This document shows, in pieces, positions 1-64,000 of a DNA stretch of 64,000 nucleotides (positions are counted from its first letter, which is position 1; each line of letters begins with the position of its first letter). The stretch is from the NCBI RefSeq assembly GCF_030811595.1, contig NZ_JAUSRB010000001.1:1612001-1676000 (forward strand). Direction: 5' to 3'. The translations under genes were made by a program, and so were the position numbers. Under the pieces are notes generated by a model that worked only from the letters and a program-made list of their open reading frames with translations, did not search any database and had not been told where the DNA came from. The stretch comes from Streptosporangium brasiliense. GTDB lineage: Bacteria; Actinomycetota; Actinomycetes; Streptosporangiales; Streptosporangiaceae.

Positions 1-471
1 GCGCTCGGTGATGTCGTCCAGCCGGCCGCGCGGGCGGCGCGGCCCGACCCGCGCGAACTCCGCGATCAGCCGCCTGGTCACCGAAGGCGCCAGCAGCGCC
101 TCCCCGGCCGCGACCACCCGGACCGCCTCGGCGAGCTGCTGCGCCGAGGCGTCCTTGAGCAGGAACCCGCTGGCCCCGGCCCGCAGCGCCTCGTAGACGT
201 AGTCGTCGAGGTCGAACGTCGTCAGGATCAGGATCCTGGGCGAGAAGCCGTCCCCCTCCAGGATGGCCCGCGTCGCGGCCAGCCCGTCCATGACCGGCAT
301 CCGCACGTCCATCAGCACCACGTCCGGCCGGAGCCCGGCCACCCGGTCCACCGCCTCGCGGCCGTCGGCCGCCTCGCCCACCACCTCGATGTCCGGCTGG
401 GAGTCCAGGAAGACGGTGAGGCCGGTCCTGACCATGCTCTGGTCGTCGGCGATGAGCACCCGGATCGTCAT
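1..471 (-). CDS. NarL/LuxR-family response regulator, C-terminus outside window
   Basis: This is the receiver part of a DNA-binding response regulator; the gene runs off the left edge after 157 codons, so the LuxR-type HTH is not seen and is inferred. The start region carries the acidic pair D9-D10, the phosphoacceptor D55 lies in VVLMDVRMP, and the conserved lysine is in GFLLKD. The ATG overlaps the stop of the upstream histidine kinase as ATGA, so the two are translationally coupled and form a cognate pair. The kinase type (HisKA_3) normally pairs with NarL-type regulators, which supports the class. No target genes can be named from this window. Confidence 0.93.
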   Translation of the reverse strand, partial: MTIRVLIADDQSMVRTGLTVFLDSQPDIEVVGEAADGREAVDRVAGLRPDVVLMDVRMPVMDGLAATRAILEGDGFSPRILILTTFDLDDYVYEALRAGASGFLLKDASAQQLAEAVRVVAAGEALLAPSVTRRLIAEFARVGPRRPRGRLDDITER

Positions 472-1835
472 GTGTTCTCCATGATCGGCAGAATGGCGGT
501 GACCGCGAAGCCCGTCCCCACGGGCCCGGCCCACAGCCTCCCACCCAACATGGACGCCCGTTCCCGCATGCCGATCAGCCCGTGCCCCGGCTGTCCCTGT
601 CCGCCCGCCTGCCACTGTCCGCCCGGCTGTCCTTGTCCGCCCGGCTGTCCCGGTCCGCCCGCCTGTCCCGGCCCGTCGGGGGGATGGCGTCCGGCGTCGT
701 TGGTCACATTGACGTGCAGTTCGTCGCCGGCCCGGTTGATCCTCATGGAGACGGCCGAGCCCGGCGCGTGCCGCATGGCGTTGCTCAGCGACTCCTGCGC
801 GATCCGGTAGGCGGACAGGCTCACCGCCGTGGGCAGCCCGGTCAGGTCGCCGCCCAGGCTGAGCGTCACGGTGAGCCCGGCCGAGCGCGCGGTGCCGACG
901 AGCTCCTCCAGGCGGCCGAGGCCCGGCTGCGGCGCGGTGTCGGTGCGCCCGTCCTCGTCCCTGAGCACGCCCAGCACCCGGCGCATCTCGGTCATGGCCG
1001 CGAGTGAGAGCGCGCGGATCTCCCGCAGCCCCTCCTCCAGACGTCCGGCGTCCCCGGCCGCCTGCAGCGGTACGGCCTCCGCCTGGATGGCGATCACCGA
1101 CATGTGGTGGGCGACGACGTCGTGCAGTTCCCGCGCGATCCTGGCCCGTTCCTCCAGTACGGCCTGCCAGGCCAGCGCCTGCTTGCTGCGCCGTTCCTCC
1201 TCCGCCAGGCGGTGGGTGGCCAGGCGCCTGGCCCGCACGTTGTAGCCGAGGAGCGCGGCGACGCCCAGCAGGAGCGCGGCCGTCAGGATCCCCACGTGGT
1301 TCGCGGGGTTGGCGGCCGCCACGGCGAGCATCGAGACGATCCACACGCCCAGGGTGGTCGTCCGTCCGCAGCGGACCGCGACGGCGTAGACGATCAGCGG
1401 GTAGGTGACGACCCCCGCCGTGGAGTAGGGCACGGTGGTCAGCGCGCGCACGACCGGGGCGGCCAGGAGCATGCCCAGCGTGGCCAGCCGCCAGGCCGCG
1501 AGCGGCCACCGGTTACGCAGCAGCAGGGGGAACGAGGACGCCGCGGCGGTGAGCCAGAGCAGCGGCTCGGGGAACCGCTCCATGAGGTCGCCGGCGCGCG
1601 CCATCTGTTCCTGGTCGTACGTGAGGTCCGAGAACCCGCTGCTGAACAGGAGCCAGGTGAGCAGGGCGTCGGCCAGCAGGACCAGGTCGACGGTCCGGAA
1701 CGGCAGCAGGCCCAGGAAGGCGGGCACGCGCGGTCCCAGGCGGCGCGAGCGGGGGAACGGCGGACCGGCGCTCCCGCTCACCAGGGCGTGGGTGAGCGGC
1801 TGTGCCAGCCGCAGGAGGCCGTCGCGCAAGAGCAT
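468..1835 (-). CDS. Sensor histidine kinase, HisKA_3/NarL-partner type
   Basis: A membrane histidine kinase of 455 residues. The N-terminal half has several hydrophobic segments (about residues 40-190). It is followed by the HisKA_3 dimerisation motif [19 protein letters not shown], with the phosphoacceptor His in ELHD, and then an HATPase_c domain (N-box [16 protein letters not shown]). The ATG at 1835 is chosen because upstream extensions run into the lon promoter; an in-frame ATG at 1874 is the alternative. An unusual low-complexity Gly/Gln/Pro stretch sits between the NDAG segment and the [10 protein letters not shown] glycine box, so it interrupts the ATP lid. The gene is divergent from lon and overlaps the response regulator by 4 nt. 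The signal sensed is unknown. Confidence 0.93.
591..680. repeat. Five tandem 18-bp units inside the kinase ATP lid
   Basis: Five imperfect 18-bp units lie head to tail at 591-608, 609-626, 627-644, 645-662 and 663-680. On the minus strand they encode a repeating hexapeptide of the GGQGQP type. The unit length is a multiple of three, so copy-number change would keep the kinase frame. Confidence 0.9.
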
Positions 1836-1981
1836 CGGCCCAGCGTAGACAGCTCCGGTACGGCCCGGCGTCATACCCCGGGGTGATCCGGATCGATCCC
1901 TCCCGAGAGGGACAATTACACAATTACGATCGCTCACAGCGAACACGCTCAACCTCGGGAACATTTCAAGGCTCCCATTAA

Positions 1982-2000
1982 TTGAGTCGATGTAACTCAA
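1982..2000. promoter_or_regulatory. HAIR operator (HspR binding site) for lon
   Basis: The sequence TTGAGT-N7-ACTCAA matches the core of the HspR-associated inverted repeat (consensus CTTGAGT-N7-ACTCAAG), lacking only the outermost C/G pair. It ends 14 nt before the lon start codon. In Streptomyces, lon is a known HspR target together with dnaK and clpB, so heat-shock repression by HspR is the likely control. HspR itself is not in the window. Confidence 0.85.
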
Positions 2001-2014
2001 CCTTTGGAGTTCGC

Positions 2015-4384
<2,370 letters not shown>

Positions 4385-4508
4385 CCCGCCGTCCGCACGG
4401 CCCGTCCTCTCCGGAGGGCGGGCCCGCGCTCTTTCCGGAGGGCCTTGTCCGGAGGGTGGGGCCCGGGCCTCCGGAGGTCTTCTCCTCCCACGGGAGCCGG
4501 CGGACTCC

Positions 4509-4575
4509 GTGGCGGACATCGCCGCGCCGCTGCCGCTGTACGTGATCTGCGAGCTGCTCGGCGCGCCGGCCGAGA
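4509..4575 (+). pseudogene. Cytochrome P450 fragment (relic)
   Basis: About 22 codons read VADIAAPLPLYVICELLGAP, the segment of actinobacterial cytochrome P450s that follows the helix with the consensus D-x-V-x-x-x-A-x-P-L-P-x-x-V-I-C-E-L-L-G-V-P. No P450 sequence is seen on either side, and neither the I-helix nor the haem-Cys motif is present, so this is a remnant rather than a gene. Confidence 0.65.
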
Positions 4576-4698
4576 CGCGCCCGGCGGGACCGGCCGCGGC
4601 GGTCCCGGCGCGGCGTGATCGAAGTCACATGACCTACCGGGAATCAAGGTAAGCAGGGCCGCGTTGACGCACACGTGAACGTGGCGCATCGTGAACAC

Positions 4699-4791
4699 AT
4701 GACCCCGCAGGGCCGGGTCGTGTGTCGTGGCATGCGCATGTGTCAGGCCTCTCCCATGCGGGCCATGCGCCGCATGTGCCTCATGCACTGA
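4699..4791 (+). CDS. Met/Cys-rich leader peptide upstream of metNIQ
   Basis: A 30-codon ORF ending 170 nt before metN. Seven of its 30 residues are Met (1, 12, 14, 20, 23, 26, 29) and three are Cys (9, 15, 27); the second half reads PMRAMRRMCLMH before TGA. Met is among the rarest residues in ordinary proteins, so such clustering just ahead of a methionine-importer operon suggests a ribosome-stalling attenuator that senses charged tRNA-Met. The inverted repeat CATGCG/CGCATG (4755-4776) overlaps the Met codons. The ribosome-binding site is weak, and an in-frame GTG at 4681 is an alternative start. No SAM riboswitch was recognised. The function is inferred. Confidence 0.7.
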   Translation: MTPQGRVVCRGMRMCQASPMRAMRRMCLMH

Positions 4792-4834
4792 AAGCCCGCA
4801 CTCGCCCGTTCCCTCTACGAAGGCCCTGAGAACC

Positions 4835-4906
4835 ATGACCTGCCCCGCGGACGGCCTCGTCCTGCGCCGTCTGAGCCATCTCCCCTTCCACCCCGGCACG
4901 CGCTAG
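4835..4906 (+). CDS. Second mini-ORF in the metNIQ leader
   Basis: A 23-codon ORF beginning MTCPADG and ending FHPGTR-stop, between the Met-rich leader and metN. The short GACGGC/GCCGTC stem at 4850-4871 lies inside it. CTTCCCC just beyond its end (4910-4916) could pair with the GGGGAA of the metN Shine-Dalgarno region. Whether it is translated is uncertain; it may only be part of the structured leader. Confidence 0.3.
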   Translation: MTCPADGLVLRRLSHLPFHPGTR

Positions 4907-4961
4907 CTCTTCCCCCGCTCTGAGGTCTTTCGACGATCCGTCTTGATGGTGGGGAACAGTT

Positions 4962-5924
4962 GTGATTGATGTGTCAGGCCTGCGTAAGGTCTATCGAGAT
5001 CGGGGCCGTGAGGTGGTCGCCATCGACGGCGTCGACCTCCACGTCCGCGAGGGGGAGATCTTCGGCGTGCTCGGGCAGAGCGGCGCCGGCAAGAGCACCC
5101 TGCTGCGCTGCGTGAACCTCCTGGAACGGCCCACCGAGGGCACCGTCACCGTGGCCGGGCAGGAACTGACCACGCTGGGGCAGGCCGAGCTGCGCAGGGC
5201 CCGGCAGCGGATCGGGATGATCCACCAGCATTTCGCGCTGCTGTCCTCCCGCACCGTCGCCGGGAACGTGGCCTTCCCGCTTGAGGTCATGGGGGTCGGG
5301 CAGGCCGAACGGGCCAGGCGGGTCGCCGAGCTGCTGGAGCTGGTCGGGCTGGCGGACAAGGCCAAGGCGCATCCCGCGCAGCTGTCCGGCGGGCAGAAGC
5401 AGCGGGTCGGCATCGCCCGCGCACTGGCTGGCAGCCCCTCGGTGCTGCTGTCGGACGAGGCCACCTCGGCGCTCGACCCGGCCACCACGCAGTCGATCCT
5501 GGCCCTGCTCAGGAGCCTGAACCGGGAGCTCGGCCTGACCATCCTACTGATCACCCACGAGATGAACGTCGTCAAGTCGATCTGCGACTCGGCCGCCATC
5601 ATGCGCAACGGCCTGATCGAGGAGTCCGGGGCCATCCCGGAGCTGATCGCCAGGCCCGGGTCCCGGCTCACCGCGGAGCTGTTCCCCCTCCCCGCGCCGG
5701 ACCCCGGCACCGTCACGATCACCTTCACCGGACAGGCCGACGAGCCCGTGGTGTCGGAGGTGGTCCGCAAGTTCGACGTGGACGTCAACATCCTCGGCGG
5801 GGCGCTGGAGGAGGTGGCCGGCGTCTCCGCCGGACGCCTGCGGGTGCGCCTCACCGGTGACGAGCGTGACGCCGCCCTCGCCTACCTGTCCGGGCGCGGC
5901 CTGCTGGTGGAGGAGAGCCGGTGA
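4962..5924 (+). CDS. metN: Methionine ABC transporter ATPase MetN with NIL domain
   Basis: ATP-binding subunit of the D/L-methionine importer MetNIQ; 320 residues. Walker A GQSGAGKST is at 38-46, the signature LSGGQ at 141-145, Walker B VLLSDE at 161-166 and the switch His near 199. The C-terminal region (about 245-320) has the NIL fold typical of MetN, which in E. coli MetN binds methionine and inhibits transport. The GTG start at 4962 follows the GGTGGGGA ribosome-binding site. It heads an operon with metI and metQ. The preceding Met-rich leader ORF suggests transcriptional or translational attenuation by methionine supply. Confidence 0.94.
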   Translation: MIDVSGLRKVYRDRGREVVAIDGVDLHVREGEIFGVLGQSGAGKSTLLRCVNLLERPTEGTVTVAGQELTTLGQAELRRARQRIGMIHQHFALLSSRTVAGNVAFPLEVMGVGQAERARRVAELLELVGLADKAKAHPAQLSGGQKQRVGIARALAGSPSVLLSDEATSALDPATTQSILALLRSLNRELGLTILLITHEMNVVKSICDSAAIMRNGLIEESGAIPELIARPGSRLTAELFPLPAPDPGTVTITFTGQADEPVVSEVVRKFDVDVNILGGALEEVAGVSAGRLRVRLTGDERDAALAYLSGRGLLVEESR

Positions 5925-5979
5925 GCGGGCGAGTGAGCGGACACGGTGGCAAGAGGCTGCGGCCGACGGAGGATGACGT

Positions 5980-6636
5980 ATGACGTGGGACGAGATGGCT
6001 CCCCTGCTGTGGGAGTCGACCTGGCAGACCGCCCAGATGGTCCTGTGGTCCACGCTGTTCACCGTGCTGATCGGGCTGCCGCTCGGTGTGGCGCTGATCG
6101 TCACCGACCGCGAGGGCCTGTTCCCGTCCTGGACGCTGAACCGGGTGCTCGGGCTCGTGGTCAACATCGGCCGTTCGCTGCCGTTCATCGTCCTGATGAT
6201 CGCGGTGATCCCGCTGACCCGGCTGATCGTGGGGACGACCATCGGCACCGTCGCCTCGGTGGTCCCCCTCACCCTCGGCGCCGCGCCGTTCTTCGCCCGG
6301 CTGGTGGAGACCGCGCTGCGTGAGGTCGGCCGGGACAAGGTGCAGGCGGCCCAGGCCATGGGGGCCGGCGGGGCCACCATCGTCGGCAAGGTCCTGCTGC
6401 CCGAGGCGATGGCCGGCCTGGTCGCGGGGCTCACCGTGACCGTGGTCGCGCTGATCTCCTACTCGGCCATGGCCGGGGCGATCGGCGGCGGTGGGCTGGG
6501 CGACCTGGCCATCCGCTACGGCTACCAGCGCTTCGAGACCACGCTGATGGTGGTCACCGTCGTCGTGCTGATCGTCATCGTCCAGCTCGCGCAGACCCTG
6601 GGCGACACCGTCGCCCGCCGTCTCGCCCGGCACTGA
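5980..6636 (+). CDS. metI: Methionine ABC transporter permease MetI
   Basis: Integral membrane permease of 218 residues, the usual MetI length. It has about five hydrophobic helices and the EAA-type cytoplasmic loop (QAMGAGGATIVGKVLLPEAM) that couples to MetN. The start is preceded by ACGGAGGAT. It lies 55 nt after metN and 70 nt before metQ in one operon. The family transports L- and D-methionine, and sometimes methionine sulfoxide. Confidence 0.94.
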   Translation: MTWDEMAPLLWESTWQTAQMVLWSTLFTVLIGLPLGVALIVTDREGLFPSWTLNRVLGLVVNIGRSLPFIVLMIAVIPLTRLIVGTTIGTVASVVPLTLGAAPFFARLVETALREVGRDKVQAAQAMGAGGATIVGKVLLPEAMAGLVAGLTVTVVALISYSAMAGAIGGGGLGDLAIRYGYQRFETTLMVVTVVVLIVIVQLAQTLGDTVARRLARH

Positions 6637-6706
6637 CCCCTTCCTCTTCCCCGGGCCTCGCCACGAGCGGCGGCCCGTGGTCTCCCATGCCCAAAAGGAG
6701 TGCATC

Positions 6707-7546
6707 ATGCGTAAGTTCCCTGCGATCGCGTCCGCGATCGTCGCCCTGGCCGTCGCGTTGACGGCCTGCGGCTCGACCGAGCCCACCACCGCCGCGGGCG
6801 CCGCGGGCAAGGAGTCGGCGTCGGAGGTGTTCAAGGTCGGCGCGAGCCCCGTCCCGCACGCGCAGATCCTGAAGTTCGTCAAGGACAAGCTCGCCGCCAA
6901 GGAGGGCCTGAACCTGGAGATCGTCGAGTTCACCGACTACGTCCAGCCGAACGTGCAACTCAACGACGGCCAGCTCGACGCCAACTACTTCCAGCACAGG
7001 CCCTACCTGGACGACTTCAACGCCTCCAAGGGCACCAAGCTGAGCCTCGTCCAGCCGGTCCACCTGGAGCCGCTGGGCCTCTACTCCAAGAAGGTCACCG
7101 ACGTGGCCGGGCTGGCCGCGGGCGCGACCGTCGCCGTGCCCAACGACGCCACCAACCTGGGGCGGGCGCTGAAGCTGCTCGCCGACAACGGCCTGATCAC
7201 CCTCAAGGAGGGGGTCGGCACCGCGGCCACCGAGCGCGACGTGACCGGCAACCCCAAGAACCTCACGTTCCAGCCGCTGGAGGCCGCCCAGCTCCCCCGC
7301 TCGCTGGAGGACGTGGACGCGGCCGTCATCAACGGCAACTACGCGCTGGAGGCCGGTCTCAAGCCGGCCGAGAACGCGCTGGTGCTGGAGAAGGCGGAGG
7401 GCAACCCCTACGCCAACGGCCTGGTCGTGGCCGCCGGCGACGAGCAGGACCCGCGCTTGGCGAAGCTGGCCAAGCTGCTCGCCGGCCCCGAGGTGAAGCA
7501 GTTCATCGAGCAGACCTACAAGGGGGCCGTCACCCCCGCCGCCTGA
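6707..7546 (+). CDS. metQ: Methionine-binding lipoprotein MetQ
   Basis: Substrate-binding lipoprotein (NlpA/MetQ family), 279 residues from the ATG at 6707, which has an AAGGAG ribosome-binding site. The signal peptide ends in the lipobox LTAC, with the lipidated Cys at position 21. The mature protein has the family motifs FVKDKLAAKEGLNLEIVEFTD and NVQLNDGQLDANYFQHRPYL, and ends with an EQTYKGAV-type helix. It captures methionine outside the membrane for MetNI. A GC-rich hairpin closes the operon directly downstream. Confidence 0.95.
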   Translation: MRKFPAIASAIVALAVALTACGSTEPTTAAGAAGKESASEVFKVGASPVPHAQILKFVKDKLAAKEGLNLEIVEFTDYVQPNVQLNDGQLDANYFQHRPYLDDFNASKGTKLSLVQPVHLEPLGLYSKKVTDVAGLAAGATVAVPNDATNLGRALKLLADNGLITLKEGVGTAATERDVTGNPKNLTFQPLEAAQLPRSLEDVDAAVINGNYALEAGLKPAENALVLEKAEGNPYANGLVVAAGDEQDPRLAKLAKLLAGPEVKQFIEQTYKGAVTPAA

Positions 7547-7557
7547 GGCCGGTCACC

Positions 7558-7593
7558 GGGCCGTGGCCCCCGCGCCGCCGGGAGCCACGGCCC
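7558..7593 (+). terminator. GC-rich hairpin after metQ
   Basis: GGGCCGTGGC pairs perfectly with GCCACGGCCC (10 bp, 16-nt loop) 12 nt after the metQ stop. There is no T-run, as is common for actinobacterial terminators. Confidence 0.6.
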
Positions 7594-7607
7594 CGCCACG
7601 CCTTCTC

Positions 7608-7636
7608 ACCGAACATCGAACCGAGTAACGTTCGGT
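7608..7636. promoter_or_regulatory. Inverted repeat overlapping the acyl-CoA ligase 5' end
   Basis: ACCGAAC and GTTCGGT form a perfect 7-bp inverted repeat with a 15-nt spacer, ending 3 nt before the ATG. TetR-type regulators of fatty-acid genes bind sites of this kind. No regulator gene is adjacent, so the binding protein is unknown. Confidence 0.55.
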
Positions 7637-7639
7637 TTC

Positions 7640-9175
7640 ATGCACCCGGGAGCCATCGCCGCAGTCTCGCCGGACAAGCCCGCTGTGATCATGGCGGACT
7701 CCGGACGGGTCGTGACCTTCCGCGAGCTGGATGAGGAGTCCAACCGGCTCGCCCACCTCTTCCGCGCCACCGGGCTCCGGCCCGGCGACCACATGGCCTT
7801 CATGCTGGAGAACCATCCGCTGTTCCTGGCCGTCGCCTGGGCCGCGCACCGCTCGGGCCTGTACTACACGGCCATCAGCTCGCGGCTGACGCCCGACGAG
7901 CTCGCCTACATCGTGGACAACTGCGGGGCGCGGGTGTTCGTCTCCTCCGCCAAGCTGGCGGAGGTCGCCACCTCGATCACCGCCGCGACGCCGAAGGTCG
8001 AGCTCAGACTCATGCTGGACGGCGTCGCCCCCGGCTTCGCCTCCTACGAGGAGGCGGTGGCCTCCCAGCCCGCCACGCCCGTCGAGGACGAGTGCCAGGG
8101 CATGGACATGCTCTACTCCTCCGGCACGACCGGCCGGCCCAAGGGCGTCAAACCCACCCTGTCCAAGGCTCCGCTGGACACGCCGGGAGCGCTGCTGCAG
8201 CTCATCCAGTTCCTGTTCGCGCCGTCGGCCGACAGCGTCTACCTCTCCCCGGCGCCGCTGTACCACGCCGCCCCGCTGCGCTACTGCATGAGCTTCCAGC
8301 GCCTGGGCGCGACGCTCGTGGTGATGGAGAGGTTCGACCCCGAGCAGGCGCTCGCGCTGATCGACAAGTACGGTGTCACGCACTCGCAGTGGGTGCCGAC
8401 CATGTTCATCAAGATGCTCAAGCTGCCGGAGGCGACCCGGGCGCGGTATGACCTCTCGTCGCTGAGGTGCGCGATCCACGCCTCCGCGCCCTGCCCGATC
8501 CCGGTCAAGGAGCGGATGATCGAATGGTGGGGGCCGATCGTCCACGAATACTACGCGGGGACCGAGGGCAACGGTTTCCTCTACGTCGGCCCGGACGACT
8601 GGCTCAAGCACAGGGGCACGGTCGGCCGTCCGCTGCTCGGCGTGGTGCACATCTGCGACGAGGACGGCAACGAGCTGCCGCCGCGTGAGCACGGCACGGT
8701 CTACTTCTCCGACGGTCCGCGCTTCGTCTACCACGGGGACGAGGAGAAGACGAGATCCGCACAGGACCCGCTGGGCCGGGGCTGGACCACTCTCGGCGAC
8801 ATCGGCTACCTCGACGAGGAGGGCTTCCTCTACCTCACCGACCGCCGCTCATACATGATCATCTCCGGCGGGGTGAACATCTATCCGCAGGAGGCCGAGA
8901 ACGTCCTGTCCATGCATCCGAAGGTGGCGGATGTGGCGGTCTTCGGCGTCCCGGACGAGGAGATGGGCGAGCAGGTCAAGGCCGTCGTCCAGCCGAGCTC
9001 CATGGACCTGGCCGGCCCTGGGCTGGAGGCCGAGCTGATCGGTTACTGCCGCTCCCGGCTCGCGCCCTACAAGTGCCCCAAGTCCGTCGACTTCCGTGAG
9101 GAACTGCCCCGCCACCCCACGGGAAAGCTCTACAAGCGCCTCCTGCGCGACGAATACTGGCCCGCCGTCCCCTGA
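7640..9175 (+). CDS. AMP-dependent acyl-CoA synthetase/ligase
   Basis: Adenylate-forming ligase of 511 residues that activates a carboxylic acid with ATP and transfers it to CoA. The A3 P-loop reads YSSGTTGRPKGVK (about residues 157-169), the A5 motif is YYAGTEG, the A8 region is GDIGYLDEEGFLYLTDRR, and the catalytic lysine is in PTGKLYKR near the C-terminus. It resembles FadD-like ligases for medium or aromatic acids; the substrate cannot be read from sequence. No Shine-Dalgarno is evident before the ATG, so the mRNA may be leaderless. It stands alone, with a TetR-like inverted repeat at its start. Confidence 0.9.
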   Translation: MHPGAIAAVSPDKPAVIMADSGRVVTFRELDEESNRLAHLFRATGLRPGDHMAFMLENHPLFLAVAWAAHRSGLYYTAISSRLTPDELAYIVDNCGARVFVSSAKLAEVATSITAATPKVELRLMLDGVAPGFASYEEAVASQPATPVEDECQGMDMLYSSGTTGRPKGVKPTLSKAPLDTPGALLQLIQFLFAPSADSVYLSPAPLYHAAPLRYCMSFQRLGATLVVMERFDPEQALALIDKYGVTHSQWVPTMFIKMLKLPEATRARYDLSSLRCAIHASAPCPIPVKERMIEWWGPIVHEYYAGTEGNGFLYVGPDDWLKHRGTVGRPLLGVVHICDEDGNELPPREHGTVYFSDGPRFVYHGDEEKTRSAQDPLGRGWTTLGDIGYLDEEGFLYLTDRRSYMIISGGVNIYPQEAENVLSMHPKVADVAVFGVPDEEMGEQVKAVVQPSSMDLAGPGLEAELIGYCRSRLAPYKCPKSVDFREELPRHPTGKLYKRLLRDEYWPAVP

Positions 9176-9401
9176 GCCCCCGGCCCCCTTCCCACTGGGC
9201 GGGAGGGGGGCGGTGCCGGGCGAGGCGGGCGGGCCTGGTGGGGCCCGCGGGACACGTCGCGACGGCGGAGAGCCGGCCACCGGGAGACCGGTCCGCGAAA
9301 CATGGTTCCGGATCCGTCTGTCAGGGCAGGTGGTGTCGGACGGGAGGTGCTCCGCCCGTCGCGGATCGGTGTCGTCGATCGCCCACCGGAGGGATCTCGG
9401 T

Positions 9402-9566
9402 ATGACGCAACCCCAGCCACCCATGTGCAGGACGTGCGGAGCGATGGTGGAACACCCCGGGCGTCACCGTGAATGGCACGAAGCACTCCAGCGCCTGCTC
9501 CCCGGCCTGGAGGCCGAGCTGGAGACCGTACAGGGCGGCGAGGCCGACCACGGCTTCACGTTCTAG
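9402..9566 (+). CDS. Small CxxC/HxxxxxH protein, putative zinc-binding
   Basis: A 54-residue ORF with a good ribosome-binding site (GGAGGGA at 9388-9394). The N-terminal half contains CRTCGAMVEHPGRHREWH, a Cys2/His2 spacing that could hold one zinc ion, and a short helical tail follows. I do not recognise a named family; similar short proteins seem common in actinomycetes (recollection, unverified). The 226 nt between it and the ligase hold only a weak hairpin (9183-9212). Confidence 0.6.
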   Translation: MTQPQPPMCRTCGAMVEHPGRHREWHEALQRLLPGLEAELETVQGGEADHGFTF

Positions 9567-9610
9567 ACGGGGTAGGTCCGGGACGACGGCGGGAGGGGCG
9601 GGTGGAGTCC

Positions 9611-10087
9611 TCAGCCCGCCGCCTGCCTCACGAGTGCGCCGATCCGCGCCTCGACGTCGGCGGTCAACTCCGTCAGGGCGAAGGCGGTCGGCCACATGGC
9701 GCCCTCGTCGAGGCTCGCCGCATCGTTGAAGCCGAGCGTCGCGTACCTCGCCTTGAACTTCTGCGCGCTCTGGAAGAAGCAGAGCACCTTGCCGTCCTTG
9801 GCGTAGGCGGGCATCCCGTACCAGAGCTTCGGCGTCAGGGCCGGCGCGGCGGCCCTGATGACCTCGTGCAGCCGCTCGGCGATGACCCGGTCCGCCTCCG
9901 TCATCTCGGCGATCTTCGCGAGCACGTCGCGCTCCCCGTCCGCCGCGGCGGCGCGCGGACCGCGACGCGCGGCCGTCTTCAGCTCCTGGGCGTGCTCCTT
10001 CATCGCGGCCCGCTCGTCGTCGGTGAACCCGTCGAAGTTCTTGCCGGCCGCGGTGGTGCGGTCGGTGGCCTTCTGCGGTCCGTTCAT
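9611..10087 (-). CDS. DUF1801-family protein
   Basis: Cytosolic protein of 158 residues. The second half carries the DUF1801 signature ([44 protein letters not shown]), the fold shared with the YdhG/Fra family. The N-terminal 60 residues are charged and Ala-rich. The ATG at 10087 has AAGGAGA upstream. It lies 160 nt downstream of the AhpD-like gene on the same strand and may share its transcript. The biochemical role is not established. Confidence 0.8.
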
Positions 10088-10247
10088 GATGGGAATCTCC
10101 TTGTGTACGACTCTTGGTGGGAGGACTGTCTTGCCGGAGCGGACGCCGTGGCCGCGGCCTCTGCGGCTCCGCTGAGAGATCTCGCGGTGATGAGGCGGGC
10201 GGTCCCGGGCCACGGGTCCGTGCACGCTGCCCGGGGACCGGCACACC

Positions 10248-10703
10248 CTATCCCCACGCGCCGGCGATCTGCCGGGTGGTGGCGTTGAGCCGGTTGAACA
10301 TGTTGGTGACGCCGATCATCAGGACGATCGCGGCCAGCTGCTTCTCGTCGAAGTAGGTGGCGGCGGTGTCCCAGACCTCGTCGTTCACCGCGTCGGCGCG
10401 GTCGGCCAGCCGGGTGGCGGCCTCGGCCAGCGCGAGCGCCGCCCGCTCGGCGTCGGTGAAGTACGGGGTCTCCCGCCAGACGGAGACGGTGGCCAGCCGC
10501 TCGTCGCTCACTCCGGCCTTACGGGCCGTCTTGGCGCCGCCGTCGACACAGGCGCTGCAACCGTTGATCTGACTGACCCGCAGGTGCACCAGCTCCAGCG
10601 TCTGTCCCTCCACCCCACCGGAGTGCACGGCCTTGAAGATCTCCTGGATGGGCTGCATCGCGCCGGGCAGGATGACGGCGGGGTTCTGCATACGAGACTG
10701 CAT
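10248..10703 (-). CDS. AhpD/carboxymuconolactone decarboxylase-like peroxidase
   Basis: A 151-residue protein of the CMD/AhpD fold. The redox pair is C-S-A-C in [19 protein letters not shown], with the conserved downstream His replaced by Gly-Gly, so peroxidase strength is uncertain. Proteins of this type reduce alkyl hydroperoxides using thiol partners. The start at 10703 follows an AGAGGAGAAA ribosome-binding site. It is divergent from the large NB-ARC regulator across 92 nt. Confidence 0.88.
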
Positions 10704-10795
10704 CGGGTTTCTCCTCTTTCAGGTCTTTCAGGCTTTTAGGTCAGCGCCCCGTTCCCTCGGCGGCGTGACTCCATGACAGCCGAAGGAGAGTTGCC

Positions 10796-13390
10796 ATGAC
10801 GACGGCTATGGGACACTCTGGGACAGCTGAAACGGTCCTGGCCAGCGGCGACCGCCCCCAGGAAGTTTCCGCCGACGTGGGACAGGGAGACAGGGGAACG
10901 GTGGCTGTGGAACAGCGGGCGGCGAAGGCCGACCCGAAGGAAGAGCTGGCCGCCCGCCTGCGCCTGCTCCAGGAGCTGTCGGAGCGCGGCGTACGGGCCC
11001 TGGCCCGGGACGCGGGCCTCAGCTCGTCGTCGCTGTCGCGCTACCTCAGCGGCCAGACGGTGCCGCCCTGGCCCGCGGTGATCGCGCTCTGCCGCCTCCT
11101 CAAGCGCGACCCCCGCCCGCTGCGCCCCCTGTGGGAAAGCGCCTCGAACCCCCTGCCGGCACCTCCGAAGACCAGCCGCCAGGTCCAGCCCCCGTCGCCG
11201 CCCGCCGGGGCTCCGCGCCAGCCCCGCAACGATCTGCCGCGCGACGTGCCCGACTTCACCGGACGCGGAGCCCAGCTCGCCGCCGTGCTCGCCAATGTGG
11301 ACAGCAGCCGGGTGGTCGCCGTCGACGGCATGGCGGGCGTCGGCAAGACCTGCCTGGCGGTGCACGCCGCGCACCGGCTCGCCGCCGACTACCCCGACGC
11401 CCAGCTCTATGTGGACCTGCACGGGTTCACCGCCGGGCGGGAACCGCTCGGTCCCGACCCCGCGCTGCGGGCCCTGCTCGCCGCCCTCGACGTCCCCTCG
11501 GAGAAGATCCCGCAGGAGGGCGGCATCGAGCCGCTGGCCGCCTGCTGGCGGTCGGAACTGGCCCACCGGCGGGCCGTCGTGGTCCTCGACAACGCCGCCG
11601 ACGCCGACCAGGTCCGCCCGCTGCTGCCCGGCGCCGGCCCCTCCGTCTTCCTGATCACCAGCCGTAACCGGCTGCTGGGCCTGGAGGAGGTGCCCCCGGT
11701 GTCGCTGGACGTGCTGACCCCGCAGGAGAGCGCCGAACTGCTGGCCCGCGCCAGCGGCGATCCGGGCGGACCCGACAGCCGGCTGGCCCGCGACCCGGAG
11801 TCCGCCGCCGAGGTGCTGCGGCTGTGCGGCCATCTGCCGCTGGCCCTGCGGCTGGCCGCGGCCCGGCTGCGGCACCGGCCGGGCTGGACCGTGGGCATCC
11901 TCGTCGAGCGGATGGCGGAGGGCGCCACCGAGTTCGACACGGCGTTCGCCATGTCCGTGCGGCAGCTGGACCGGGCCCAGCGCCGCTTCTTCCGGCTGCT
12001 GGGCCTGCTGCCCGGCTCGACCTTCGACGAATACGTGGTGGCCGCACTGGCAGAGCTGCCGCTGCGCAGCGTCCGGACGATGCTGGAGGACCTGCTCGAC
12101 GCGCACCTGGTCCAGCAGCCGGCGGCCGGCCGCTACCGGCTGCACGATCTGGTGCGCCAGCACGCGCGCCGGGCCGCCGACGAGCAGGACTCACCGGCGG
12201 AGCTGGAGCAGGCGCTGGGCCGGGTGTTCGACTACTACGTGCACGCGGCGTCGGCGGCCGACGCCGCGATGTCGTACCTGTCCCCCAGCCGGGCGGTCTC
12301 CGCGGGCCGCCCCCCGGCCGAGCTGCCGCAGTTCACCGGCAAGCACGCGGCCCTCTACTGGTTCGTCACGGAATACACCAACCTGATGGCCGTCTTCGAG
12401 GCGGCGGCCGCGGCCGGAGCCGACCTGCACGTGTGCGAGCTGCCGCGCTTCATGCGGGCGTTCTTCGCGCGGCGCTGCGGCACGACGCACCTCAACGTCC
12501 TGTTCGAGCGGTCGCTGGTCGCCGCGCAGCGCCTGGACGATCCGCTGCAACTGGCCGAGGCGCACAGCGACCTGGGCTTCGCCCGCTACAACGCGGGCCG
12601 GATGGCGGAGGCGGGTGCCGCGTACGAGGCGGCGGCACCGCTGATGTCCCAGGTCGGGGACACCAGGTCGGAAGCCGAACTGACCATGCGCCGCGGCTAC
12701 CTGCGGTGGGACGAGGGCCGCGTCGAGGAGCCGCTCGAGCTCTTCCGGCTGGCGGGCAGACTGTACGCGGCCGCCGACTGCCCGATGGGCGCGGCCCACG
12801 CGACCGCGTACGAGGCCTGGGCGATGCTGCAGCTGGGACACCGCGAGGACGCGGCGCGGCTGGCCCGCGAGGCGCTGGACATCCCGCACACCGACCCCGC
12901 ATGGCCCCCCACGCTGACGGCCCGGATCACCCTCGGCGTGGCCATCGCCCAGGACGAACCCGGCGAGGCGATGGAGCACCTGGAGCAGGCGCTGGCGCTG
13001 TCCCGCGAGGACGGGCACAAGCACAACGAGGCGTGGTGCCTCAACTGCCTGGGCGTCGCGCTGCGGCAGATGGGCCGCTACGAAGAGGCGCTCGCCAGTC
13101 ACCGGCAGGCGTTCGCCCTGCTGGACGAGCTGTTCGAGGAGCACTGGAAGATCCATTTCCTCAACGGCTACGCCGAGACCTGCCGGCTGGCGGGCCTGCC
13201 CGAGGAGGCCGTGCGACTGCACCGGCAGGCGCTGGAGCTGGCCCCGAGACTGGGATACCGATACGCCGAGGCGCTGGCCCACGAGGGGATCGCCGCCGTC
13301 CTCGACGAGACGGACCCGCCCGCGGCCGCCGAGCACCGCGCGGCCGGGCAGGCCGTCCTGCAGGAGCTCGCCGGCACCGGGAGGAGCTGA
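10796..13390 (+). CDS. HTH / NB-ARC / TPR signal-transduction regulator
   Basis: STAND-type regulator of 864 residues. An XRE-like HTH lies at about residues 45-105 (ALARDAGLSSSSLSRYLSG). A proline-rich linker and an NB-ARC ATPase follow, with Walker A GMAGVGKT near 178-185, Walker B VVVLDNA, and the sensor region FLITSRNR. A winged-helix segment comes next, and the last 300 residues form TPR-like helical pairs. Such proteins (AfsR/GutR-like without the BTAD domain) act as ATP-driven switches controlling nearby or metabolite genes. The ATG has an AAGGAGAG ribosome-binding site. The target and ligand are unknown. Confidence 0.9.
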   Translation: MTTAMGHSGTAETVLASGDRPQEVSADVGQGDRGTVAVEQRAAKADPKEELAARLRLLQELSERGVRALARDAGLSSSSLSRYLSGQTVPPWPAVIALCRLLKRDPRPLRPLWESASNPLPAPPKTSRQVQPPSPPAGAPRQPRNDLPRDVPDFTGRGAQLAAVLANVDSSRVVAVDGMAGVGKTCLAVHAAHRLAADYPDAQLYVDLHGFTAGREPLGPDPALRALLAALDVPSEKIPQEGGIEPLAACWRSELAHRRAVVVLDNAADADQVRPLLPGAGPSVFLITSRNRLLGLEEVPPVSLDVLTPQESAELLARASGDPGGPDSRLARDPESAAEVLRLCGHLPLALRLAAARLRHRPGWTVGILVERMAEGATEFDTAFAMSVRQLDRAQRRFFRLLGLLPGSTFDEYVVAALAELPLRSVRTMLEDLLDAHLVQQPAAGRYRLHDLVRQHARRAADEQDSPAELEQALGRVFDYYVHAASAADAAMSYLSPSRAVSAGRPPAELPQFTGKHAALYWFVTEYTNLMAVFEAAAAAGADLHVCELPRFMRAFFARRCGTTHLNVLFERSLVAAQRLDDPLQLAEAHSDLGFARYNAGRMAEAGAAYEAAAPLMSQVGDTRSEAELTMRRGYLRWDEGRVEEPLELFRLAGRLYAAADCPMGAAHATAYEAWAMLQLGHREDAARLAREALDIPHTDPAWPPTLTARITLGVAIAQDEPGEAMEHLEQALALSREDGHKHNEAWCLNCLGVALRQMGRYEEALASHRQAFALLDELFEEHWKIHFLNGYAETCRLAGLPEEAVRLHRQALELAPRLGYRYAEALAHEGIAAVLDETDPPAAAEHRAAGQAVLQELAGTGRS

Positions 13391-13431
13391 TCCATCTCCA
13401 ACCCTCGGTCCATGCGAGCCGGAAAGAAGCT

Positions 13432-13505
13432 CTCATGGAGCGGTTTCCGGGCTGTTCCGCCTGCTTTGAACAGCCACTATAGGCAGGCTGTCAGAGGATT
13501 CGAAC
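13432..13505 (+). repeat. 74-bp repeat, copy A (micro-ORF plus hairpins)
   Basis: This block is 68/74 identical to 21555-21628. It contains the 15-codon ORF, and the segment GGCTGTTC (13450-13457) can pair with GAACAGCC (13468-13475). The CAGCC of that second arm can instead pair with GGCTG at 13486-13490, so two hairpins are mutually exclusive. GCCTGC (13459-13464) can also pair with GCAGGC (13483-13488). Confidence 0.85.
13435..13482 (+). CDS. 15-residue micro-ORF, copy A
   Basis: Encodes MERFPGCSACFEQPL. Compared with copy B at 21558-21605, five positions differ: two are synonymous (TCC/TCG and CCA/CCG), the stop changes TAG/TAA, one is a conservative E/D change, and one is R/W. This pattern suggests selection on the peptide. 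A purine-rich GGAAAGAAG precedes the ATG. It lies 45 nt after the NB-ARC regulator. I recognise no family. Confidence 0.5.
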   Translation: MERFPGCSACFEQPL

Positions 13506-13541
13506 GGCCCCCGTCTCGCCTTTCACAACGAGACGAGGGCC
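13506..13541 (+). terminator. Hairpin after copy A
   Basis: GGCCCCCGTCTCG and CGAGACGAGGGCC form a 13-bp stem with one mismatch and a 10-nt loop. A second perfect stem, CCCTGCTC/GAGCAGGG, follows at 13548-13575. Nothing further is seen between there and the IS982 end at 13705. Confidence 0.6.
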
Positions 13542-13729
13542 ACCATTCCCTGCTCCACCCCTCAGAAGAGCAGGGCCGTCAACCGCTCGCGCTGCTGTTC
13601 GACGCGCCGGCTGCCCGGCCGGACCCCGGTGACGCGGGGACGACACCAGCCGGGAGGTAGTGCACCTGGCTGCCGCGCCGCAGCGACTACGACAGCCAGG
13701 TGGTCTAGACGAGTAAGTCTTATCTCTGG

Positions 13730-14606
13730 TTAGTGGTCGTACGCGATCAGTGAACGGGTGATGGGCTGGCCGGTGGCGCGGTTGTTCCAGATCGCGGCGG
13801 TCATCGCCAAGATACGTTGGGCGATGCGTGCACCGACTCCATCGGGGCTGCGTCCGCCGTGGAGCTCGAGATCGAGTTGACCTTTGAGGGTGTCGTTGAC
13901 CGATTCGATGAGCTGACGGATGGGTTTGAGGAACTGCTCGCCTGGGCGGGGTGTGCGGTTGCGGTAGGAAGGCCGCAGCAGCCGCACGCCTCGTTCAGCC
14001 AGGTAGTGGTCCAGTTCGGCCGACACGTATCCCTTGTCGGCGATGATCAGCAGCCCTGGCCGGTCGGTGAGCAGGTCGGGATCGTGATCAAGAATGGCCA
14101 TCAGCACCTGCCGTTCGTCGATCTTCGGAGTGGCCAGGGCCCAGGTGATCGGCAGCCCGGCCGGAGTGCAGACCAGATGTAGCCGCAGGCCCCAGAAGAA
14201 GCGCGAGTGGGAGCGGCAGTAGCCTCAGGTCCGAGCGCTGTGTGGTGGGGCGGGAGCGGCCGCATTCGACCGGGGTGGAGTCGATGACCCAGACCGGATC
14301 GGTCCACAGGCCTGTGTCGCGGGCCAGGACGCGGATCGCGCGCTGGAGCAAGGGTAGGGCGTTGCGCAGCCGTTTGTTGTAGCCGGACTGGCCGGGCAGG
14401 TAGGGGAAGGCGCCGGGTAGATGTCGGGGGACGAACCGCAACCAGCGGGCTTCGGAACGTACACCGAGCAGGACCTGGGCCACGGCCAAGGTCACCAGCT
14501 CGGCGTCGGTCAGCTTCGGTGGGCGTCCGATGCGGGGTGATGTGCCGAGCCAGTCGTCGATCTTCACGTACAGTGCGGTGAGAAGGGTGTTGATGTCTGT
14601 CGTCAC
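13730..14606 (-). pseudogene. IS982-family transposase, disrupted by a small out-of-frame deletion
   Basis: The N-terminal part (from GTG at 14606) reads MTTDINTLLTALYVKIDDW and continues to VWVIDSTPVECGRSRPTTQRSDL, matching IS982 DDE transposases. The C-terminal part (from about 14225) reads GYCRSHSRFFWGLRLHLVC through IADKGY and ends RSLIAYDH, also typical. The junction near 14224-14228 changes frame and lacks a few residues expected after RSDL, so a small deletion broke the gene. The element is probably immobile unless helped in trans. Confidence 0.85.
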
Positions 14607-14654
14607 AAACAGATCGTCGACACCCTTCGCTGTTCCCGCAGCCCAAACGACTTA

Positions 14655-15774
14655 GTGGGTGTTTGATCCCGTGAGTTTCGTTTGGTTTGGCTTTCAGGTG
14701 TTTCGCCAGGTCGGGGTGGATTCGCGGGTGAGTCGGCGGGTCATGAGGTCGATCATGGCGGTGTGGATCATGGCTTCGGAGCGGGTGGGCAGGGCCTCGT
14801 AGTCACGGGTCAGGCGGCGGTGGAGCATCAGCCAGCCGAAGGTCCGCTCCACGACCCAGCGGCGGGGAAGAGGGGTGAACCCCCTGGTGGCGGGATCGCG
14901 GCGGACGACCTCGACATCGATGCCGAGGGCGGCGCCGTGCTCGATGACGGTGGTGCGGTAGCCGCTGTCGGCCCAGGCTTTGGTGATGGTCGGGTTGTCT
15001 GCGGCGACCTGGGTCAGCAGGGGCAGGCCGGCGGCGCCGTCGGAGACGCCGGCGGCGGTGACCAGCACCGCGAGGAGCAGGCCGAGGGTGTCGGTGACGA
15101 TACTGCGCTTGCGGCCGGCGATCTTCTTGCCGGCGTCATAGCCCTGGCCGGTGGCCGGCACGTTGGCTGAGGTTTTGACGCTTTGGGCGTCGATGATGCA
15201 GGCCGTCGGTTCGGGATCGCGACCTTCTGTGGTGCGGGCCAGGCGGCGCAGCAGGGCGCTGAGCTGGATGAAGATGCCGTCGGTCTGCCAGTGGGCGAAG
15301 TATCCGTAGACGGTCTGCCAGGGCGGATACTCGTGTGGCAGGTAGCGCCAGGGGATGCCGGTGCGGTCGACGTACAAGATTGCGTTCATGATGGCGCGCA
15401 GGTCGTGCTCGGGTGGGCGTCCGATGTCCAGGCCCTTTCCTCTGCGTTCGGTGCGCCAGGCGGTCAGCACGGGTTCGAGGAGCTTCCAGCGGGCGTCGGA
15501 CAGGTCACTGGGGTACGGTCGCTGCTCGGCCATGTCCTGGACGTATCGTGTGGCGCGCCGGCCGCCCAGCCCTTCGGAGATGTTCGTCACCGGGTGGTAA
15601 GGACAAAGCCTCAGGTCATGGAATGAGACGGGATTTTCCGGTACGAGACCGGCGCCTGGCGGGTGCTTAACCGAACGCGCTGGCTCGCGTATCTACCGAA
15701 AACCATACGAGACTGGCAGCCTCTCGAGGAGGCAAAATGGGGCGATAGCTCATAGAGAGGGATAAAACACCCAC
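14655..15774. mobile_element. IS5-family element, copy 1 (1120 bp)
   Basis: The ends are GTGGGTGTTTGATCC (left) and GGATAAAACACCCAC (right), a 15-bp inverted repeat with one mismatch. TTA flanks both sides (14652-14654 and 15775-15777), a 3-bp target duplication. It differs from copy 2 at only two positions noticed (near 14675 and 15627), so the second insertion is recent. It sits just inside the right end of the IS982 element. Confidence 0.92.
14694..15533 (-). CDS. IS5-family transposase, copy 1
   Basis: DDE transposase of 279 residues from the ATG at 15533 (MAEQRPYPSDLSDARW, the normal family start); an in-frame ATG at 15590 would add 19 residues. The catalytic residues are D in CIIDAQSVKTS, D in KAWADSGYR and E in RWVVERTFGWL, with the Y-(2)-R-(3)-E-(6)-K-like region of the IS4/IS5 group. 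The reading frame is intact and the protein is identical to copy 2, so it is probably active. Confidence 0.93.
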   Translation of the reverse strand: MAEQRPYPSDLSDARWKLLEPVLTAWRTERRGKGLDIGRPPEHDLRAIMNAILYVDRTGIPWRYLPHEYPPWQTVYGYFAHWQTDGIFIQLSALLRRLARTTEGRDPEPTACIIDAQSVKTSANVPATGQGYDAGKKIAGRKRSIVTDTLGLLLAVLVTAAGVSDGAAGLPLLTQVAADNPTITKAWADSGYRTTVIEHGAALGIDVEVVRRDPATRGFTPLPRRWVVERTFGWLMLHRRLTRDYEALPTRSEAMIHTAMIDLMTRRLTRESTPTWRNT

Positions 15775-15777
15775 TTA

Positions 15778-16897
15778 GTGGGTGTTTGATCCCGTGATTT
15801 TCGTTTGGTTTGGCTTTCAGGTGTTTCGCCAGGTCGGGGTGGATTCGCGGGTGAGTCGGCGGGTCATGAGGTCGATCATGGCGGTGTGGATCATGGCTTC
15901 GGAGCGGGTGGGCAGGGCCTCGTAGTCACGGGTCAGGCGGCGGTGGAGCATCAGCCAGCCGAAGGTCCGCTCCACGACCCAGCGGCGGGGAAGAGGGGTG
16001 AACCCCCTGGTGGCGGGATCGCGGCGGACGACCTCGACATCGATGCCGAGGGCGGCGCCGTGCTCGATGACGGTGGTGCGGTAGCCGCTGTCGGCCCAGG
16101 CTTTGGTGATGGTCGGGTTGTCTGCGGCGACCTGGGTCAGCAGGGGCAGGCCGGCGGCGCCGTCGGAGACGCCGGCGGCGGTGACCAGCACCGCGAGGAG
16201 CAGGCCGAGGGTGTCGGTGACGATACTGCGCTTGCGGCCGGCGATCTTCTTGCCGGCGTCATAGCCCTGGCCGGTGGCCGGCACGTTGGCTGAGGTTTTG
16301 ACGCTTTGGGCGTCGATGATGCAGGCCGTCGGTTCGGGATCGCGACCTTCTGTGGTGCGGGCCAGGCGGCGCAGCAGGGCGCTGAGCTGGATGAAGATGC
16401 CGTCGGTCTGCCAGTGGGCGAAGTATCCGTAGACGGTCTGCCAGGGCGGATACTCGTGTGGCAGGTAGCGCCAGGGGATGCCGGTGCGGTCGACGTACAA
16501 GATTGCGTTCATGATGGCGCGCAGGTCGTGCTCGGGTGGGCGTCCGATGTCCAGGCCCTTTCCTCTGCGTTCGGTGCGCCAGGCGGTCAGCACGGGTTCG
16601 AGGAGCTTCCAGCGGGCGTCGGACAGGTCACTGGGGTACGGTCGCTGCTCGGCCATGTCCTGGACGTATCGTGTGGCGCGCCGGCCGCCCAGCCCTTCGG
16701 AGATGTTCGTCACCGGGTGGTAAGGACAAAGCCTCAGGTCATGGAATGAGACAGGATTTTCCGGTACGAGACCGGCGCCTGGCGGGTGCTTAACCGAACG
16801 CGCTGGCTCGCGTATCTACCGAAAACCATACGAGACTGGCAGCCTCTCGAGGAGGCAAAATGGGGCGATAGCTCATAGAGAGGGATAAAACACCCAC
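15778..16897. mobile_element. IS5-family element, copy 2 (1120 bp), tandem with copy 1
   Basis: Same ends and length as copy 1, in the same orientation and separated from it by a single TTA (15775-15777). Another TTA follows at 16898-16900. The arrangement TTA-IS-TTA-IS-TTA fits one element inserting into the target duplication of the other, or a tandem dimer. Confidence 0.92.
15817..16656 (-). CDS. IS5-family transposase, copy 2
   Basis: Identical in sequence to the copy 1 transposase, 279 residues from the ATG at 16656, with an intact DDE triad (CIIDAQSVKTS, KAWADSGYR, RWVVERTFGWL). The two SNPs that separate the copies fall outside the coding region. Tandem identical elements of this kind can also recombine to leave a single copy. 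Confidence 0.93.
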   Translation of the reverse strand: MAEQRPYPSDLSDARWKLLEPVLTAWRTERRGKGLDIGRPPEHDLRAIMNAILYVDRTGIPWRYLPHEYPPWQTVYGYFAHWQTDGIFIQLSALLRRLARTTEGRDPEPTACIIDAQSVKTSANVPATGQGYDAGKKIAGRKRSIVTDTLGLLLAVLVTAAGVSDGAAGLPLLTQVAADNPTITKAWADSGYRTTVIEHGAALGIDVEVVRRDPATRGFTPLPRRWVVERTFGWLMLHRRLTRDYEALPTRSEAMIHTAMIDLMTRRLTRESTPTWRNT

Positions 16898-16912
16898 TTA
16901 GGACTTAATCGT

Positions 16913-17164
16913 CTAGTACTGGATGCACTCACACCCAGGAGCACTGGGCTCATAGGTCACGCGGCCGGCCTCGCCGCTGCCGTGCCGGGTGAGCGCCCAC
17001 TGCACCCGCCACCAGTGATGAGGCGAGCTCGCGGCCATCCGGCCGAGGACCTCCTGAGCGGCCGACCAGGTCCCGGGTAACGACGCCGGGAGCGCGCACG
17101 CCTGGCCGGAAGATCAGGTGCGACGGCAAGGGAAAGGGGGTGATGTGCCGCCGCACCAGTTCAT
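16913..17164 (-). pseudogene. Broken third gene of a small-gene cluster
   Basis: The last 55 codons read convincingly as protein (TWSAAQEVLGRMAASSPHHW, then a Cys-containing tail ending CECIQY). Upstream the frame fails. From the ATG at 17164, which overlaps the previous stop as ATGA, there is an in-frame TGA at 17114-17116. In the neighbouring frame a plausible stretch (RRHITPFPLPSHLIFRPG) would need one indel near 17085 to join. The stop codon lies within the IS982 terminal repeat, so the insertion touched its 3' end. I recognise no family. Confidence 0.5.
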
Positions 17165-17304
17165 GACGGGCCGCCGACGCAGATGTCGACCCACTCCTCA
17201 TCGGTTACCCAGGCCACGCCGAGCACGTCGGCGGCGAGATCAAGGTCTTTCCGGGTGAGTCTCCAGCGGCGAGCGAGGGCGACGGCCAGCTCTCGCGAGG
17301 TCAT
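17161..17304 (-). CDS. Small hypothetical protein (47 aa)
   Basis: A 47-residue ORF starting MTSRELAVALARRW and ending DICVGGPS, rich in charged helix-forming residues; the middle (LTRKDLDLAADVLGVAWVTD) may be a small helical domain. Both ends overlap neighbours as ATGA, so it belongs to a coupled cluster of three tiny genes transcribed away from the GntR gene. No family is recognised. Confidence 0.55.
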   Translation of the reverse strand: MTSRELAVALARRWRLTRKDLDLAADVLGVAWVTDEEWVDICVGGPS

Positions 17305-17456
17305 GCGGAATCGCGATGGTTGGCCTGGACCCGCTTGACCGTTGCGACGATGCGGTCCAACGCGGCTTCAACTTCGAGCGTGACCTGGGTGCCGTCCGGC
17401 CAATACCTGGTTGGGGGCGTGGCGTCGGCGGTATCACCGGCCGTAGGCTGCGTCAT
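17301..17456 (-). CDS. Small hypothetical protein (51 aa)
   Basis: A 51-residue ORF starting MTQPTAGDTADATPPTRYWP with an acidic, then basic, helical second half (LEVEAALDRIVATVKRVQ). An AGG-rich ribosome-binding site precedes it. It is the first of three overlapping small genes divergent from the GntR regulator, an arrangement seen in regulatory cores of actinobacterial mobile elements. The function is unknown. Confidence 0.55.
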   Translation of the reverse strand: MTQPTAGDTADATPPTRYWPDGTQVTLEVEAALDRIVATVKRVQANHRDSA

Positions 17457-17561
17457 GGGTCAGGACCTCGCTTCCTGATCAAGGGCTCGTCTCGACGTTC
17501 ACAGCATCGTGGCGAGCCCGTCACCTTTAGTAGTCTCTGACGGCACCGTACGTGAGGTGTA

Positions 17562-17587
17562 CTACCCCCGTCTGTCCTCTGGGGTAG
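17562..17587. promoter_or_regulatory. Inverted repeat between small genes and gntR
   Basis: CTACCCC and GGGGTAG form a perfect 7-bp inverted repeat with a 12-nt spacer, directly before the gntR ATG. It is well placed as the autoregulatory operator of the GntR protein and for the divergent small-gene transcript. Confidence 0.5.
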
Positions 17588-17589
17588 CT

Positions 17590-17862
17590 ATGGCGCGTTT
17601 ACGCTGGTCACATAGCCTCTGGGCATGCTTGATAGAGGGACCGGTCCCGCCGTACCGGCAAATCGCGAACGCCATTCGCGAACAGATCACGTCCGGCGTG
17701 ATCCCACCCGGCCGACGCATTCCCTCTCTCGTCGAGCTCGAAGCTACCTACGGCGTGGCGCGCGACACCCTCCGTAAAGCCGTTCAGGTATTGAAGGATG
17801 AGGCACTCGTTGAGACGGTGAGCGGCATGAGGATCTACGTGTTGCAACGCGACGGCGAGTAG
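17590..17862 (+). CDS. GntR-family transcriptional regulator, short form
   Basis: A short (at most 90 residues) GntR-type winged-HTH protein: PYRQIANAIREQITSGVIPPG followed by RIPSLVELEATYGVARDTLRKAVQVL. There is no effector domain, as in the KorSA-like and YtrA-like minimal regulators. The ATG at 17590 is used; the family usually begins just before GPVPPYRQ, so the TTG at 17629 is a strong alternative and would be leaderless or nearly so. It is likely to repress itself and the three small genes through the upstream inverted repeat. KorSA-like relatives control transfer of integrative elements, but no integrase is present here. Confidence 0.82.
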   Translation: MARLRWSHSLWACLIEGPVPPYRQIANAIREQITSGVIPPGRRIPSLVELEATYGVARDTLRKAVQVLKDEALVETVSGMRIYVLQRDGE

Positions 17863-17890
17863 TCCGAGCGGTAGCCGTACAACGCGAAAC

Positions 17891-17914
17891 AGCCCCCGCC
17901 GTTCGGTGGGGGCT
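17891..17914. terminator. Convergent terminator gntR / XRE gene
   Basis: AGCCCCC and GGGGGCT form a perfect 7-bp stem with a 10-nt loop, followed on the plus strand by TCGTCAT. It lies between the convergent GntR and XRE genes and could serve both strands. Confidence 0.75.
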
Positions 17915-17957
17915 TCGTCATGCTTGATCCCGCCTCCGGCGAGGGGAGGCAGGGCGC

Positions 17958-19343
17958 CTACCCGTGCTGAGTGGCAGGTGGGGGCAGGGCTCGCACCCGC
18001 TCGCGCAGATCCCGCACCCCCGCACCGCCAGAACTCCCCAGGGCTGCTGTGAGCGCATCCAGCCGGGCGCGGGCAGTAGAGCGGAGCCGCTCGGCCGGAA
18101 CCCGCTCCAGGACATCCAACGCCCGGGCGGCGGCGTCCCCCGGCTGCACCTCAGCCTCAGCCTGCGCCACCACCAGCGTGGCCGCCGCCCAGCCTGGCGT
18201 GTAGGCGACACAGGACGCTGCTGACGAGCTGGCCCGGACCAGGGCCCGATCGGAGCGGCCGAGCGCCAGCCACGCCTCCGCCTCATGCAGCGCGAGCTCC
18301 GCGGCGTCGAAGCCGAACCGCCCCGGCGCCCCGCCGGCGGGATCAGCCGCCAGCGCAGCCGTTGCCTCGGTCAAGGCATGCTCGGTGTCGGCAGCACGGC
18401 CGAGCCGCGCCAGGGTTGGCAGCATCGCCCACCCCGCAGCCTGCGCATGGCCGAGCTGGCCGACAGCATGAGCGGCGCTGGCCTCAGCGTGACGCAGGGC
18501 CGCGGGGAGGTCGCCGCGGGCTCGGGCGACCATGCTCTGCGCGCCGTAGGCCCACGCGATCAGCTGGGCGTCGCCGACATGCTCTCCGAACGATGCGGCG
18601 ACGGCCAGGTGAGCGCGGGCGCCGCTGTGGTCGGCCAGGTGGAAAGCCAAGTTCCCGAGCAGCGCTGACAGCCAGCCAGCCGCGCGCCGCAGCTCGGCGC
18701 CGATCGTGGCGTTGACTGGTGCGGCCAGGGCGTCGCCGAGCAGGCCGCGGGCGGCGTGCACCTCGTCAAACAGGTGTGCGGGCACGTGGCGGGAGTAGTT
18801 GAGCGCGTAGTGCTCGACAGCAGCCTCGGCCAGTTCCACCACCGCAGGGCTGCCATACGGATTGTCGAGCAGGGCCAGGCGGAGGGATTCTCGGACGGCG
18901 GGCAGTCCTGCTGCGGTCATCTCTACTCCAGGGACTATCAGCGGGGCCGTCTGCTGACCATAACCGCCGAGGTCGGCCCCGCACACGCAGCGTGGCCTCA
19001 GGCCGAGCTGATCCAACCCGGCACCGTAGGCGCGGGCGAGCATCCCGGCGTACTCCGGGCCAGGCCGATCGGGGCCGTGCTCGAAGCGGCACAACATCGC
19101 CTCCGACAGGGCCGGCGGTCTCAGCCCGTCAGCAAGGTAGAGGTCGGCGACTTGGGTGACGGCCTGGCCACGGGACCAGCCCAGCGCCAGACGCCACGCC
19201 TCCAGCGGCGACAGCTCCGGCAGGGTACTGCGCATGACGGTGACGATCCGCTCCAGCGATGCCCCGTCCCGCTGCCCCTTGATGCGGATGGTGGCTGCCT
19301 CACGTTGGATCTGTGCCCGCCGTGATCTGGTGATCTGCCCCAT
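17958..19343 (-). CDS. XRE-type regulator with TPR-like domain
   Basis: A 461-residue protein. The first 130 residues hold a divergent helix-turn-helix region (SPLEAWRLALGWSRGQAVTQ; ALSEAMLCRFEHG) typical of large actinobacterial XRE proteins. The remaining Ala-rich helical repeats (about 170-440) are TPR-like and probably bind a peptide or partner protein. The start has GGAGG 8 nt upstream. It is divergent from the Cys-tailed protein and kinase genes and probably regulates them. Similar regulators occur next to small metabolic or kinase genes in Streptomyces; the specific target is unproven. Confidence 0.8.
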   Translation of the reverse strand: MGQITRSRRAQIQREAATIRIKGQRDGASLERIVTVMRSTLPELSPLEAWRLALGWSRGQAVTQVADLYLADGLRPPALSEAMLCRFEHGPDRPGPEYAGMLARAYGAGLDQLGLRPRCVCGADLGGYGQQTAPLIVPGVEMTAAGLPAVRESLRLALLDNPYGSPAVVELAEAAVEHYALNYSRHVPAHLFDEVHAARGLLGDALAAPVNATIGAELRRAAGWLSALLGNLAFHLADHSGARAHLAVAASFGEHVGDAQLIAWAYGAQSMVARARGDLPAALRHAEASAAHAVGQLGHAQAAGWAMLPTLARLGRAADTEHALTEATAALAADPAGGAPGRFGFDAAELALHEAEAWLALGRSDRALVRASSSAASCVAYTPGWAAATLVVAQAEAEVQPGDAAARALDVLERVPAERLRSTARARLDALTAALGSSGGAGVRDLRERVRALPPPATQHG

Positions 19344-19441
19344 GAGGGGACCTCCGCACTCGCGAACGCCAGCACAAGCACCGTAACCGCATCAGTACTT
19401 ACCGTGCAGCCCATCCGAGCGTGATTGACACCGACCCTCAA

Positions 19442-19463
19442 TGCCGGGCACCCCACTCCGGCA
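19442..19463. promoter_or_regulatory. Inverted repeat in the XRE divergent promoter region
   Basis: TGCCGG and CCGGCA are a perfect 6-bp inverted repeat with a 10-nt spacer, 11 nt after a TTGACA hexamer (19425-19430) in the 209-nt divergent region. It is a candidate operator for the XRE protein. Confidence 0.35.
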
Positions 19464-19552
19464 ATGACAGCACCCCAAGGCCAGGGCCACCGTGAGAGCA
19501 CAGGCAAGCGACGTGGCCCCCGGGCCACGTCGTCACCAGAGAAGGGACCGCG

Positions 19553-20015
19553 ATGACCATCACCGCAGAACGCCCCACCACCGCCGCCCCCCCGTACGCT
19601 CATCAGCGCCGAGCTGTTCGGCCGGCTCGCCGCGCGGATCCGCGTCGACCACCCCGAGCACGCGGACATCGCCGAGCCGATCATGGGGCAGGTGCTGGCG
19701 TTCCTCGCCGCATGCGCCGCTCGGCCGGACGCCCGCCTCGCCCCGTCCGAGCTCGTCGACCTCGGCTGGCATGCGTTCGTGCTCCACACCCGCGAGTACG
19801 CCGAGTTCTGCGAGCACGTCGCGGGCCGGTTCATCCACCACCGCCCCGAGGACCCCGGCCAGCCCAGCACCGGATCGACCGCGGCGGCCACCGTCGCCGT
19901 CATGCGGGAGCTCGGCCTGCCCGTCATCAACGACCTGTGGCCGGCCAAGGCCGACTGCTCCAGCCAGAAGTGCAGCCAGTGCCACGCAGGCTGCACCGAC
20001 AGCCCGGTCAAGTAG
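19553..20015 (+). pseudogene. Small Cys-tailed protein, frameshifted in a C7 tract
   Basis: The start (MTITAERPTTAAP, good ribosome-binding site AGAAGGGA) and the body (LISAELFGRLAARIRVDH onward) are in different frames. They join if the C7 run near 19587-19593 had six Cs. The restored protein of about 154 residues has SELVDLGWHAFVLHTREYAE, FIHH, and a Cys-rich tail CSSQKCSQCHAGC. Similar proteins occur in actinomycetes and are sometimes labelled glycine-rich-domain proteins; I am not certain of the family. The gene is either phase-variable, truly broken, or affected by a sequencing error. Confidence 0.7.
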
Positions 20016-20043
20016 CAGGTCACCCAGGTAGGAGCGGCGTACA

Positions 20044-20943
20044 GTGCGAGACGTGACCGGATACCGATGGGACGACCTCCCCGCCGAGGTGCACGACGCG
20101 ATCGCAGCCGAGTGCGGCCCGATCCGGCACACCACCTCACTGCCCGGAGGTCTCACCGCCGGCGCCGCCGTCCGCCTGGACACGATCCGCGAGCCGGTGT
20201 TCGTCAAAGCCCTGCCCGCGGATTCACCGTCCGCGCCGCTCTACCAGCGCGAGCGCCTCGTAGGCGCTGTACTACCTGAGGGTGTGCCCGCTCCGCGCAT
20301 GCTGTGGAGCGGGCACACCGCAGACTGGGTGGCGCTCGCCTTCAAACACGTCGACACCGAGCGGGACGTCGATCTCTCCCCCGATTCACAGGACGTGGCC
20401 GACGTCATCGACATCGTCCGTGTTCTGGGCGAGCAGCTCACCCCGAACCCGGCCGGCGAGGTGCCGCCCGTCGCCGACAACGTGGCGTTCCTGGCCCGCC
20501 GTGCCGACGCGCTTCTCGCCGCTCCGCCCGCCGACCTGCAGAGCCTGCCCGCCTACCGGGCCGCCCGGGCGGGCCTGGACCTCGACAGGCTGACTGGCGA
20601 CACGCTGCTGCACGCCGATTTTCATGAGGGCAACCTCCTCGCCACCACCAGCGGCGTGCGGCTCATCGACTGGGGGCTTGCTTGTCAGGGCGCCGCCTGG
20701 GTCGAGACCGCCCTCCTGATCCCCCGGCTGATCCTCGCCGGCCACACCCCGGCTGAGGCTGAGCGGCTGGCCGAGCAGGTGCCCGCGTGGAAGAGTGCCC
20801 CCGAGCCCGTCGTGACCGGCCTGGCGGCTGTGTGGTCGCTGTTCCGCGAGTTCGTCGCCCGCCGCGGTCCTGAGCCGATCCGCGCGTCCCGTGCCCGCGC
20901 TGCTGCGGCTGGCCGGGCGTGGGTGGAGTACCGCACCGGCTGA
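20044..20943 (+). CDS. APH/choline-kinase-fold phosphotransferase
   Basis: Kinase-like protein of 299 residues. The catalytic loop is LLHADFHEGNLL (the Brenner motif H-x-D-x-x-x-x-N) and the metal-binding Asp is in LIDWGLA. The N-lobe has the invariant Lys in VFVKAL. The fold phosphorylates small molecules (aminoglycosides, choline, sugars); the substrate here is unknown, and drug resistance should not be assumed. The GTG start has AGGAG upstream. It follows the Cys-tailed gene by 28 nt in one operon, divergent from the XRE regulator. Confidence 0.88.
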   Translation: MRDVTGYRWDDLPAEVHDAIAAECGPIRHTTSLPGGLTAGAAVRLDTIREPVFVKALPADSPSAPLYQRERLVGAVLPEGVPAPRMLWSGHTADWVALAFKHVDTERDVDLSPDSQDVADVIDIVRVLGEQLTPNPAGEVPPVADNVAFLARRADALLAAPPADLQSLPAYRAARAGLDLDRLTGDTLLHADFHEGNLLATTSGVRLIDWGLACQGAAWVETALLIPRLILAGHTPAEAERLAEQVPAWKSAPEPVVTGLAAVWSLFREFVARRGPEPIRASRARAAAAGRAWVEYRTG

Positions 20944-20966
20944 GCGAAGGCCAGGCAACGCGAAAA

Positions 20967-21004
20967 GAGCCCCCACCCACCTCCGAAGAGGCGAGCAGGG
21001 GCTC
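20967..21004. terminator. Terminator after the APH-like gene
   Basis: GAGCCCC (20967-20973) pairs with GGGGCTC (20998-21004). It is preceded by AACGCGAAA, the same lead-in seen before the terminator at 17891, which hints at a shared origin of these modules. Confidence 0.6.
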
Positions 21005-21041
21005 GACGGGCTTCCGCACGCCCCATGCGCCCAATGTGAGG

Positions 21042-21329
21042 CTACAGGCTGGATAAGGGCCGGTCAGAGTGCAGACCCTGGCCGGCGCCCGACCGGTAGA
21101 CGGGCACCTTCGTGCTGCCGAGCAGCACGCCGGCGATCGGCCACCGCCGCTGCAGCGTGGACACAACCACCTGGTAGAGGGCGACGCAGACACCGCAGAG
21201 CGCCTGGATGAGGTTGGGCTGCAGTGGACAGCGTCCATCGGCTGAGCCCAGATGCGGTAGAAGGTGCCTGTTCTGGACGTGGGAGACAGGCGCTGACCGG
21301 GTTGCGTCCAGCCAGAACGGGCTAGTCAC
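21042..21329 (-). CDS. Hypothetical protein (95 aa)
   Basis: Starts at a GTG overlapping the upstream stop as GTGA, which supports translation. The middle has ALCGVCVALYQVVVSTLQRR, a cysteine-containing hydrophobic helix, then PIAGVLLGSTKVPVYRSG. No family is recognised. The coding case rests on the overlap and the sensible composition, so confidence is moderate. Confidence 0.45.
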   Translation of the reverse strand: MTSPFWLDATRSAPVSHVQNRHLLPHLGSADGRCPLQPNLIQALCGVCVALYQVVVSTLQRRWPIAGVLLGSTKVPVYRSGAGQGLHSDRPLSSL

Positions 21330-21457
21330 TGAGGAGTGGATGTTGTAGACGGCAGGAGCGCGGCCAGGGGAGTGCCCGCGGCGGGTGCGGGCTTCGCTGC
21401 CCTGCGGGTGCGCCGGGGGCGGGCGGCGTGGATGTCGACGATGTTGGTTTCGGACAT
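21326..21457 (-). CDS. Small basic protein (43 aa)
   Basis: Starts MSETNIVDIHAARPRRTRRA with a strong AAGGAGCCC ribosome-binding site; the rest is Ala/Pro-rich. Short openings of this kind (NIVDIHAARPRR) resemble N-termini of actinobacterial mobile-element proteins, so it may be a truncated member. It is coupled to the following ORF by a GTGA overlap. Confidence 0.55.
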   Translation of the reverse strand: MSETNIVDIHAARPRRTRRAAKPAPAAGTPLAALLPSTTSTPQ

Positions 21458-21554
21458 GTGGAGGGCTCCTTGTCGTGGGCGGCAGCCATCGAGCGACCTG
21501 CCAGGAGGAGGCCGATCATTGGCTCAATCACCTACGTCCAAAGCGCAGGAAGAT

Positions 21555-21628
21555 CTCATGGAGTGGTTTCCGGGCTGTTCGGCCTGCTTTGACCAGCCGC
21601 TATAAGCGGGCTGTCAGAGGATTCGAAC
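21555..21628 (+). repeat. 74-bp repeat, copy B (micro-ORF plus hairpins)
   Basis: 92% identical to 13432-13505. The alternative pairings are retained: GGCTGTTC with GACCAGCC (one mismatch), or CAGCC(G)GCT with AGCGGGCTG (one bulge). A further stem AGAGGAT/ATCCTCT overlaps its 3' end (21617-21646). It lies in the leader of the htrA-like gene. Confidence 0.85.
21558..21605 (+). CDS. 15-residue micro-ORF, copy B
   Basis: Encodes MEWFPGCSACFDQPL, preceded by CAGGAAGA as a plausible ribosome-binding site. It begins 186 nt before htrA and could act as a leader peptide for it. See copy A for the substitution pattern that argues for coding. Confidence 0.5.
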   Translation: MEWFPGCSACFDQPL

Positions 21629-21743
21629 AACCGAGATCATCCTCTTAACCTGCGCTTACGCGCGCTGAGGCATCGTTTCAGTCACCGGGAGGACCGGTCG
21701 CCGCCCGGCAACCCACGGGCGGACGCAGGAGTTGGGGGAAGAC

Positions 21744-23060
21744 ATGGATCCGAACAAGAATGAGCAGGGCGGCACCCCGGCCGAGACGACCCCCGGCAAC
21801 GACGGCTGGACTCAGTTCGGCAAGGTGCCGCCGCGTGCGGGAGAGTACGCCCCGGGCGGGGAGGCCGGGCCGGAGCCGACGCTGATCCACCCGGTGCCGG
21901 GACCGTACGCGGCCGAGGCGCCGCCCGCGATCCCCGCGCAGCGGCTCCCGCTCACCGCCGCGCAGAAGCTGGGCGCGGGGCTGGCACTGGCCGCGATGGC
22001 CGTCGGCGGCGGGGTGGCGGGGGCCTTCGCCATGGCCTCCTTCGGCGGCACCACCACCACGATCGGCTCCTCCACCAGCCCGGTCGTCAGCCAGGTCAGC
22101 AACGTGACCACGGTCGCCGACGTCGCCAAGGCCGTCCAGCCCGCGGTGGTGTCCATCCAGGTCAAGACCGCCAACGGGGGCGGCGAGGGGTCCGGCGTGG
22201 TGCTGTCGGCCGACGGCCTGATCCTGACCAACAACCACGTGGTGGAGGCCGGCGGGCTGGGCCAGGGCGCCCAGGTGAGCGTCAAGTTCAGCGACGGCAA
22301 GTCGGCCACCGCCAAGGTCGTCGGCACCGACCCCGCCACCGACCTCGCGGTCATCCGGGCCGAAGGCGTCTCCGGCCTCACCGCGGCCTCGATCGGCGAC
22401 AGCGACCGGCTCAAGGTGGGCGACTCCGTGCTCGCCATCGGCAGCCCGCTCGGCCTGTCCGGCTCGGTCACCGCCGGGATCGTCAGCGCGCTGAACCGCA
22501 CGCTGACCGTCGGCGGACAGCAGCAGCAACAGCTCCCGCCCGGCTGGGGCGGCGGGCAGCAGGGCGGCAGCGCGCCCACCGCCATCGGCGGCGCCATCCA
22601 GACCGATGCGGCGATCAACCCGGGCAACTCCGGCGGCGCGCTGGTCAACGCCTCCGGGGAGCTGGTCGGCATCAACACCGCCATCGCCACCAACGGCGGC
22701 GAGGGCAACATCGGCGTCGGCTTCGCCATCCCGATCAACACCGCCAAGCAGGTCGCCCAGCAGCTCATCGACAAGGGCAAGGTCACCCACGCCTTCCTCG
22801 GCGTGAACCTCGCCCCCGTCACCGGCGACGCGGGCGGAGCCCTGGTCAGCCAGGTGGTCGAGGACAGCCCCGCCGCCCGGGCCGGGATCAAGCAGGGCGA
22901 CCTGATCACCAAGATCAACGAAACCGTGGTCGAGGACGGCACCACCGTGGTCGGCGCGGTCCGCGGCTTCAAGCCGGGGCAGAAGGTGACCGTCACCTAC
23001 GTCCGCGACGGCCAGACCCAGACCGCCACGGTGACCCTCGTCGAGAAGGCCGGGGAGTAG
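21744..23060 (+). CDS. HtrA/DegP-like trypsin-fold serine protease with PDZ domain
   Basis: Membrane-anchored serine protease of 438 residues. The order is a Pro/Gly-rich cytoplasmic N-terminus (1-68), one TM helix (about 70-95), a trypsin-like domain with the triad His in NNHVV, Asp in TDLAVIR and Ser in NPGNSGGALV, and a C-terminal PDZ domain (from about 350). A glutamine-rich loop (GGQQQQQLPPGWGGG) is inserted before the Ser motif. The family handles misfolded envelope proteins. The ATG at 21744 has GGGGGAAG upstream. A strong terminator follows. Confidence 0.95.
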   Translation: MDPNKNEQGGTPAETTPGNDGWTQFGKVPPRAGEYAPGGEAGPEPTLIHPVPGPYAAEAPPAIPAQRLPLTAAQKLGAGLALAAMAVGGGVAGAFAMASFGGTTTTIGSSTSPVVSQVSNVTTVADVAKAVQPAVVSIQVKTANGGGEGSGVVLSADGLILTNNHVVEAGGLGQGAQVSVKFSDGKSATAKVVGTDPATDLAVIRAEGVSGLTAASIGDSDRLKVGDSVLAIGSPLGLSGSVTAGIVSALNRTLTVGGQQQQQLPPGWGGGQQGGSAPTAIGGAIQTDAAINPGNSGGALVNASGELVGINTAIATNGGEGNIGVGFAIPINTAKQVAQQLIDKGKVTHAFLGVNLAPVTGDAGGALVSQVVEDSPAARAGIKQGDLITKINETVVEDGTTVVGAVRGFKPGQKVTVTYVRDGQTQTATVTLVEKAGE

Positions 23061-23071
23061 TCTTCACAGAC

Positions 23072-23112
23072 GGATGTGCCGCCGGGGTCGCTGCGGACCC
23101 GGCGGCACATCC
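23072..23112 (+). terminator. Intrinsic terminator after htrA
   Basis: GGATGTGCCGCCGGG pairs perfectly with CCCGGCGGCACATCC (15 bp, 11-nt loop), followed by TTTTC. Confidence 0.92.
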
Positions 23113-23375
23113 TTTTCGGACCCGGTGGCGTGCCTTCGGACCGGGTGGCGTGTCGTGGCGCGGGGCCGGGCCGGGCGTGAGCCGGTCGGCGGCCGCCGAG
23201 CCCCGCTGCTCGATCGGCGCTGCTCGATCGGCCGGAGCGTCTCCTCGGGGCTGAGCGCCCGTCCGTCGGCGCCGCCGGGATCTCCTCGGAATCGCGGCGG
23301 GGCCCGGTTGCCCGGACCATCTGGCCCGGACGGCGGACCCCGTCGCGCCGTCGCGCGACTCCCGGCTGTCCGGGA
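23113..23375. other. Non-coding stretch with short tandem repeats
   Basis: No gene is seen between the htrA terminator and the cydC stop. It holds two near-identical 20-bp units (23115-23134 and 23135-23154, beginning TTCGGACC) and a doubled 14-bp unit, GCTGCTCGATCGGC, around 23205-23232. Confidence 0.6.
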
Positions 23376-25055
23376 CTACCGCCGGGCCACCAGCGCCTCC
23401 GAGCGCCACAGGTCGCGGTAGTAGCCGGGGGCCTCCACCAGCTCCGCGTGGGTGCCCCGCTGGACCACCGAGCCGTTCTCCAGCACCACGATCTCGTCCA
23501 CCTGCTCCAGCCCGCGCAGGCGGTGGGTGACCAGCAGCGTCGTGTGGCCGTGGGTGGCGTCCAGCAGGTCGGCCATGAGCGCGTCGGCGGTCTCCTCGTC
23601 CAGCGCCTCGGCGGGCTCGTCCAGCAGCAGCACCGGCGGGTCGTTCAACAGGGCTCGGGCCAGGGCCAGCCGCTGCAGCTGCCCCCCGGACACCGTCCGC
23701 CCGTCCTCGCCGAGCACGGTGTCCCAGCCGGTCCGCTCCACCCACCGCTCCAGCCGGGCCCGCCGTACGGCCTCCGCCAGCGCGTCCTCGTCGGCCTCGG
23801 GGCCGGCCAGCCGCAGGTTGTCCCGCAACGACGCCTGGAACACGTAGGGGTCCTGGGTCAGCCCCGTCATCATCCGCCGGGCGTCGTCGGCCGACAGCTC
23901 CCCGATCTCCACCCCGCTCAGCCGGATCGTGCCGGACTCGGGCTCGACCAGGCGCATCAGGGCCGACAGCAGGGTGCTCTTGCCGGCCCCGCTGGGGCCG
24001 ACCAGGGCGACGCGGCGGCCGGGGGTGAGGGTGAGGCTGACGCCGTTGAGGGCGGGGGCGCGGCCGGGGCCGTGCCGGACCACCAGGTTGTCGACCTCGA
24101 CGGTCGGCGGGCCGTCGGGGACGGCGGCGGGAGCAGCGGGCTCGGTCACGGCGGGCGGGGTCGCGCGGACCTCCCGCAGCCGGCGGAGGGCGGCCAGCAC
24201 CCCGGTCAGCCGCTCTCCGGCGGCGGCCATCGGCAGCACCGGCTCGAACGACACCAGCGAGGTCAGCGCGAGCACCGCCGTGGCGACCGCGCCCGCTCCG
24301 GCGTCGCGGGCGACCAGGACGACCGCCAGCACGGTCAGGCCCTGGGTGAGCGCGCCCAGCGCGGTGGCCACCGCGTTCGCCCGGGCCTGCCGGCGCTCCA
24401 GCGCGGCCAGCCGGGCGTCGGCCTCGGCGCAGGCCGCCAGTGCCCGGTCGCCGGCCCCGTAGGCGGCCAGGTCGGCCGAGCCGTGCACCAGGTCGGCGAC
24501 CCGGGCGGCCAGGTCGGCCCGGGCGGGCGCGATCCGCGCCGACCAGCGCCGGGCGGCGGCGGCCGCGCCGGCCGGGATCAGCACCCCGGCCACCACCAGC
24601 CCGGCCAGCAGCGCCAGCGCCGCCGCCGGGAGCAGGAACAGCGCGATCACGACCGCGGCCACGCCGGTGACCAGCGCCGCGACCGCCGGCAGCAGGCAGC
24701 GGACCAGCAGGTCCTGCGCCGCGTCGGTGTCGTCGACCATCCGGCTGAGCAGGTCGGCCCCCCGGTGGTTCAGCGGACCGGCCGGGACGAGCGCCTCATA
24801 CAGCCGCTCCCGGGTCGTGGCCTGGGCGCGCAGCGCCACCTCGTGCCCGGCCAGGCGCTCGCCGTAGCGGAAGACGCCCTTGCTCGTCGCGAACGCCCGG
24901 ACCCCGACGATCGCCACGCTCAGCGCCGCCAGCGGGGGCTGCTCGGCGGCCCTGGTGATCAACCATGCCGCCGACCCGATCAGCCCGAGCCCGGCCAGCT
25001 CGGCCGCCGCCCCCGCCCCGGCGGCCAGCGCCAGCCGTCCATCCATCCGCTTCAC
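23376..25055 (-). CDS. cydC: CydC subunit of the heterodimeric ABC exporter for cytochrome bd assembly
   Basis: A 559-residue half-transporter: a six-helix membrane domain (about 1-300), then a nucleotide-binding domain with Walker A GPSGAGKST near 352, signature VSGGQLQR near 453, and Walker B VLLLDEPAEAL. With CydD it exports cysteine or glutathione (or haem, by recent proposals) needed for bd oxidase maturation. The GTG start overlaps the cydD stop as GTGA, so expression is coupled. Terminal gene of cydABDC. Confidence 0.92.
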   Translation of the reverse strand: MKRMDGRLALAAGAGAAAELAGLGLIGSAAWLITRAAEQPPLAALSVAIVGVRAFATSKGVFRYGERLAGHEVALRAQATTRERLYEALVPAGPLNHRGADLLSRMVDDTDAAQDLLVRCLLPAVAALVTGVAAVVIALFLLPAAALALLAGLVVAGVLIPAGAAAAARRWSARIAPARADLAARVADLVHGSADLAAYGAGDRALAACAEADARLAALERRQARANAVATALGALTQGLTVLAVVLVARDAGAGAVATAVLALTSLVSFEPVLPMAAAGERLTGVLAALRRLREVRATPPAVTEPAAPAAVPDGPPTVEVDNLVVRHGPGRAPALNGVSLTLTPGRRVALVGPSGAGKSTLLSALMRLVEPESGTIRLSGVEIGELSADDARRMMTGLTQDPYVFQASLRDNLRLAGPEADEDALAEAVRRARLERWVERTGWDTVLGEDGRTVSGGQLQRLALARALLNDPPVLLLDEPAEALDEETADALMADLLDATHGHTTLLVTHRLRGLEQVDEIVVLENGSVVQRGTHAELVEAPGYYRDLWRSEALVARR

Positions 25056-26779
25056 AGGGACCTCCCGGTCTTCTCCGCAGGAACGGCGCCGCCGGCCGGG
25101 CCGGGTCCCCGGGCGGCTGCCCGGTCGGACACCACACGGCCGTCGGAGATCCGGATCACCCGGTCGGCCAGGTCGATCATCGCGGGCCGGTGGGCCACGA
25201 TCACGGAGGTGCGGCCGTCGGCGAGGTCGCGGGTGGCGGTCACGACCGCGCCCTCGCTGCGGCCGTCGAGCCGGGCGGTGGGCTCGTCGAGCAGCAGGAC
25301 GTCGGTCGACGGGCGGCAGAAGGCGCGGGCGAGCGCGACCCGCTGCCGCTGCCCGGCCGACAGGTCCGCGCCGCGCTCGCCGAGCACCGTGTCGTATCCC
25401 TCCGGCAGCGCCCGCACGAACTCGTCGGCGTGCGCGGCCCGTGCCGCCGCCTCGATCTGGCCGGCCGTCGCGCCGGGGGCGCCGAGCCCGATGTTGTCGG
25501 CCACCGAGGTGGCGAACAGGTGGGGGCGCTGCGGCACGAACGCCAGCCGCCCGCGCCACCGGTCGAGGTCGGTGAGCTCGACGCCGTCGATCAGGACCCG
25601 GCCGGCGGCGGGGGTGACGAAGCCGAGCAGCAGGTGGAGCAGCGTGCTCTTGCCCGCGCCGCTCTCGCCGACCAGCGCGACCCGCTCGCCGGGCGCGATC
25701 ACCAGCGAGACGTCCTCCAGCGCGGCCTCCTCCCGGCCGGGGTAGCGCACGGTGACGTTCTCCAGCCGGATCTCCGGCGCGGCACCCGGGTCCGTGCCCG
25801 GGTCCGTGCCCGCCGAGGGCGTCCGCCCGTCCCGCGCCGGGGGCTCCGCCTGCCCGTCCAGTACGGCGAAGGCCTGGTCGGCCGCCGCGACCCCCTCCAT
25901 CGCCGCGTGGAACTTGTTGCCCATGTTGCGCAGCGGTAGGTATGCCTCGGGGGCGAGCAGCAGCACCAGCAGCGCGGTCGACAGGTCGAGCGACCCGGAC
26001 AGCAGCCGCAGCCCCACCGGCACGGCGACCAGCGCCAGCGACAGCGAGGCGGCCAGCTCCAGCACCAGCGACGACAGGAACGCCACCCGCAGCGTGCGCA
26101 TCGTCGCGGTGCGGTGGGCGTCGGCGACCTGCCGGATCACCCCGGTCTGGAAGTGGGCCCGGCCGAAGGCGCGCAGCGTGGGCAGGCCCCGGACCACGTC
26201 GAGGAAGTGGCCGCCGAGGCGGGCCAGGGCCCGCCACTGCCGTTCGGTGACGGCCTTGGTGTGCATGCCGACCAGCGCGCCGAAGATCGGGATGAGCGGC
26301 AGCGTGACCAGCACGATCACCGCGCTGGCCAGGTCGGCGACGGACAGCCGGACGAGCACGGCGATCGGCACGGCTCCCGCGACCGCGACCGACGGGAGGT
26401 ATCCCGACAGGTAGGGGTCGAGGGCGTCCAGGCCCCGGCCGGTCAGCGTCACCAGCTCGCCGGAGCGGTGCGAGGCCAGCCGGGCCGGGCCCAGCTCCTG
26501 CAGCCGCGACAGCAGCCGGTGACGCAGCGCGGACTTCACGCCGGTGGTCGTACGGCCGGCGGCGACGCCCTGCAGCAGGCCCAGCGCCGCCCGGACGCCG
26601 ACGACCAGCGCCAAGAGGACCAGGGCCGAGGCCGCGAACCGCCCGGACAGCACACCCGCCAGCAGTTCCGCCTGGACCAGGACGAGCAGGCCGGCGACGA
26701 CCGCGGCGGCCAGGCAGAGGGCGAGGTGACGGCGGACGGCACGTTCGCTCCGGGCGAGCCGTAGGAGATCCTTGTGCAT
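25052..26779 (-). CDS. cydD: CydD subunit of the cytochrome bd assembly ABC exporter
   Basis: A 575-residue half-transporter: membrane domain (about 1-310) and NBD with Walker A GESGAGKST near 371, signature LSAGQRQRVAL near 474 (the second Gly of LSGGQ is Ala), and Walker B VLLLDEPTARL. It lies 18 nt after cydB. In many actinomycetes CydD and CydC are one fused protein; here they are separate with a 4-nt overlap. Confidence 0.92.
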   Translation of the reverse strand: MHKDLLRLARSERAVRRHLALCLAAAVVAGLLVLVQAELLAGVLSGRFAASALVLLALVVGVRAALGLLQGVAAGRTTTGVKSALRHRLLSRLQELGPARLASHRSGELVTLTGRGLDALDPYLSGYLPSVAVAGAVPIAVLVRLSVADLASAVIVLVTLPLIPIFGALVGMHTKAVTERQWRALARLGGHFLDVVRGLPTLRAFGRAHFQTGVIRQVADAHRTATMRTLRVAFLSSLVLELAASLSLALVAVPVGLRLLSGSLDLSTALLVLLLAPEAYLPLRNMGNKFHAAMEGVAAADQAFAVLDGQAEPPARDGRTPSAGTDPGTDPGAAPEIRLENVTVRYPGREEAALEDVSLVIAPGERVALVGESGAGKSTLLHLLLGFVTPAAGRVLIDGVELTDLDRWRGRLAFVPQRPHLFATSVADNIGLGAPGATAGQIEAAARAAHADEFVRALPEGYDTVLGERGADLSAGQRQRVALARAFCRPSTDVLLLDEPTARLDGRSEGAVVTATRDLADGRTSVIVAHRPAMIDLADRVIRISDGRVVSDRAAARGPGPAGGAVPAEKTGRSL

Positions 26780-26797
26780 GCGAACCTTTGAAAAGCC

Positions 26798-27565
26798 TCA
26801 GAAGAACGACGGGATCCGATCGGCCGCACGCCGGGGACCGAACGTGTGCCATACCCATACTTGCGCGCCCACCATGAGGGGCGCGAACGGCACAATCATG
26901 AGACTCAACACACTTAGCGTCGAGGCGGGCGCGGTGTGCTCCAGCAGCCACGGGGTGAGCACGGCCAGCAGCGCGGTGACGGGCGCGGCCGCGACGCAGG
27001 CCGAGACCAGCAGCGCCCCGCCGCTCCGGCGCGCCCCGGTCACCTGCCCGGGCAGCCGCCAGGAGAGGAAGGTCCAGCCGTGGAAGGCGAACGCCGCGGC
27101 GACCAGCAGCCCCCCGCCGAGGCCGGCCAGGCTGAGCGGCGGCCCGGACAGGCCGCCGGCCACCGCGGCCAGCGCCATGCCCCAGCTCAGCGCCAGGCCG
27201 TAGGAGCCGGCGCAGATCACCCAGTCCCAGCCCGCCCGCCAGGCGGGGCCGTCGAGGCGGCGGCGGAACCACAGACCGGCGTCGCGCAGGATCCATGAGA
27301 CGAGCAGGATGACGACCAGCGGGTAGAGGCCGTACAGGACCTCTCCCTCGACCGAGGGGAAGGCGCCGAACAGCACGCCCGCCACGGCCACCAGCCAGAC
27401 CTCGTTGGCCAGGACGAACGGCGCCATCGCGGCGACGACGCGGTCACGGTCCCGCTGGGTCCTGCCGAGCACGGGCAGCAGCATGCCCAGACCGATGTCG
27501 AAGCCCTCCAGGGAGGAGTAACCGATCAGCAGGAGGGCGAACACGCCCGTCCAGAGGATGTCCAT
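26798..27565 (-). CDS. cydB: Cytochrome bd oxidase subunit II, unusually short
   Basis: The family N-terminus is clear (YSSLEGFDIGLGMLLPVLGR, and NEVWLVAVAGVLFGAFP), with about seven hydrophobic helices. It has 255 residues, whereas CydB is normally about 330-380, and the usual WDGNEVW motif reads VLANEVW. The frame is intact and the spacing inside the operon is tight (9 nt from cydA), so this looks like a genuinely compact, divergent CydB rather than a truncation. It pairs with CydA in the membrane quinol oxidase. Confidence 0.88.
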   Translation of the reverse strand: MDILWTGVFALLLIGYSSLEGFDIGLGMLLPVLGRTQRDRDRVVAAMAPFVLANEVWLVAVAGVLFGAFPSVEGEVLYGLYPLVVILLVSWILRDAGLWFRRRLDGPAWRAGWDWVICAGSYGLALSWGMALAAVAGGLSGPPLSLAGLGGGLLVAAAFAFHGWTFLSWRLPGQVTGARRSGGALLVSACVAAAPVTALLAVLTPWLLEHTAPASTLSVLSLMIVPFAPLMVGAQVWVWHTFGPRRAADRIPSFF

Positions 27566-27575
27566 GGTCGTCTCC

Positions 27576-28760
27576 CTAGAGGTTGAGCGCGTGCGGGCGC
27601 TCGGCGAGGTCGGCGGGGCCGTCCGCGCCGAGGGTGGCGGCGGCGGGCCCGCGCTGGACGGTGCGGGCGATCAGGAGGTAGTCGACGGCCGCGAGCAGGC
27701 CGAGCACGCCGATGAAGCCGAGGAACGAGAGGGTGACCATCCCCTTGGTGAGTCCGGGGGACATGGCGTCGGCGACGGTGAGCCTGCCGTTGATCAGCCA
27801 CGGCTGGCGGCCGACCTCGCGGGCCAGCCAGCCGAGGATCGCGGCCAGGAAGGGCAGCGGGGTGATGAGCATGAGGATCGGCTGTGCCCAGCGCCAGCGC
27901 GGCAGCCAGTACACGGTGGGCAGCAGCACGAACATGACGAAGAGCTGGAGCAGCTGCCCGATCATGATCATCATGCTGAGCCCGGTCCCGGCCAGCGGCT
28001 CATCGCTGAACTTGCCCGGCTGGACCTGGGAGATGGCGCCGAACTGGGCGTAGCCGAAGCCGACGGTGACCAGCGAGCCGACGAAGGCGGTGACCACTCC
28101 CAGGCGGAGCGACCCCGTGAAGAACTCCCGCTCGGCGGTGTGCTTGAACAGGTGGTAGGCGCTGGCGCCCGTCAGCACGGAGCCCCCGACCCACAGGCCC
28201 GCGCCGAGCACGTGGGGGAGCGCCATGACCAGGGTGGGGTTGGTCAGCAGGGCGCCGAAGTCGGTCAGCACCAGCCGGCCGCCCCGCTCCACGGCCCCGG
28301 CCGGGTTCTGCAGGAACGAGTTGGCCACCATGATCCAGAAGGCGGAGGCGTAGGCGGTCAGCGTCACCAGCCAGATGCACGCCAGGTGGAGCCACTTGGG
28401 CAGCCGGTGCCAGCCGAAGATCCACAGCCCCAGGAAGGTGGACTCCAGGAAGAAGGCCACGAGCGTCTCGATGGCGAGCGGCGCGCCGAAGATGTCTCCG
28501 GCGTAGTGGGACAGGCCGCTCCAGCCCATGCCGAACTGGAACTCCATCACCAGTCCGGTGACGATGCCGAGCGCGTAGTTGATCACGTAGATCTGGCCCC
28601 AGAAGCGGGTCGCCCGCTCGTGGACGGGCCTGCCGGTCACCGTGTGGCGGGTGTGCATGATCGCGACGAGGGGGGCCAGGCCCAGGGTCAGCACGACGAA
28701 CAGGAAGTGGAGACTCCCCGTCACCGCGAACTGCGTCCGGGCCAGGTCGAGCACGTCCAT
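27576..28760 (-). CDS. cydA: Cytochrome bd oxidase subunit I
   Basis: Haem-bearing quinol oxidase subunit, 394 residues. Visible features are the axial His region SLHFLFVVLTLGLAPLVAIM near the N-terminus, HVLGAGLWVGG in the middle, and the quinol-site motif GRQPW in a short Q-loop. This is shorter than typical CydA (about 450-520), so it is of the short Q-loop class. The ATG at 28760 has GGAGGTG upstream. First gene of cydABDC, expressed from the region with the large palindrome shared with padR. The oxidase supports respiration at low oxygen or under oxidative/nitrosative stress. Confidence 0.94.
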   Translation of the reverse strand: MDVLDLARTQFAVTGSLHFLFVVLTLGLAPLVAIMHTRHTVTGRPVHERATRFWGQIYVINYALGIVTGLVMEFQFGMGWSGLSHYAGDIFGAPLAIETLVAFFLESTFLGLWIFGWHRLPKWLHLACIWLVTLTAYASAFWIMVANSFLQNPAGAVERGGRLVLTDFGALLTNPTLVMALPHVLGAGLWVGGSVLTGASAYHLFKHTAEREFFTGSLRLGVVTAFVGSLVTVGFGYAQFGAISQVQPGKFSDEPLAGTGLSMMIMIGQLLQLFVMFVLLPTVYWLPRWRWAQPILMLITPLPFLAAILGWLAREVGRQPWLINGRLTVADAMSPGLTKGMVTLSFLGFIGVLGLLAAVDYLLIARTVQRGPAAATLGADGPADLAERPHALNL

Positions 28761-28792
28761 GGTGTCACCTCCGTTGTTATGTCTGTCTACAC

Positions 28793-28835
28793 ATAGACAC
28801 TCTACATGTAGGCCACCTACATGTAGAGTGTCTAT
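28793..28835. promoter_or_regulatory. Large perfect palindrome in the cydA-padR region
   Basis: Two 19-nt arms are exact reverse complements around a 5-nt spacer (28812-28816). Each arm contains CTACATGTAG, itself a perfect 10-bp palindrome with the ATGT/ACAT half-sites typical of PadR operators. It lies 33 nt from cydA and 83 nt from padR. PadR probably represses both directions. Confidence 0.85.
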
Positions 28836-28855
28836 AGGAGAGGTAGGGTGACACC

Positions 28856-28921
28856 GTGAGTGAGCGAAGCGAACGGGCCGGCGGGACGGCTCCCGCGCGC
28901 CCGGCACGGGAGGCCGTGTGA
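28856..28921 (+). CDS. Short upstream ORF overlapping the padR start
   Basis: A 21-codon ORF (V-S-E-R-S-E-R-A-G-G start) whose TGA overlaps the padR start region as GTGTGA, preceded by GGTAGGGTGA. Its first 19 nt, GTGAGTGAGCGAAGCGAAC, look repetitive. It could couple translation to padR or be a dispersed repeat. Confidence 0.3.
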   Translation: MSERSERAGGTAPARPAREAV

Positions 28922-29247
28922 ACACCGACGCGCTCCGGGGGCACATGGACGCCCTGCTGCTGTCGGTGCTGGAGCACGACCCCCTGCACGGATACGCGAT
29001 CATCGAGGCGCTGCAGGAGCGCAGCGGCGGCGCGCTGAACGTGCCGACCGGCACGGTCTACCCGGCGCTGCGCCGGCTGGAGCAGGCGGGATACCTGGCC
29101 AGCGAGTGGGCCACGGTGGGCGGGCGCAAGCGACGCACCTACCGGCTGACCTCATCGGGCCGCGCGGCTCTGGCCGGGGAGCGCTCCGCCTGGCGGGAGT
29201 TCGCCGGTGTGATCGGCAGCGTCCTGGAGCCGCGCTCTACGCGGTGA
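28918..29247 (+). CDS. PadR-family transcriptional regulator
   Basis: A 109-residue winged-helix regulator of the PadR-s1 type: MDALLLSVLEHDPLHGYAII, then VPTGTVYPALRRLEQAGYLAS and RKRRTYRLTSSGRAAL. The GTG start follows GGGAGG. It is divergent from cydABDC across the large palindrome and convergent with the HAAS-type membrane protein gene, which its 3' end overlaps by 11 nt. PadR proteins respond to phenolics, drugs or envelope signals; the effector here is unknown. Confidence 0.92.
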   Translation: MNTDALRGHMDALLLSVLEHDPLHGYAIIEALQERSGGALNVPTGTVYPALRRLEQAGYLASEWATVGGRKRRTYRLTSSGRAALAGERSAWREFAGVIGSVLEPRSTR

Positions 29248-29920
29248 GCAGCCGGCGGGCGGTGACGCTGAGGCAGCGGCTAGCGCCGTACAGCTGCATG
29301 AGCAGGAACGCGTCGCTCACCAGCGCGACGGCCACGCCCGGCGGGTAGCCGGAGAAGCCGACCGGGCCCTGCGCGCCGTACATCAGCGCCATACTCAGCG
29401 TGATCGTGACCGGCAGCATGGCCCAGACGAGCACGGCCAGCGACCGGGTGACGATCCGGGGCCGCCGGATCCGGCGCAGCCCCCGTCCGAGCGCGAGCAG
29501 CGCGAGGCCGCCCAGCACGCCGGTGAGCATCTGGAGGATGTCCAGGCCGCGGGCGACCGGTGTGAACCAGCCCGGCCTGACGATGTGGTCGGTCGCCTCC
29601 GCGGGGAAGATCTGCCAGATCACGGCCCACATGAGCGCGGTCAGCGGCACGCTGACGAAGAGCAGGGCGGCCAGCCTGCGGCCCGCCGAGACGGCCAGTT
29701 CCTCCTGGTAGCCCGGTGCGATCTCGCTGATCGAGCCGAACTCCTCGACCGCGACGCGCTCGGCCTCGGCCCGGTCCAGCCCGCCGCCCTCCAGCGCGTC
29801 GGCGGTGTCGAGCAGGCTGTCACGCGCCTCGGTGACCATGTCGAGCTTCGGCCCCCTGGGGCCTTTGAGAGTGCGGCTGAGCCCGGTCACGTAGTCGTCG
29901 ATGACTCCGGTGCTCGCCAT
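29237..29920 (-). CDS. HAAS-domain membrane protein
   Basis: A 227-residue protein: an N-terminal HAAS-like helical signalling domain (about 1-75; SLLDTADALEGGGLDRAEAE and AVEEFGSISEIAPGY), then four predicted TM helices. HAAS proteins are commonly encoded next to PadR regulators and are thought to modulate them. The start has GGAGAG upstream. The stop region overlaps the padR 3' end in antisense. Confidence 0.85.
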   Translation of the reverse strand: MASTGVIDDYVTGLSRTLKGPRGPKLDMVTEARDSLLDTADALEGGGLDRAEAERVAVEEFGSISEIAPGYQEELAVSAGRRLAALLFVSVPLTALMWAVIWQIFPAEATDHIVRPGWFTPVARGLDILQMLTGVLGGLALLALGRGLRRIRRPRIVTRSLAVLVWAMLPVTITLSMALMYGAQGPVGFSGYPPGVAVALVSDAFLLMQLYGASRCLSVTARRLLTA

Positions 29921-30024
29921 GTTCTCTCCAGTCGCGTGGTCCCCTCAGGGTAGTCGCCCCCCATCCTGGTCCCGGCGGGAGACCGGCGCATCGGGGACTC
30001 CCCTGAGAAGACCCGGAGTCTCGG

Positions 30025-30915
30025 CTACCCTCCGCCGCCGACCGCGGGCGGCGCCGTACGGCGGGCGCCGGCCCCCGGGCCCGTCCCGGACCCCGGCGCG
30101 GGGCCGCCGAGCAGGGCGGTGACCCTGCGGTCCAGGGCCCGGGCGTACTCCTCGCTCACCAGCGAGCGGCGCACGTTGTCGCGGGCGTCGGCGTAGGAGG
30201 GCGCGCCTGGCCGGGCCAGCTTCCCGTAGTGGGCCCGGAGCCGCTCCTCCGACAGCTCCAGCTCCCCGGCGAGCCGCTCGCTCAGCGCGTGGTCGAGCTC
30301 GGCGGCGCTCACCTGGGCGTAGGTGTACTCGTCGTACTCCGGCACGCCGGGCAGCGGCCGCCCGGCCTGCCGGGCCGCCTCCCGCCGCCCGTTCTCCAGC
30401 GCGAGCGCCCGCTGGAACGCCGCCTCGCTCACCTCGGCGACCAACCCCGCCTCCCGGGCCCAGATCCGGCGCGCCTTGTCCCGCACGGCCGCCGCCAGCG
30501 CCCGCTCCCGCAGCCGGTCGCGGGCCGTGGCCCCGGCCCGCGGCCGGTCCCAGAATCCCGGCCCGGCCGGGACGCCGGCGCCGGTGAACTCCGCGATCAC
30601 CTCGGCCCGCAGCACGTCGGCGGCCCGCAGGACCTCGGCGCCGACCACCTGCTCACCCGCCACCTCCGTCACCACCTCCCGCGGCGTGAGGCCGAGGACC
30701 TGGGCGGGGACGGCGGACGCCGAGAGGCCGGCGGTCCCCGGCGCGCCGGGGACCTGCGGGGAGAAGAGGGAGAGGAGGACCGTCCCGGCCGCCAGCAGGC
30801 AGCCGATCACGGCACCCCACACCCGCGGCCGGGCGAGGGCTGAGCGGGTGGCCGGGACGGGCCCTCCCCGCGGCCGGGGGAGGGGCGGGCGGGCGGCCGG
30901 GACGGGTCCTCTCAT
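30025..30915 (-). CDS. Exported SurA-N-like helical protein (no PPIase domain)
   Basis: A 296-residue protein with a basic Pro/Arg-rich N-terminus, one TM or signal helix (about 32-52) and a helical region resembling the SurA/PrsA chaperone N-domain (AEVLRAADVLRAEVIAEF; LAAAVRDKARRIWAREAGL). A parvulin domain is not seen. The ATG begins 2 nt before the coordinates of the beta-helix stop, so it is co-transcribed with that gene and may help its secretion (inference). The C-terminus is Gly/Pro-rich. Confidence 0.6.
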   Translation of the reverse strand: MRGPVPAARPPLPRPRGGPVPATRSALARPRVWGAVIGCLLAAGTVLLSLFSPQVPGAPGTAGLSASAVPAQVLGLTPREVVTEVAGEQVVGAEVLRAADVLRAEVIAEFTGAGVPAGPGFWDRPRAGATARDRLRERALAAAVRDKARRIWAREAGLVAEVSEAAFQRALALENGRREAARQAGRPLPGVPEYDEYTYAQVSAAELDHALSERLAGELELSEERLRAHYGKLARPGAPSYADARDNVRRSLVSEEYARALDRRVTALLGGPAPGSGTGPGAGARRTAPPAVGGGG

Positions 30916-30916
30916 C

Positions 30917-33028
30917 TCAGGAGGCGATCTTCATGTCGAACACGTGGAGGCCCGCGTCGGCGAGGGGGCTGCCGCCGGGCAGAGTCACGGACGCGACGGT
31001 CCGGGCCGGGTCCAGCGGGACGGCGTGGGCGAACACCGACACCCCGGACTCCCGGGTCTGGCCGCTGGCGGGGTTGCGGTGGTCGGTCTGGGTGATGTTG
31101 TGATAGGTCGACCGGGCGACCACGACGGCCCCCTCCGGGGCGGTGGCGTCCCAGAAGTCCCCGAAGCGGACGGTCTTGTCTTCCACCGTGCCGTCGGTGT
31201 AGGTCACCTTGAAGACACCCGAGCGGACCTTGAAGACGCCGGTGCCGAGCAGGACGAGTCTGCTCCCCCGGCCGGGGAGCTCGATGGTCTGGCCGGCCGC
31301 CTTGACGTTGTCCAGCGTGCCGTAGGCGCCGGGGTGCCAGGTGAGATCGGCGCCGAAGGCGGTCACGGTCTGCCCCGGACGGAGCCCGGCCGCCTCCAGC
31401 CCCTGGCCGGAGTAGCTGCGGCCGGAGGTGGACAGGCCGCCGACGTTGGGGTTGCGGTCGGAGCTGACGCCCACGTTGTTGTAGGCGGCCCGCACCGACC
31501 CGTGGACCACCGGGCCGACGGCGGGCCCGGAGTAGGCGCCGCGGGAGACGCTCGTGCCGACGGGGTTGCCGAAGTAGTCGCGCCCGCCCACGCCCTCCAC
31601 GAGGGCCCCGGTGCCGAGCGCGGGGGAGCCGGCCAGCAGCCGGTATCCGGAGGCGTCGCCGTACCCGGTGGCGGTGCCGGGGGCGGCCAGGCCGGGATCG
31701 GCGGTGATCGCGGCGGCGTCACCGGCGGGCGCGGCGACGCCGCCGTAGTAGACGTTGGAGTCGTAGGTGATGTTCTGGCCGGTGGGCAGCGTTCCCTGGG
31801 CCGCGTGGAAGATGTTGTTGACGATCTTCGTGCCCGCCGACGGGCCGTTGGGCACCGCGACGTTCAGCTTCTCGCTCGCGCAGAAGAAGGTGTTGTTGTG
31901 GATCCACAGCGGGCTGCTGTTGTCCCCGGCCGCGTTGCCGGCGATGCGGCAGTCGTCCTGGGCGATGTTGAAGCGCAGGATCGCCGTCGCCCGGTAGTTC
32001 GGGAACTCGGTGCAGCTCTGGCAGCCGAGATAGAAGCCGCCGGCGTTGGCGTGGGAGAAGTTGTACTGGTAGACGCAGGTGCCCTTGATCCCGCCGTCGC
32101 AGTCCCAGGCCGTGGAGTCGAAGATGGTCGGCCGCTGCCGGGTGACCTCGTTGTACTGGAAGACCGGGTCGACGGAGTTGATCGGCCACATCCCGGCGAA
32201 GTTGCCGTTGACGTAGGGGTATTTGCCGCCGCCACCGTCGTCGAACAGGTTGTGCTCCACCAGCGGGCGGTCGGCGGCGTGCACGACGATGCCGTCGCCG
32301 CCGACGCTGCGGATGGTGTTGCGGGCGATGTAGACGTTCCTGTGGTAGTCGGTGCCCTTACGGCTGATCTTGATTCCGCCGCCGCCGGTGTCGTGGACGT
32401 GGTTGCCGGTGATGGTGATGCCGTCGATGTAGCCGACCTTGCCCTCGGGCAGGGCCTGGACGCTGATGCCGGCCGAGTAGGCGAACCAGCCGGAGTTGGC
32501 GCCGGTCTTGTCACCCCAGCCGGCGACGTCGGAGATCTCCAGGTCACGCAGGACCAGCCCGGCCTTGGGCTCGGGCGTCGTGGAGTTGTACTGGACGCCG
32601 GTCCGCTTGGCCGTGGTGGCGGCGGGGTTGGTGATGTGCAGCTTCTCGATGGTGATGTGGCTGTTGTCGACGAGGTGGACGGCCCATTCGCCGCCGTCGC
32701 CCTGGATGATCGGCTTGGGGCCCTCACCATAGGAGGTGAAGGTGATCGGCCGGCCGGGAGCACCGGATCCCACCGGCTCCAGGCGGCCGGCGCAGATGGT
32801 GCCGGCCCTGAACTTCACCTTGTCCTTGGCCTGCAGCCGGAGGGCGTTGACCTCCGCCAGGCTGGTCAGCGGCTCGGCGGCATCGCGCCCCGAGCCGCCG
32901 GGCGGCGCCGTGCAGTCCACGAAGAAGTTGCGGGCCGCGGCCGCGGCCGCAGCCTGTGCGGGTGGCGCGAGTGCGCCGGCGCAGGCCAGGGCCACCGCGG
33001 CGACCAGGGTCGGACGGAGTAACCGCAT
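30917..33028 (-). CDS. Secreted right-handed beta-helix protein, probable polysaccharide lyase/hydrolase
   Basis: A 703-residue secreted protein. A signal peptide (MRLLRPTLVAAVALACAGAL, ending near AQA) precedes parallel beta-helix coils (about 100-430) seen as repeated short strands such as HITIEKLHITN, ITITGNHVHDTGGGGIKISR, VYIARNTIRSVGGDGIVV and LVEHNLFDDGG. A second domain (about 500-700) looks like a beta-sandwich carbohydrate-binding module. Pectate-lyase-like and PL6/PL-type enzymes share the fold; catalytic residues cannot be assigned. The RBS is AAGGAG. It lies in a sugar-uptake cluster, which fits extracellular depolymerisation. Confidence 0.85.
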   Translation of the reverse strand: MRLLRPTLVAAVALACAGALAPPAQAAAAAAARNFFVDCTAPPGGSGRDAAEPLTSLAEVNALRLQAKDKVKFRAGTICAGRLEPVGSGAPGRPITFTSYGEGPKPIIQGDGGEWAVHLVDNSHITIEKLHITNPAATTAKRTGVQYNSTTPEPKAGLVLRDLEISDVAGWGDKTGANSGWFAYSAGISVQALPEGKVGYIDGITITGNHVHDTGGGGIKISRKGTDYHRNVYIARNTIRSVGGDGIVVHAADRPLVEHNLFDDGGGGKYPYVNGNFAGMWPINSVDPVFQYNEVTRQRPTIFDSTAWDCDGGIKGTCVYQYNFSHANAGGFYLGCQSCTEFPNYRATAILRFNIAQDDCRIAGNAAGDNSSPLWIHNNTFFCASEKLNVAVPNGPSAGTKIVNNIFHAAQGTLPTGQNITYDSNVYYGGVAAPAGDAAAITADPGLAAPGTATGYGDASGYRLLAGSPALGTGALVEGVGGRDYFGNPVGTSVSRGAYSGPAVGPVVHGSVRAAYNNVGVSSDRNPNVGGLSTSGRSYSGQGLEAAGLRPGQTVTAFGADLTWHPGAYGTLDNVKAAGQTIELPGRGSRLVLLGTGVFKVRSGVFKVTYTDGTVEDKTVRFGDFWDATAPEGAVVVARSTYHNITQTDHRNPASGQTRESGVSVFAHAVPLDPARTVASVTLPGGSPLADAGLHVFDMKIAS

Positions 33029-33117
33029 TCGACTGCTCCTTTTCGGTTGGGGGGAGACCAGAAGGCAGGCAGGACCCCGGCCCGGGGGACCGGGGGAGAT
33101 CGGGGAGAGCAGAGGGG

Positions 33118-34128
33118 TCAGGCGGAGCGGGTGAGCGCCTCCGGGGCCACGCCGTAGCGGAACGGCAGGCCGTGGGCGTAGCGCTCCAGCTCGTCGAGCG
33201 CCACGTCGGCCATGCGGCGCAGCTCGCCGCCGAGCGAGCCCGCGATGTGCGGGGTGAGCAGCACGTTGGGCAGGTCGTAGAGCGGCGAGGAGGCGGGCGG
33301 CACCTCGGGTTCGGTCACGTCGATGACCGCGTGCAGCCGGCCGGACAGCAGCTCGCCGGTCAGGGCGGCCTGGTCGACCAGCGCGCCCCGGGCGGTGTTG
33401 ATCAGCGTGGCGCCGTCGCGCATCAGCGCCAGGCGGCGGCCGTCGATCATGTGGCGGGTCGAGGGCAGGTCGGGGGCGTGCAGGCTCACCACGTCGCTCC
33501 CGGCGACCAGCTCGTCCAGCTCGACGGACCGCACGCCCAGCCGGGCCGCCCCGGCCGCGTCCAGATAGGGGTCGCTGACCAGGACGTCCAGGTCGAACGG
33601 CCGGAGCAGCTCGATCACCCGGCGGCCGATCGTGGAGGCGCCGACGATCCCGACCGTGCGGCGGTAGTTGCCGAAGCCCGGGAAGCGCCGGTCCCAGTCG
33701 TGCGCGGCGCGGTCGCGCCGGTAGAGGTGGGCGATCTCCAGCACGCGTTTGCCCGCGAACAGGATCGCGGCGAGGGTGAACTCCGCGACGGGCAGCGCGT
33801 TGGCGATCGCCGCCGAGGAGACGCGCAGGCCACGCTCCCAGCAGGCGTCGGTGATGTGGTGCTTGACCGAGCCGGCGGCGTGCACGACGGCCCGCAGCCG
33901 CGGCGCGCCGGCGAGCACCTCGGCGGTCAGGGGCGGGCAGCCCCAGCAGGTGTAGAGGACCTCGGCCCCGGCCAGCGCGCTGCGCGCCTCGGGCGCGGTG
34001 AAGTCGGTGACCACCAGCGAGGCGTCCACCTCGGCCAGCTCCGCCAGGCGCCGCCGTACCGGACCGTCCAGCAGCCGCGCGGCGACGTCCGCGGACATCG
34101 CGATGGCGGCCCGCGGCCGACGAGACAT
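33118..34128 (-). CDS. D-isomer-specific 2-hydroxyacid dehydrogenase
   Basis: NAD-dependent oxidoreductase of 336 residues. The nucleotide-binding turn is GIVGASTIGRRVIELLRPFD. The catalytic Arg is in LINTARGALVD, the Glu in DVTEPEVPP, and the His in LLTPHIAGS. It is similar to glyoxylate/phosphoglycerate dehydrogenases and to sugar-cluster dehydrogenases. It sits between the ABC permeases and the lyase-like gene, suggesting it processes a sugar-acid product. The start at 34128 has a GGGGGGAT ribosome-binding site. Confidence 0.92.
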   Translation of the reverse strand: MSRRPRAAIAMSADVAARLLDGPVRRRLAELAEVDASLVVTDFTAPEARSALAGAEVLYTCWGCPPLTAEVLAGAPRLRAVVHAAGSVKHHITDACWERGLRVSSAAIANALPVAEFTLAAILFAGKRVLEIAHLYRRDRAAHDWDRRFPGFGNYRRTVGIVGASTIGRRVIELLRPFDLDVLVSDPYLDAAGAARLGVRSVELDELVAGSDVVSLHAPDLPSTRHMIDGRRLALMRDGATLINTARGALVDQAALTGELLSGRLHAVIDVTEPEVPPASSPLYDLPNVLLTPHIAGSLGGELRRMADVALDELERYAHGLPFRYGVAPEALTRSA

Positions 34129-34148
34129 CGATCCCCCCGAGTTTGTGA

Positions 34149-34991
34149 TCACTTGATGCTGCCCGCCGTCATGCCCGCCCGCCAGAAACGCTGCAGGAAG
34201 ACGAACACGACCAGCAGTGGGACCACCGACAGCAGCGAGCCGGTGATCACCAGTGTGTGGAACTCGGGGAAGGCGGTCCCCTGGTTGTTCCACGAGAACA
34301 GGCCCAGGCTGAGCGGGAACAGGTTGTGGTCGGAGAGCATCACCAGAGGCAGGAAGAAGTTGTTCCACACCGACGTGAACTGGAACAGGAAGATCGTCAC
34401 GAAGGCGGGCTTCAGCATGGGCAGCGCGATCGAGACGAAGGTGCGCAGGTCGCCCGCGCCGTCGGACCTGGCGGCCTCCAGCACCTCGCCGGGCACGTAG
34501 CCGGAGGAGAGCACCCGGGCGAGATAGACGCCGAAGGGGTTGACCAGGACCGGGACGAACACCGCCCAGAAGGTGTTGACCACACCCACCTTGGAGGCCA
34601 GGAGATACAGCGGCAGGGCGGTGGCGGTGCCGGGCACCAGGACGCCGAGCAGCACGGCGCCGAACAGCTTCTCCTTGCCGCGGAAGCCGTACTTGTCGAA
34701 GCAGTAACCCGCCATCACGCTGATGAGCGTGCCGAGCAGGGCCCCGCCGCCCGCGTACAGGACGCTGTTGAGATACCAGCGGAAGAAGATCCCGCCGCCC
34801 TCCTCCGCGACGGCGGAGAGGTTCGCGCCGAGGTTGAAGTCGGCGAAGGCGAACCCCGGGCTGGAGTAGAGGTCGTTCAGGGTCTTGGTCGAGGCGAACA
34901 GCAGCCAGGTGAGCGGCAGCAGCGTGTAGACCGTCGCGACGGTCAGCAGGACGTTGACGACGCCCCGGGACAGGGAGGCGGGCCTGGTCAC
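34149..34991 (-). CDS. Sugar ABC transporter permease, MalG type
   Basis: A 280-residue CUT1-family permease with six hydrophobic helices and the EAA loop EVLEAARSDGAGDLRTFVSIALPMLKP (here EAARSDGA). The GTG start overlaps the stop of the other permease as GTGA. It works with that permease, the binding protein and an ATPase encoded elsewhere (MsiK-like, inferred). Confidence 0.93.
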   Translation of the reverse strand: MTRPASLSRGVVNVLLTVATVYTLLPLTWLLFASTKTLNDLYSSPGFAFADFNLGANLSAVAEEGGGIFFRWYLNSVLYAGGGALLGTLISVMAGYCFDKYGFRGKEKLFGAVLLGVLVPGTATALPLYLLASKVGVVNTFWAVFVPVLVNPFGVYLARVLSSGYVPGEVLEAARSDGAGDLRTFVSIALPMLKPAFVTIFLFQFTSVWNNFFLPLVMLSDHNLFPLSLGLFSWNNQGTAFPEFHTLVITGSLLSVVPLLVVFVFLQRFWRAGMTAGSIK

Positions 34992-35950
34992 GCGCCCCTC
35001 CTCGCGCCGAACCGGGTGACCGCGTAGGACAGGCCGGCGGCGAGCGCGGCCAGCAGCAGCGAGGCGGCGGCGGCCTGGCCGTAGTCGTTCTTGGAGAACG
35101 CCTCGGTGTAGGCGAACATGTTGGGGGTCCAGGTGCTGACCACGCCGGCGCTGGCGTCGGCCAGGATCATCGGCTCGGTGAACAGCTGGAGCGACCCGAT
35201 GATCGTGAACAGCATCGTCATCACGACCGCGCCCCGGATCATCGGGAGCTTGACGCGCAGCGCCGTGCGGACCGGCCCGGCGCCGTCGACCGTGGAGGCC
35301 TCGATCACCTCGCGCGGGATGGCCTGCAGCGCGGCGAAATAAATGATCATGTTGTAGCCGATCCACTCCCACAGCGCGATGTTGACCACCGAGCCCAGGA
35401 CCTTGTCGGAGGACAGGAAGTCCCACCGGATCCCGCCGGACTCCAGCGCGCCGACGACGGGGCTGACGCCCGGCAGGTAGAGATACATCCAGATGAGCGC
35501 GGCGATGATGCCCGGCACGACGTGCGGCAGGAAGAGCACGAGCTGGAAGAACCGGCGGACGCGGGCGAGGCCGGAGTCCAGCAGCAGGGCCAGCAGCAGC
35601 GCGCCGCCGATCATCAGCGGGATGTACAGCGCGCAGTAGCCGGCGATGACCGCGAAGCCGTCGCGGAAGGCCGGGTCGGCGAGGGTGTCGAGGTAGTTGT
35701 CCAGCCCGGCGAAGACGGTCTGCGAACCGCCGAACCCGAGCCCCGAGGACTTCTCGCTGAACAGGCTGAGCCAGACCGCGTACCCCAGCGGCGCGACCAG
35801 CACCGCCGCGAACAGCACGAAGAAGGGCGCCAGGAACAGCGTGATCGCCCCGCGCCGCCGCCGGGCCTCGCGTTTCAGGGACCCCTGGCCGGTACGGCCG
35901 CCGCCGGCCGGCCCGGCGGCCGGCCGGTCGAGGGTGGTGAGGGAGGACAT
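34988..35950 (-). CDS. Sugar ABC transporter permease, MalF type
   Basis: A 320-residue CUT1 permease; a basic cytoplasmic N-terminus (about 1-33) is followed by six helices and the EAA loop EVIEASTVDGAGPVRTALRVKLPM. The ATG at 35950 is at the start of MSSLTTLDRP. It follows the binding-protein gene by 134 nt containing a strong hairpin, and overlaps the MalG-type gene by 4 nt. Confidence 0.93.
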   Translation of the reverse strand: MSSLTTLDRPAAGPAGGGRTGQGSLKREARRRRGAITLFLAPFFVLFAAVLVAPLGYAVWLSLFSEKSSGLGFGGSQTVFAGLDNYLDTLADPAFRDGFAVIAGYCALYIPLMIGGALLLALLLDSGLARVRRFFQLVLFLPHVVPGIIAALIWMYLYLPGVSPVVGALESGGIRWDFLSSDKVLGSVVNIALWEWIGYNMIIYFAALQAIPREVIEASTVDGAGPVRTALRVKLPMIRGAVVMTMLFTIIGSLQLFTEPMILADASAGVVSTWTPNMFAYTEAFSKNDYGQAAAASLLLAALAAGLSYAVTRFGARRGA

Positions 35951-36010
35951 CGTGCCCCTTCCCGCCTTTCTCAAGGTCTCCGGAGGTGAGCCCGGTGTGG
36001 AGTACGCCTT

Positions 36011-36073
36011 CTCAAGTGCCCGGGCCGCCTCAAGTGCCCGGGCCGCGCCTCGCGGGGGAGCCCCGCGAGGCGC
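36011..36073 (-). promoter_or_regulatory. Intercistronic hairpin and 18-bp tandem duplication
   Basis: CTCAAGTGCCCGGGCCGC is repeated exactly at 36011-36028 and 36029-36046. Next to it, GCGCCTCGCGGGG (36045-36057) pairs perfectly with CCCCGCGAGGCGC (36061-36073), a 13-bp stem with a 3-nt loop. Placed between the binding-protein and permease genes, it probably protects the upstream mRNA or attenuates read-through. Confidence 0.8.
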
Positions 36074-36084
36074 CGGCGGGCGGG

Positions 36085-37407
36085 TCAGCCCGCCACGTTC
36101 AGGCCGCGGCCCTTCAGCTCGGCGAGCGTCGCGCCCTGCGCCGCGTCGAGGGCCTGCGGCAGCGTGGTGCCGCCGCTGGGCACCTTGCCCATCTGGTCCT
36201 TCATCGAGGTGAACACCTGGGTCATGCTCGGGCCCCAGGTCCAGCCGGGCTGGATGGTCTTGTAGGACTCCGCGAACAGCGCGTAGATGTCCTGGCCGCC
36301 GTAGTAGGCGGTGTCGAAGCTCTTGGCCGCCACCGGCACCAGGTCGGGCGCGGCGGGGAAGCCGCTGGAGGTGCCGGAGGCCAGGCGGGAGGTCCAGGCC
36401 GCCTCGGAGGTGGTCAGCCACTTGATGACCTCGGCCGCCGCCTTGAGCTTCTTGGTGCCCTTGCCGGCCACGAAGCTGGTGCCGCCGAGCATGCCGCTGG
36501 CGGGGGTGCCCCAGTGCGGGACGGGCGCGACGGCCCACTTGCCGGACTGCCCGGCGTGGTTGCCCTTCATGACGCCCGCGCCCCAGGAGGCGCCGACGTA
36601 GCCGACGGTCTCGCCGCTCTCCAGCGAGGCGTTCCACTCCTGGCTGAAGGCGCCGTGGGAGTGGACCAGCCCGTCCTTGACCAGGCCCTGCCAGTATTCG
36701 GCGACCTTCTTGCCGGCCGCGTCGTCGACCGCGACCTTCCAGGCGTCGCCTTCGGTGCCGAACCACCTGGCGCCCGCCTGCCAGGCGAGCGCGGCCAGGA
36801 CCGGCCCGTCGTCGGGGAAGAACGTCGCGATGCGCGCCTTCTTGTCGGCCTTCTTGACCTTCTCCGCGGCGGCCCGGAACTCCTCCCAGGTCGCGGGGGC
36901 CTCGATGCCCCACTTCTCGAACAGGTCCTTGCGGTAGTAGAAGACCTGCGGGGCGGCGTCCATCGGCAGCGCCCAGGTCTTGCCGCCGAGCTCGACCATG
37001 CTGAGCACGTTCGCCGGATACTTGGCCTTGACGTCGGCGACCTCGGCGGAGATGTCCTCCACGGCGCCCTGGTTGACGAAGTCGGGGAGCTGCGCGTACT
37101 CGATCGACATGATGTCGGGGGCGTTGGCCGCCTTGACGGCGTTGGAGAACTTGGCGTAGCCGCCGGCCACCCCGGAGGGGATCTCCTCAAACTTGATCTT
37201 TATGGCGGTGTGGCTCTTGTTGAACTCGTCCACGACCTCCTTGGTGCCCTTGGCCCAGCCCCAGAAGGTCACCTCGGTGACGGCCTGCGCGGCGTCGCCG
37301 GAGGTCGCCTTGTCCGCCTCGCCCCCGCTCGCGCAGGCGGTCAGCAGCGCGACCGAGGCCAGCAGGCCGGCGAGTCCGGCTGTGGCCCGAGACGTCTTAC
37401 GCTCCAT
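36085..37407 (-). CDS. Sugar-binding lipoprotein of ABC importer
   Basis: Family 1 extracellular solute-binding protein, 440 residues. The lipobox LTAC puts the lipidated Cys at residue 25. Typical stretches include VTFWGWAKGTKEVVDEFNK near the N-terminus and MLGGTSFVAGKGTKKLKAA. The ATG at 37407 is chosen for its AGGAG ribosome-binding site; an ATG 21 nt upstream is less well placed. It is the first gene of the uptake operon, downstream of the DeoR/LacI-type regulator and a perfect palindrome. The ligand is probably an oligosaccharide released by the beta-helix enzyme. Confidence 0.93.
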   Translation of the reverse strand: MERKTSRATAGLAGLLASVALLTACASGGEADKATSGDAAQAVTEVTFWGWAKGTKEVVDEFNKSHTAIKIKFEEIPSGVAGGYAKFSNAVKAANAPDIMSIEYAQLPDFVNQGAVEDISAEVADVKAKYPANVLSMVELGGKTWALPMDAAPQVFYYRKDLFEKWGIEAPATWEEFRAAAEKVKKADKKARIATFFPDDGPVLAALAWQAGARWFGTEGDAWKVAVDDAAGKKVAEYWQGLVKDGLVHSHGAFSQEWNASLESGETVGYVGASWGAGVMKGNHAGQSGKWAVAPVPHWGTPASGMLGGTSFVAGKGTKKLKAAAEVIKWLTTSEAAWTSRLASGTSSGFPAAPDLVPVAAKSFDTAYYGGQDIYALFAESYKTIQPGWTWGPSMTQVFTSMKDQMGKVPSGGTTLPQALDAAQGATLAELKGRGLNVAG

Positions 37408-37448
37408 CGGATCGCTCCTCATGTTCATTCGATCGATAGGACATCATT

Positions 37449-37464
37449 CGTTCATCGATGAACG
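37449..37464. promoter_or_regulatory. Perfect 16-bp palindrome upstream of the sugar operon
   Basis: CGTTCATCGATGAACG is a perfect palindrome 42 nt upstream of the binding-protein start, within an AT-richer region. It is the best candidate operator for the adjacent DeoR/LacI-type regulator. Confidence 0.6.
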
Positions 37465-37550
37465 GATTTCTAGAGGAAGCGTTCAATTGATCAGTAACGA
37501 AATGATTGCGTAACACTACGACACGGACGAAAGTGCATAAACCGGTCAGA

Positions 37551-38690
37551 TCACCCTAGAATCCCACAGGACTCGCGCAGGCGGAGCTGGGGGAGCAGGT
37601 CCAGGTGGTGGCGCGGGCGCTCCTCGCCCTCGGTCACCCGGGCCACGAGGAGCTCCACCGCGGCCCGGCCGACGGCGTGCTTGGGCGGGGCCACCGCGGT
37701 CAGCGGGGGGTCGGCGAGCGCCGCGACCTCGTCGTCGTAGGCCACCACGGAGACGTCGCCGGGCAGGCGGAGCCCGCTCGACCTGAGCTTCTGCACCAGG
37801 ACGAGCGCGTCCTGGTCGTTGTGGACGACGACGGCCGTGGCGCCGCCCTCCAGGATCGTGGCGACCGCCGGGTCGATGGAGGCGCCGAAGGCCTCGGGGT
37901 CGTGCTCGAAGGCGAGCGTCTCGATCATCGGCGGCCCGCCCAGCAGGCCGAGCGAGCGCAGCCCCGACTGGTATCCGGCCCGCACCCGCGGGGTGGTGGG
38001 ACTGTCGCGCCTGGCCACGAAGAGGATGTCCCGGTGGCCGAGGGCGGCCAGGTGGCGGACGGCCAGGTAACCGCCGTGGGCGTGGTCGGTCGCGACGTGG
38101 TCGAGGTGCTCCAGGCCGCTGCCGAGGGCGGCCACCCGCTCCACCAGCACGGCCGGCACGTCCAGGTCGGCGAGCCAGGTGAGGTTCTGCTCGGGGGCGT
38201 CCAGCGCCCGGCACGGGGTGACGAGCAGCCCGTCCACCCCGCCGGCGAGCAGCTGCTCCACCTGGGCGCGCTCCTCGGCCGGCTCGTAGCGCGAGATGCC
38301 GAGCACCAGCCTGGCCCCCAGCCGCGCGGCGGCCACCCTGGCCCCCTTGATCACCTCGGGGTAGTAGTAGGTGGCGGAGGGGACCAGCATGCCCAGCGTG
38401 AGGGACTCGCCCGCCCCCGGCGCGGCGGAGCCCCCGGCCCGAGGGGCGGTTTGCGTGCCGTCCGGCGTCCCGGCCCCCGCGCCGTCGGCCGCCTGGGGCC
38501 TGGCGTGGCCGCGGGGCGGGGCGACGCCGCCGTGCACCCGCGTGACCAGGCCCTGATCCTCCAGGTCGGCCACGTCCCGCCGCACGGTGACCGGCGAGAC
38601 GCCGAGCCGGTCGGCCAGCTCGGCCAGCCGGACGAGTCCCCGCGCCCGGACCTCGCGCAGGATGAGGTCGTGCCGCTCCGTGGCCAGCAT
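37551..38690 (-). CDS. Hybrid regulator: DeoR-type HTH plus LacI-type sugar sensor
   Basis: A 379-residue protein. Residues 1-55 form a DeoR-type winged helix (RHDLILREVRARGLVRLAEL; DRLGVSPVTVRRDVADLEDQ). A low-complexity Ala/Gly linker (about 60-95) joins it to a periplasmic-binding-protein-like sensor (from about 100; LTLGMLVPSATYYYPEVIKG and DVSVVAYDDEVAALADPPLT). This pairs the DNA-binding domain of one family with the effector domain of another. The ATG at 38690 has GGAGA. It lies between the importer and DUF2264 genes and probably controls both. Confidence 0.9.
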   Translation of the reverse strand: MLATERHDLILREVRARGLVRLAELADRLGVSPVTVRRDVADLEDQGLVTRVHGGVAPPRGHARPQAADGAGAGTPDGTQTAPRAGGSAAPGAGESLTLGMLVPSATYYYPEVIKGARVAAARLGARLVLGISRYEPAEERAQVEQLLAGGVDGLLVTPCRALDAPEQNLTWLADLDVPAVLVERVAALGSGLEHLDHVATDHAHGGYLAVRHLAALGHRDILFVARRDSPTTPRVRAGYQSGLRSLGLLGGPPMIETLAFEHDPEAFGASIDPAVATILEGGATAVVVHNDQDALVLVQKLRSSGLRLPGDVSVVAYDDEVAALADPPLTAVAPPKHAVGRAAVELLVARVTEGEERPRHHLDLLPQLRLRESCGILG

Positions 38691-38784
38691 GGGGCGTCTC
38701 CTTCGTAACCGGTGTGATCCCGGAATCCAGCCTAATGGCCCGCGTTCGTTTCTGCACGCTTTCGATCGTTCGATCATTTCGTGC

Positions 38785-38814
38785 TTGACTGGGACCGGAT
38801 GAGCGTCCTAGCGT
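38785..38814 (+). promoter_or_regulatory. Putative promoter of the DUF2264 gene
   Basis: TTGACT and TAGCGT are separated by 18 nt, 41 nt before the ATG. The AT-rich run just upstream (TTTCGATCGTTCGATCATTT) has operator-like symmetry. Confidence 0.4.
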
Positions 38815-38855
38815 CACTGCCGGACAGCAGACCATTTTTCCGGAGGTTTCCGTAG

Positions 38856-40622
38856 ATGACCATGCCGCTCCCTCCGGAAGACCGGGCGCTCAGCCCCCAT
38901 ACCGGGTGGACCCGCGCCCACTGGGAGGCGGTCGCCGACGGCCTCCTCGCCGGGGTCGGTCCCCACTTCTCCCCGGCGAGGGCCCAGATCAGGCTCCCCG
39001 GGCGGGCGAGCTGGTCGGACTGCGACGGCCTGGAGGGCTTCGCCCGCACGTTCCTGCTCGCGGCCTTCCGGGTGGCGGGCGGGGGAGACCCCGCGCTGCT
39101 GGCCCCCTACGGCGAGGGCATGGCAGCCGGTGCCGACCCCGGGCACGCGGAGGCCTGGCAGCCGATAGCCGACCGGACCCAGCCCATGGTCGAGGCGGCC
39201 TCGATCGCCATCGGGCTCCAGCTCACCCGGGAGCACCTGTGGGAGCGGCTCTCCCCGGGCGTGCGGGACTCGGTGGCCGGGTGGCTCGGCGGCGCGCTGC
39301 GGCACGCGCCGGTGGACAACAACTGGTGGCTGTTCCCCGTCGCCGTCGGGGACTTCCTGCGCTCGGCGGGCCGGGACGAGGAGGCGGCCGGCGCGGCCGT
39401 CGAGCGCGGCCTGGCCAGGATCGAGCGGTGGTATCTCGGCGACGGCTGGTACACCGACGGCCCCGCCCGCAACCTCGACCACTACAACGGCTGGGCCATG
39501 CACCTCTACCCCGCCCTGCACATCTGGCTGACCGGGGTCCCCGCCGAGCCGTACGGCTCGCGCCTGCGGGAGTTCCTGTCCGGGTACGGCAGCGCCTTCG
39601 ACGTCAACGGCTCACCCGTCTACCAGGGCCGGTCCGTCACCTACCGGTTCGCCGCCGCCGCCCCGCTCTGGCTCGGCGCGATGCTCGGCGTCTCCCCGCT
39701 GGCCCCCGGTGCCACCCGCCGCCTGGCCAGCGGGGCGCTGCGCCACTTCCTCGACAACGGCGCGCTCACCGACGGCCTGCTCTCCCTGGGCTGGCACGGC
39801 CCGCACGGGCCCTCCCTGCAGGACTACTCCGGCTCCGCCTCGCCGTACTGGGCCGCCAAGGGGTTCGCCGGCCTGCTGCTGCCGGCCGACCATCCGGTCT
39901 GGACGGCGGTGGAGGAGCCCGGCCCGGGCGACGGCGCGGCCGGTCTGCCCGGTCCCGGCCTGCTGGTCCACCGGCACGGCGGCGTCGTCCGGCTGGTCAA
40001 CCACGGCACCGACCACCAGCCCCTCGACGGTGACGTGCTCCCCGACGACCCCCTCTACGCCCGCTCCGCCTACTCCACCCGGACCGGCCCCAGCCTCGAC
40101 GTGCCCGACAACCACGTCGGCCTCGTCCTCGACGGCCGGATCACCTCCCGCGGCCGTCTCACCCCGCTGGGCGCCGGACCGGACTGGGCCGCCTCCTCCC
40201 ACCGCCCCGCCCCCGGCGCCCTGATCGAGTCGCTGAGCGTCGTCCACGGCCCGGTCGAGGCCCGCGTCCACCGCGTCACCGCCCCGGCCGGGACCCCCGT
40301 CCGCCAGACCGGCTGGGCCGTGGTCCCCGGCGACGGCCTGACCAGCGCCCTGCTCGGCGTCGCCGGCTTCGCCGAGGCCGAGCCCCTCGTCTCGGCCGCC
40401 GGCACCGTCTTCGGCGCCCCGGCCCGCATCCCCGTGCTGGAGGCCGTGACCTCCGGCGAGACCACCATCCTCGCGTGCGCGGCGGTCCTCGGCCCGGACC
40501 CGGCGGGGGAGGGGGACGCGCCCGCCCTGGACGTGCGCGCCGACCACGCCACCCTGACCTGGCCCGACGGCGCCGTCCACCGCATCGCCCTGTCGCCTTC
40601 CCTGGCGGTCGTCCCCTCCTGA
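38856..40622 (+). CDS. DUF2264-family protein
   Basis: A 588-residue cytoplasmic protein (no signal peptide). The N-terminal two thirds read as an alpha/alpha-toroid domain of the DUF2264 type (DGLEGFARTFLLAAFRVAGG; NNWWLFPVAVGDFL; WYTDGPARNLDHYNGWAMHL), a fold common in glycoside hydrolases and lyases acting on unsaturated uronides. The C-terminal third is probably a beta-sandwich. A GGAGG site lies 11 nt upstream. Divergent from the hybrid regulator, it likely degrades the imported oligosaccharide. No activity has been proved for this subgroup as far as I know. Confidence 0.85.
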   Translation: MTMPLPPEDRALSPHTGWTRAHWEAVADGLLAGVGPHFSPARAQIRLPGRASWSDCDGLEGFARTFLLAAFRVAGGGDPALLAPYGEGMAAGADPGHAEAWQPIADRTQPMVEAASIAIGLQLTREHLWERLSPGVRDSVAGWLGGALRHAPVDNNWWLFPVAVGDFLRSAGRDEEAAGAAVERGLARIERWYLGDGWYTDGPARNLDHYNGWAMHLYPALHIWLTGVPAEPYGSRLREFLSGYGSAFDVNGSPVYQGRSVTYRFAAAAPLWLGAMLGVSPLAPGATRRLASGALRHFLDNGALTDGLLSLGWHGPHGPSLQDYSGSASPYWAAKGFAGLLLPADHPVWTAVEEPGPGDGAAGLPGPGLLVHRHGGVVRLVNHGTDHQPLDGDVLPDDPLYARSAYSTRTGPSLDVPDNHVGLVLDGRITSRGRLTPLGAGPDWAASSHRPAPGALIESLSVVHGPVEARVHRVTAPAGTPVRQTGWAVVPGDGLTSALLGVAGFAEAEPLVSAAGTVFGAPARIPVLEAVTSGETTILACAAVLGPDPAGEGDAPALDVRADHATLTWPDGAVHRIALSPSLAVVPS

Positions 40623-40674
40623 GGCCGCCCCGGAGGCGGTGCGGCCGCCGGTGGCCGCACGCCGTGGGAACGGC

Positions 40675-42138
40675 TCAGGGCGACAGGTGGATCGACGGGG
40701 CGGGCTCCCGGGGAGCGGCCGGGCGGCGGGCGGCGTGAGAGGCGGAGCTCATCAGGAGGCTCGCCGCGGTGAGGGCCACGACCAGGGCCGACCATCCCAG
40801 GACGCGGCCCATCCGCAGGCCGTACCCGCACAGGATCCAGTGGAGCGACAGCAGCCAGCGGCCGGAGGAGCGGCTGGTGGCCCGGCGCATCTCCATCGCG
40901 CCGAAGGCGAAGTCGGCGGCCGTGGCCTTGTCGTCGACCCCGGTGCGGAGCCTGGAGTAGAGGACGGCCAGGCGGTGCGGGGCCGGCGGGTCGGCGTCGG
41001 GCCCCGGTCGGCCGTGCCAGGCGTGCTCGTCGACGCCGGGCCCCGACCAGCCGCGCCAGGTGTGCTCGTCGGCGAGGGTGCGCCGCCGGGTCCACCAGCG
41101 CAGCGGCGGCCAGCGCAGCGCGAACCGCACGCCGCGGGGGGTGGTGGCGAACGCGCAGCCGGTCAGCCGGAGCCGCTCGGGGTGGCGGATCCCGGTGAAG
41201 CCGCAGACGCTGAGGTCCACGCAGGTCAGCTCCAGCTCCTCGGAGTCCACCCCGCGCAGCGAGGTCACCCGCGCCGCGCCCCGCCCACTGACCGTGGCGG
41301 GGCCGCGCAGCGCCGCGTCCTCCAGGTCGGCGTCCGCGCCGTCGAGGCGCACGGTCAGCCTGCCGGTCACCCGCAGCCGCCGCAGGTCCACCGCGCAGTC
41401 GCGGGCCGCCACGTCGAGACCGCTGCCCGCCCACGCCCCGGTGAGGCTCAGCCGGCGGCCGACCGCGGCCGGGGTCAGGGAGCAGCCCGCCCAGAACCGT
41501 GCCACGTCGAATCCGGCGAGCCCGCCGAACTCGGCCCTGCGGAAGGAGGCCGCACGGCCGAACCGGCATCCCCGGAAGGTCGCGTCGCCGGTGAACCGGG
41601 CGCCGTCGAAGGTGGCGAAGCCGTGGAACTCCGCGCTCTCGAAGGAGACGGTCCGCCCGAACCGGGCCGCGCCGAACAGCGCGTCCCGGCCGGCGGAGAC
41701 CCGGTCGAAGGCGGCGTGCCCGAGGACGCTCACGCCGTGCAGGGACAGCTCACGGGAGAAGCGGACCTCCCGGAAGGAGACGTTCCCCGCGAAGCGCGCG
41801 TCGAGGAACGAGGCGAGCCGGTGGAAGCGGGCGTGGTCGAAGGAGACGTCCCCGTCGAACACGACGCCGCCGAACCTGACCTCCTCGGGGAAGATCGCCC
41901 GGTCGAACCTGGCCCGGCCCAGGCGGCCGTGCGCGGCGGCCAGGATCCGCTCCAGCAACTGCCCGCCGACGGTGGTGCCCCGCAGATCGATCGCGGAGCC
42001 GGGGGACAGGCCCCCGATGACCTCGTCGAGCTCGCCGCCGTCGAGGTGGGCCAGGCACCGCCCGTACGGCTGTCGCGCCGAACCGGCACATTTCGGGAAG
42101 GCGGCGCAGGTCACCCAGCCCACGTCGAGAGTCGTCAT
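40675..42138 (-). CDS. Pentapeptide-repeat-like membrane protein
   Basis: A 487-residue protein. Residues about 70-290 show short repeats of the A-x-F-x-x type (GRARFDRAIFPEEVRFGGVV; FDGDVSFDHARFH), consistent with a right-handed quadrilateral beta-helix. The N-terminus has CAAFPKCAGSARQPYGRCLAH, a small Cys motif often found at the start of such actinobacterial proteins. One TM helix lies near the C-terminus (GRVLGWSALVVALTAASLLM). The role is unknown. It is divergent from the secreted nuclease gene across 162 nt. Confidence 0.82.
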   Translation of the reverse strand: MTTLDVGWVTCAAFPKCAGSARQPYGRCLAHLDGGELDEVIGGLSPGSAIDLRGTTVGGQLLERILAAAHGRLGRARFDRAIFPEEVRFGGVVFDGDVSFDHARFHRLASFLDARFAGNVSFREVRFSRELSLHGVSVLGHAAFDRVSAGRDALFGAARFGRTVSFESAEFHGFATFDGARFTGDATFRGCRFGRAASFRRAEFGGLAGFDVARFWAGCSLTPAAVGRRLSLTGAWAGSGLDVAARDCAVDLRRLRVTGRLTVRLDGADADLEDAALRGPATVSGRGAARVTSLRGVDSEELELTCVDLSVCGFTGIRHPERLRLTGCAFATTPRGVRFALRWPPLRWWTRRRTLADEHTWRGWSGPGVDEHAWHGRPGPDADPPAPHRLAVLYSRLRTGVDDKATAADFAFGAMEMRRATSRSSGRWLLSLHWILCGYGLRMGRVLGWSALVVALTAASLLMSSASHAARRPAAPREPAPSIHLSP

Positions 42139-42300
42139 GAACGAGTGATACCCACAGACGGCCGCGAAGCGAGATCTAGGTCAAGGCAAGCCATAACTGA
42201 TGCCGTCCGATCGACATGAAGTGTCAAGATTTGCCGATTTCATCCTCTATCCACTTATAGGTAAGTGTCCGCCGTTCCATGGAGCTCTACGCTCCCGGTC

Positions 42301-44670
42301 ATGCGTGCTTTATCCAGGGCGTCCGCCGCCCTCGTGGCCGTCGGCGTCGCCGCCGCCGGGGTTACGGCCCTCACCTCAGCCCCCGCCCTGGCCGGGCCGG
42401 GCACCGTCGTCATCAGCCAGGTCTACGGCGGTGGCGGCAGCAGCGGCGCGCCGCTCGTCAACGACTTCGTCGAGCTGTTCAACCGCGCCTCCGTCCCCGT
42501 CGCGCTGGACGGGTGGTCGCTCCAGTACGGCAGCGCCACCGGGACCGGCAACTTCGGCGCAAACCCGGTCGTGCCCCTGTCCGGCACGCTGGCACCCGGC
42601 CAGTACCACCTGGTGCAGCTGGTCGGCGGCGCCAACGGAGCCCCGCTGCCCGCGCCGGACAGCACCGGCGCCATCAACATGAGCGGCACCGCGGGCAAGG
42701 TCGTCCTGGCCCGCTCGGCCGAGGGCCTGGCCTGCAACGGCGGCTCCACCCCCTGTACGGCGGAGCAGACGGCGCTGATCGCCGACCTCGTCGGATACGG
42801 CACCGCGAACTACTCCGAGGGCACCGCCGCCCCGGCCCTCTCCGGCACCACGGCCGGGCTGCGCAAGGACCACGGCTGCGCCGACACCGACGTCAACGGC
42901 GCGGACGTGGAGGCCGCGGCCCCCGCGCCGCGCAACCGGGCCACCGCCCCGGCGCCCTGCGGCGACGTCGAGCCCACCCCCACACCGACCCCCACCCCCA
43001 CCCCGACGCCCACGCCGACCCCCACACCGCCGGGGGACCCGTGCGAGACCCCGGCCACCCACCAGATCGCCCAGGTGCAGGGCGGCGGTGACGTCAGCCC
43101 GCTGGCCGGCCAGACCGTCCGCGTCGAGGGCGTCGTGACCGGTGACTTCCAGGGGACGGACCAGCTCAGCGGGTTCTTCTTCCAGGACCCGACCCCGGAC
43201 GCCGACCCGGCCACCTCCGAGGGCCTGTTCGCCTTCGCCCGCAGCTCGTTCAAGGACGTCAAGGCCGGTGACCGGGTACTGGTCACCGGCAAGGTCGTCG
43301 AGTTCAACGGCTGGACGGAGCTGTCGCCGGTCACCGCTGTGGACGTCTGCGGCACCGGCACCGTCCCCCCGGCGCGGCAGAGCCTGCCCCGCGCCGAGGG
43401 CGCGACCTTCGAGCCGGTCGAGAGCATGCTCGTCACCTTCCCCGAGCCGCTCACCGTCAGCGACCACTACAACCTGGGCCGCTTCGGGGAGCTCACCCTC
43501 TCCTCCGAGGGGCGCATCTTCCAGCCCACCGACCGCTCCGGCGTGGACGCCGCCCGGAACGCGCGCCGCAGCCTGCTCGTGGACGACGGCTCCACCAGGG
43601 AGAACCCCGCTGTCATCCCCCACACCGACCCGCGCACCGTCCGGCTGGGCGACACCGCCTTCGGCGTCACCGGCGTGCTGGGATACGGCTTCGGCAAGTA
43701 TCGGCTCCAGCCGACCGGTCCGGTCGACTTCCTGCGGACCAACCCCCGCCTGCCCGCCCCGTTCCCGGTCCTCGGCAACGTCAAGGTGGCCAGCTTCAAC
43801 ACCCTCAACTGGTTCACCACCCTGGGCTCGCGCGGCGCGAGCAACCCCGCCGAGCAGCAGCGCCAGCTCGCCAAGCTGGTCGCCGCGCTCAAGGGCATGA
43901 ACGCCGACGTCGTCGGCCTGATGGAGGTCCAGAACAACGGCCAGACCGCGGTCCAGGCCCTGGTCGACGCGCTCAACGCCGAAGTGGGCGCGGGCACCTA
44001 CGCGGCGCTCGCCCACCCCTATCCCGGCACGGACCTGATCCACGTGGCGATGATCTACAAGCCCGGCAGACTCCAGCTCGTCGGGGCCGCCCAGTCGTCC
44101 ACCGACCCGGTCTTCCGACGGCCCCCGCTGATCCAGACCTTCCGCCGGGTCCAGGGCGGCCAGCCGTTCACGATGATCGTCAACCACTACAAGTCGAAGG
44201 GCTGCGACGCCGACGCCACCGGCCCCGACGCCGACCAGGGCGACGGCCAGAGCTGCTACAACGGTGAGCGGGTCCGCCAGGCGGAGGCGACGCTGAGCCT
44301 GATCGACAGCCTTGAGCTGCCCAACCCGCTGGTGCTGGGCGACCTCAACGCCTACGGCGAGGAGGACCCGATCGACACCCTGGAGGCCGGCGGCCTGACC
44401 AGCGTGACCAAGAAGTTCGTCCCCGCGCCGCTGCGCTACAGCTACCTCTTCGACGGTCAGAGCGGCGAGCTGGACCACGCCATGGCCGGCGCGGGCCTGA
44501 TCAAGCGGGTGACCAGCGCGACGATCTGGCACATCAACTCCGACGAGAGCCGGATCCTCGACTACAACACCGAGTACAACCCGCCGGGTCTCTACCGGCC
44601 CGACGCGTTCCGCTCCTCCGACCACGACCCCGTGGTCATCGGGCTGACCCTGCCGGGGGGCAGGGGCTGA
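42301..44670 (+). CDS. Secreted nuclease: lamin-tail, OB-fold and EEP domains
   Basis: A 789-residue secreted protein of the ExeM/NucH type. A signal peptide ends near APALA. A lamin-tail domain follows (about 30-190; VVISQVYGGGGSSGAPLVND), then a Pro-Thr linker of about ten TP units (about 224-244), an OB-fold segment (about 255-480), and an endonuclease/exonuclease/phosphatase domain (from about 490; SFNTLNWFT, NADVVGLMEVQN, LVLGDLNAYGEEDP, SSDHDPVVIGL). It probably degrades extracellular DNA for phosphate or in biofilms. The ATG at 42301 is chosen because the signal peptide begins there. Confidence 0.92.
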   Translation: MRALSRASAALVAVGVAAAGVTALTSAPALAGPGTVVISQVYGGGGSSGAPLVNDFVELFNRASVPVALDGWSLQYGSATGTGNFGANPVVPLSGTLAPGQYHLVQLVGGANGAPLPAPDSTGAINMSGTAGKVVLARSAEGLACNGGSTPCTAEQTALIADLVGYGTANYSEGTAAPALSGTTAGLRKDHGCADTDVNGADVEAAAPAPRNRATAPAPCGDVEPTPTPTPTPTPTPTPTPTPPGDPCETPATHQIAQVQGGGDVSPLAGQTVRVEGVVTGDFQGTDQLSGFFFQDPTPDADPATSEGLFAFARSSFKDVKAGDRVLVTGKVVEFNGWTELSPVTAVDVCGTGTVPPARQSLPRAEGATFEPVESMLVTFPEPLTVSDHYNLGRFGELTLSSEGRIFQPTDRSGVDAARNARRSLLVDDGSTRENPAVIPHTDPRTVRLGDTAFGVTGVLGYGFGKYRLQPTGPVDFLRTNPRLPAPFPVLGNVKVASFNTLNWFTTLGSRGASNPAEQQRQLAKLVAALKGMNADVVGLMEVQNNGQTAVQALVDALNAEVGAGTYAALAHPYPGTDLIHVAMIYKPGRLQLVGAAQSSTDPVFRRPPLIQTFRRVQGGQPFTMIVNHYKSKGCDADATGPDADQGDGQSCYNGERVRQAEATLSLIDSLELPNPLVLGDLNAYGEEDPIDTLEAGGLTSVTKKFVPAPLRYSYLFDGQSGELDHAMAGAGLIKRVTSATIWHINSDESRILDYNTEYNPPGLYRPDAFRSSDHDPVVIGLTLPGGRG

Positions 44671-44689
44671 CCTGGGGACTCATCCGGCG

Positions 44690-44726
44690 CGGGCCGGCGG
44701 CCTCAGGGCCGTCGGCCCGGCTTTCT
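44690..44726 (+). terminator. Terminator after the nuclease gene
   Basis: CGGGCCGGCGGCC pairs with GGCCGTCGGCCCG (13 bp, one G-T), followed by GCTTTCTT. Confidence 0.8.
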
Positions 44727-44791
44727 TCCGGGTTCCGGGTTGGACGGTATGGTTTGGGCGTTCTGTAACTCCTGGTACTTGTGGGGCACGG

Positions 44792-46309
44792 GTGACTTCG
44801 GGGCCGGCCGGTGGGCAGTATCCGCCACAATCTCAGTGGCAGCAGCCACCGCAGCAATCTCAGTGGCAGCAGCCACCGCCATACCAGCCGCAGTGGCAGC
44901 AGCAACCGCCACCTCCGCCACCTCCGCCACCCCCGCCGCCACCTCCGCCCCGGCGCCGCAGGACCGGGCTCTGGGTCACCCTCGGAGTCCTCGCCGTGGT
45001 GCTGACCGTGGGGGCCGGGGCCGTGGTGGGGCTGGTGCTGAACTCGGACAAACGCCGTGATCCGTTCGAGGAGGAGGCGGTCGCCGCCGACCCGAACTCG
45101 GTGGTGGTGACCAAGAAAGACCTGCAGGCGCTCCTGCGGGGGCACACCGAAGCGCTGAACGCCGGGGACCTCAAGGCGTACACGGCGATCTTCGAGAGCA
45201 AGACCGCGGGGCTGATCCAGCAGCAGACCAGGGTCTTCAACAATCTGCGCAAGCTGCCGCTCACCCAGATGTCCTACCAGACCCTGCAGCAGCAGGGGCG
45301 TACGCAGGACAGCTTCGGCCGCGGGGTGACCTTCACCCTCGACGTCGCCTTCGTCCACCAGTTCGAGGGGGTCGACCTGCGCCCGGTCTCGGAGTGGTAC
45401 CGCTGGACCATCACCAAGAGCGGGGTCGACGCCCCGCTCAGGGTCACCAAGGTCGGCGGGGCACCGGCGCCGCTGGGCGAGTCCAAGACCGTCTACTACC
45501 CGGGACCGTGGGACATCTGGCCGAGCGTCGCGGTCGTCAAGACCGAGCGCGCCATCGTGCTGGCCCACCCGTCCATGGCCGCCCAGGCGGAGAGGATCGC
45601 CCCGATCGCCGAGCGGGCGGCGGTGAACGACCTGAACTTCGTGGCGGAGAACGGCCAGCGGGGCGAGGCGGTGCCCAAGGGCTTCGTGGTCGCGCTGGCC
45701 AAGGGCAAGGGGCAGCTCGGCAACCTGTTCCGCCAGACGAAGGCCACCGAGGCCGGGGTCTCCATCCCGATGCCCACCTGGAGCGGGTCCCCGACCGGGG
45801 TGAAGATCGGCGCGAGCCGGGTCGTGATGGACGTCACCTCACCGTTCTTCGACACCTCCGAGGGCATCGCGGAGATCTTCCGGCACGAGTTCGCGCACTC
45901 GGCGATGGCCAGCCTCGACAGCGGCAAGTTCGACCTGCTGGGACTCGACAACTGGGTCGTCGAGGGGTTCGCCGAGTACGTCGCCAACCGCGGCAGCGCC
46001 ATCAGCGCCAACATCCGCTACGACGAGGGCCGCGCCTACCTGGCCGGGCAGCTCCCCGAGCCGTTCAGGGGCAGGATCCCGGACAACATTTCCTGGGACG
46101 TACAGGGCATGACCGGCGTCAACTACCTGATGGGGCACCTGGCGATGCGGCTGATCGAGGAGAGGTACGGCGAGCGGAAGCTGGTCGATTTCGTCGCCGC
46201 GCACTACCGGGGCGACGAGAGCGCGGCTGCCCTGCAGAAGGTCCTGGGCGTCGGCGAGGCCCAGTTCCAGAGGCAGTGGGCGGGCTACGTCCGGGCCCAG
46301 CTCGGCTGA
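44792..46309 (+). CDS. Polyproline membrane-anchored metallopeptidase (gluzincin-like)
   Basis: A 505-residue protein. The cytoplasmic N-terminus is Gln/Pro-rich with 15 consecutive prolines before RRRR, followed by one TM helix (about 59-84). The extracytoplasmic region holds an HExxH motif, HEFAH, at residues 365-369, and a downstream EGFAE with Glu391 as a likely third zinc ligand, giving the gluzincin pattern of peptidase MA-type proteins. The GTG start is weakly supported by GGGGCACG. It lies 16 nt upstream of a second polyproline TM protein, so the two probably function together at the membrane. The substrate is unknown. Confidence 0.85.
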   Translation: MTSGPAGGQYPPQSQWQQPPQQSQWQQPPPYQPQWQQQPPPPPPPPPPPPPPPRRRRTGLWVTLGVLAVVLTVGAGAVVGLVLNSDKRRDPFEEEAVAADPNSVVVTKKDLQALLRGHTEALNAGDLKAYTAIFESKTAGLIQQQTRVFNNLRKLPLTQMSYQTLQQQGRTQDSFGRGVTFTLDVAFVHQFEGVDLRPVSEWYRWTITKSGVDAPLRVTKVGGAPAPLGESKTVYYPGPWDIWPSVAVVKTERAIVLAHPSMAAQAERIAPIAERAAVNDLNFVAENGQRGEAVPKGFVVALAKGKGQLGNLFRQTKATEAGVSIPMPTWSGSPTGVKIGASRVVMDVTSPFFDTSEGIAEIFRHEFAHSAMASLDSGKFDLLGLDNWVVEGFAEYVANRGSAISANIRYDEGRAYLAGQLPEPFRGRIPDNISWDVQGMTGVNYLMGHLAMRLIEERYGERKLVDFVAAHYRGDESAAALQKVLGVGEAQFQRQWAGYVRAQLG

Positions 46310-46325
46310 TCGGGGAAGAGACGAG

Positions 46326-48197
46326 ATGACAGACCCGCACAACCTCCCTCCCCAGGGATATCCCCAGCCCCACCAGGCGCCGCCGGGGCCGCAGCCCCAT
46401 CCGCAGGCGGGGCAGCCGTACACGCAGGGGGCCCAGCCCCATCCGCAGGGGGCGCCGGGGCCGCAGCCGTACCCGCAGGGACCCCAGCCCTACCCGCCGG
46501 GGCCGCAGCCCTACCAGGGAGGGCAGCACCAACCGCCGGGGACAGCAGGGCCGCAGCCCTATCCGCAGGCGGCCCCGCCCCACCCGCCGGGAGGGCAGTA
46601 CCCGCAGGGACCGCAGCCCCACCCGCAGACGGTGCCCGGGCAGCAGCCCTACCCGCAGGCGGGACAGCCGTACCCGCCGGGAGGGCAGTACCCGCAGGGA
46701 CCCCAGACCTATCCGCAGGGGGCGCCCGGGCAGCAGCCCTACCCGCAGGCGGGACAGCCGTATCCGCAGGGGGTGCCCGGGACGCAGCCCCACCCGCCGG
46801 GGCAGCAGCAGCCCCATCCGCCAGGGGCGCAGCCCTACCCGCCGTCGCAGCCGCCCGGGCAGCACGGCGGGCGGCCCGAGCAACCGCCCGCGGAGCGGAG
46901 GACCGGCAGGACGGTGCTCTTCGTGGCGCTGGGCCTCGTCCTGCTGGCCGGCCTCGGCGGCGGTACCGCCTGGGTCGTCTCCGGGGGGTTCGGCGGGTCC
47001 GGCGGGGGCGACGGCGACTGGCAGGTGCCGTTCACCACCGCCGACACCGAGGTCATCGGCACCGACAACTCGATCGCCTTCGGCGCCTGGGTGAGCGAGA
47101 CCGCCGCGATCCGGGTGCAGAAGGACGGCGTGCTCGCCTACGACCTCAAGACCGGCAAGCGGGTCTGGGGCACGCCGTCGCCGGGTGAGCAGCTGTGCGC
47201 GGCGACCCCCGAGATCACGGGCGGCAAGGGCGCCTTCGCCTACGGCACCACGAAGGTCTGCGACCGCCTTGCGGGCGTCGACGCCAAGACCGGCAAAGTG
47301 CTCTGGAAGGTCAGGATCCCGGGGCCGGCGTCGCAGGACGACCGGACCCGGAACCTCCGCGCTCCCGGCCTCACGCTCGCCGGTGACCTGGCGGTCGTGC
47401 GGACCGACAAGGAGGTGTCGGCCTACCGGCTCTCCGACGGGAAGAAGGAGTGGACGTCGAAGGCCTCGGAGGTCTGCACGGTCATCGACGTCGTCGCCTC
47501 GCCCAAGCAGGTGGTGGCCAACCTGAACTGCTACCAGGGTGGTGACAGCGTCGTCGTGCTCGACGGGAAGACCGGCGCCCTCAAGGGGGAGCACCGGATC
47601 ACCGACGACGACGGGGGGCCGGAGCACCTGCTCTCGGCCGACCCGGTGGTGGCGGCGTGGGCAGGCGGTGACAAGTCCGACATCCTCGTGCTGGACGAGA
47701 AGGGCAAGAAGCTCCGCGAGTTCGACACCGGGACGAAGGCCGATCTGCTGCGGCTGAACGACACGATCTACATCGACGGCGGCTACAAGGAGTTCCGCGC
47801 CCTGGTGCGCGGCGGCGTGCTCTACATGGCCACCTTCCCGGAGAACACGGAGGGGGGTGGGATCAGCCGTGACGAGGTGCTGGCCTTCGACCTGGCGAGC
47901 GGCAGGCAGCTGTGGAAGTCCTCGGGCACCGGCGCCAACATGCTCACCTTCGTCGACGCCGACGACAAGGGGGCGCTGGTCATGGAGGCGGGCGGAAGGA
48001 ACGAGCCCGTCCCCCGGCTCACCAGGCTCGACCCCGCGACAGGGAAGGCCACGCCGGTCGCCGACCTGTGGCAGAAAGCCGGTGGGGAGAGCAGCCAGGC
48101 CCGCGTCCGCTACCGGAACGGCACCCTGGTGATCATGCCCTTCGAGAAGATCGCGGCCCAGTACGCCATCACCGTGCTGCGCGTCGAGGCCGGCTGA
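46326..48197 (+). CDS. Pro/Gln-rich membrane protein with PQQ-type beta-propeller
   Basis: A 623-residue protein. Residues 1-190 are tandem YPQ/HPQ-PG repeats (for example GPQPYPQ and GQQPYPQAG). One TM helix (about 195-218) follows, then a beta-propeller with PQQ-like blades (VLAYDLKTGKRVWGTPSPGE; LAGVDAKTGKVLWKVRIPG; VVVLDGKTGALKGEHRI; VLAFDLASGRQLWKSSG). This resembles actinobacterial PQQ-binding-like repeat proteins found near serine/threonine kinases and mycolate-free wall machinery. The ribosome-binding site is AAGAGACGAG. It is the second gene of a pair with the metallopeptidase. Confidence 0.85.
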   Translation: MTDPHNLPPQGYPQPHQAPPGPQPHPQAGQPYTQGAQPHPQGAPGPQPYPQGPQPYPPGPQPYQGGQHQPPGTAGPQPYPQAAPPHPPGGQYPQGPQPHPQTVPGQQPYPQAGQPYPPGGQYPQGPQTYPQGAPGQQPYPQAGQPYPQGVPGTQPHPPGQQQPHPPGAQPYPPSQPPGQHGGRPEQPPAERRTGRTVLFVALGLVLLAGLGGGTAWVVSGGFGGSGGGDGDWQVPFTTADTEVIGTDNSIAFGAWVSETAAIRVQKDGVLAYDLKTGKRVWGTPSPGEQLCAATPEITGGKGAFAYGTTKVCDRLAGVDAKTGKVLWKVRIPGPASQDDRTRNLRAPGLTLAGDLAVVRTDKEVSAYRLSDGKKEWTSKASEVCTVIDVVASPKQVVANLNCYQGGDSVVVLDGKTGALKGEHRITDDDGGPEHLLSADPVVAAWAGGDKSDILVLDEKGKKLREFDTGTKADLLRLNDTIYIDGGYKEFRALVRGGVLYMATFPENTEGGGISRDEVLAFDLASGRQLWKSSGTGANMLTFVDADDKGALVMEAGGRNEPVPRLTRLDPATGKATPVADLWQKAGGESSQARVRYRNGTLVIMPFEKIAAQYAITVLRVEAG

Positions 48198-48231
48198 GCC
48201 CCGGCCGGCCCGGGCGGCCGCCTCCGGTGGT

Positions 48232-48846
48232 TCACCGGGCGGCCCCCGCGGCCGGCGTCCGGGCGAGGTCGGAACGGAGCCGGAGGGCGTCGGTGAACAG
48301 CACGGACTCGATCCCGACGGCCTCGGCCGCGGCGACGTTCTCCCGCCTGCCGTCGACGAGCAGCAGGTCGCCCGGCCGCGCGCCGAGCCGTTCGCACATC
48401 TGCCGGAACGCCTGCGGGTCGGGTTTGACCCGCCGCAGGTCGGCGCTGAAGAACCGGTGCCGGAACAGGCGGGCCCAGGGCCGGCCGTCGATCAGGCGGG
48501 CCAGCTCCACCGGGGTGTTCGACAGCAGCGCGAGCGGGACGTTCCGGCGGGCCAGCTCCTTCACGAGCGCCAGGGTGTCCGGGTTGAGATGGGTCCATGC
48601 CTTGAGGTCGAGGGCGGACAGCACCTCGAGGAGATCCGGGTCGGCGGTCCTGCCCAGCCGCGCGCACACCCCGGCCCAGAAGTGGCGGGCGTCCACCGCG
48701 CCGAGGTCGTAGGCCCGCCGGTCCTCCCAGTAGGCGGGCCAGAACCGCTCCGGCGCGACGTCGACGGTCTGCGGCAGCAGAGCGCCGGCGTGCTCGGGCG
48801 GCGGGAAGTTGATGACCCCGGCGTAGCCGAAAACAACCCATTTCAC
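48232..48846 (-). CDS. HAD-superfamily protein lacking the catalytic nucleophile
   Basis: A 204-residue HAD-fold protein. Motif I is normally V-x-F-D-x-x-G-V and here reads WVVFGYAGVI, so the nucleophilic Asp is Gly. Motif II (LALLSNTP) and motif III (RRVKPDP) are intact. Motif IV reads LLLVDGRRENV where VDD is expected. Two catalytic or metal-binding acids are therefore lost, which argues against phosphatase activity. The GTG at 48846 follows GGGGAG; a GTG at 48852 is also possible. It is divergent from thioredoxin. Confidence 0.85.
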   Translation of the reverse strand: MKWVVFGYAGVINFPPPEHAGALLPQTVDVAPERFWPAYWEDRRAYDLGAVDARHFWAGVCARLGRTADPDLLEVLSALDLKAWTHLNPDTLALVKELARRNVPLALLSNTPVELARLIDGRPWARLFRHRFFSADLRRVKPDPQAFRQMCERLGARPGDLLLVDGRRENVAAAEAVGIESVLFTDALRLRSDLARTPAAGAAR

Positions 48847-49002
48847 GAGCACTCCCCAGTCGGTGCGGCAGCGAGACCGTCCCGCCCCGGCCCCGGTGGC
48901 GATCGATCAGATTCTTAACATCTATCACGTTTGAATGAACACACAAAAAGTGCGTTCCCTGTCCGCGTCGCCGGAGAGGTCTGGGGGGCCGTGGGGGTGG
49001 AT

Positions 49003-49030
49003 GGAATGCCGGGCGGGGGTAAGTGGTTAT
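49003..49030 (+). promoter_or_regulatory. SigR-type promoter of the thioredoxin gene
   Basis: GGAAT-N18-GTTAT exactly matches the disulfide-stress sigma factor SigR consensus (GGAAT-N18-GTT) known from Streptomyces trx genes. The thioredoxin GTG lies 66 nt downstream. Confidence 0.8.
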
Positions 49031-49095
49031 GCGAGCCGTACGGACGCGACAGGAAAGCCGTAGACAAGCGGCGGACGAGACAAGAGGAGCCAACG

Positions 49096-49467
49096 GTGGC
49101 GACCATCGAGGTAACCGAGAAGAACTTCAACGAGATCGCCGACGAGGGGATCGTCCTGCTGGACTTCTGGGCGGCCTGGTGCGGGCCGTGCCGCACGTTC
49201 GGGCCGATTTTCGAGAAGTCGTCGGAGAAGCACGGCGACATCAAGTTCGGCAAGATCGACACTGAGGCGGAGCAGGCGCTGGCCCAGGGTTTCGAGATCA
49301 CCTCGATTCCGACGATCATGGCCATCCGCGACGGCATCGTCGTCTTCGCCCAGCCCGGCGCGCTGCCCGAGGCCGCCCTCGAGGACCTGATCGGCCAGGT
49401 CCGCGCGCTCGACATGGACGCGATCCGGACCGAGCTCGCGAACGAGATGGGCGTGCAGAAGAACTGA
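49096..49467 (+). CDS. trxA: Thioredoxin
   Basis: A 123-residue thioredoxin with the active site WCGPC (preceded by LLDFWAAWCGPC) and the conserved cis-Pro in TSIPTIMAIRDG. It reduces protein disulfides in the cytoplasm together with thioredoxin reductase (not in this window). The GTG at 49096 has AGAGGAGC upstream. The preceding GGAAT-N18-GTTAT promoter implies induction under thiol stress through SigR. Confidence 0.95.
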   Translation: MATIEVTEKNFNEIADEGIVLLDFWAAWCGPCRTFGPIFEKSSEKHGDIKFGKIDTEAEQALAQGFEITSIPTIMAIRDGIVVFAQPGALPEAALEDLIGQVRALDMDAIRTELANEMGVQKN

Positions 49468-49480
49468 CACCCGAGCCAGA

Positions 49481-49513
49481 AAAGCCCCGCAACCGGTGAC
49501 GGCGCGGGGCTTT
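49481..49513. terminator. Bidirectional terminator trx / aroF
   Basis: AAAGCCCCGC and GCGGGGCTTT form a perfect 10-bp stem with a 13-nt loop, with A and T tracts at each foot. It lies between convergent genes. Confidence 0.93.
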
Positions 49514-49548
49514 CGCATGTGAGCCCTCGGAGAGGTCCGGCAGGAGGC

Positions 49549-50880
49549 TCAGACCGAGCGGTAGAGTTCGGCCACCCGGAAGGCCAGGTCCAGCGACTGG
49601 CTCCGGTTCAGGCGCGGATCGCACGCCGTCTCGTAGCGCAGCGCCAGGTCGTCTTCGACGATCTCCGCGCCGCCGCCCACGCACTCGGTGACGTCGTCGC
49701 CGGTGAACTCGATGTGGATGCCGCCGGGGTGGGTGCCGAGCTCGCGGTGGACGTCGAAGAAGCCCGCCACCTCGTTCAGGACGTCGTCCAGGCGGCGGGT
49801 CTTGTGCCCGCTGGGCGCCTCGAAGGTGTTGCCGTGCATGGGGTCGCAGATCCACGCCACCTGGGCGCCGCTGGCGGTGACCTTCTCCACCAGCTCGGGG
49901 AGGTGCTGGCGGATCTTCGACGCGCCCATCCGGGTGATGAACGTCAGCCGCCCGGCCTCGTTGTCCGGGTTCAGCTTCTCGATCAGCGCGAGGGCGTCCT
50001 CCGGCGTGGTCGTCGGGCCGAGCTTCACGCCGATCGGGTTGCGGATCCGGGAGAAGAACTCCACGTGCGCGCTGTCGAGCTGGCGGGTGCGCTCGCCGAT
50101 CCAGACCATGTGCGCCGACACGTCGTACGGCTCGCCGGTCCGGGAGTCGATCCTGGTGAGCGCCCGGTCGTAGTCCAGGATCAGCGCCTCGTGGGAGGAG
50201 TAGAACTCCACGCTGTGGAACTCCTCCGGCTCGGCGCCGCAGGCGCGCATGAACGCCAGCGCCTGGTCGATCTCCCGGGCGAGCTGCTCGTAACGCTTGC
50301 CGGCCGGGGACTCGATCACGAAGTCCTGGTTCCAGGCGTGCACCTGGCGCAGGTCGGCGTAGCCGCCCTTGGTGAAGGCGCGGGCCAGGTTCAGCGTCAC
50401 CGCGGAGGAGTGGTAGGCGCGCAGCAGCCGCCACGGGTCGGGGACGCGGGACTCGGGGGTGAAGTCGAAGCCGTTGACCATGTCGCCCCGGTAGGCGGGC
50501 AGCTCCACGCCGTCGCGGGTCTCGGTGCCCTTGGAGCGCGGCTTGGCGAACTGCCCGGCCATCCGGCCGATCTTCACGACCGGCACCTTCGCCGCGTAGG
50601 TGAGCACGATCGCCATCTGCAGCAGCGTCTTCAGCTTGTTGCGCACGTCGTCGGCGGTGGCCCCGGCGAACGTCTCGGCGCAGTCGCCGCCCTGCAGGAC
50701 GAAGGCCTCGCCCCGCGCCACGGCCGCCAGGTCGGCCTTGAGGTTGTCACACTCCCCTGCGAAGACCAGGGGAGGAAGCCCCTGCAGTTCGGCGACGACC
50801 TTGTCCAGCTCGCCGCGGTCGGGCCACTCGGGCTGCTGCGCCGCAGGCAGCTGCCGCCAGGAATCGAGGTTGATGCTCAC
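49549..50880 (-). CDS. aroF: Class II 3-deoxy-D-arabino-heptulosonate 7-phosphate synthase
   Basis: First enzyme of the shikimate pathway, condensing phosphoenolpyruvate and erythrose 4-phosphate. It has 443 residues and the class II (plant/actinomycete) features LPPLVFAGECDNLK, FVLQGGDCAETF, and the metal-site His/Glu/Asp region WICDPMHGNTFE. The GTG start at 50880 lacks a strong ribosome-binding site and lies 65 nt after the flavin hydroxylase gene on the same strand, so the two may be co-transcribed. The function is cytoplasmic, feeding aromatic amino acids and aromatic secondary metabolites. Confidence 0.95.
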   Translation of the reverse strand: MSINLDSWRQLPAAQQPEWPDRGELDKVVAELQGLPPLVFAGECDNLKADLAAVARGEAFVLQGGDCAETFAGATADDVRNKLKTLLQMAIVLTYAAKVPVVKIGRMAGQFAKPRSKGTETRDGVELPAYRGDMVNGFDFTPESRVPDPWRLLRAYHSSAVTLNLARAFTKGGYADLRQVHAWNQDFVIESPAGKRYEQLAREIDQALAFMRACGAEPEEFHSVEFYSSHEALILDYDRALTRIDSRTGEPYDVSAHMVWIGERTRQLDSAHVEFFSRIRNPIGVKLGPTTTPEDALALIEKLNPDNEAGRLTFITRMGASKIRQHLPELVEKVTASGAQVAWICDPMHGNTFEAPSGHKTRRLDDVLNEVAGFFDVHRELGTHPGGIHIEFTGDDVTECVGGGAEIVEDDLALRYETACDPRLNRSQSLDLAFRVAELYRSV

Positions 50881-50945
50881 GACATACCAGGCTATTGCAA
50901 CCGGCTGTGCGGACCGACCCGATTGTCCACGGACTGAGAAGGACT

Positions 50946-52163
50946 TTATGCATGCTGAGACACTTCTGGAGTCCTGACATGCTCGGGAAGCACGCCGAAA
51001 CCGATGAAACGGCGGGCCATGGCCCCGATCACCGGGACGCGGGAGAGGTCGCGCGGCACCCGCGCCGGACCGGCGTCCCCGGACAGGGCGGGACGGATCA
51101 GCCGGGCCTGCACCACGCGCTGGGCGAACTGGGTGACCACGGTGGGCGGGGTGCGGCGGCGCTGGACCGCGGCGAGCAGGGACTCGGGGATCTCGGCCCC
51201 GGCCGAGAGCGGCCCGGCCAGCAGGTTGGCCGCGGCCACCGCGTCCTGCACGGCCAGGTTGATGCCGACGCCGAAGACCGGCGACATCGCGTGCGCCGCG
51301 TCACCGATGACCAGCAGGCCCGGACGGTGCCAGCGGCGCAGCCGGTTGAGCGCGACCGACAGCATGCTCACGTCGTCGAAGCCCGACAGCAGCCCGACCC
51401 GCTCCTTGAGGAAGGGCAGCAGCTCGGCGACCGGCGCGCGCAGCGCGTCGATGTCCCGGGCCCGCAGGGCGTCGAAGCCGCCCTTGGGGATCAGGTAGGC
51501 GAGCTGCCAGTAGGTCTCGCGGTTGATCGCCACCATCATGTGACCGGCGGAGACCCGCAGGAACGGCTGGGCGGGATCGGCCGGCTCGCGCGGCAGCCGG
51601 AACCACAGCACGTCCATCGGCGCGCCGTGCTCCACCGGGACGAGCCCGGCGGCCCGGCGCACGTCGGAGTGGCGGCCGTCGGCGGCCACGGTGAGCGCCG
51701 CGCGCAGCTCGTGCTCACCGCCGGCGTCGCGGTAGCGGACCCCGCGCACCGCGTTTCCCTCGCGGATCACGCCGACCACCTCGGCGTTCATGACGAGGCG
51801 GAAGGTGGGATACCGCTTGGCGGCGCCGGTCACCAGGTTGAGGAAGTCCCACTGCGGCACGAACGCGATGTAGTTGTATCTGCCCGGGAGCCTGGACAGG
51901 TCGGCGATCGGCACCGTGGCCTCGTCGGTCTGCAGGGACATGGTGTGCGCCTTGCGGTGGGGCAGCCGGCCGAACTCCCCGGCCAGGCCCAGCTCGTCGA
52001 GGACCTGCAGGGTCGAGGGGTGGATGGTGTCCCCCCTGAAGTCGCGCAGGAAGTCGCCGTGTTTCTCCAGCAGCGTCACCTGGACGCCGGACCGTGCCAG
52101 CAGCAGGGCGAGCACGGCTCCCGCCGGGCCGCCCCCGGCGATCACGCATGTGTTCTCATCCAT
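50946..52163 (-). CDS. FAD-dependent monooxygenase/hydroxylase (PHBH-like)
   Basis: A 405-residue flavoprotein of the aromatic-hydroxylase group. The Rossmann motif CVIAGGGPAGAVLALLLARSG is at the N-terminus, and GDAAHAMSPVFGVGINLAVQDA is the second FAD-binding motif. It likely hydroxylates an aromatic or polyketide substrate using NAD(P)H and O2; the substrate is unknown. It lies 65 nt upstream of class II DAHP synthase, which suggests a link to aromatic metabolism. The start at 52163 has no strong ribosome-binding site. Confidence 0.9.
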   Translation of the reverse strand: MDENTCVIAGGGPAGAVLALLLARSGVQVTLLEKHGDFLRDFRGDTIHPSTLQVLDELGLAGEFGRLPHRKAHTMSLQTDEATVPIADLSRLPGRYNYIAFVPQWDFLNLVTGAAKRYPTFRLVMNAEVVGVIREGNAVRGVRYRDAGGEHELRAALTVAADGRHSDVRRAAGLVPVEHGAPMDVLWFRLPREPADPAQPFLRVSAGHMMVAINRETYWQLAYLIPKGGFDALRARDIDALRAPVAELLPFLKERVGLLSGFDDVSMLSVALNRLRRWHRPGLLVIGDAAHAMSPVFGVGINLAVQDAVAAANLLAGPLSAGAEIPESLLAAVQRRRTPPTVVTQFAQRVVQARLIRPALSGDAGPARVPRDLSRVPVIGAMARRFIGFGVLPEHVRTPEVSQHA

Positions 52164-52255
52164 AATTCATCACCCAATGAAATACTGGCACAGAGTTCTC
52201 GAAGAGAACAGGTTTTCCGGCAATCCGTTCCCTGCCCCGTGTCGAATAGGCGGGT

Positions 52256-52475
52256 GTGAGGACAGAACGTGAGCCCTCGGGAGCACCGGCCCCCGGCGGG
52301 GACCCGGCCTGGAGGACCTCCTCGCCCAGGTGGCGCTGGGGCACGAGCGGGCCTTCGACCGGGTCTACGACCTGCTGGTCTCCCGGATGTCCGGGAGGTC
52401 GCCTACGACCAGGTCTCCGAGGTGGTCACCACCCGCCTGGAGGGGGAGCGGGTGCGCCGGAGCGGAGGCGTCGCC
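52256..52475 (+). pseudogene. ECF sigma factor (SigK-like) relic
   Basis: Two separated parts of a SigK-type sigma factor are readable in different frames: LEDLLAQVALGHERAFDRVY (52309-52370) and REVAYDQVSEVVTTRLEGER (from about 52395). The region 2 to 3 core between them is deleted, and the apparent start (GTG at 52256) is also out of frame with the first part. It therefore has at least two lesions and is not functional. The family assignment rests on the typical SigK region order. Confidence 0.65.
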
Positions 52476-52546
52476 CGTACGGCAGGGACGCCGTCCGTCC
52501 GGTGGGTGACGCGGTGCCGGCCCGTACGGCGAGGCACGCCGTCCGT
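52474..52546. repeat. Imperfect direct repeat of about 25 bp
   Basis: Two copies starting CCCGTACGGC and ending CGCCGTCCGT lie at 52474-52498 and 52521-52546, differing by a few bases. No gene is seen around them; the rest of 52476-52642 holds nothing recognisable. Confidence 0.6.
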
Positions 52547-52642
52547 ATCGGACACTCATGCCGGCAGGCTGCAGGGCGCGGGCAGGGCCTGGAGGTTGCC
52601 GCCGTAGTCACCCGGTGCCGAGCCGTCCCTGATCGCCAGATC

Positions 52643-53677
52643 TCAGGTGGAGTCGCGCTCGACCAGGGCATGGGTCCACAGGGCGAGGCGGGGCTGCCTG
52701 GTCACCCCCTCCTTGACGACCTCGTCCAGGGTCTGGGCGAGCAGGGCCGGAGCGTCGGTGACGTTGAGGCGGACGGTGGTCAGCCGGGGCCGCAGCAGCT
52801 TCGCCAACGGCAGATCGTCGCAGCCCACGACCGCCACGTTGCCGGGAACAGCGAACCCGTTGTCGGCGAGCACCGCCATCAGCAGCATGGCGTAGTCGTC
52901 GTTGTAGGCGAACACGCCGTGCTTGGTCCGGCCTTCTCCGCTGATGCCCGCGGCCCGCCACGCATCCAGCCGCGCGGCGGTCGCGGTCTCGGAGAAGGCC
53001 AGATCCACCTGGGTGTACGGCACGCCGTGGGCGGCGGCCACCCGCTGCACGCCGACCGCCCGGAGCAGACCCATGTCGCGCAGGCCGTCCTCGGTCGGGA
53101 TGATCGCGGTGAGGGTGCGACTGCCGCGTGCGAGGAGGTGTTCGGCGGCCGTGGCCCCGATTTCCTCGTGGTCCATGGTCACGGTGGAGACGATCTCGGA
53201 GGACCAGCCCACGGCGCCGATGCCGATCACCGCTCTGATCCCCGCCGAGTGCAGTACGTTCACGGCCTGCCGGGTCAGCCGTTCGGCCGGGGCGAGGACC
53301 GCGACCGGGCGTAGCTCGGCCCAGGCGCGGGCGGCGGCCACGCCTTTCAGGCGGCGTGCGCCGTACTGGATCATGGAGTATCCGAGCCGGCTGAGTTCGC
53401 GGTCCAACTCCTCCATCAGGCCGACGGCGAGCGGGCCGTACGGGATGTCGGCCAGCGGAACCAGCACCAGCCCACTGTGTCCGGTCCGCAGCGTCCGGGC
53501 TCCGGCGTGCGGCACGTACCCGAGCCTGTCGGCGGCCTCTTGGACGCGCGCACGCGTCTCGTCGCTGATACGTGCGCCCTCGCGGTTGTTGAGGACGTAC
53601 GACACCGTCGCCTGAGAGACCCCTGCATCGCGGGCGACGTCGAGACTTGTGGGTGGCTTGGCGGACATCGAATCCAT
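52643..53677 (-). CDS. LacI-family transcriptional regulator
   Basis: A 344-residue repressor: N-terminal HTH (SLDVARDAGVSQATVSYVLN) with hinge helix, then a sugar-sensor domain (LVLVPLADIPYGPLAVGL; FAYNDDYAMLLMAVLADNGF; VAVVGCDDLPLAKLLRPRLT). A second start at 53668 (MSAK) is possible. It is divergent from the alpha/beta-hydrolase gene over a perfect 16-bp palindrome and likely represses both. The effector is unknown. Confidence 0.93.
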   Translation of the reverse strand: MDSMSAKPPTSLDVARDAGVSQATVSYVLNNREGARISDETRARVQEAADRLGYVPHAGARTLRTGHSGLVLVPLADIPYGPLAVGLMEELDRELSRLGYSMIQYGARRLKGVAAARAWAELRPVAVLAPAERLTRQAVNVLHSAGIRAVIGIGAVGWSSEIVSTVTMDHEEIGATAAEHLLARGSRTLTAIIPTEDGLRDMGLLRAVGVQRVAAAHGVPYTQVDLAFSETATAARLDAWRAAGISGEGRTKHGVFAYNDDYAMLLMAVLADNGFAVPGNVAVVGCDDLPLAKLLRPRLTTVRLNVTDAPALLAQTLDEVVKEGVTRQPRLALWTHALVERDST

Positions 53678-53748
53678 TCTGGATCATCGCGAGTTCGTTA
53701 AGACCGGAGCCGTGCCCTTGTCGCCTCGCGAAACCGATGCTATCAAGT

Positions 53749-53764
53749 GCTTATACGTATAAGC
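53749..53764. promoter_or_regulatory. Perfect 16-bp palindrome, LacI-type operator
   Basis: GCTTATACGTATAAGC is a perfect palindrome in the divergent lacI-hydrolase region, 72 nt from the LacI start and 89 nt from the hydrolase start. The size and symmetry fit a LacI-family operator. Confidence 0.75.
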
Positions 53765-53852
53765 GGCTCGGCGGGTAGTCGGGGTGAGCTACGGGGGCCT
53801 GCCTCTCGTCGGCGCGGCCGCCGTCCTGTTGATCACATCTGGGAGGAATCCG

Positions 53853-54545
53853 ATGCTGCACACTCGCGAATGGGGCCGCGGTGACCGGGTCGCTGTGCTG
53901 ATTCACGGCATCATGGCCGACTCCCGCTGCTGGTGGCGGGTCGGCCCGGCGCTGGCCGAGCGTGGTTACCGGGTCATCGCGGTGGACCTGCCCGGCCATG
54001 GCGACAGCCCCCGCGCCGAGGAGTACACCCCCGAGCTGTACGCCTCAAGCGTGCTGGAGTCGGTCCCGGCCACGCCCGAACTGGCCATCGGTCACTCACT
54101 CGGCGGCCTCACCCTGTCGCTCGCGGTCGGACGGCTCAAGCCGGGCAGGGCGGTCTACTCCGACCCGGCGTTCCGCATCCCCAAGATCGACGGAGTGGAT
54201 TTCGGCGCGATGATGGCCTCGGCCAAGGGACAGAACATGGAGATGGTACGGCAGGTCCATCCCGGCTGGTCCGCCGAGGAATGCGTCCTTGAGATCGAGA
54301 TGCTGGCCAAGTGGGACCCGGCCACCGCGAGGGCACTGAACTCGTTCCTCGGCTCGGACTTCACGCCCGAACCGGTGGTGCCGTCACTGGTCCAGCTGGC
54401 CGACCCGAGCGAGCTGATCTCCCCTGAGGTGGCCGAGGCCCTCATCTCCAAGAACTTCGAGGTGCGTGTGGTGAAGGGCGCCGAGCACACGATCCATCGC
54501 CACCTGTTCGACGACTTCCTGGCCGGTCTCGAGGGCTGGATCTAG
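53853..54545 (+). CDS. Alpha/beta-hydrolase
   Basis: A 230-residue hydrolase: oxyanion region LIHGIMADSRCWW, nucleophile elbow GHSLGG, and the catalytic His in AEHTIHRH near the end. The ATG at 53853 is preceded by GGGAGGAAT, so the longer in-frame upstream extension is not used. It is of the esterase, lactonase or peptidase type; the substrate is unknown. Expression is probably controlled by the divergent LacI-type repressor. Confidence 0.92.
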   Translation: MLHTREWGRGDRVAVLIHGIMADSRCWWRVGPALAERGYRVIAVDLPGHGDSPRAEEYTPELYASSVLESVPATPELAIGHSLGGLTLSLAVGRLKPGRAVYSDPAFRIPKIDGVDFGAMMASAKGQNMEMVRQVHPGWSAEECVLEIEMLAKWDPATARALNSFLGSDFTPEPVVPSLVQLADPSELISPEVAEALISKNFEVRVVKGAEHTIHRHLFDDFLAGLEGWI

Positions 54546-54629
54546 ACCTTTGCGATACGGCCGACCGCGCCGCCCGTCGCGGCGTTCATCATCGGCCTGA
54601 GCGGCCGCGGAGAGCGATCCACCTCTCTG

Positions 54630-54790
54630 CTACGGCAGGCCGCAGCACCGCAGTTCGGATTTCTGGATCTTCCCTGACCCCGTTCTGGGCAGGTCGTCCA
54701 CCACGTCGCGTCGGGCACCCCGACCACGGCGCTGGCCAGGCCCGGCTCCAGCTTCAGATCGGGGTGATCCGCATGACCTGCTCGCACACG
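54630..54790 (-). pseudogene. Acyl-CoA ligase C-terminal relic
   Basis: Short stretches in two minus-strand frames match the end of an AMP-dependent ligase: HPDLKLEPGLASAVVGVPDA, then DDLPRTGSGKIQKSELR, the A10 lysine motif. The intervening part is lost and the frames do not agree, so it is a degraded gene. It overlaps the stop of the small exported protein. Confidence 0.6.
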
Positions 54791-54897
54791 TTGGCGAGCA
54801 CGGTGTTGGGCGGGTGGTCGAAGGCGTACGCGCCACCGCGGGCGGCGAGTGCCAGTGCGAGCAGCGCCGCTGCGGCAGCGAAACGGGAGATGCGCAT
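54754..54897 (-). CDS. Small exported protein (47 aa)
   Basis: Starts MRISRFAAAAALLALALAAR with a GAGGTGG ribosome-binding site, giving a signal peptide ending near AYA, and a short mature peptide (FDHPPNTVLANVCEQVMRIT) with one Cys. The mature part would be about 20 residues. No family is recognised, and the tail may have been truncated by the neighbouring decay. Confidence 0.45.
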   Translation of the reverse strand: MRISRFAAAAALLALALAARGGAYAFDHPPNTVLANVCEQVMRITPI

Positions 54898-55000
54898 CAG
54901 ACCACCTCTTTCTGGACGAGTCGCAATGATCCGGTATGCGGCTTGGGGTGGCTGTGAGTATTTGTGAAGGAACGTTCCTGCACAAGGGATTGGTGGAACG

Positions 55001-55132
55001 ATCCTGGCGTACTTCTCCCAGCTCCTCACCGCCACGACCCAGGCCGCCCTGTCCCATGGCTACGGCGTCGTCCTGCTGCCCACCTCCGGCCCGGAGGACT
55101 GCTGGCTGGACATGCCGCTGGACGGCGTGACC
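55001..55132 (+). pseudogene. LacI-type sensor domain fragment
   Basis: Forty-four codons read ILAYFSQLLTATTQAALSHG, then YGVVLLPTSGPEDCWLDMPL, the start of a LacI-family periplasmic-binding domain (compare NPYFAQLL-AAL-GYGLLLLP-type sequence). No HTH precedes it and no sensor follows, so it is a relic. Confidence 0.5.
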
Positions 55133-55230
55133 CCGGCCGCCTGTTCTTGGCCGACTTCCAGATCCGCGGGTCTTCGGCCTTCCCCGGCCAGGGCCCGCGC
55201 GGCGGACCCGACGGCCGGCGATGCCCCCGC

Positions 55231-56175
55231 TCACTCCTGGGCGGCGCTCAGGCGGAACCGGTCCCGGAACTCGCGGGGTGAGACGCCGAACTCGGCCTTG
55301 AAGAGCTTGCTGAAATGGCTGGGGCCCCGGATGCCCCAGCGGGCCGCCACCGTGTACGCGGGCAGGTGGGCCAGCGCGGGGTCGGCGAGGTCCCGGCGGA
55401 TGCGGTCCAGGCGTCGGCGCCGGATGTGGGCACCGACCGTCTCCCCCTGCCGTTGGAAGAGCGCGTGCAGGGACCGGACCGAGATGTGGTGGGCGGTGGC
55501 GATCTCCACGGGCGGAAGACCGTCGGCCAGATGCCGGTCGATGTGATCGATGATCCGGTCGAGGACGTGCGCCTGGTCGGCGGGCAGGCTCTGCCTGCCC
55601 GCCTCGCGGACGAGGGTCCGGATGACGCCGCTGACGTGTTCGCCCATCTCGCTCCTGGCCACCGGCCCGAGGTCGCGCGCCCGGTGCGCGAGTTCGGTGA
55701 GCATCGCGGCGAGGACACGGCCGCTGGGTGAACGGGGAAGCTCCTGGTTCGCCGTCGTGTTCCGCGCCAGCCTCATGAGCTTGGCGGTCCCGGAATCCAG
55801 GTGCATGACGAACCAGCGGTAGTTACCGCCGAGGTCGAGGCGGAACGGGCGTTCCGCTGAGTAGAGAACGAAGTCGCCGGGAGAGAGCGGGCATCGGCGG
55901 CCGTCCTGTTCGAACGTGCCGTCGCCGGACAGCAGCAGTCCGAGCAGATGGGCGCCGTCGCGGGCCGCGGCCGGCGCGTGCGGGCTGACCTGCACTCCGT
56001 GCTCACCGCTGATGTCGCACGTGTTGAGCGCGCCGAACCGCTCAGGGCGCATCTCGGCGGCATAGGGGGCCGCCGCCTTGACCAGGACGGTGTCGGACGC
56101 CCGGAAACGGTCGGGCGAGTCGGTGTCCAGGTATCCGAAGACGAGCGTGCCATCGTGCTGGGTTTCCAGATGCAC
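55231..56175 (-). CDS. AraC-family transcriptional regulator
   Basis: A 314-residue regulator with an N-terminal AraC-binding-like cupin domain (about 20-190; LLGLLLSGDGTFEQDGRRCP) and a C-terminal double-HTH domain (about 215-305; IATAHHISVRSLHALFQRQG and AARWGIRGPSHFSKLFKAEF). It is divergent from the ABC transporter/amidase operon over 118 nt and is probably its activator or repressor, responding to the amide or amine substrate. Confidence 0.93.
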   Translation of the reverse strand: MHLETQHDGTLVFGYLDTDSPDRFRASDTVLVKAAAPYAAEMRPERFGALNTCDISGEHGVQVSPHAPAAARDGAHLLGLLLSGDGTFEQDGRRCPLSPGDFVLYSAERPFRLDLGGNYRWFVMHLDSGTAKLMRLARNTTANQELPRSPSGRVLAAMLTELAHRARDLGPVARSEMGEHVSGVIRTLVREAGRQSLPADQAHVLDRIIDHIDRHLADGLPPVEIATAHHISVRSLHALFQRQGETVGAHIRRRRLDRIRRDLADPALAHLPAYTVAARWGIRGPSHFSKLFKAEFGVSPREFRDRFRLSAAQE

Positions 56176-56293
56176 GGCCCCTCCTTCCGCACTGCGACGC
56201 CAGAAGCCTGCGCTCCGATGCCAACGCGAGCGCCGAGATTGGCAGATGCTCGCACTCGTCTCCCGGTTCCTGGAAGTGAAAAGACGGTTACAG

Positions 56294-57169
56294 GTGGATG
56301 TACTTCTGGCAATCCTCAGCCTGTTCGGCCTCTATGGGCTCGTCACCCTCGGCATTGCCGTGATCTTCGCGGCGACACGGGTGGTGAACCTGGCCCAGGG
56401 CGACCTCATGATGGTCGGGGCCTACACGGCGGCGGTCGCCGCCGGACCCGCGTTCGGCTGGCGGGTGGTGCTGGCCCTGGTGGTGAGCGCCCCGCTGCTC
56501 CTGCTGATCGAGCGGCTCCTGTTACGGCGCCCCCTCGCGGACGGGCTGGCGACCATGCTCGTCACCTGGGGGGTCGGCATGGCGCTGCGCCAGGCGGCCG
56601 AACTGCTCTTCACCTCCACCTCCCGCACGGTCGAACCGCCGATGGCCGGGGCCGTGACGGTGCTGACCACGCCCTATCCGGCCTACCGCCTGGCCTGCGG
56701 GCTGATCGCGGTGGCGGTCATCGGGCTGGTGCTGCTCGTGGCCTACCGGACGGGCTGGGGCCTCACCCTGCGCGCGATCGCGGACAACGCGACCATGGCG
56801 GCGCTGCTCGGCACCGACCCGCGCAGGGTGCGCACCCTCGCCTTCGTCCTGGGCGGGCTGCTGGCCGTACTGGCGGGTGCGCTGTACAGCCCGGTGCTGG
56901 CGGTGAATCCGACCATGGGGTTCAGCCTGCTGGTCCCTGTCTTCTTCGGCCTGCTGTTCAGCCGTCCCGGCGCGCTCGCGACGGCGGCGGGCGCCGCTCT
57001 GCTGATCGCCGCCCTGTCGGTGCTGCTGCGCGCCTGGATGAGCGACGTCCTGGCCGAAGTCCTCTTCTATCTGATCGTCATCGGGGTTGCGGCGCTGCGC
57101 TCGCGCCCCTGGATTTGGAGGTTCTCCTCATGGCTCAGCCGCCTTCTCCTCCCCGCACGGGCATCCTGA
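56294..57169 (+). CDS. Branched-chain/amide ABC permease, LivH type
   Basis: A 291-residue permease with about eight hydrophobic helices and the LivH hallmark TRVVNLAQGDLMMVGAY near the N-terminus. The GTG at 56294 is chosen by homology; an ATG at 56246 and a GTG at 56276 are alternatives. The 3' end overlaps the binding-protein gene by 40 nt in a different frame. Partner of the LivM-LivG fusion. Confidence 0.9.
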   Translation: MDVLLAILSLFGLYGLVTLGIAVIFAATRVVNLAQGDLMMVGAYTAAVAAGPAFGWRVVLALVVSAPLLLLIERLLLRRPLADGLATMLVTWGVGMALRQAAELLFTSTSRTVEPPMAGAVTVLTTPYPAYRLACGLIAVAVIGLVLLVAYRTGWGLTLRAIADNATMAALLGTDPRRVRTLAFVLGGLLAVLAGALYSPVLAVNPTMGFSLLVPVFFGLLFSRPGALATAAGAALLIAALSVLLRAWMSDVLAEVLFYLIVIGVAALRSRPWIWRFSSWLSRLLLPARAS

Positions 57170-58332
57170 CCGTAGCCACCCTGCTGGCGCTGACCGGATG
57201 CGGCGGCTCAGCGATCTCGGGCGGGCAGGACGGCCAGAGCGGGTCGTTGAAGATCGGTGTGATCGTTCCGCTCACCGGACCCGTCTCCGCGACAGGAACG
57301 GCCCTCCGGCGCGGGTTCGAGCTCGGCGTGAAGAAGGTCAACGACAACGGCGGCGTCAACGGCAAGAAGGTGGAGTACGTCGTCGTCGACGACGCGGGCA
57401 ACCCGGCGACCTCTACCCAGCTCGCCAGGAAGCTCATCCAGCAGGACCAGGTGTCGATGATCTTCGGCACGATCACCGGGGACACCGCCGAAGCCGTGGC
57501 CCGGGTCGCCGACGACGCGAAGGTCCCGTTCGGTACGGCCATCCTCGGTGACACCGAGAGGTGCTACACCTACCAGTGGGGCTTCGGCGAGACCACTCGC
57601 CAGATGCTCACGCCGGCCGTTCCCGAGCTACTCAGGAAGTACGGGACGAAGGTGGCGATCGTCGGCTCGGACTACAACTACCCGCACTTCTACGCCGGGG
57701 TCGCCAAGGAGCTCGTGAAGCAGGCGGGCGGCTCGATCCTCGCCGAGGAGTACAGCCCGCTCGGGCAGGCTGACTGGCAGCCGGTCATCACGCGGATGAA
57801 GGACGCCGAGCCGGACGTGGTGCTGTCGATGGTCGTCGGCGCCGACGCGGTGACGTTCAGCCAGCAGGCCAAGCAGTTCGGCCTGCTCACCCCCGAGCTG
57901 GGCTTCGAGGGTGCGCCACTGGACACCGACTACTACCCGGCGCTCAGCGCCCTGGTGAACGGCCGTACCCACACCGTGCGCTGGACCGACGGCCTGGACG
58001 ACGCCGAGAGCCGGAAGTTCGTGGCCGACTACCGCGCGGCGCACGACTTCAAGGACCCGATCCCCGAGGTGGCGGGCAACGCCTACTTCGGCGTCCAGTT
58101 TCTCCTGGACGCCGCGCGTAAGGCAGCCGCCTTCGAAGGGCCGGCGATCAACACGGAGATCGGACGGCTCACCTTCGACTCGCCGCTCGGCAAGGGCACC
58201 CGTTTCGAGAGCACCAACCACAGGCTCCAGGCCGACATGCTGGAAGTGACGATCAAGCCCGGCGGCGCGTACGAGGTGAGCAAGAAGCTCGGCCCGATTC
58301 CCGACACCACCCCGAAGACGGGTTGCGCATGA
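57130..58332 (+). CDS. Amide/branched-chain substrate-binding lipoprotein
   Basis: A 400-residue lipoprotein of the LivJ/AmiC/FmdD type. The lipobox LTGC lies near residue 23, and the fold starts LKIGVIVPLTGPVSATGTAL. Its sequence style (KKVNDNGGVNGKKVEYVVVD; ARKLIQQDQVSMIFGTI) is closer to amide- and urea-binding members than to leucine binders. The ATG has a GGAGG upstream and lies inside the livH 3' end. The amidase gene downstream supports an amide ligand (inference). Confidence 0.9.
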   Translation: MAQPPSPPRTGILTVATLLALTGCGGSAISGGQDGQSGSLKIGVIVPLTGPVSATGTALRRGFELGVKKVNDNGGVNGKKVEYVVVDDAGNPATSTQLARKLIQQDQVSMIFGTITGDTAEAVARVADDAKVPFGTAILGDTERCYTYQWGFGETTRQMLTPAVPELLRKYGTKVAIVGSDYNYPHFYAGVAKELVKQAGGSILAEEYSPLGQADWQPVITRMKDAEPDVVLSMVVGADAVTFSQQAKQFGLLTPELGFEGAPLDTDYYPALSALVNGRTHTVRWTDGLDDAESRKFVADYRAAHDFKDPIPEVAGNAYFGVQFLLDAARKAAAFEGPAINTEIGRLTFDSPLGKGTRFESTNHRLQADMLEVTIKPGGAYEVSKKLGPIPDTTPKTGCA

Positions 58333-59996
58333 GGATGACGGTACGGCTCGGCCTGCTCGCCGCCGTCCTGGTGGCGGCTCCCTTCGGGCTCGGCACCTTC
58401 GCGGTGGCCACCCTGACCCTGGGGCTCTGCTACGGGTTGTTCGCCTACGGGCTCGACCTGTCCTGGGGACGGGCGGGACTGCTCAGCGTGGGCCACGCGG
58501 CCTTCTTCGGCCTGGGTGCCTACGCCGTCGCGCTCAGTCAGGCGCACGACCTGACGATCGCCGTTCTGCTGGTGGCGGCGCCGGCGCTCTCGGTCGCCAT
58601 CGCGCTGCCGATGGTCCGGATCGGACTGGCCTCCGGCATCCCCGACGCCCCGCTCATCCTGCTGACGATCGGCGTGAGCCTGCTGCTCCAGCACGCCGCC
58701 ACCAGCCTCACCGGCCTGACCGGCGGCACCAACGGGCTGTCGATCCGCAGCCCCGGTGTGGTCACGACGTACTATCTGACCCTCGTGGTGGTGGCCGTCG
58801 TGGTGGCCGTGACCACCGTGACGGTTGTCAGGAGCAGGTTTGGCGCGCGGCTGACCGCGGCGTCCCGCAATCCGGAGCGCGCCGCCCAGACCGGCATCGA
58901 CGGGCTCCATGTCCGCTCCACAGCCTTCGTGGTCAGCGCGGCGGTGTCGACGGTCGCGGGCGCGCTGTACGCGCTCGCGGCAGGGCTGGTGTCCCCGCAG
59001 ATCTTCGGTCTCGGCCTGTCGACCAGCGTGCTCGTCTGGCTCGCCCTGGGAGGGCGGGGGTCGACCGTGGGCCCGTTCCTCGGCGCGGTGCCGGTCACGG
59101 TGGGGGAGCAGATGCTCGGCAGCACCTGGCAGGGCTGGTACGTCCTGGGGCTCGCCGCTCTGTTCGTCCTCGTCGTTCAGTTCGCTCCCACGGGCCTGGC
59201 GGGGATCGCCCGCCACTGGACACGTGGACCCGCGGTGAGGCTGCCCCCCGCCGCCTCGGTGCGCCGGCCCCGGAAGGGGAGCGGCGGCCAGGCCAGGGGA
59301 GCGGCGGCGCTCGTCCTCAAGGGGATTCACAAGTCCTTCGGCCCGGTGAACGTGCTCCGCGGCGTGGACCTGACCGTCGAGGACGGGCGTTGCGTGTGCC
59401 TGATCGGTCCCAACGGCGCAGGCAAGAGCACCCTGCTCGCGATCGTCGCGGGCCAGCTCGCCCCCGACGGGGGTGAGGTACGGATCTTCGGTGCGGCCGC
59501 CTCCGCGGTGCCGATCCATGACCGGGTACGCCTGGGAGTGGGCCGGATGTTCCAGATCCCGAGCGTCCTGACGGACCTGTCGCTTGCCGACAACATCAGG
59601 CTGGCCCGCATGGACGCACCCGAGCACGTCGAGTTGCCCGCCGAGTACGACGACCTGGTCCGCGACGGGACGAGCGAGGCCCGTGCCCTGCCGCTCGCCG
59701 ACCGGAGACGGCTGGAACTCGCCATGGTGCTGGCCGGGGCACCCCGGCTGATGCTGCTCGACGAACCCGCGGCTGGGCTCGGACCGGACGACGCCCGCGC
59801 GCTGGTCAGGGAACTGAAGGAGGTCTCCCACCGGACGGGCTGCGCGATGCTCGTCGTCGAGCACGACATGACGATCGTCCGCGAACTGGCCGACGACGTC
59901 GTGGTCCTGCACGACGGAGGCGTGATCGCGCACGGCGCGATGGACGAGATCACTGCCGACCCGGCGGTGCGCGAGGCATACCTGGGGGTGCACTGA
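58329..59996 (+). CDS. LivM-LivG fusion: permease plus ABC ATPase with degenerate signature
   Basis: A 555-residue fusion. Residues 1-300 are a LivM-type permease (GLDLSWGRAGLLSVGHAAFF), and residues about 327-555 are a LivG-type ATPase with Walker A GPNGAGKST, Walker B LMLLDEPAAGL and the switch His in VVEHDM. The signature expected as LSYGQQRR or LSGGQ reads LPLADRRR, losing the Ser and Gly that contact ATP. The LivF partner keeps LSGGQ, so the heterodimer should have one canonical and one degenerate ATP site. The ATG overlaps the previous stop as ATGA, and its own stop overlaps livF as TGATG. Confidence 0.92.
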   Translation: MRMTVRLGLLAAVLVAAPFGLGTFAVATLTLGLCYGLFAYGLDLSWGRAGLLSVGHAAFFGLGAYAVALSQAHDLTIAVLLVAAPALSVAIALPMVRIGLASGIPDAPLILLTIGVSLLLQHAATSLTGLTGGTNGLSIRSPGVVTTYYLTLVVVAVVVAVTTVTVVRSRFGARLTAASRNPERAAQTGIDGLHVRSTAFVVSAAVSTVAGALYALAAGLVSPQIFGLGLSTSVLVWLALGGRGSTVGPFLGAVPVTVGEQMLGSTWQGWYVLGLAALFVLVVQFAPTGLAGIARHWTRGPAVRLPPAASVRRPRKGSGGQARGAAALVLKGIHKSFGPVNVLRGVDLTVEDGRCVCLIGPNGAGKSTLLAIVAGQLAPDGGEVRIFGAAASAVPIHDRVRLGVGRMFQIPSVLTDLSLADNIRLARMDAPEHVELPAEYDDLVRDGTSEARALPLADRRRLELAMVLAGAPRLMLLDEPAAGLGPDDARALVRELKEVSHRTGCAMLVVEHDMTIVRELADDVVVLHDGGVIAHGAMDEITADPAVREAYLGVH

Positions 59997-60679
59997 TGCT
60001 CGAACTGCACGAACTCTGCGGAGGGTACGGCCAGGCCGCCGTGGTCCGCGACGTGGATTTCCGGATCGCGGCGGGTGAGACGGTCGCCCTGCTCGGCCGC
60101 AACGGCACCGGCAAGACCACTCTGCTGCGTACGATCTTCGGGCTCGCCGACCGGCAGGGCGGCACGCTGAGTCTGGCGGGCCGTACCGTGCCGCCCGGTC
60201 GTCCGGAGCTGCTCGCCCGCTGGGGCGCCGCGCTGATGCCGGAGGACCGAGGGGTGTTCCCCAGCCTCACCGTCGCGGAGAACCTCCGGCTGGCCACGCG
60301 CAAGGGCTTCGTCCCCGCGGTCGATCCGCGCGAGATCTTCCCGCTGCTCACCGAGCGGCATCAGCAGGCCGCGGGAACGCTGTCCGGCGGGCAGAAGCAG
60401 CAACTCGGCATCGCCAGGGCGATCGTCTCCGGGCAGTCGCTGATCGTGGTGGACGAGCTCACTCAGGGCCTGCAGCCGTCGGTCGTGCGCGACGTGCTGG
60501 AGGCGCTTACCGGCATCGCCGCGACCGGTGTCGCCGTGGTGGCGGTCGACCAGCACGCGGGGCTTCTCCTGGACCGAAGCCACCGCGCGGTCGTCATGGA
60601 GGCCGGCCGGGTCGTGTTCGACGGCCCGAGCACACCGCAGACCCGCGAGGAACTCGACCGCCTGCTCGCCGTCGGCTGA
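59996..60679 (+). CDS. Branched-chain/amide ABC ATPase, LivF type
   Basis: A 227-residue ATPase with Walker A GRNGTGKTT, signature LSGGQKQQLGIA and Walker B LIVVDELTQGL (Pro of the usual DEPT replaced by Leu). It pairs with the ATPase half of the LivM-LivG fusion, supplying the intact signature to the first ATP site. The one-nucleotide overlap with the fusion stop shows tight coupling. Confidence 0.93.
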   Translation: MLELHELCGGYGQAAVVRDVDFRIAAGETVALLGRNGTGKTTLLRTIFGLADRQGGTLSLAGRTVPPGRPELLARWGAALMPEDRGVFPSLTVAENLRLATRKGFVPAVDPREIFPLLTERHQQAAGTLSGGQKQQLGIARAIVSGQSLIVVDELTQGLQPSVVRDVLEALTGIAATGVAVVAVDQHAGLLLDRSHRAVVMEAGRVVFDGPSTPQTREELDRLLAVG

Positions 60680-60710
60680 CCCCTTTTTCTTCTCATTGTC
60701 TGGAGCCATC

Positions 60711-62126
60711 ATGGACCCCTTCGACTCCGCGTCGGATCTCGCCGAGGCGGTACGCAAGCGCGAACTGAGTCCGGTTGAGATCGTCGACACCTGTCTGGAG
60801 CGCATCAACCGCTACGACCCCGAGGTCGGAGCCTTCGTCTGGCGGAACGACGAGCAGGTGCGATCGGCCGCCCGGCGGGCTGAGCAGGCCGTCATGGAGG
60901 GCGGCCGCGAACTGCCCGCCTTCCACGGTGTGCCGGTTCCCATCAAGGACCTGACCCAGGTGGTGGAGCAGCCCGCCACCTACGGGACGTTCGGGGTGCA
61001 CGACACCCCGCGAACGGTCACGGAGCCGGTCGTGACAAGGCTGCTCAACGCGGGATTCCTGCTGATGGGCCGGACCAACAGCCCGGACATGGGACTGCTT
61101 TCCACCACCGACAACTCCCGCTACGGCAGTACCCGCAACCCCTGGAACCTGGCCTACTCCTCAGGCGGCTCCAGCGGTGGCGCGGCGGCCGCCGTCGCCG
61201 CCGGTCTCGCGCCCGTCGCCCACGCCAACGACGGTGGCGGCTCGATCCGCATGCCGTCGTCGTGTTGCGGGATGGTCGGTCTCAAACCGAGCCGGGGCAG
61301 GGTGCCGCAGTATGTGGCGTCCTGGGAGCACGCGACCGTCGAAGGCGCGATCACCCGCACGGTGCGTGACGCGGCCGCGTTGCTCGATGTCATGAGCGTG
61401 CCCGACAACCTGGTCATGTACCGCGCGCCCGCCCCGGAGCGGCCGTTCTCCGACGAGGTGGGCCGCGACTGCGGGTCGCTGCGGATCGGCCTGCTGCTGG
61501 ACGCGCCGACCGGGTTGCCGGTCGATCCGGTGTGCGCGGCGGCTGCCATGCACACCGCGCGGTTGCTGGAGTCGCTCGGCCACGCCGTGTTCCCGGTGTC
61601 GCCGCGCTTCTTCAGCGGGGAGGCCATCGTCGGCTACACCCAGACCGTTCTCGACGCGGCGTTGTGGGCGTCGCCGTACGACCAGCCGGAGCTGGCCGAG
61701 CCGCACCTGCGGTACCGGATGGAGCGCGCCGCGAGCTGCCACTCGGGGACCTACACCCGGGCCGTCGCCCTCCTGCAGGAGGAGTCCGTCGTCGTCCGCG
61801 CCCAGTGGGGCAGGGACTTCGACGTCTTGCTCACCCCGACCATGGCCTGCCCGCCCCCGCTGGTCGACACGGTCCTGGCGGAGGCCAACGCCGATCCTGC
61901 GGGGGTCAGGGTCACCGAGACCCAGATGATCTCGTTCACCGCCGTCTGCAACATCACCGGCCTGCCCGCCATCACACTGCCGACCTACACCTCGCCCGAC
62001 GGGCTTCCCATCGGCAGCCAGCTGATCGGCGGGCCCTGGGACGAGGCTGTGCTCATCCGGCTGGCTGCCGCCCTGGAGGAGCTGGACCGCTGGCCGCTCC
62101 GCCGCCCCGCACGCTTCCTCGGATGA
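60711..62126 (+). CDS. Amidase-signature family hydrolase
   Basis: A 471-residue cytoplasmic amidase. The catalytic triad is Lys79 in PVPIKD, the cis-Ser near 154 in SSGGSSGGAAAA and the nucleophile Ser178 in NDGGGSIRMPSS, with spacings normal for the family. It hydrolyses carboxamides to acid plus ammonia or amine. It follows livF by 31 nt, with a TGGAG ribosome-binding site. Together with the importer this suggests uptake and hydrolysis of an amide. The exact substrate cannot be read from sequence. Confidence 0.93.
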   Translation: MDPFDSASDLAEAVRKRELSPVEIVDTCLERINRYDPEVGAFVWRNDEQVRSAARRAEQAVMEGGRELPAFHGVPVPIKDLTQVVEQPATYGTFGVHDTPRTVTEPVVTRLLNAGFLLMGRTNSPDMGLLSTTDNSRYGSTRNPWNLAYSSGGSSGGAAAAVAAGLAPVAHANDGGGSIRMPSSCCGMVGLKPSRGRVPQYVASWEHATVEGAITRTVRDAAALLDVMSVPDNLVMYRAPAPERPFSDEVGRDCGSLRIGLLLDAPTGLPVDPVCAAAAMHTARLLESLGHAVFPVSPRFFSGEAIVGYTQTVLDAALWASPYDQPELAEPHLRYRMERAASCHSGTYTRAVALLQEESVVVRAQWGRDFDVLLTPTMACPPPLVDTVLAEANADPAGVRVTETQMISFTAVCNITGLPAITLPTYTSPDGLPIGSQLIGGPWDEAVLIRLAAALEELDRWPLRRPARFLG

Positions 62127-62153
62127 CCTCCGCACATGACAAGGAGATCCGCC

Positions 62154-63797
62154 ATGGCAAGAACAGAACTGGCCCGTCTGGTGCAGAAGATCTTTCAGGA
62201 GCATCGGGCCGCCGCACGGCTGCGCGTGCCCGTCGACGAGGTCCGAGGCGTGGCAGGGGTGCGTGCGGTGTCCCGCCGGGCCCTCCTCGGTGGTGCGGCC
62301 GCTCTGGGCGTGGGGGCCGCGACCGGCGTCCTCGGCTTCCCCGTCCGCCCCGCCCGCGCCGCCGACCAGCCGCGTGTGGCGATCGTCGGTGCGGGCATCG
62401 CCGGCCTCGCCGCGGCGCTGCGGCTGGCCGACAAGGGGATCGGCGCGACCGTCTACGAGGCAGACACCCGGGTCGGCGGCCGCATCTACTCCAATCCCTC
62501 CGGCGCCTACTGGAGAGCTGGACAGGTCTCCGAGTGGGGCGCTGAGCTGATCGACACCGGTCACGAGATCATCCATGGACTGGCCGCGCGGTTCGGGCTG
62601 CCGCTGGACGACCTGCGTGCCGCCGAGCCGGCCGGCAGCACGGAGACCTACTGGATCGACGGCGGGTACTACCCGTACGCGACCGCCAGCGCCGACTTCG
62701 CTCCCGTCTACCAGGCGATCCTGGCGGACCTCGACGGGTTCGCCTGGCCGAGCTGGGACACCCCAACCTCTCCCCAGGTCGCCGCGCTGTCGAACATGAC
62801 GACGTACGAGTGGATCGAGACCAGGGTGCCCGGCGGCCACTCCTCCCGGATCGGCAAGCTGCTCGACGTCGCCTTCACCACCGAACTCGGCATGGACACC
62901 GACAGCAGCACGGCGATGGGCATCCTCGTCGTGCTCGCCGCCCAGCCCGAGGGCAGGTTCTCCCTCTTCGGGCAGAGCGACACCCGCTTCCACATCAGAG
63001 GCGGCAACGACCTTCTCCCGCGGGCCATCAAGGACGCCCTGCCCGCAGGGACCGTACGGCACGGCTGGAAGTTGGAGGCCCTGGCGGTCGACGGCGCGGG
63101 ACGGCAGACCCTGGTCTTTTCCGTCGACGGCCTGACCCGAACGGTGACCGCCGACCACACGATCTTGGCCCTGCCCCAAGGCGTACTGCAGCGCGTGAAC
63201 TTCTCCGCCGCCAGGTTCGACGCGCGTAAGAGAGCGGCCATCGCGGCCCTGCCGATGGGGCGCAACACCAAGTTGGCGCTCCAGTTCGACCGACGCCTGT
63301 GGAACGACGCGGGCCCGTGGGGCCGCGGTAGCGGCAGCACCATGTCGGAGAGCGGCTACCAGACCTCCTGGGAGTCCACCCGTGCCCAGGCGGGCACCCA
63401 GGGCATCCTCCTCGCCTACGCCGGCGGCGATCACGCCGCCGACTTCAACCCGGCCTCCGCTTTCTCGACCGCGAGCTCCTACAGAACGGCGGGGTACGCC
63501 CGCGCCGTCCTCTCTCAGCTGAACACGGTCTTCCCCGGCCTGGACAGCCAGTGGAACGGCAAGGCCACGCTGGCCGCCTGGCACCTCAACCCCTACGCCC
63601 GCGGCGCCTACGCGGGGCTGCCCACCGCCTATTACCAGTATTACGGTGGCTACGAGGTGGTCCGGCAGGGCAACGTCCACTTCGCGGGCGAACACACCTC
63701 CGCGGTCGCCGCGGGATTCATGGAAGGGGGAGCGGATTCGGGCCTTCAGGCCGCGAACGAACTCCTGGCCGACCTCGGCATCGCCTCCGCGGCGTGA
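62154..63797 (+). CDS. Tat-exported flavin amine oxidase
   Basis: A 547-residue flavin monoamine oxidase-type protein. A twin-arginine signal (SRRALLGGAAALGVGAATG, RR at 41-42) precedes the FAD motif VAIVGAGIAGLAAALRLADK. The C-terminal motif HFAGEHTSAVAAGFMEGGAD binds FAD. Products would be an aldehyde, ammonia and hydrogen peroxide. The ATG at 62154 has AAGGAGAT upstream. It is the last gene of the importer-amidase operon; since it is exported folded, it acts outside, before uptake of the products or on host or soil amines. Confidence 0.92.
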   Translation: MARTELARLVQKIFQEHRAAARLRVPVDEVRGVAGVRAVSRRALLGGAAALGVGAATGVLGFPVRPARAADQPRVAIVGAGIAGLAAALRLADKGIGATVYEADTRVGGRIYSNPSGAYWRAGQVSEWGAELIDTGHEIIHGLAARFGLPLDDLRAAEPAGSTETYWIDGGYYPYATASADFAPVYQAILADLDGFAWPSWDTPTSPQVAALSNMTTYEWIETRVPGGHSSRIGKLLDVAFTTELGMDTDSSTAMGILVVLAAQPEGRFSLFGQSDTRFHIRGGNDLLPRAIKDALPAGTVRHGWKLEALAVDGAGRQTLVFSVDGLTRTVTADHTILALPQGVLQRVNFSAARFDARKRAAIAALPMGRNTKLALQFDRRLWNDAGPWGRGSGSTMSESGYQTSWESTRAQAGTQGILLAYAGGDHAADFNPASAFSTASSYRTAGYARAVLSQLNTVFPGLDSQWNGKATLAAWHLNPYARGAYAGLPTAYYQYYGGYEVVRQGNVHFAGEHTSAVAAGFMEGGADSGLQAANELLADLGIASAA

Positions 63798-63860
63798 GTA
63801 GGTCCTGAGGGCCGGGCGCACCGGCCCTCAGGAGCCGCGGGAGAACCTCGCCGTGCTCTC

Positions 63861-64000
63861 CTACAGGGCCAGGGTGGTGGTGATGCGGATGTCGTCGAGT
63901 GAGTGGCCGGTCTGGAGCGCGTAGTCCCCGGAGACCAGGCGCCATCCGTCCTCGCTCCAAACCTCGGCCGCGCGGCGCGGGATCTCGACGGACACCTCGG
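63861..64000 (-). CDS. GH3-type beta-glucosidase C-terminus, partial
   Basis: The last 46 codons of a minus-strand gene that runs off the right edge: VEIPRRAAEVWSEDG, then GDYALQTGHSLDDIRITTTL, resembling the fibronectin-III-like C-terminal domain of family 3 glycoside hydrolases. The catalytic domains lie outside the window, so the assignment is partial. It is convergent with the amine oxidase gene. Confidence 0.6.
   Translation of the reverse strand, partial: EVSVEIPRRAAEVWSEDGWRLVSGDYALQTGHSLDDIRITTTLAL

Follow-up and report, generated by a model that had tools for sequence, protein, structure and literature searches.

How methionine import may be tied to the supply of sulfur amino acids is the question raised by a short leader in the genome of Streptosporangium brasiliense, and RNA-level tuning of methionine uptake is little known in the actinobacteria. 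In the 64-kb stretch of DNA analysed here (the window), this leader lies between lon (1982-4384) and the genes metN-metI-metQ (4962-7546). These are transcribed rightwards (plus strand) and encode the ATP-binding subunit of an ABC transporter (metN, 4962-5924), a permease (metI, 5980-6636) and a substrate-binding lipoprotein (metQ, 6707-7546), as judged by matches to TIGR02314 (the best NCBIfam match of metN, 360.9 bits, under the curated cut-off of 499.7), NF008049 (metI, 211.2 bits with a cut-off of 212) and NF008285 (metQ, E 2e-58, 197.9 bits, under the cut-off of 374). An initial annotation, made from the sequence alone, drew attention to a Met- and Cys-rich ORF in the leader and proposed that it is an attenuator sensing Met-tRNA by ribosome stalling. 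Further upstream, at 4509-4600, is a stretch containing ADIAAPLPLYVICELLGAP that we take to resemble a piece of a cytochrome P450; it may be the remnant of a gene that lay between lon and metN.

Analysis confirms the Met/Cys-rich ORF ahead of metNIQ, which is conserved and exceeds chance expectation. At 4699-4791 on the plus strand it reads MTPQGRVVCRGMRMCQASPMRAMRRMCLMH followed by a stop codon, with seven Met (including the start) and three Cys in 30 codons, and both this composition and its position upstream of metN, metI and metQ are as first described; the CATGCG and CGCATG repeats also overlap the Met codons as had been stated. Among 87,881 other stop-free 30-codon stretches in the window (both strands, all frames, with starts at 4500-4900 excluded) none has at least six Met, and two have at least 10 Met plus Cys, the number in the ORF itself. 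The best leader ORF has at least five Met plus Cys among its 15 final codons in 9/14 genus members, 18/60 other family members, 15/19 leaders of a Streptomyces-like genus (f18 g85) and 0/1 of f47, compared with 0/94 reverse complements and 0.2% of shuffles (n = 3760). A weak Pfam match to PUA (E 0.05-0.07, under the cut-off) was taken as chance.

The start of this ORF, which we refer to as uORF1, is very probably not at ATG 4699 as initially annotated. In an alignment of leaders from the 14 members of the genus that have metN, this ATG is absent from four of the 12 with the ORF (L014, L018, L019 and L020; leaders and loci are designated by L-numbers), whereas a GTG at 4675 is kept in all 12, and uORF1 is absent from the other two (L016 and L017). 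The alignment, the frame test below and the composition together place uORF1 at 4675-4791 (plus strand), with ATG 4699 internal. ATG codons are strongly confined to its reading frame: the counts for this frame and the other two are 83, 2 and 1 in 16 leaders, 93, 1 and 1 in a further 25, and 176, 3 and 2 in all 41. For TGT and TGC the result is not clean (49, 73 and 15 in the first set, and 57, 65 and 8 in the second), and we infer that the second-frame excess partly reflects ATG followed by C or T. The rule used to define the frame (G-T/A-GAA at the start, 20-75 codons up to the stop and a 30-230 nt gap to the downstream uORF2) missed 14/55 loci, which were read by a looser rule, and one of these (L180) has just two Met plus Cys in its last 20 codons. 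Orthologous leaders thus keep a Met-rich ORF, as the in-frame ATG excess demonstrates, while its other codons and its length drift; the length varies from 24 to 48 codons across the 41 leaders, showing that composition is kept rather than position, as is also the case in other regulatory leader peptides.

The amino acids to which uORF1 is dedicated should be read as methionine and cysteine rather than methionine alone, because Cys21 and Cys23 are kept in 15/15 Streptomyces-like leaders and in some members of the family Cys codons predominate; the leader ORF ahead of metN is Cys-rich rather than Met-rich in L077, L101 and L103. The Cys codons in the window are single and interspersed with Met, and some relatives have CC or CCC. 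The proposal of Met-tRNA sensing is supported in that the leader appears to read codons, but not where it was restricted to methionine.

The leader RNA had been described as structured, which was not borne out: 4675-4985 folds no better than shuffled sequences (z +0.53), nor is there excess folding in uORF1 (4675-4795, z -0.60) or in its Met-codon part (4726-4795, z +0.07). A simple consensus scan of 4385-5100 revealed no terminator-like site and no sigma-70 promoter, and alifold gave no clear attenuator in 17 of 19 Streptosporangium-group leaders (L011 and L012, in which the start was not found, were left out) or in 18 Streptomyces-like leaders. The initial annotation had named a SAM riboswitch at this place as evidence against its proposal, but there are no Rfam matches in the window at gathering cut-offs, and a search of 4385-5000 at E values up to 5 yielded just two sub-threshold matches to animal miRNAs. 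The conserved Met-rich ORF and the lack of a SAM riboswitch match together support a codon-reading leader. An attenuator of the classical terminator/antiterminator type is not supported, given the lack of a terminator in the scanned region and of excess structure.

Two conserved features of the leader are additional to those in the initial annotation. The first is a SigR-type promoter at 4639-4665 (plus strand), with GGGAAT (4639-4644) and GTT (4663-4665) separated by 18 nt. The SigR consensus is given as GGAAT-N18-19-GTT in one account (PMC9205884) and as GGAAT-N18-GTT in another (PMC2375139). All 41 leaders examined, which were chosen as those carrying uORF2 without regard to the promoter, contain GGAAT with a spacer of 18-20 nt, and GTT is exactly placed in 39/41; the other 14 uORF2 loci have GGAA(T/C)-N17-20-GTT-N8-10-RTG within 420 nt in a looser search. 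Among family leaders the motif is present in 35/39 with uORF2 and in 9/35 without it. It is not rare by itself, with two occurrences in the window against 0.56 expected, and two matches in the whole genome to a strict pattern that includes a start codon against one for a reversed control, so that conservation and not rarity supports the promoter. The conserved GTG 4675 is 9 nt after the GTT, and from this spacing uORF1 is probably leaderless. We note that the second match in the window is GGAAT-N18-GTT at 49003-49028, and that the other strict genome match (L202:1501-1540) has a start codon at leaderless distance and precedes what looks by eye like an RpiR-type regulator. L016 and L017, which have neither uORF, contain a GGGAAT-N19-GTT promoter, and in L017 it is right at metN.

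A palindrome, GTGATCGAAGTCAC (GTGA-N6-TCAC), which we take to be CRP-like, is at 4615-4628 (plus strand) and is also conserved ahead of uORF1, starting 58-62 nt before its GTG in 37/41 leaders. The window contains two such palindromes against 0.84 expected, the other being at 45824-45837.

The second additional feature is uORF2 (4835-4906, plus strand), which encodes the conserved peptide MTCPADGLVLRRLSHLPFHPGTR ahead of its stop codon and is preceded by a Shine-Dalgarno-like GAAGG (4819-4823) 11 nt before its ATG. Of 21 leaders located solely by way of MetN (L022-L028 and the 14 from the genus), 19 contain it, with 17 distinct sequences among them. In this set pN/pS over 23 codons is 0.30, whereas the two alternative frames give 1.95 and 2.26; it is 0.15 over the last 15 codons but 1.02 over codons 2-8, indicating that selection acts on the C-terminal portion. 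A scan of an 84,980-species collection with the pattern [VI]LRR[LF][SG]HLPF recovered 54 loci, solely in Streptosporangium, Planomonospora, Planobispora, Nonomuraea (including '[Actinomadura] parvosata'), Microtetraspora and Thermoactinospora. The sameness of the pattern residues in this set is by construction, as is a bias in the pN/pS of 0.16 obtained from its 43 distinct cores, because the loci were fetched with the pattern; the five codons outside the pattern give 0.20, and the conclusion is the same. In 17 chosen diverse copies H15, P17, P20 and G21 are invariant, and 15/43 distinct cores have a further Pro before PG (PPG). The peptide matches no Pfam or NCBIfam family.

The gene after uORF2 is metN in all 54 named loci and in the window (53/55 by script, and L176 and L181 by eye), and in a scan of 394 genomes of the class the 12 strongest matches listed (E 3e-8 or better) are all just before metN; further listed matches have E values of 3e-4 and up, and as the best 22 candidates per genome were scored, diverged copies are missed. 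Such copies, for example FVLHLLSHAPYPPGTC, can be seen by eye in L106, L107, L109 and L111 (genera g37, g50 and g67 of the same family). Five Microtetraspora loci have a longer uORF2 frame, with a stop codon that overlaps the start of metN, an arrangement that would couple the two directly.

The two uORFs tend to be found together, although not universally. The class scan left 69 places in the family with metN but no locus, of which 40 were taken in and 29 left out. Among 74 family leaders 34 have both uORFs, 29 have neither, six have uORF1 alone (including L109, which is scored in this way yet has a diverged uORF2) and five have uORF2 alone; the leaders are related and the sets of loci overlap, so these counts are not independent, and the total for uORF2 is 39 by the co-occurrence script and 40 by a looser one. 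In the Streptomyces-like genus uORF1 is present in 19/19 leaders at a looser cut-off (four Met plus Cys), uORF2 in 0/19 and the promoter motif in 1/19. With one or both uORFs missing in 40/74 family leaders, and with no uORF2 in the Streptomyces-like genus, any relay through uORF2 is not universal.

A candidate for the link between uORF2 and metN is a hairpin at 4904-4962 (plus strand), whose 5' arm begins at the uORF2 stop codon and which is able to hide the metN Shine-Dalgarno sequence GGGGAA (4951-4956). In 18 leaders of Streptosporangium, Planomonospora and Planobispora its mean z is -1.34, and pairing of the Shine-Dalgarno sequence with the first 24 nt is 0.66, against 0.38 in shuffles; the window's own copy (z -0.58) is not exceptional. 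The 33 leaders of the Nonomuraea group lack the signal (mean z 0.07), covariation is nil, with no compensatory pair, and a complementarity test with 47 leaders gives p 0.14 and falls below 0.05 in none of the 47. We therefore rejected the hairpin as a general feature and retained it for the window's group only.

Both ORFs, their conservation, the promoter motif and the spacings are features of the sequences themselves, and from these we infer a leaderless start, stalling, a direction of response and roles for Rho and a relay. The most likely reading, with a probability of roughly 55%, is that this is a two-step leader in which methionine import is coupled to how much Met-tRNA and Cys-tRNA is charged, acting as a translational and possibly Rho-assisted attenuator. 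Transcription would begin at the SigR-type (thiol-stress) promoter, at or beside GTG 4675, allowing immediate loading of ribosomes on uORF1. When methionine or cysteine is short, ribosomes would be slowed on its dense Met and Cys codons, and the state of uORF1 translation would decide whether uORF2 is translated, and through it metN, as well as whether Rho gains access to the C-rich stretch between uORF1 and metN. In this scheme uORF2 would be the relay, the metN-site hairpin being kept open by a ribosome that has reached the conserved end of uORF2 or is terminating at its stop; in Microtetraspora the extended frame, with its stop overlapping the metN start, would replace the opening of a hairpin.

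The leading alternative is that Rho-dependent transcription attenuation acts alone, with uORF1 translation gating the access of Rho and uORF2 just serving to protect or position ribosomes. The lack of an intrinsic terminator in the scanned region is compatible with this, as is the base composition of the leader. The spacer after uORF1 (4792-4834, plus strand), which holds the GAAGG for uORF2, is C-rich and G-poor, and together with the remaining leader to metN it constitutes a candidate Rho-loading stretch. C exceeds G in 41/41 spacers after uORF1 and in 43/48 uORF2-to-metN intervals, compared with 2/41 for uORF1 itself and 21/41 for the sequence upstream of the promoter. Ranked by C minus G, 4792-4961 falls within the top 2.5% of the window's 170-nt stretches and 4792-4834 within the top 4.4% of those of 43 nt; within 36 loci the uORF1-to-metN interval has a median rank of 1.1%, and in 17/36 it is below 1%. 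This C-richness fits Rho, with the ranking being against stretches of the same window rather than other 5' leaders, and it may merely keep the ribosome site open. Rho was also proposed for mycobacterial Cys leaders in a 2005 survey of actinobacterial RNA elements, as a prediction that the account itself terms weak (PMC1262725). Rho alone, however, leaves the conserved end of the uORF2 peptide without an explanation, and we regard it as possible but tentative.

A different division of labour is that uORF2 is the main sensor, an arrest peptide with a C-terminal SHLPFHPGTR that would halt the ribosome in response to a small molecule (methionine or SAM, for example), with uORF1 tuning the flow of ribosomes. 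The four invariant residues, the restriction of selection to the last 15 codons, with codons 2-8 free to vary, the PPG in about a third of the cores (15/43) and, in the close group, a hairpin that begins at the uORF2 stop and can hide the metN ribosome site are all in keeping with this. Against it, the peptide bears no likeness by eye to RAPP-type or other familiar arrest motifs, the Streptomyces-like genus has uORF1 alone, and the Microtetraspora frame passes beyond the core, so that any arrest there would not be at the stop; on balance we consider this reading unlikely. A combined form, in which the C-terminal LRRLSHLPFHPGTR of uORF2 would confer metabolite-sensing arrest (methionine or SAM) while uORF1 reads the charging of Met-tRNA and Cys-tRNA, is a little more doubtful again, but if true a single mRNA leader under a thiol-stress promoter would gauge both free metabolite and charged tRNA.

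A trp-type attenuator of the classical kind, or a SAM riboswitch that escaped recognition, would suit genes for methionine uptake, but is largely refuted by the lack of a terminator, of an Rfam match and of excess structure, and is very improbable. If the uORFs were mere by-products of a leaderless promoter, with no active role, this could account for L016 and L017 and the 29/74 family leaders with metN but neither uORF, but such a reading is scarcely credible given the frame-specific Met codons, the peptide-level selection on uORF2 and the co-occurrence of the two.

The two-step leader, if the reading is true, would tie thiol stress, Met and Cys supply, and methionine import together in one transcript through the uORF pair and the SigR-type promoter. 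On its own, uORF1 is a further case of a leader already annotated in Streptomyces. What appears to be new is uORF2, with its Shine-Dalgarno sequence and purifying selection, directly before metN, and the joining of a thiol-stress-type promoter to a sulfur-amino-acid leader. In a literature search largely confined to sources outside subscription, we found neither the string HLPFHPG nor any pairing of metN with a uORF, and no published naming of uORF2 or of a SigR-type metN promoter in the Streptosporangiaceae. The dual-uORF leader is so far confined to one family and is a compact, testable object, and the uORF2 peptide makes a tangible new candidate for control of translation by a peptide.

The closest known system is MetL (MSTTSDRTPATEATTTPGARCMCRRMCAF) of Streptomyces lividans TK24, which is located ahead of metNIQ and is described as leaderless by RNA-seq, with no typical Rho-independent terminator, and annotated as an attenuator for which termination is unclear (PMC8079986). 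The initial annotation knew of no Met-rich leader for metNIQ, and this publication describes one. MetL and the window have in common a Met/Cys-rich short ORF directly ahead of metNIQ and no intrinsic terminator; MetL is leaderless by RNA-seq, and in the window the promoter spacing fits a leaderless start. Peptides of the genus f18 g85, such as MSTTSDRTPATEATMTPGARCMCRMCAF in L116, are nearly equal to the published one, and we take this genus to be Streptomyces for that reason. None of its 19 leaders has uORF2 and the SigR-type motif is seen in one, unlike the window's relatives, and the leader peptides of the two families share, by eye and with no statistic attached, short tails such as R-M-C.

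A codon table of 15 of 18 Streptomyces-like leaders (L112, L127 and L129, of other length, were left out) has Cys21, Cys23 and Met25 in 15/15, Met22 in 13/15 and Met15 in 9/15, and the sequence is conserved also at silent sites, with CGA for Arg24 in 15/15. A hairpin, CGCGCCCCGAAGCGAG, follows uORF1 in 18/18 leaders, preceded by CT in 17 and by TT in L129. Its 18-nt form is present as one perfect copy in 8/8 Streptomyces-like genomes, 3/4 of g37, g67 and g50, and 0/6 others. The silent-site conservation and the hairpin argue that part of the constraint in these leaders is on the RNA. We also note that CTCGCGCCCCGAAGCGAG follows uORF1 in L112-L129 (with T for C in L129), L107, L109 and L111, and that G142 has one extra copy of the 18-nt form with one mismatch.

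Mycobacterial polycysteine leaderless short ORFs are Cys-responsive attenuators (Canestrari 2020, as described in PMC9031893). They share with the window a short ORF with sulfur-amino-acid codons, leaderless there and predicted to be so here, and a control of downstream translation that is likewise predicted here; the window differs in mixing Met with Cys, in serving methionine import and in having a second conserved uORF. Contiguous Cys codons, the mark of the mycobacterial attenuators, do not occur in its uORF1. For methionine operons, the relevant part of the 2005 survey gives no conserved structure (PMC1262725).

The uORF1 of the window resembles trp-type leaders in being rich in codons for the amino acids of the pathway, and departs from them in having no intrinsic terminator before the gene. 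In Rho-linked leaders such as tna a translated leader peptide is followed by a C-rich stretch, with no intrinsic terminator; the window has the same succession, but with two ORFs and with a predicted role for Rho. Nascent-chain arrest peptides include SecM, TnaC and those of the RAPP type, and like these uORF2 has a conserved C-terminal peptide encoded just ahead of a gene, with conservation at the peptide level; it differs in that no known arrest motif is seen by eye and in that the gene is an amino-acid importer. With the SigR regulon the locus shares the GGAAT-N18-19-GTT promoter, and the same genome encodes an RsrA-type anti-sigma factor (99.8 bits, with a cut-off of 62.5).
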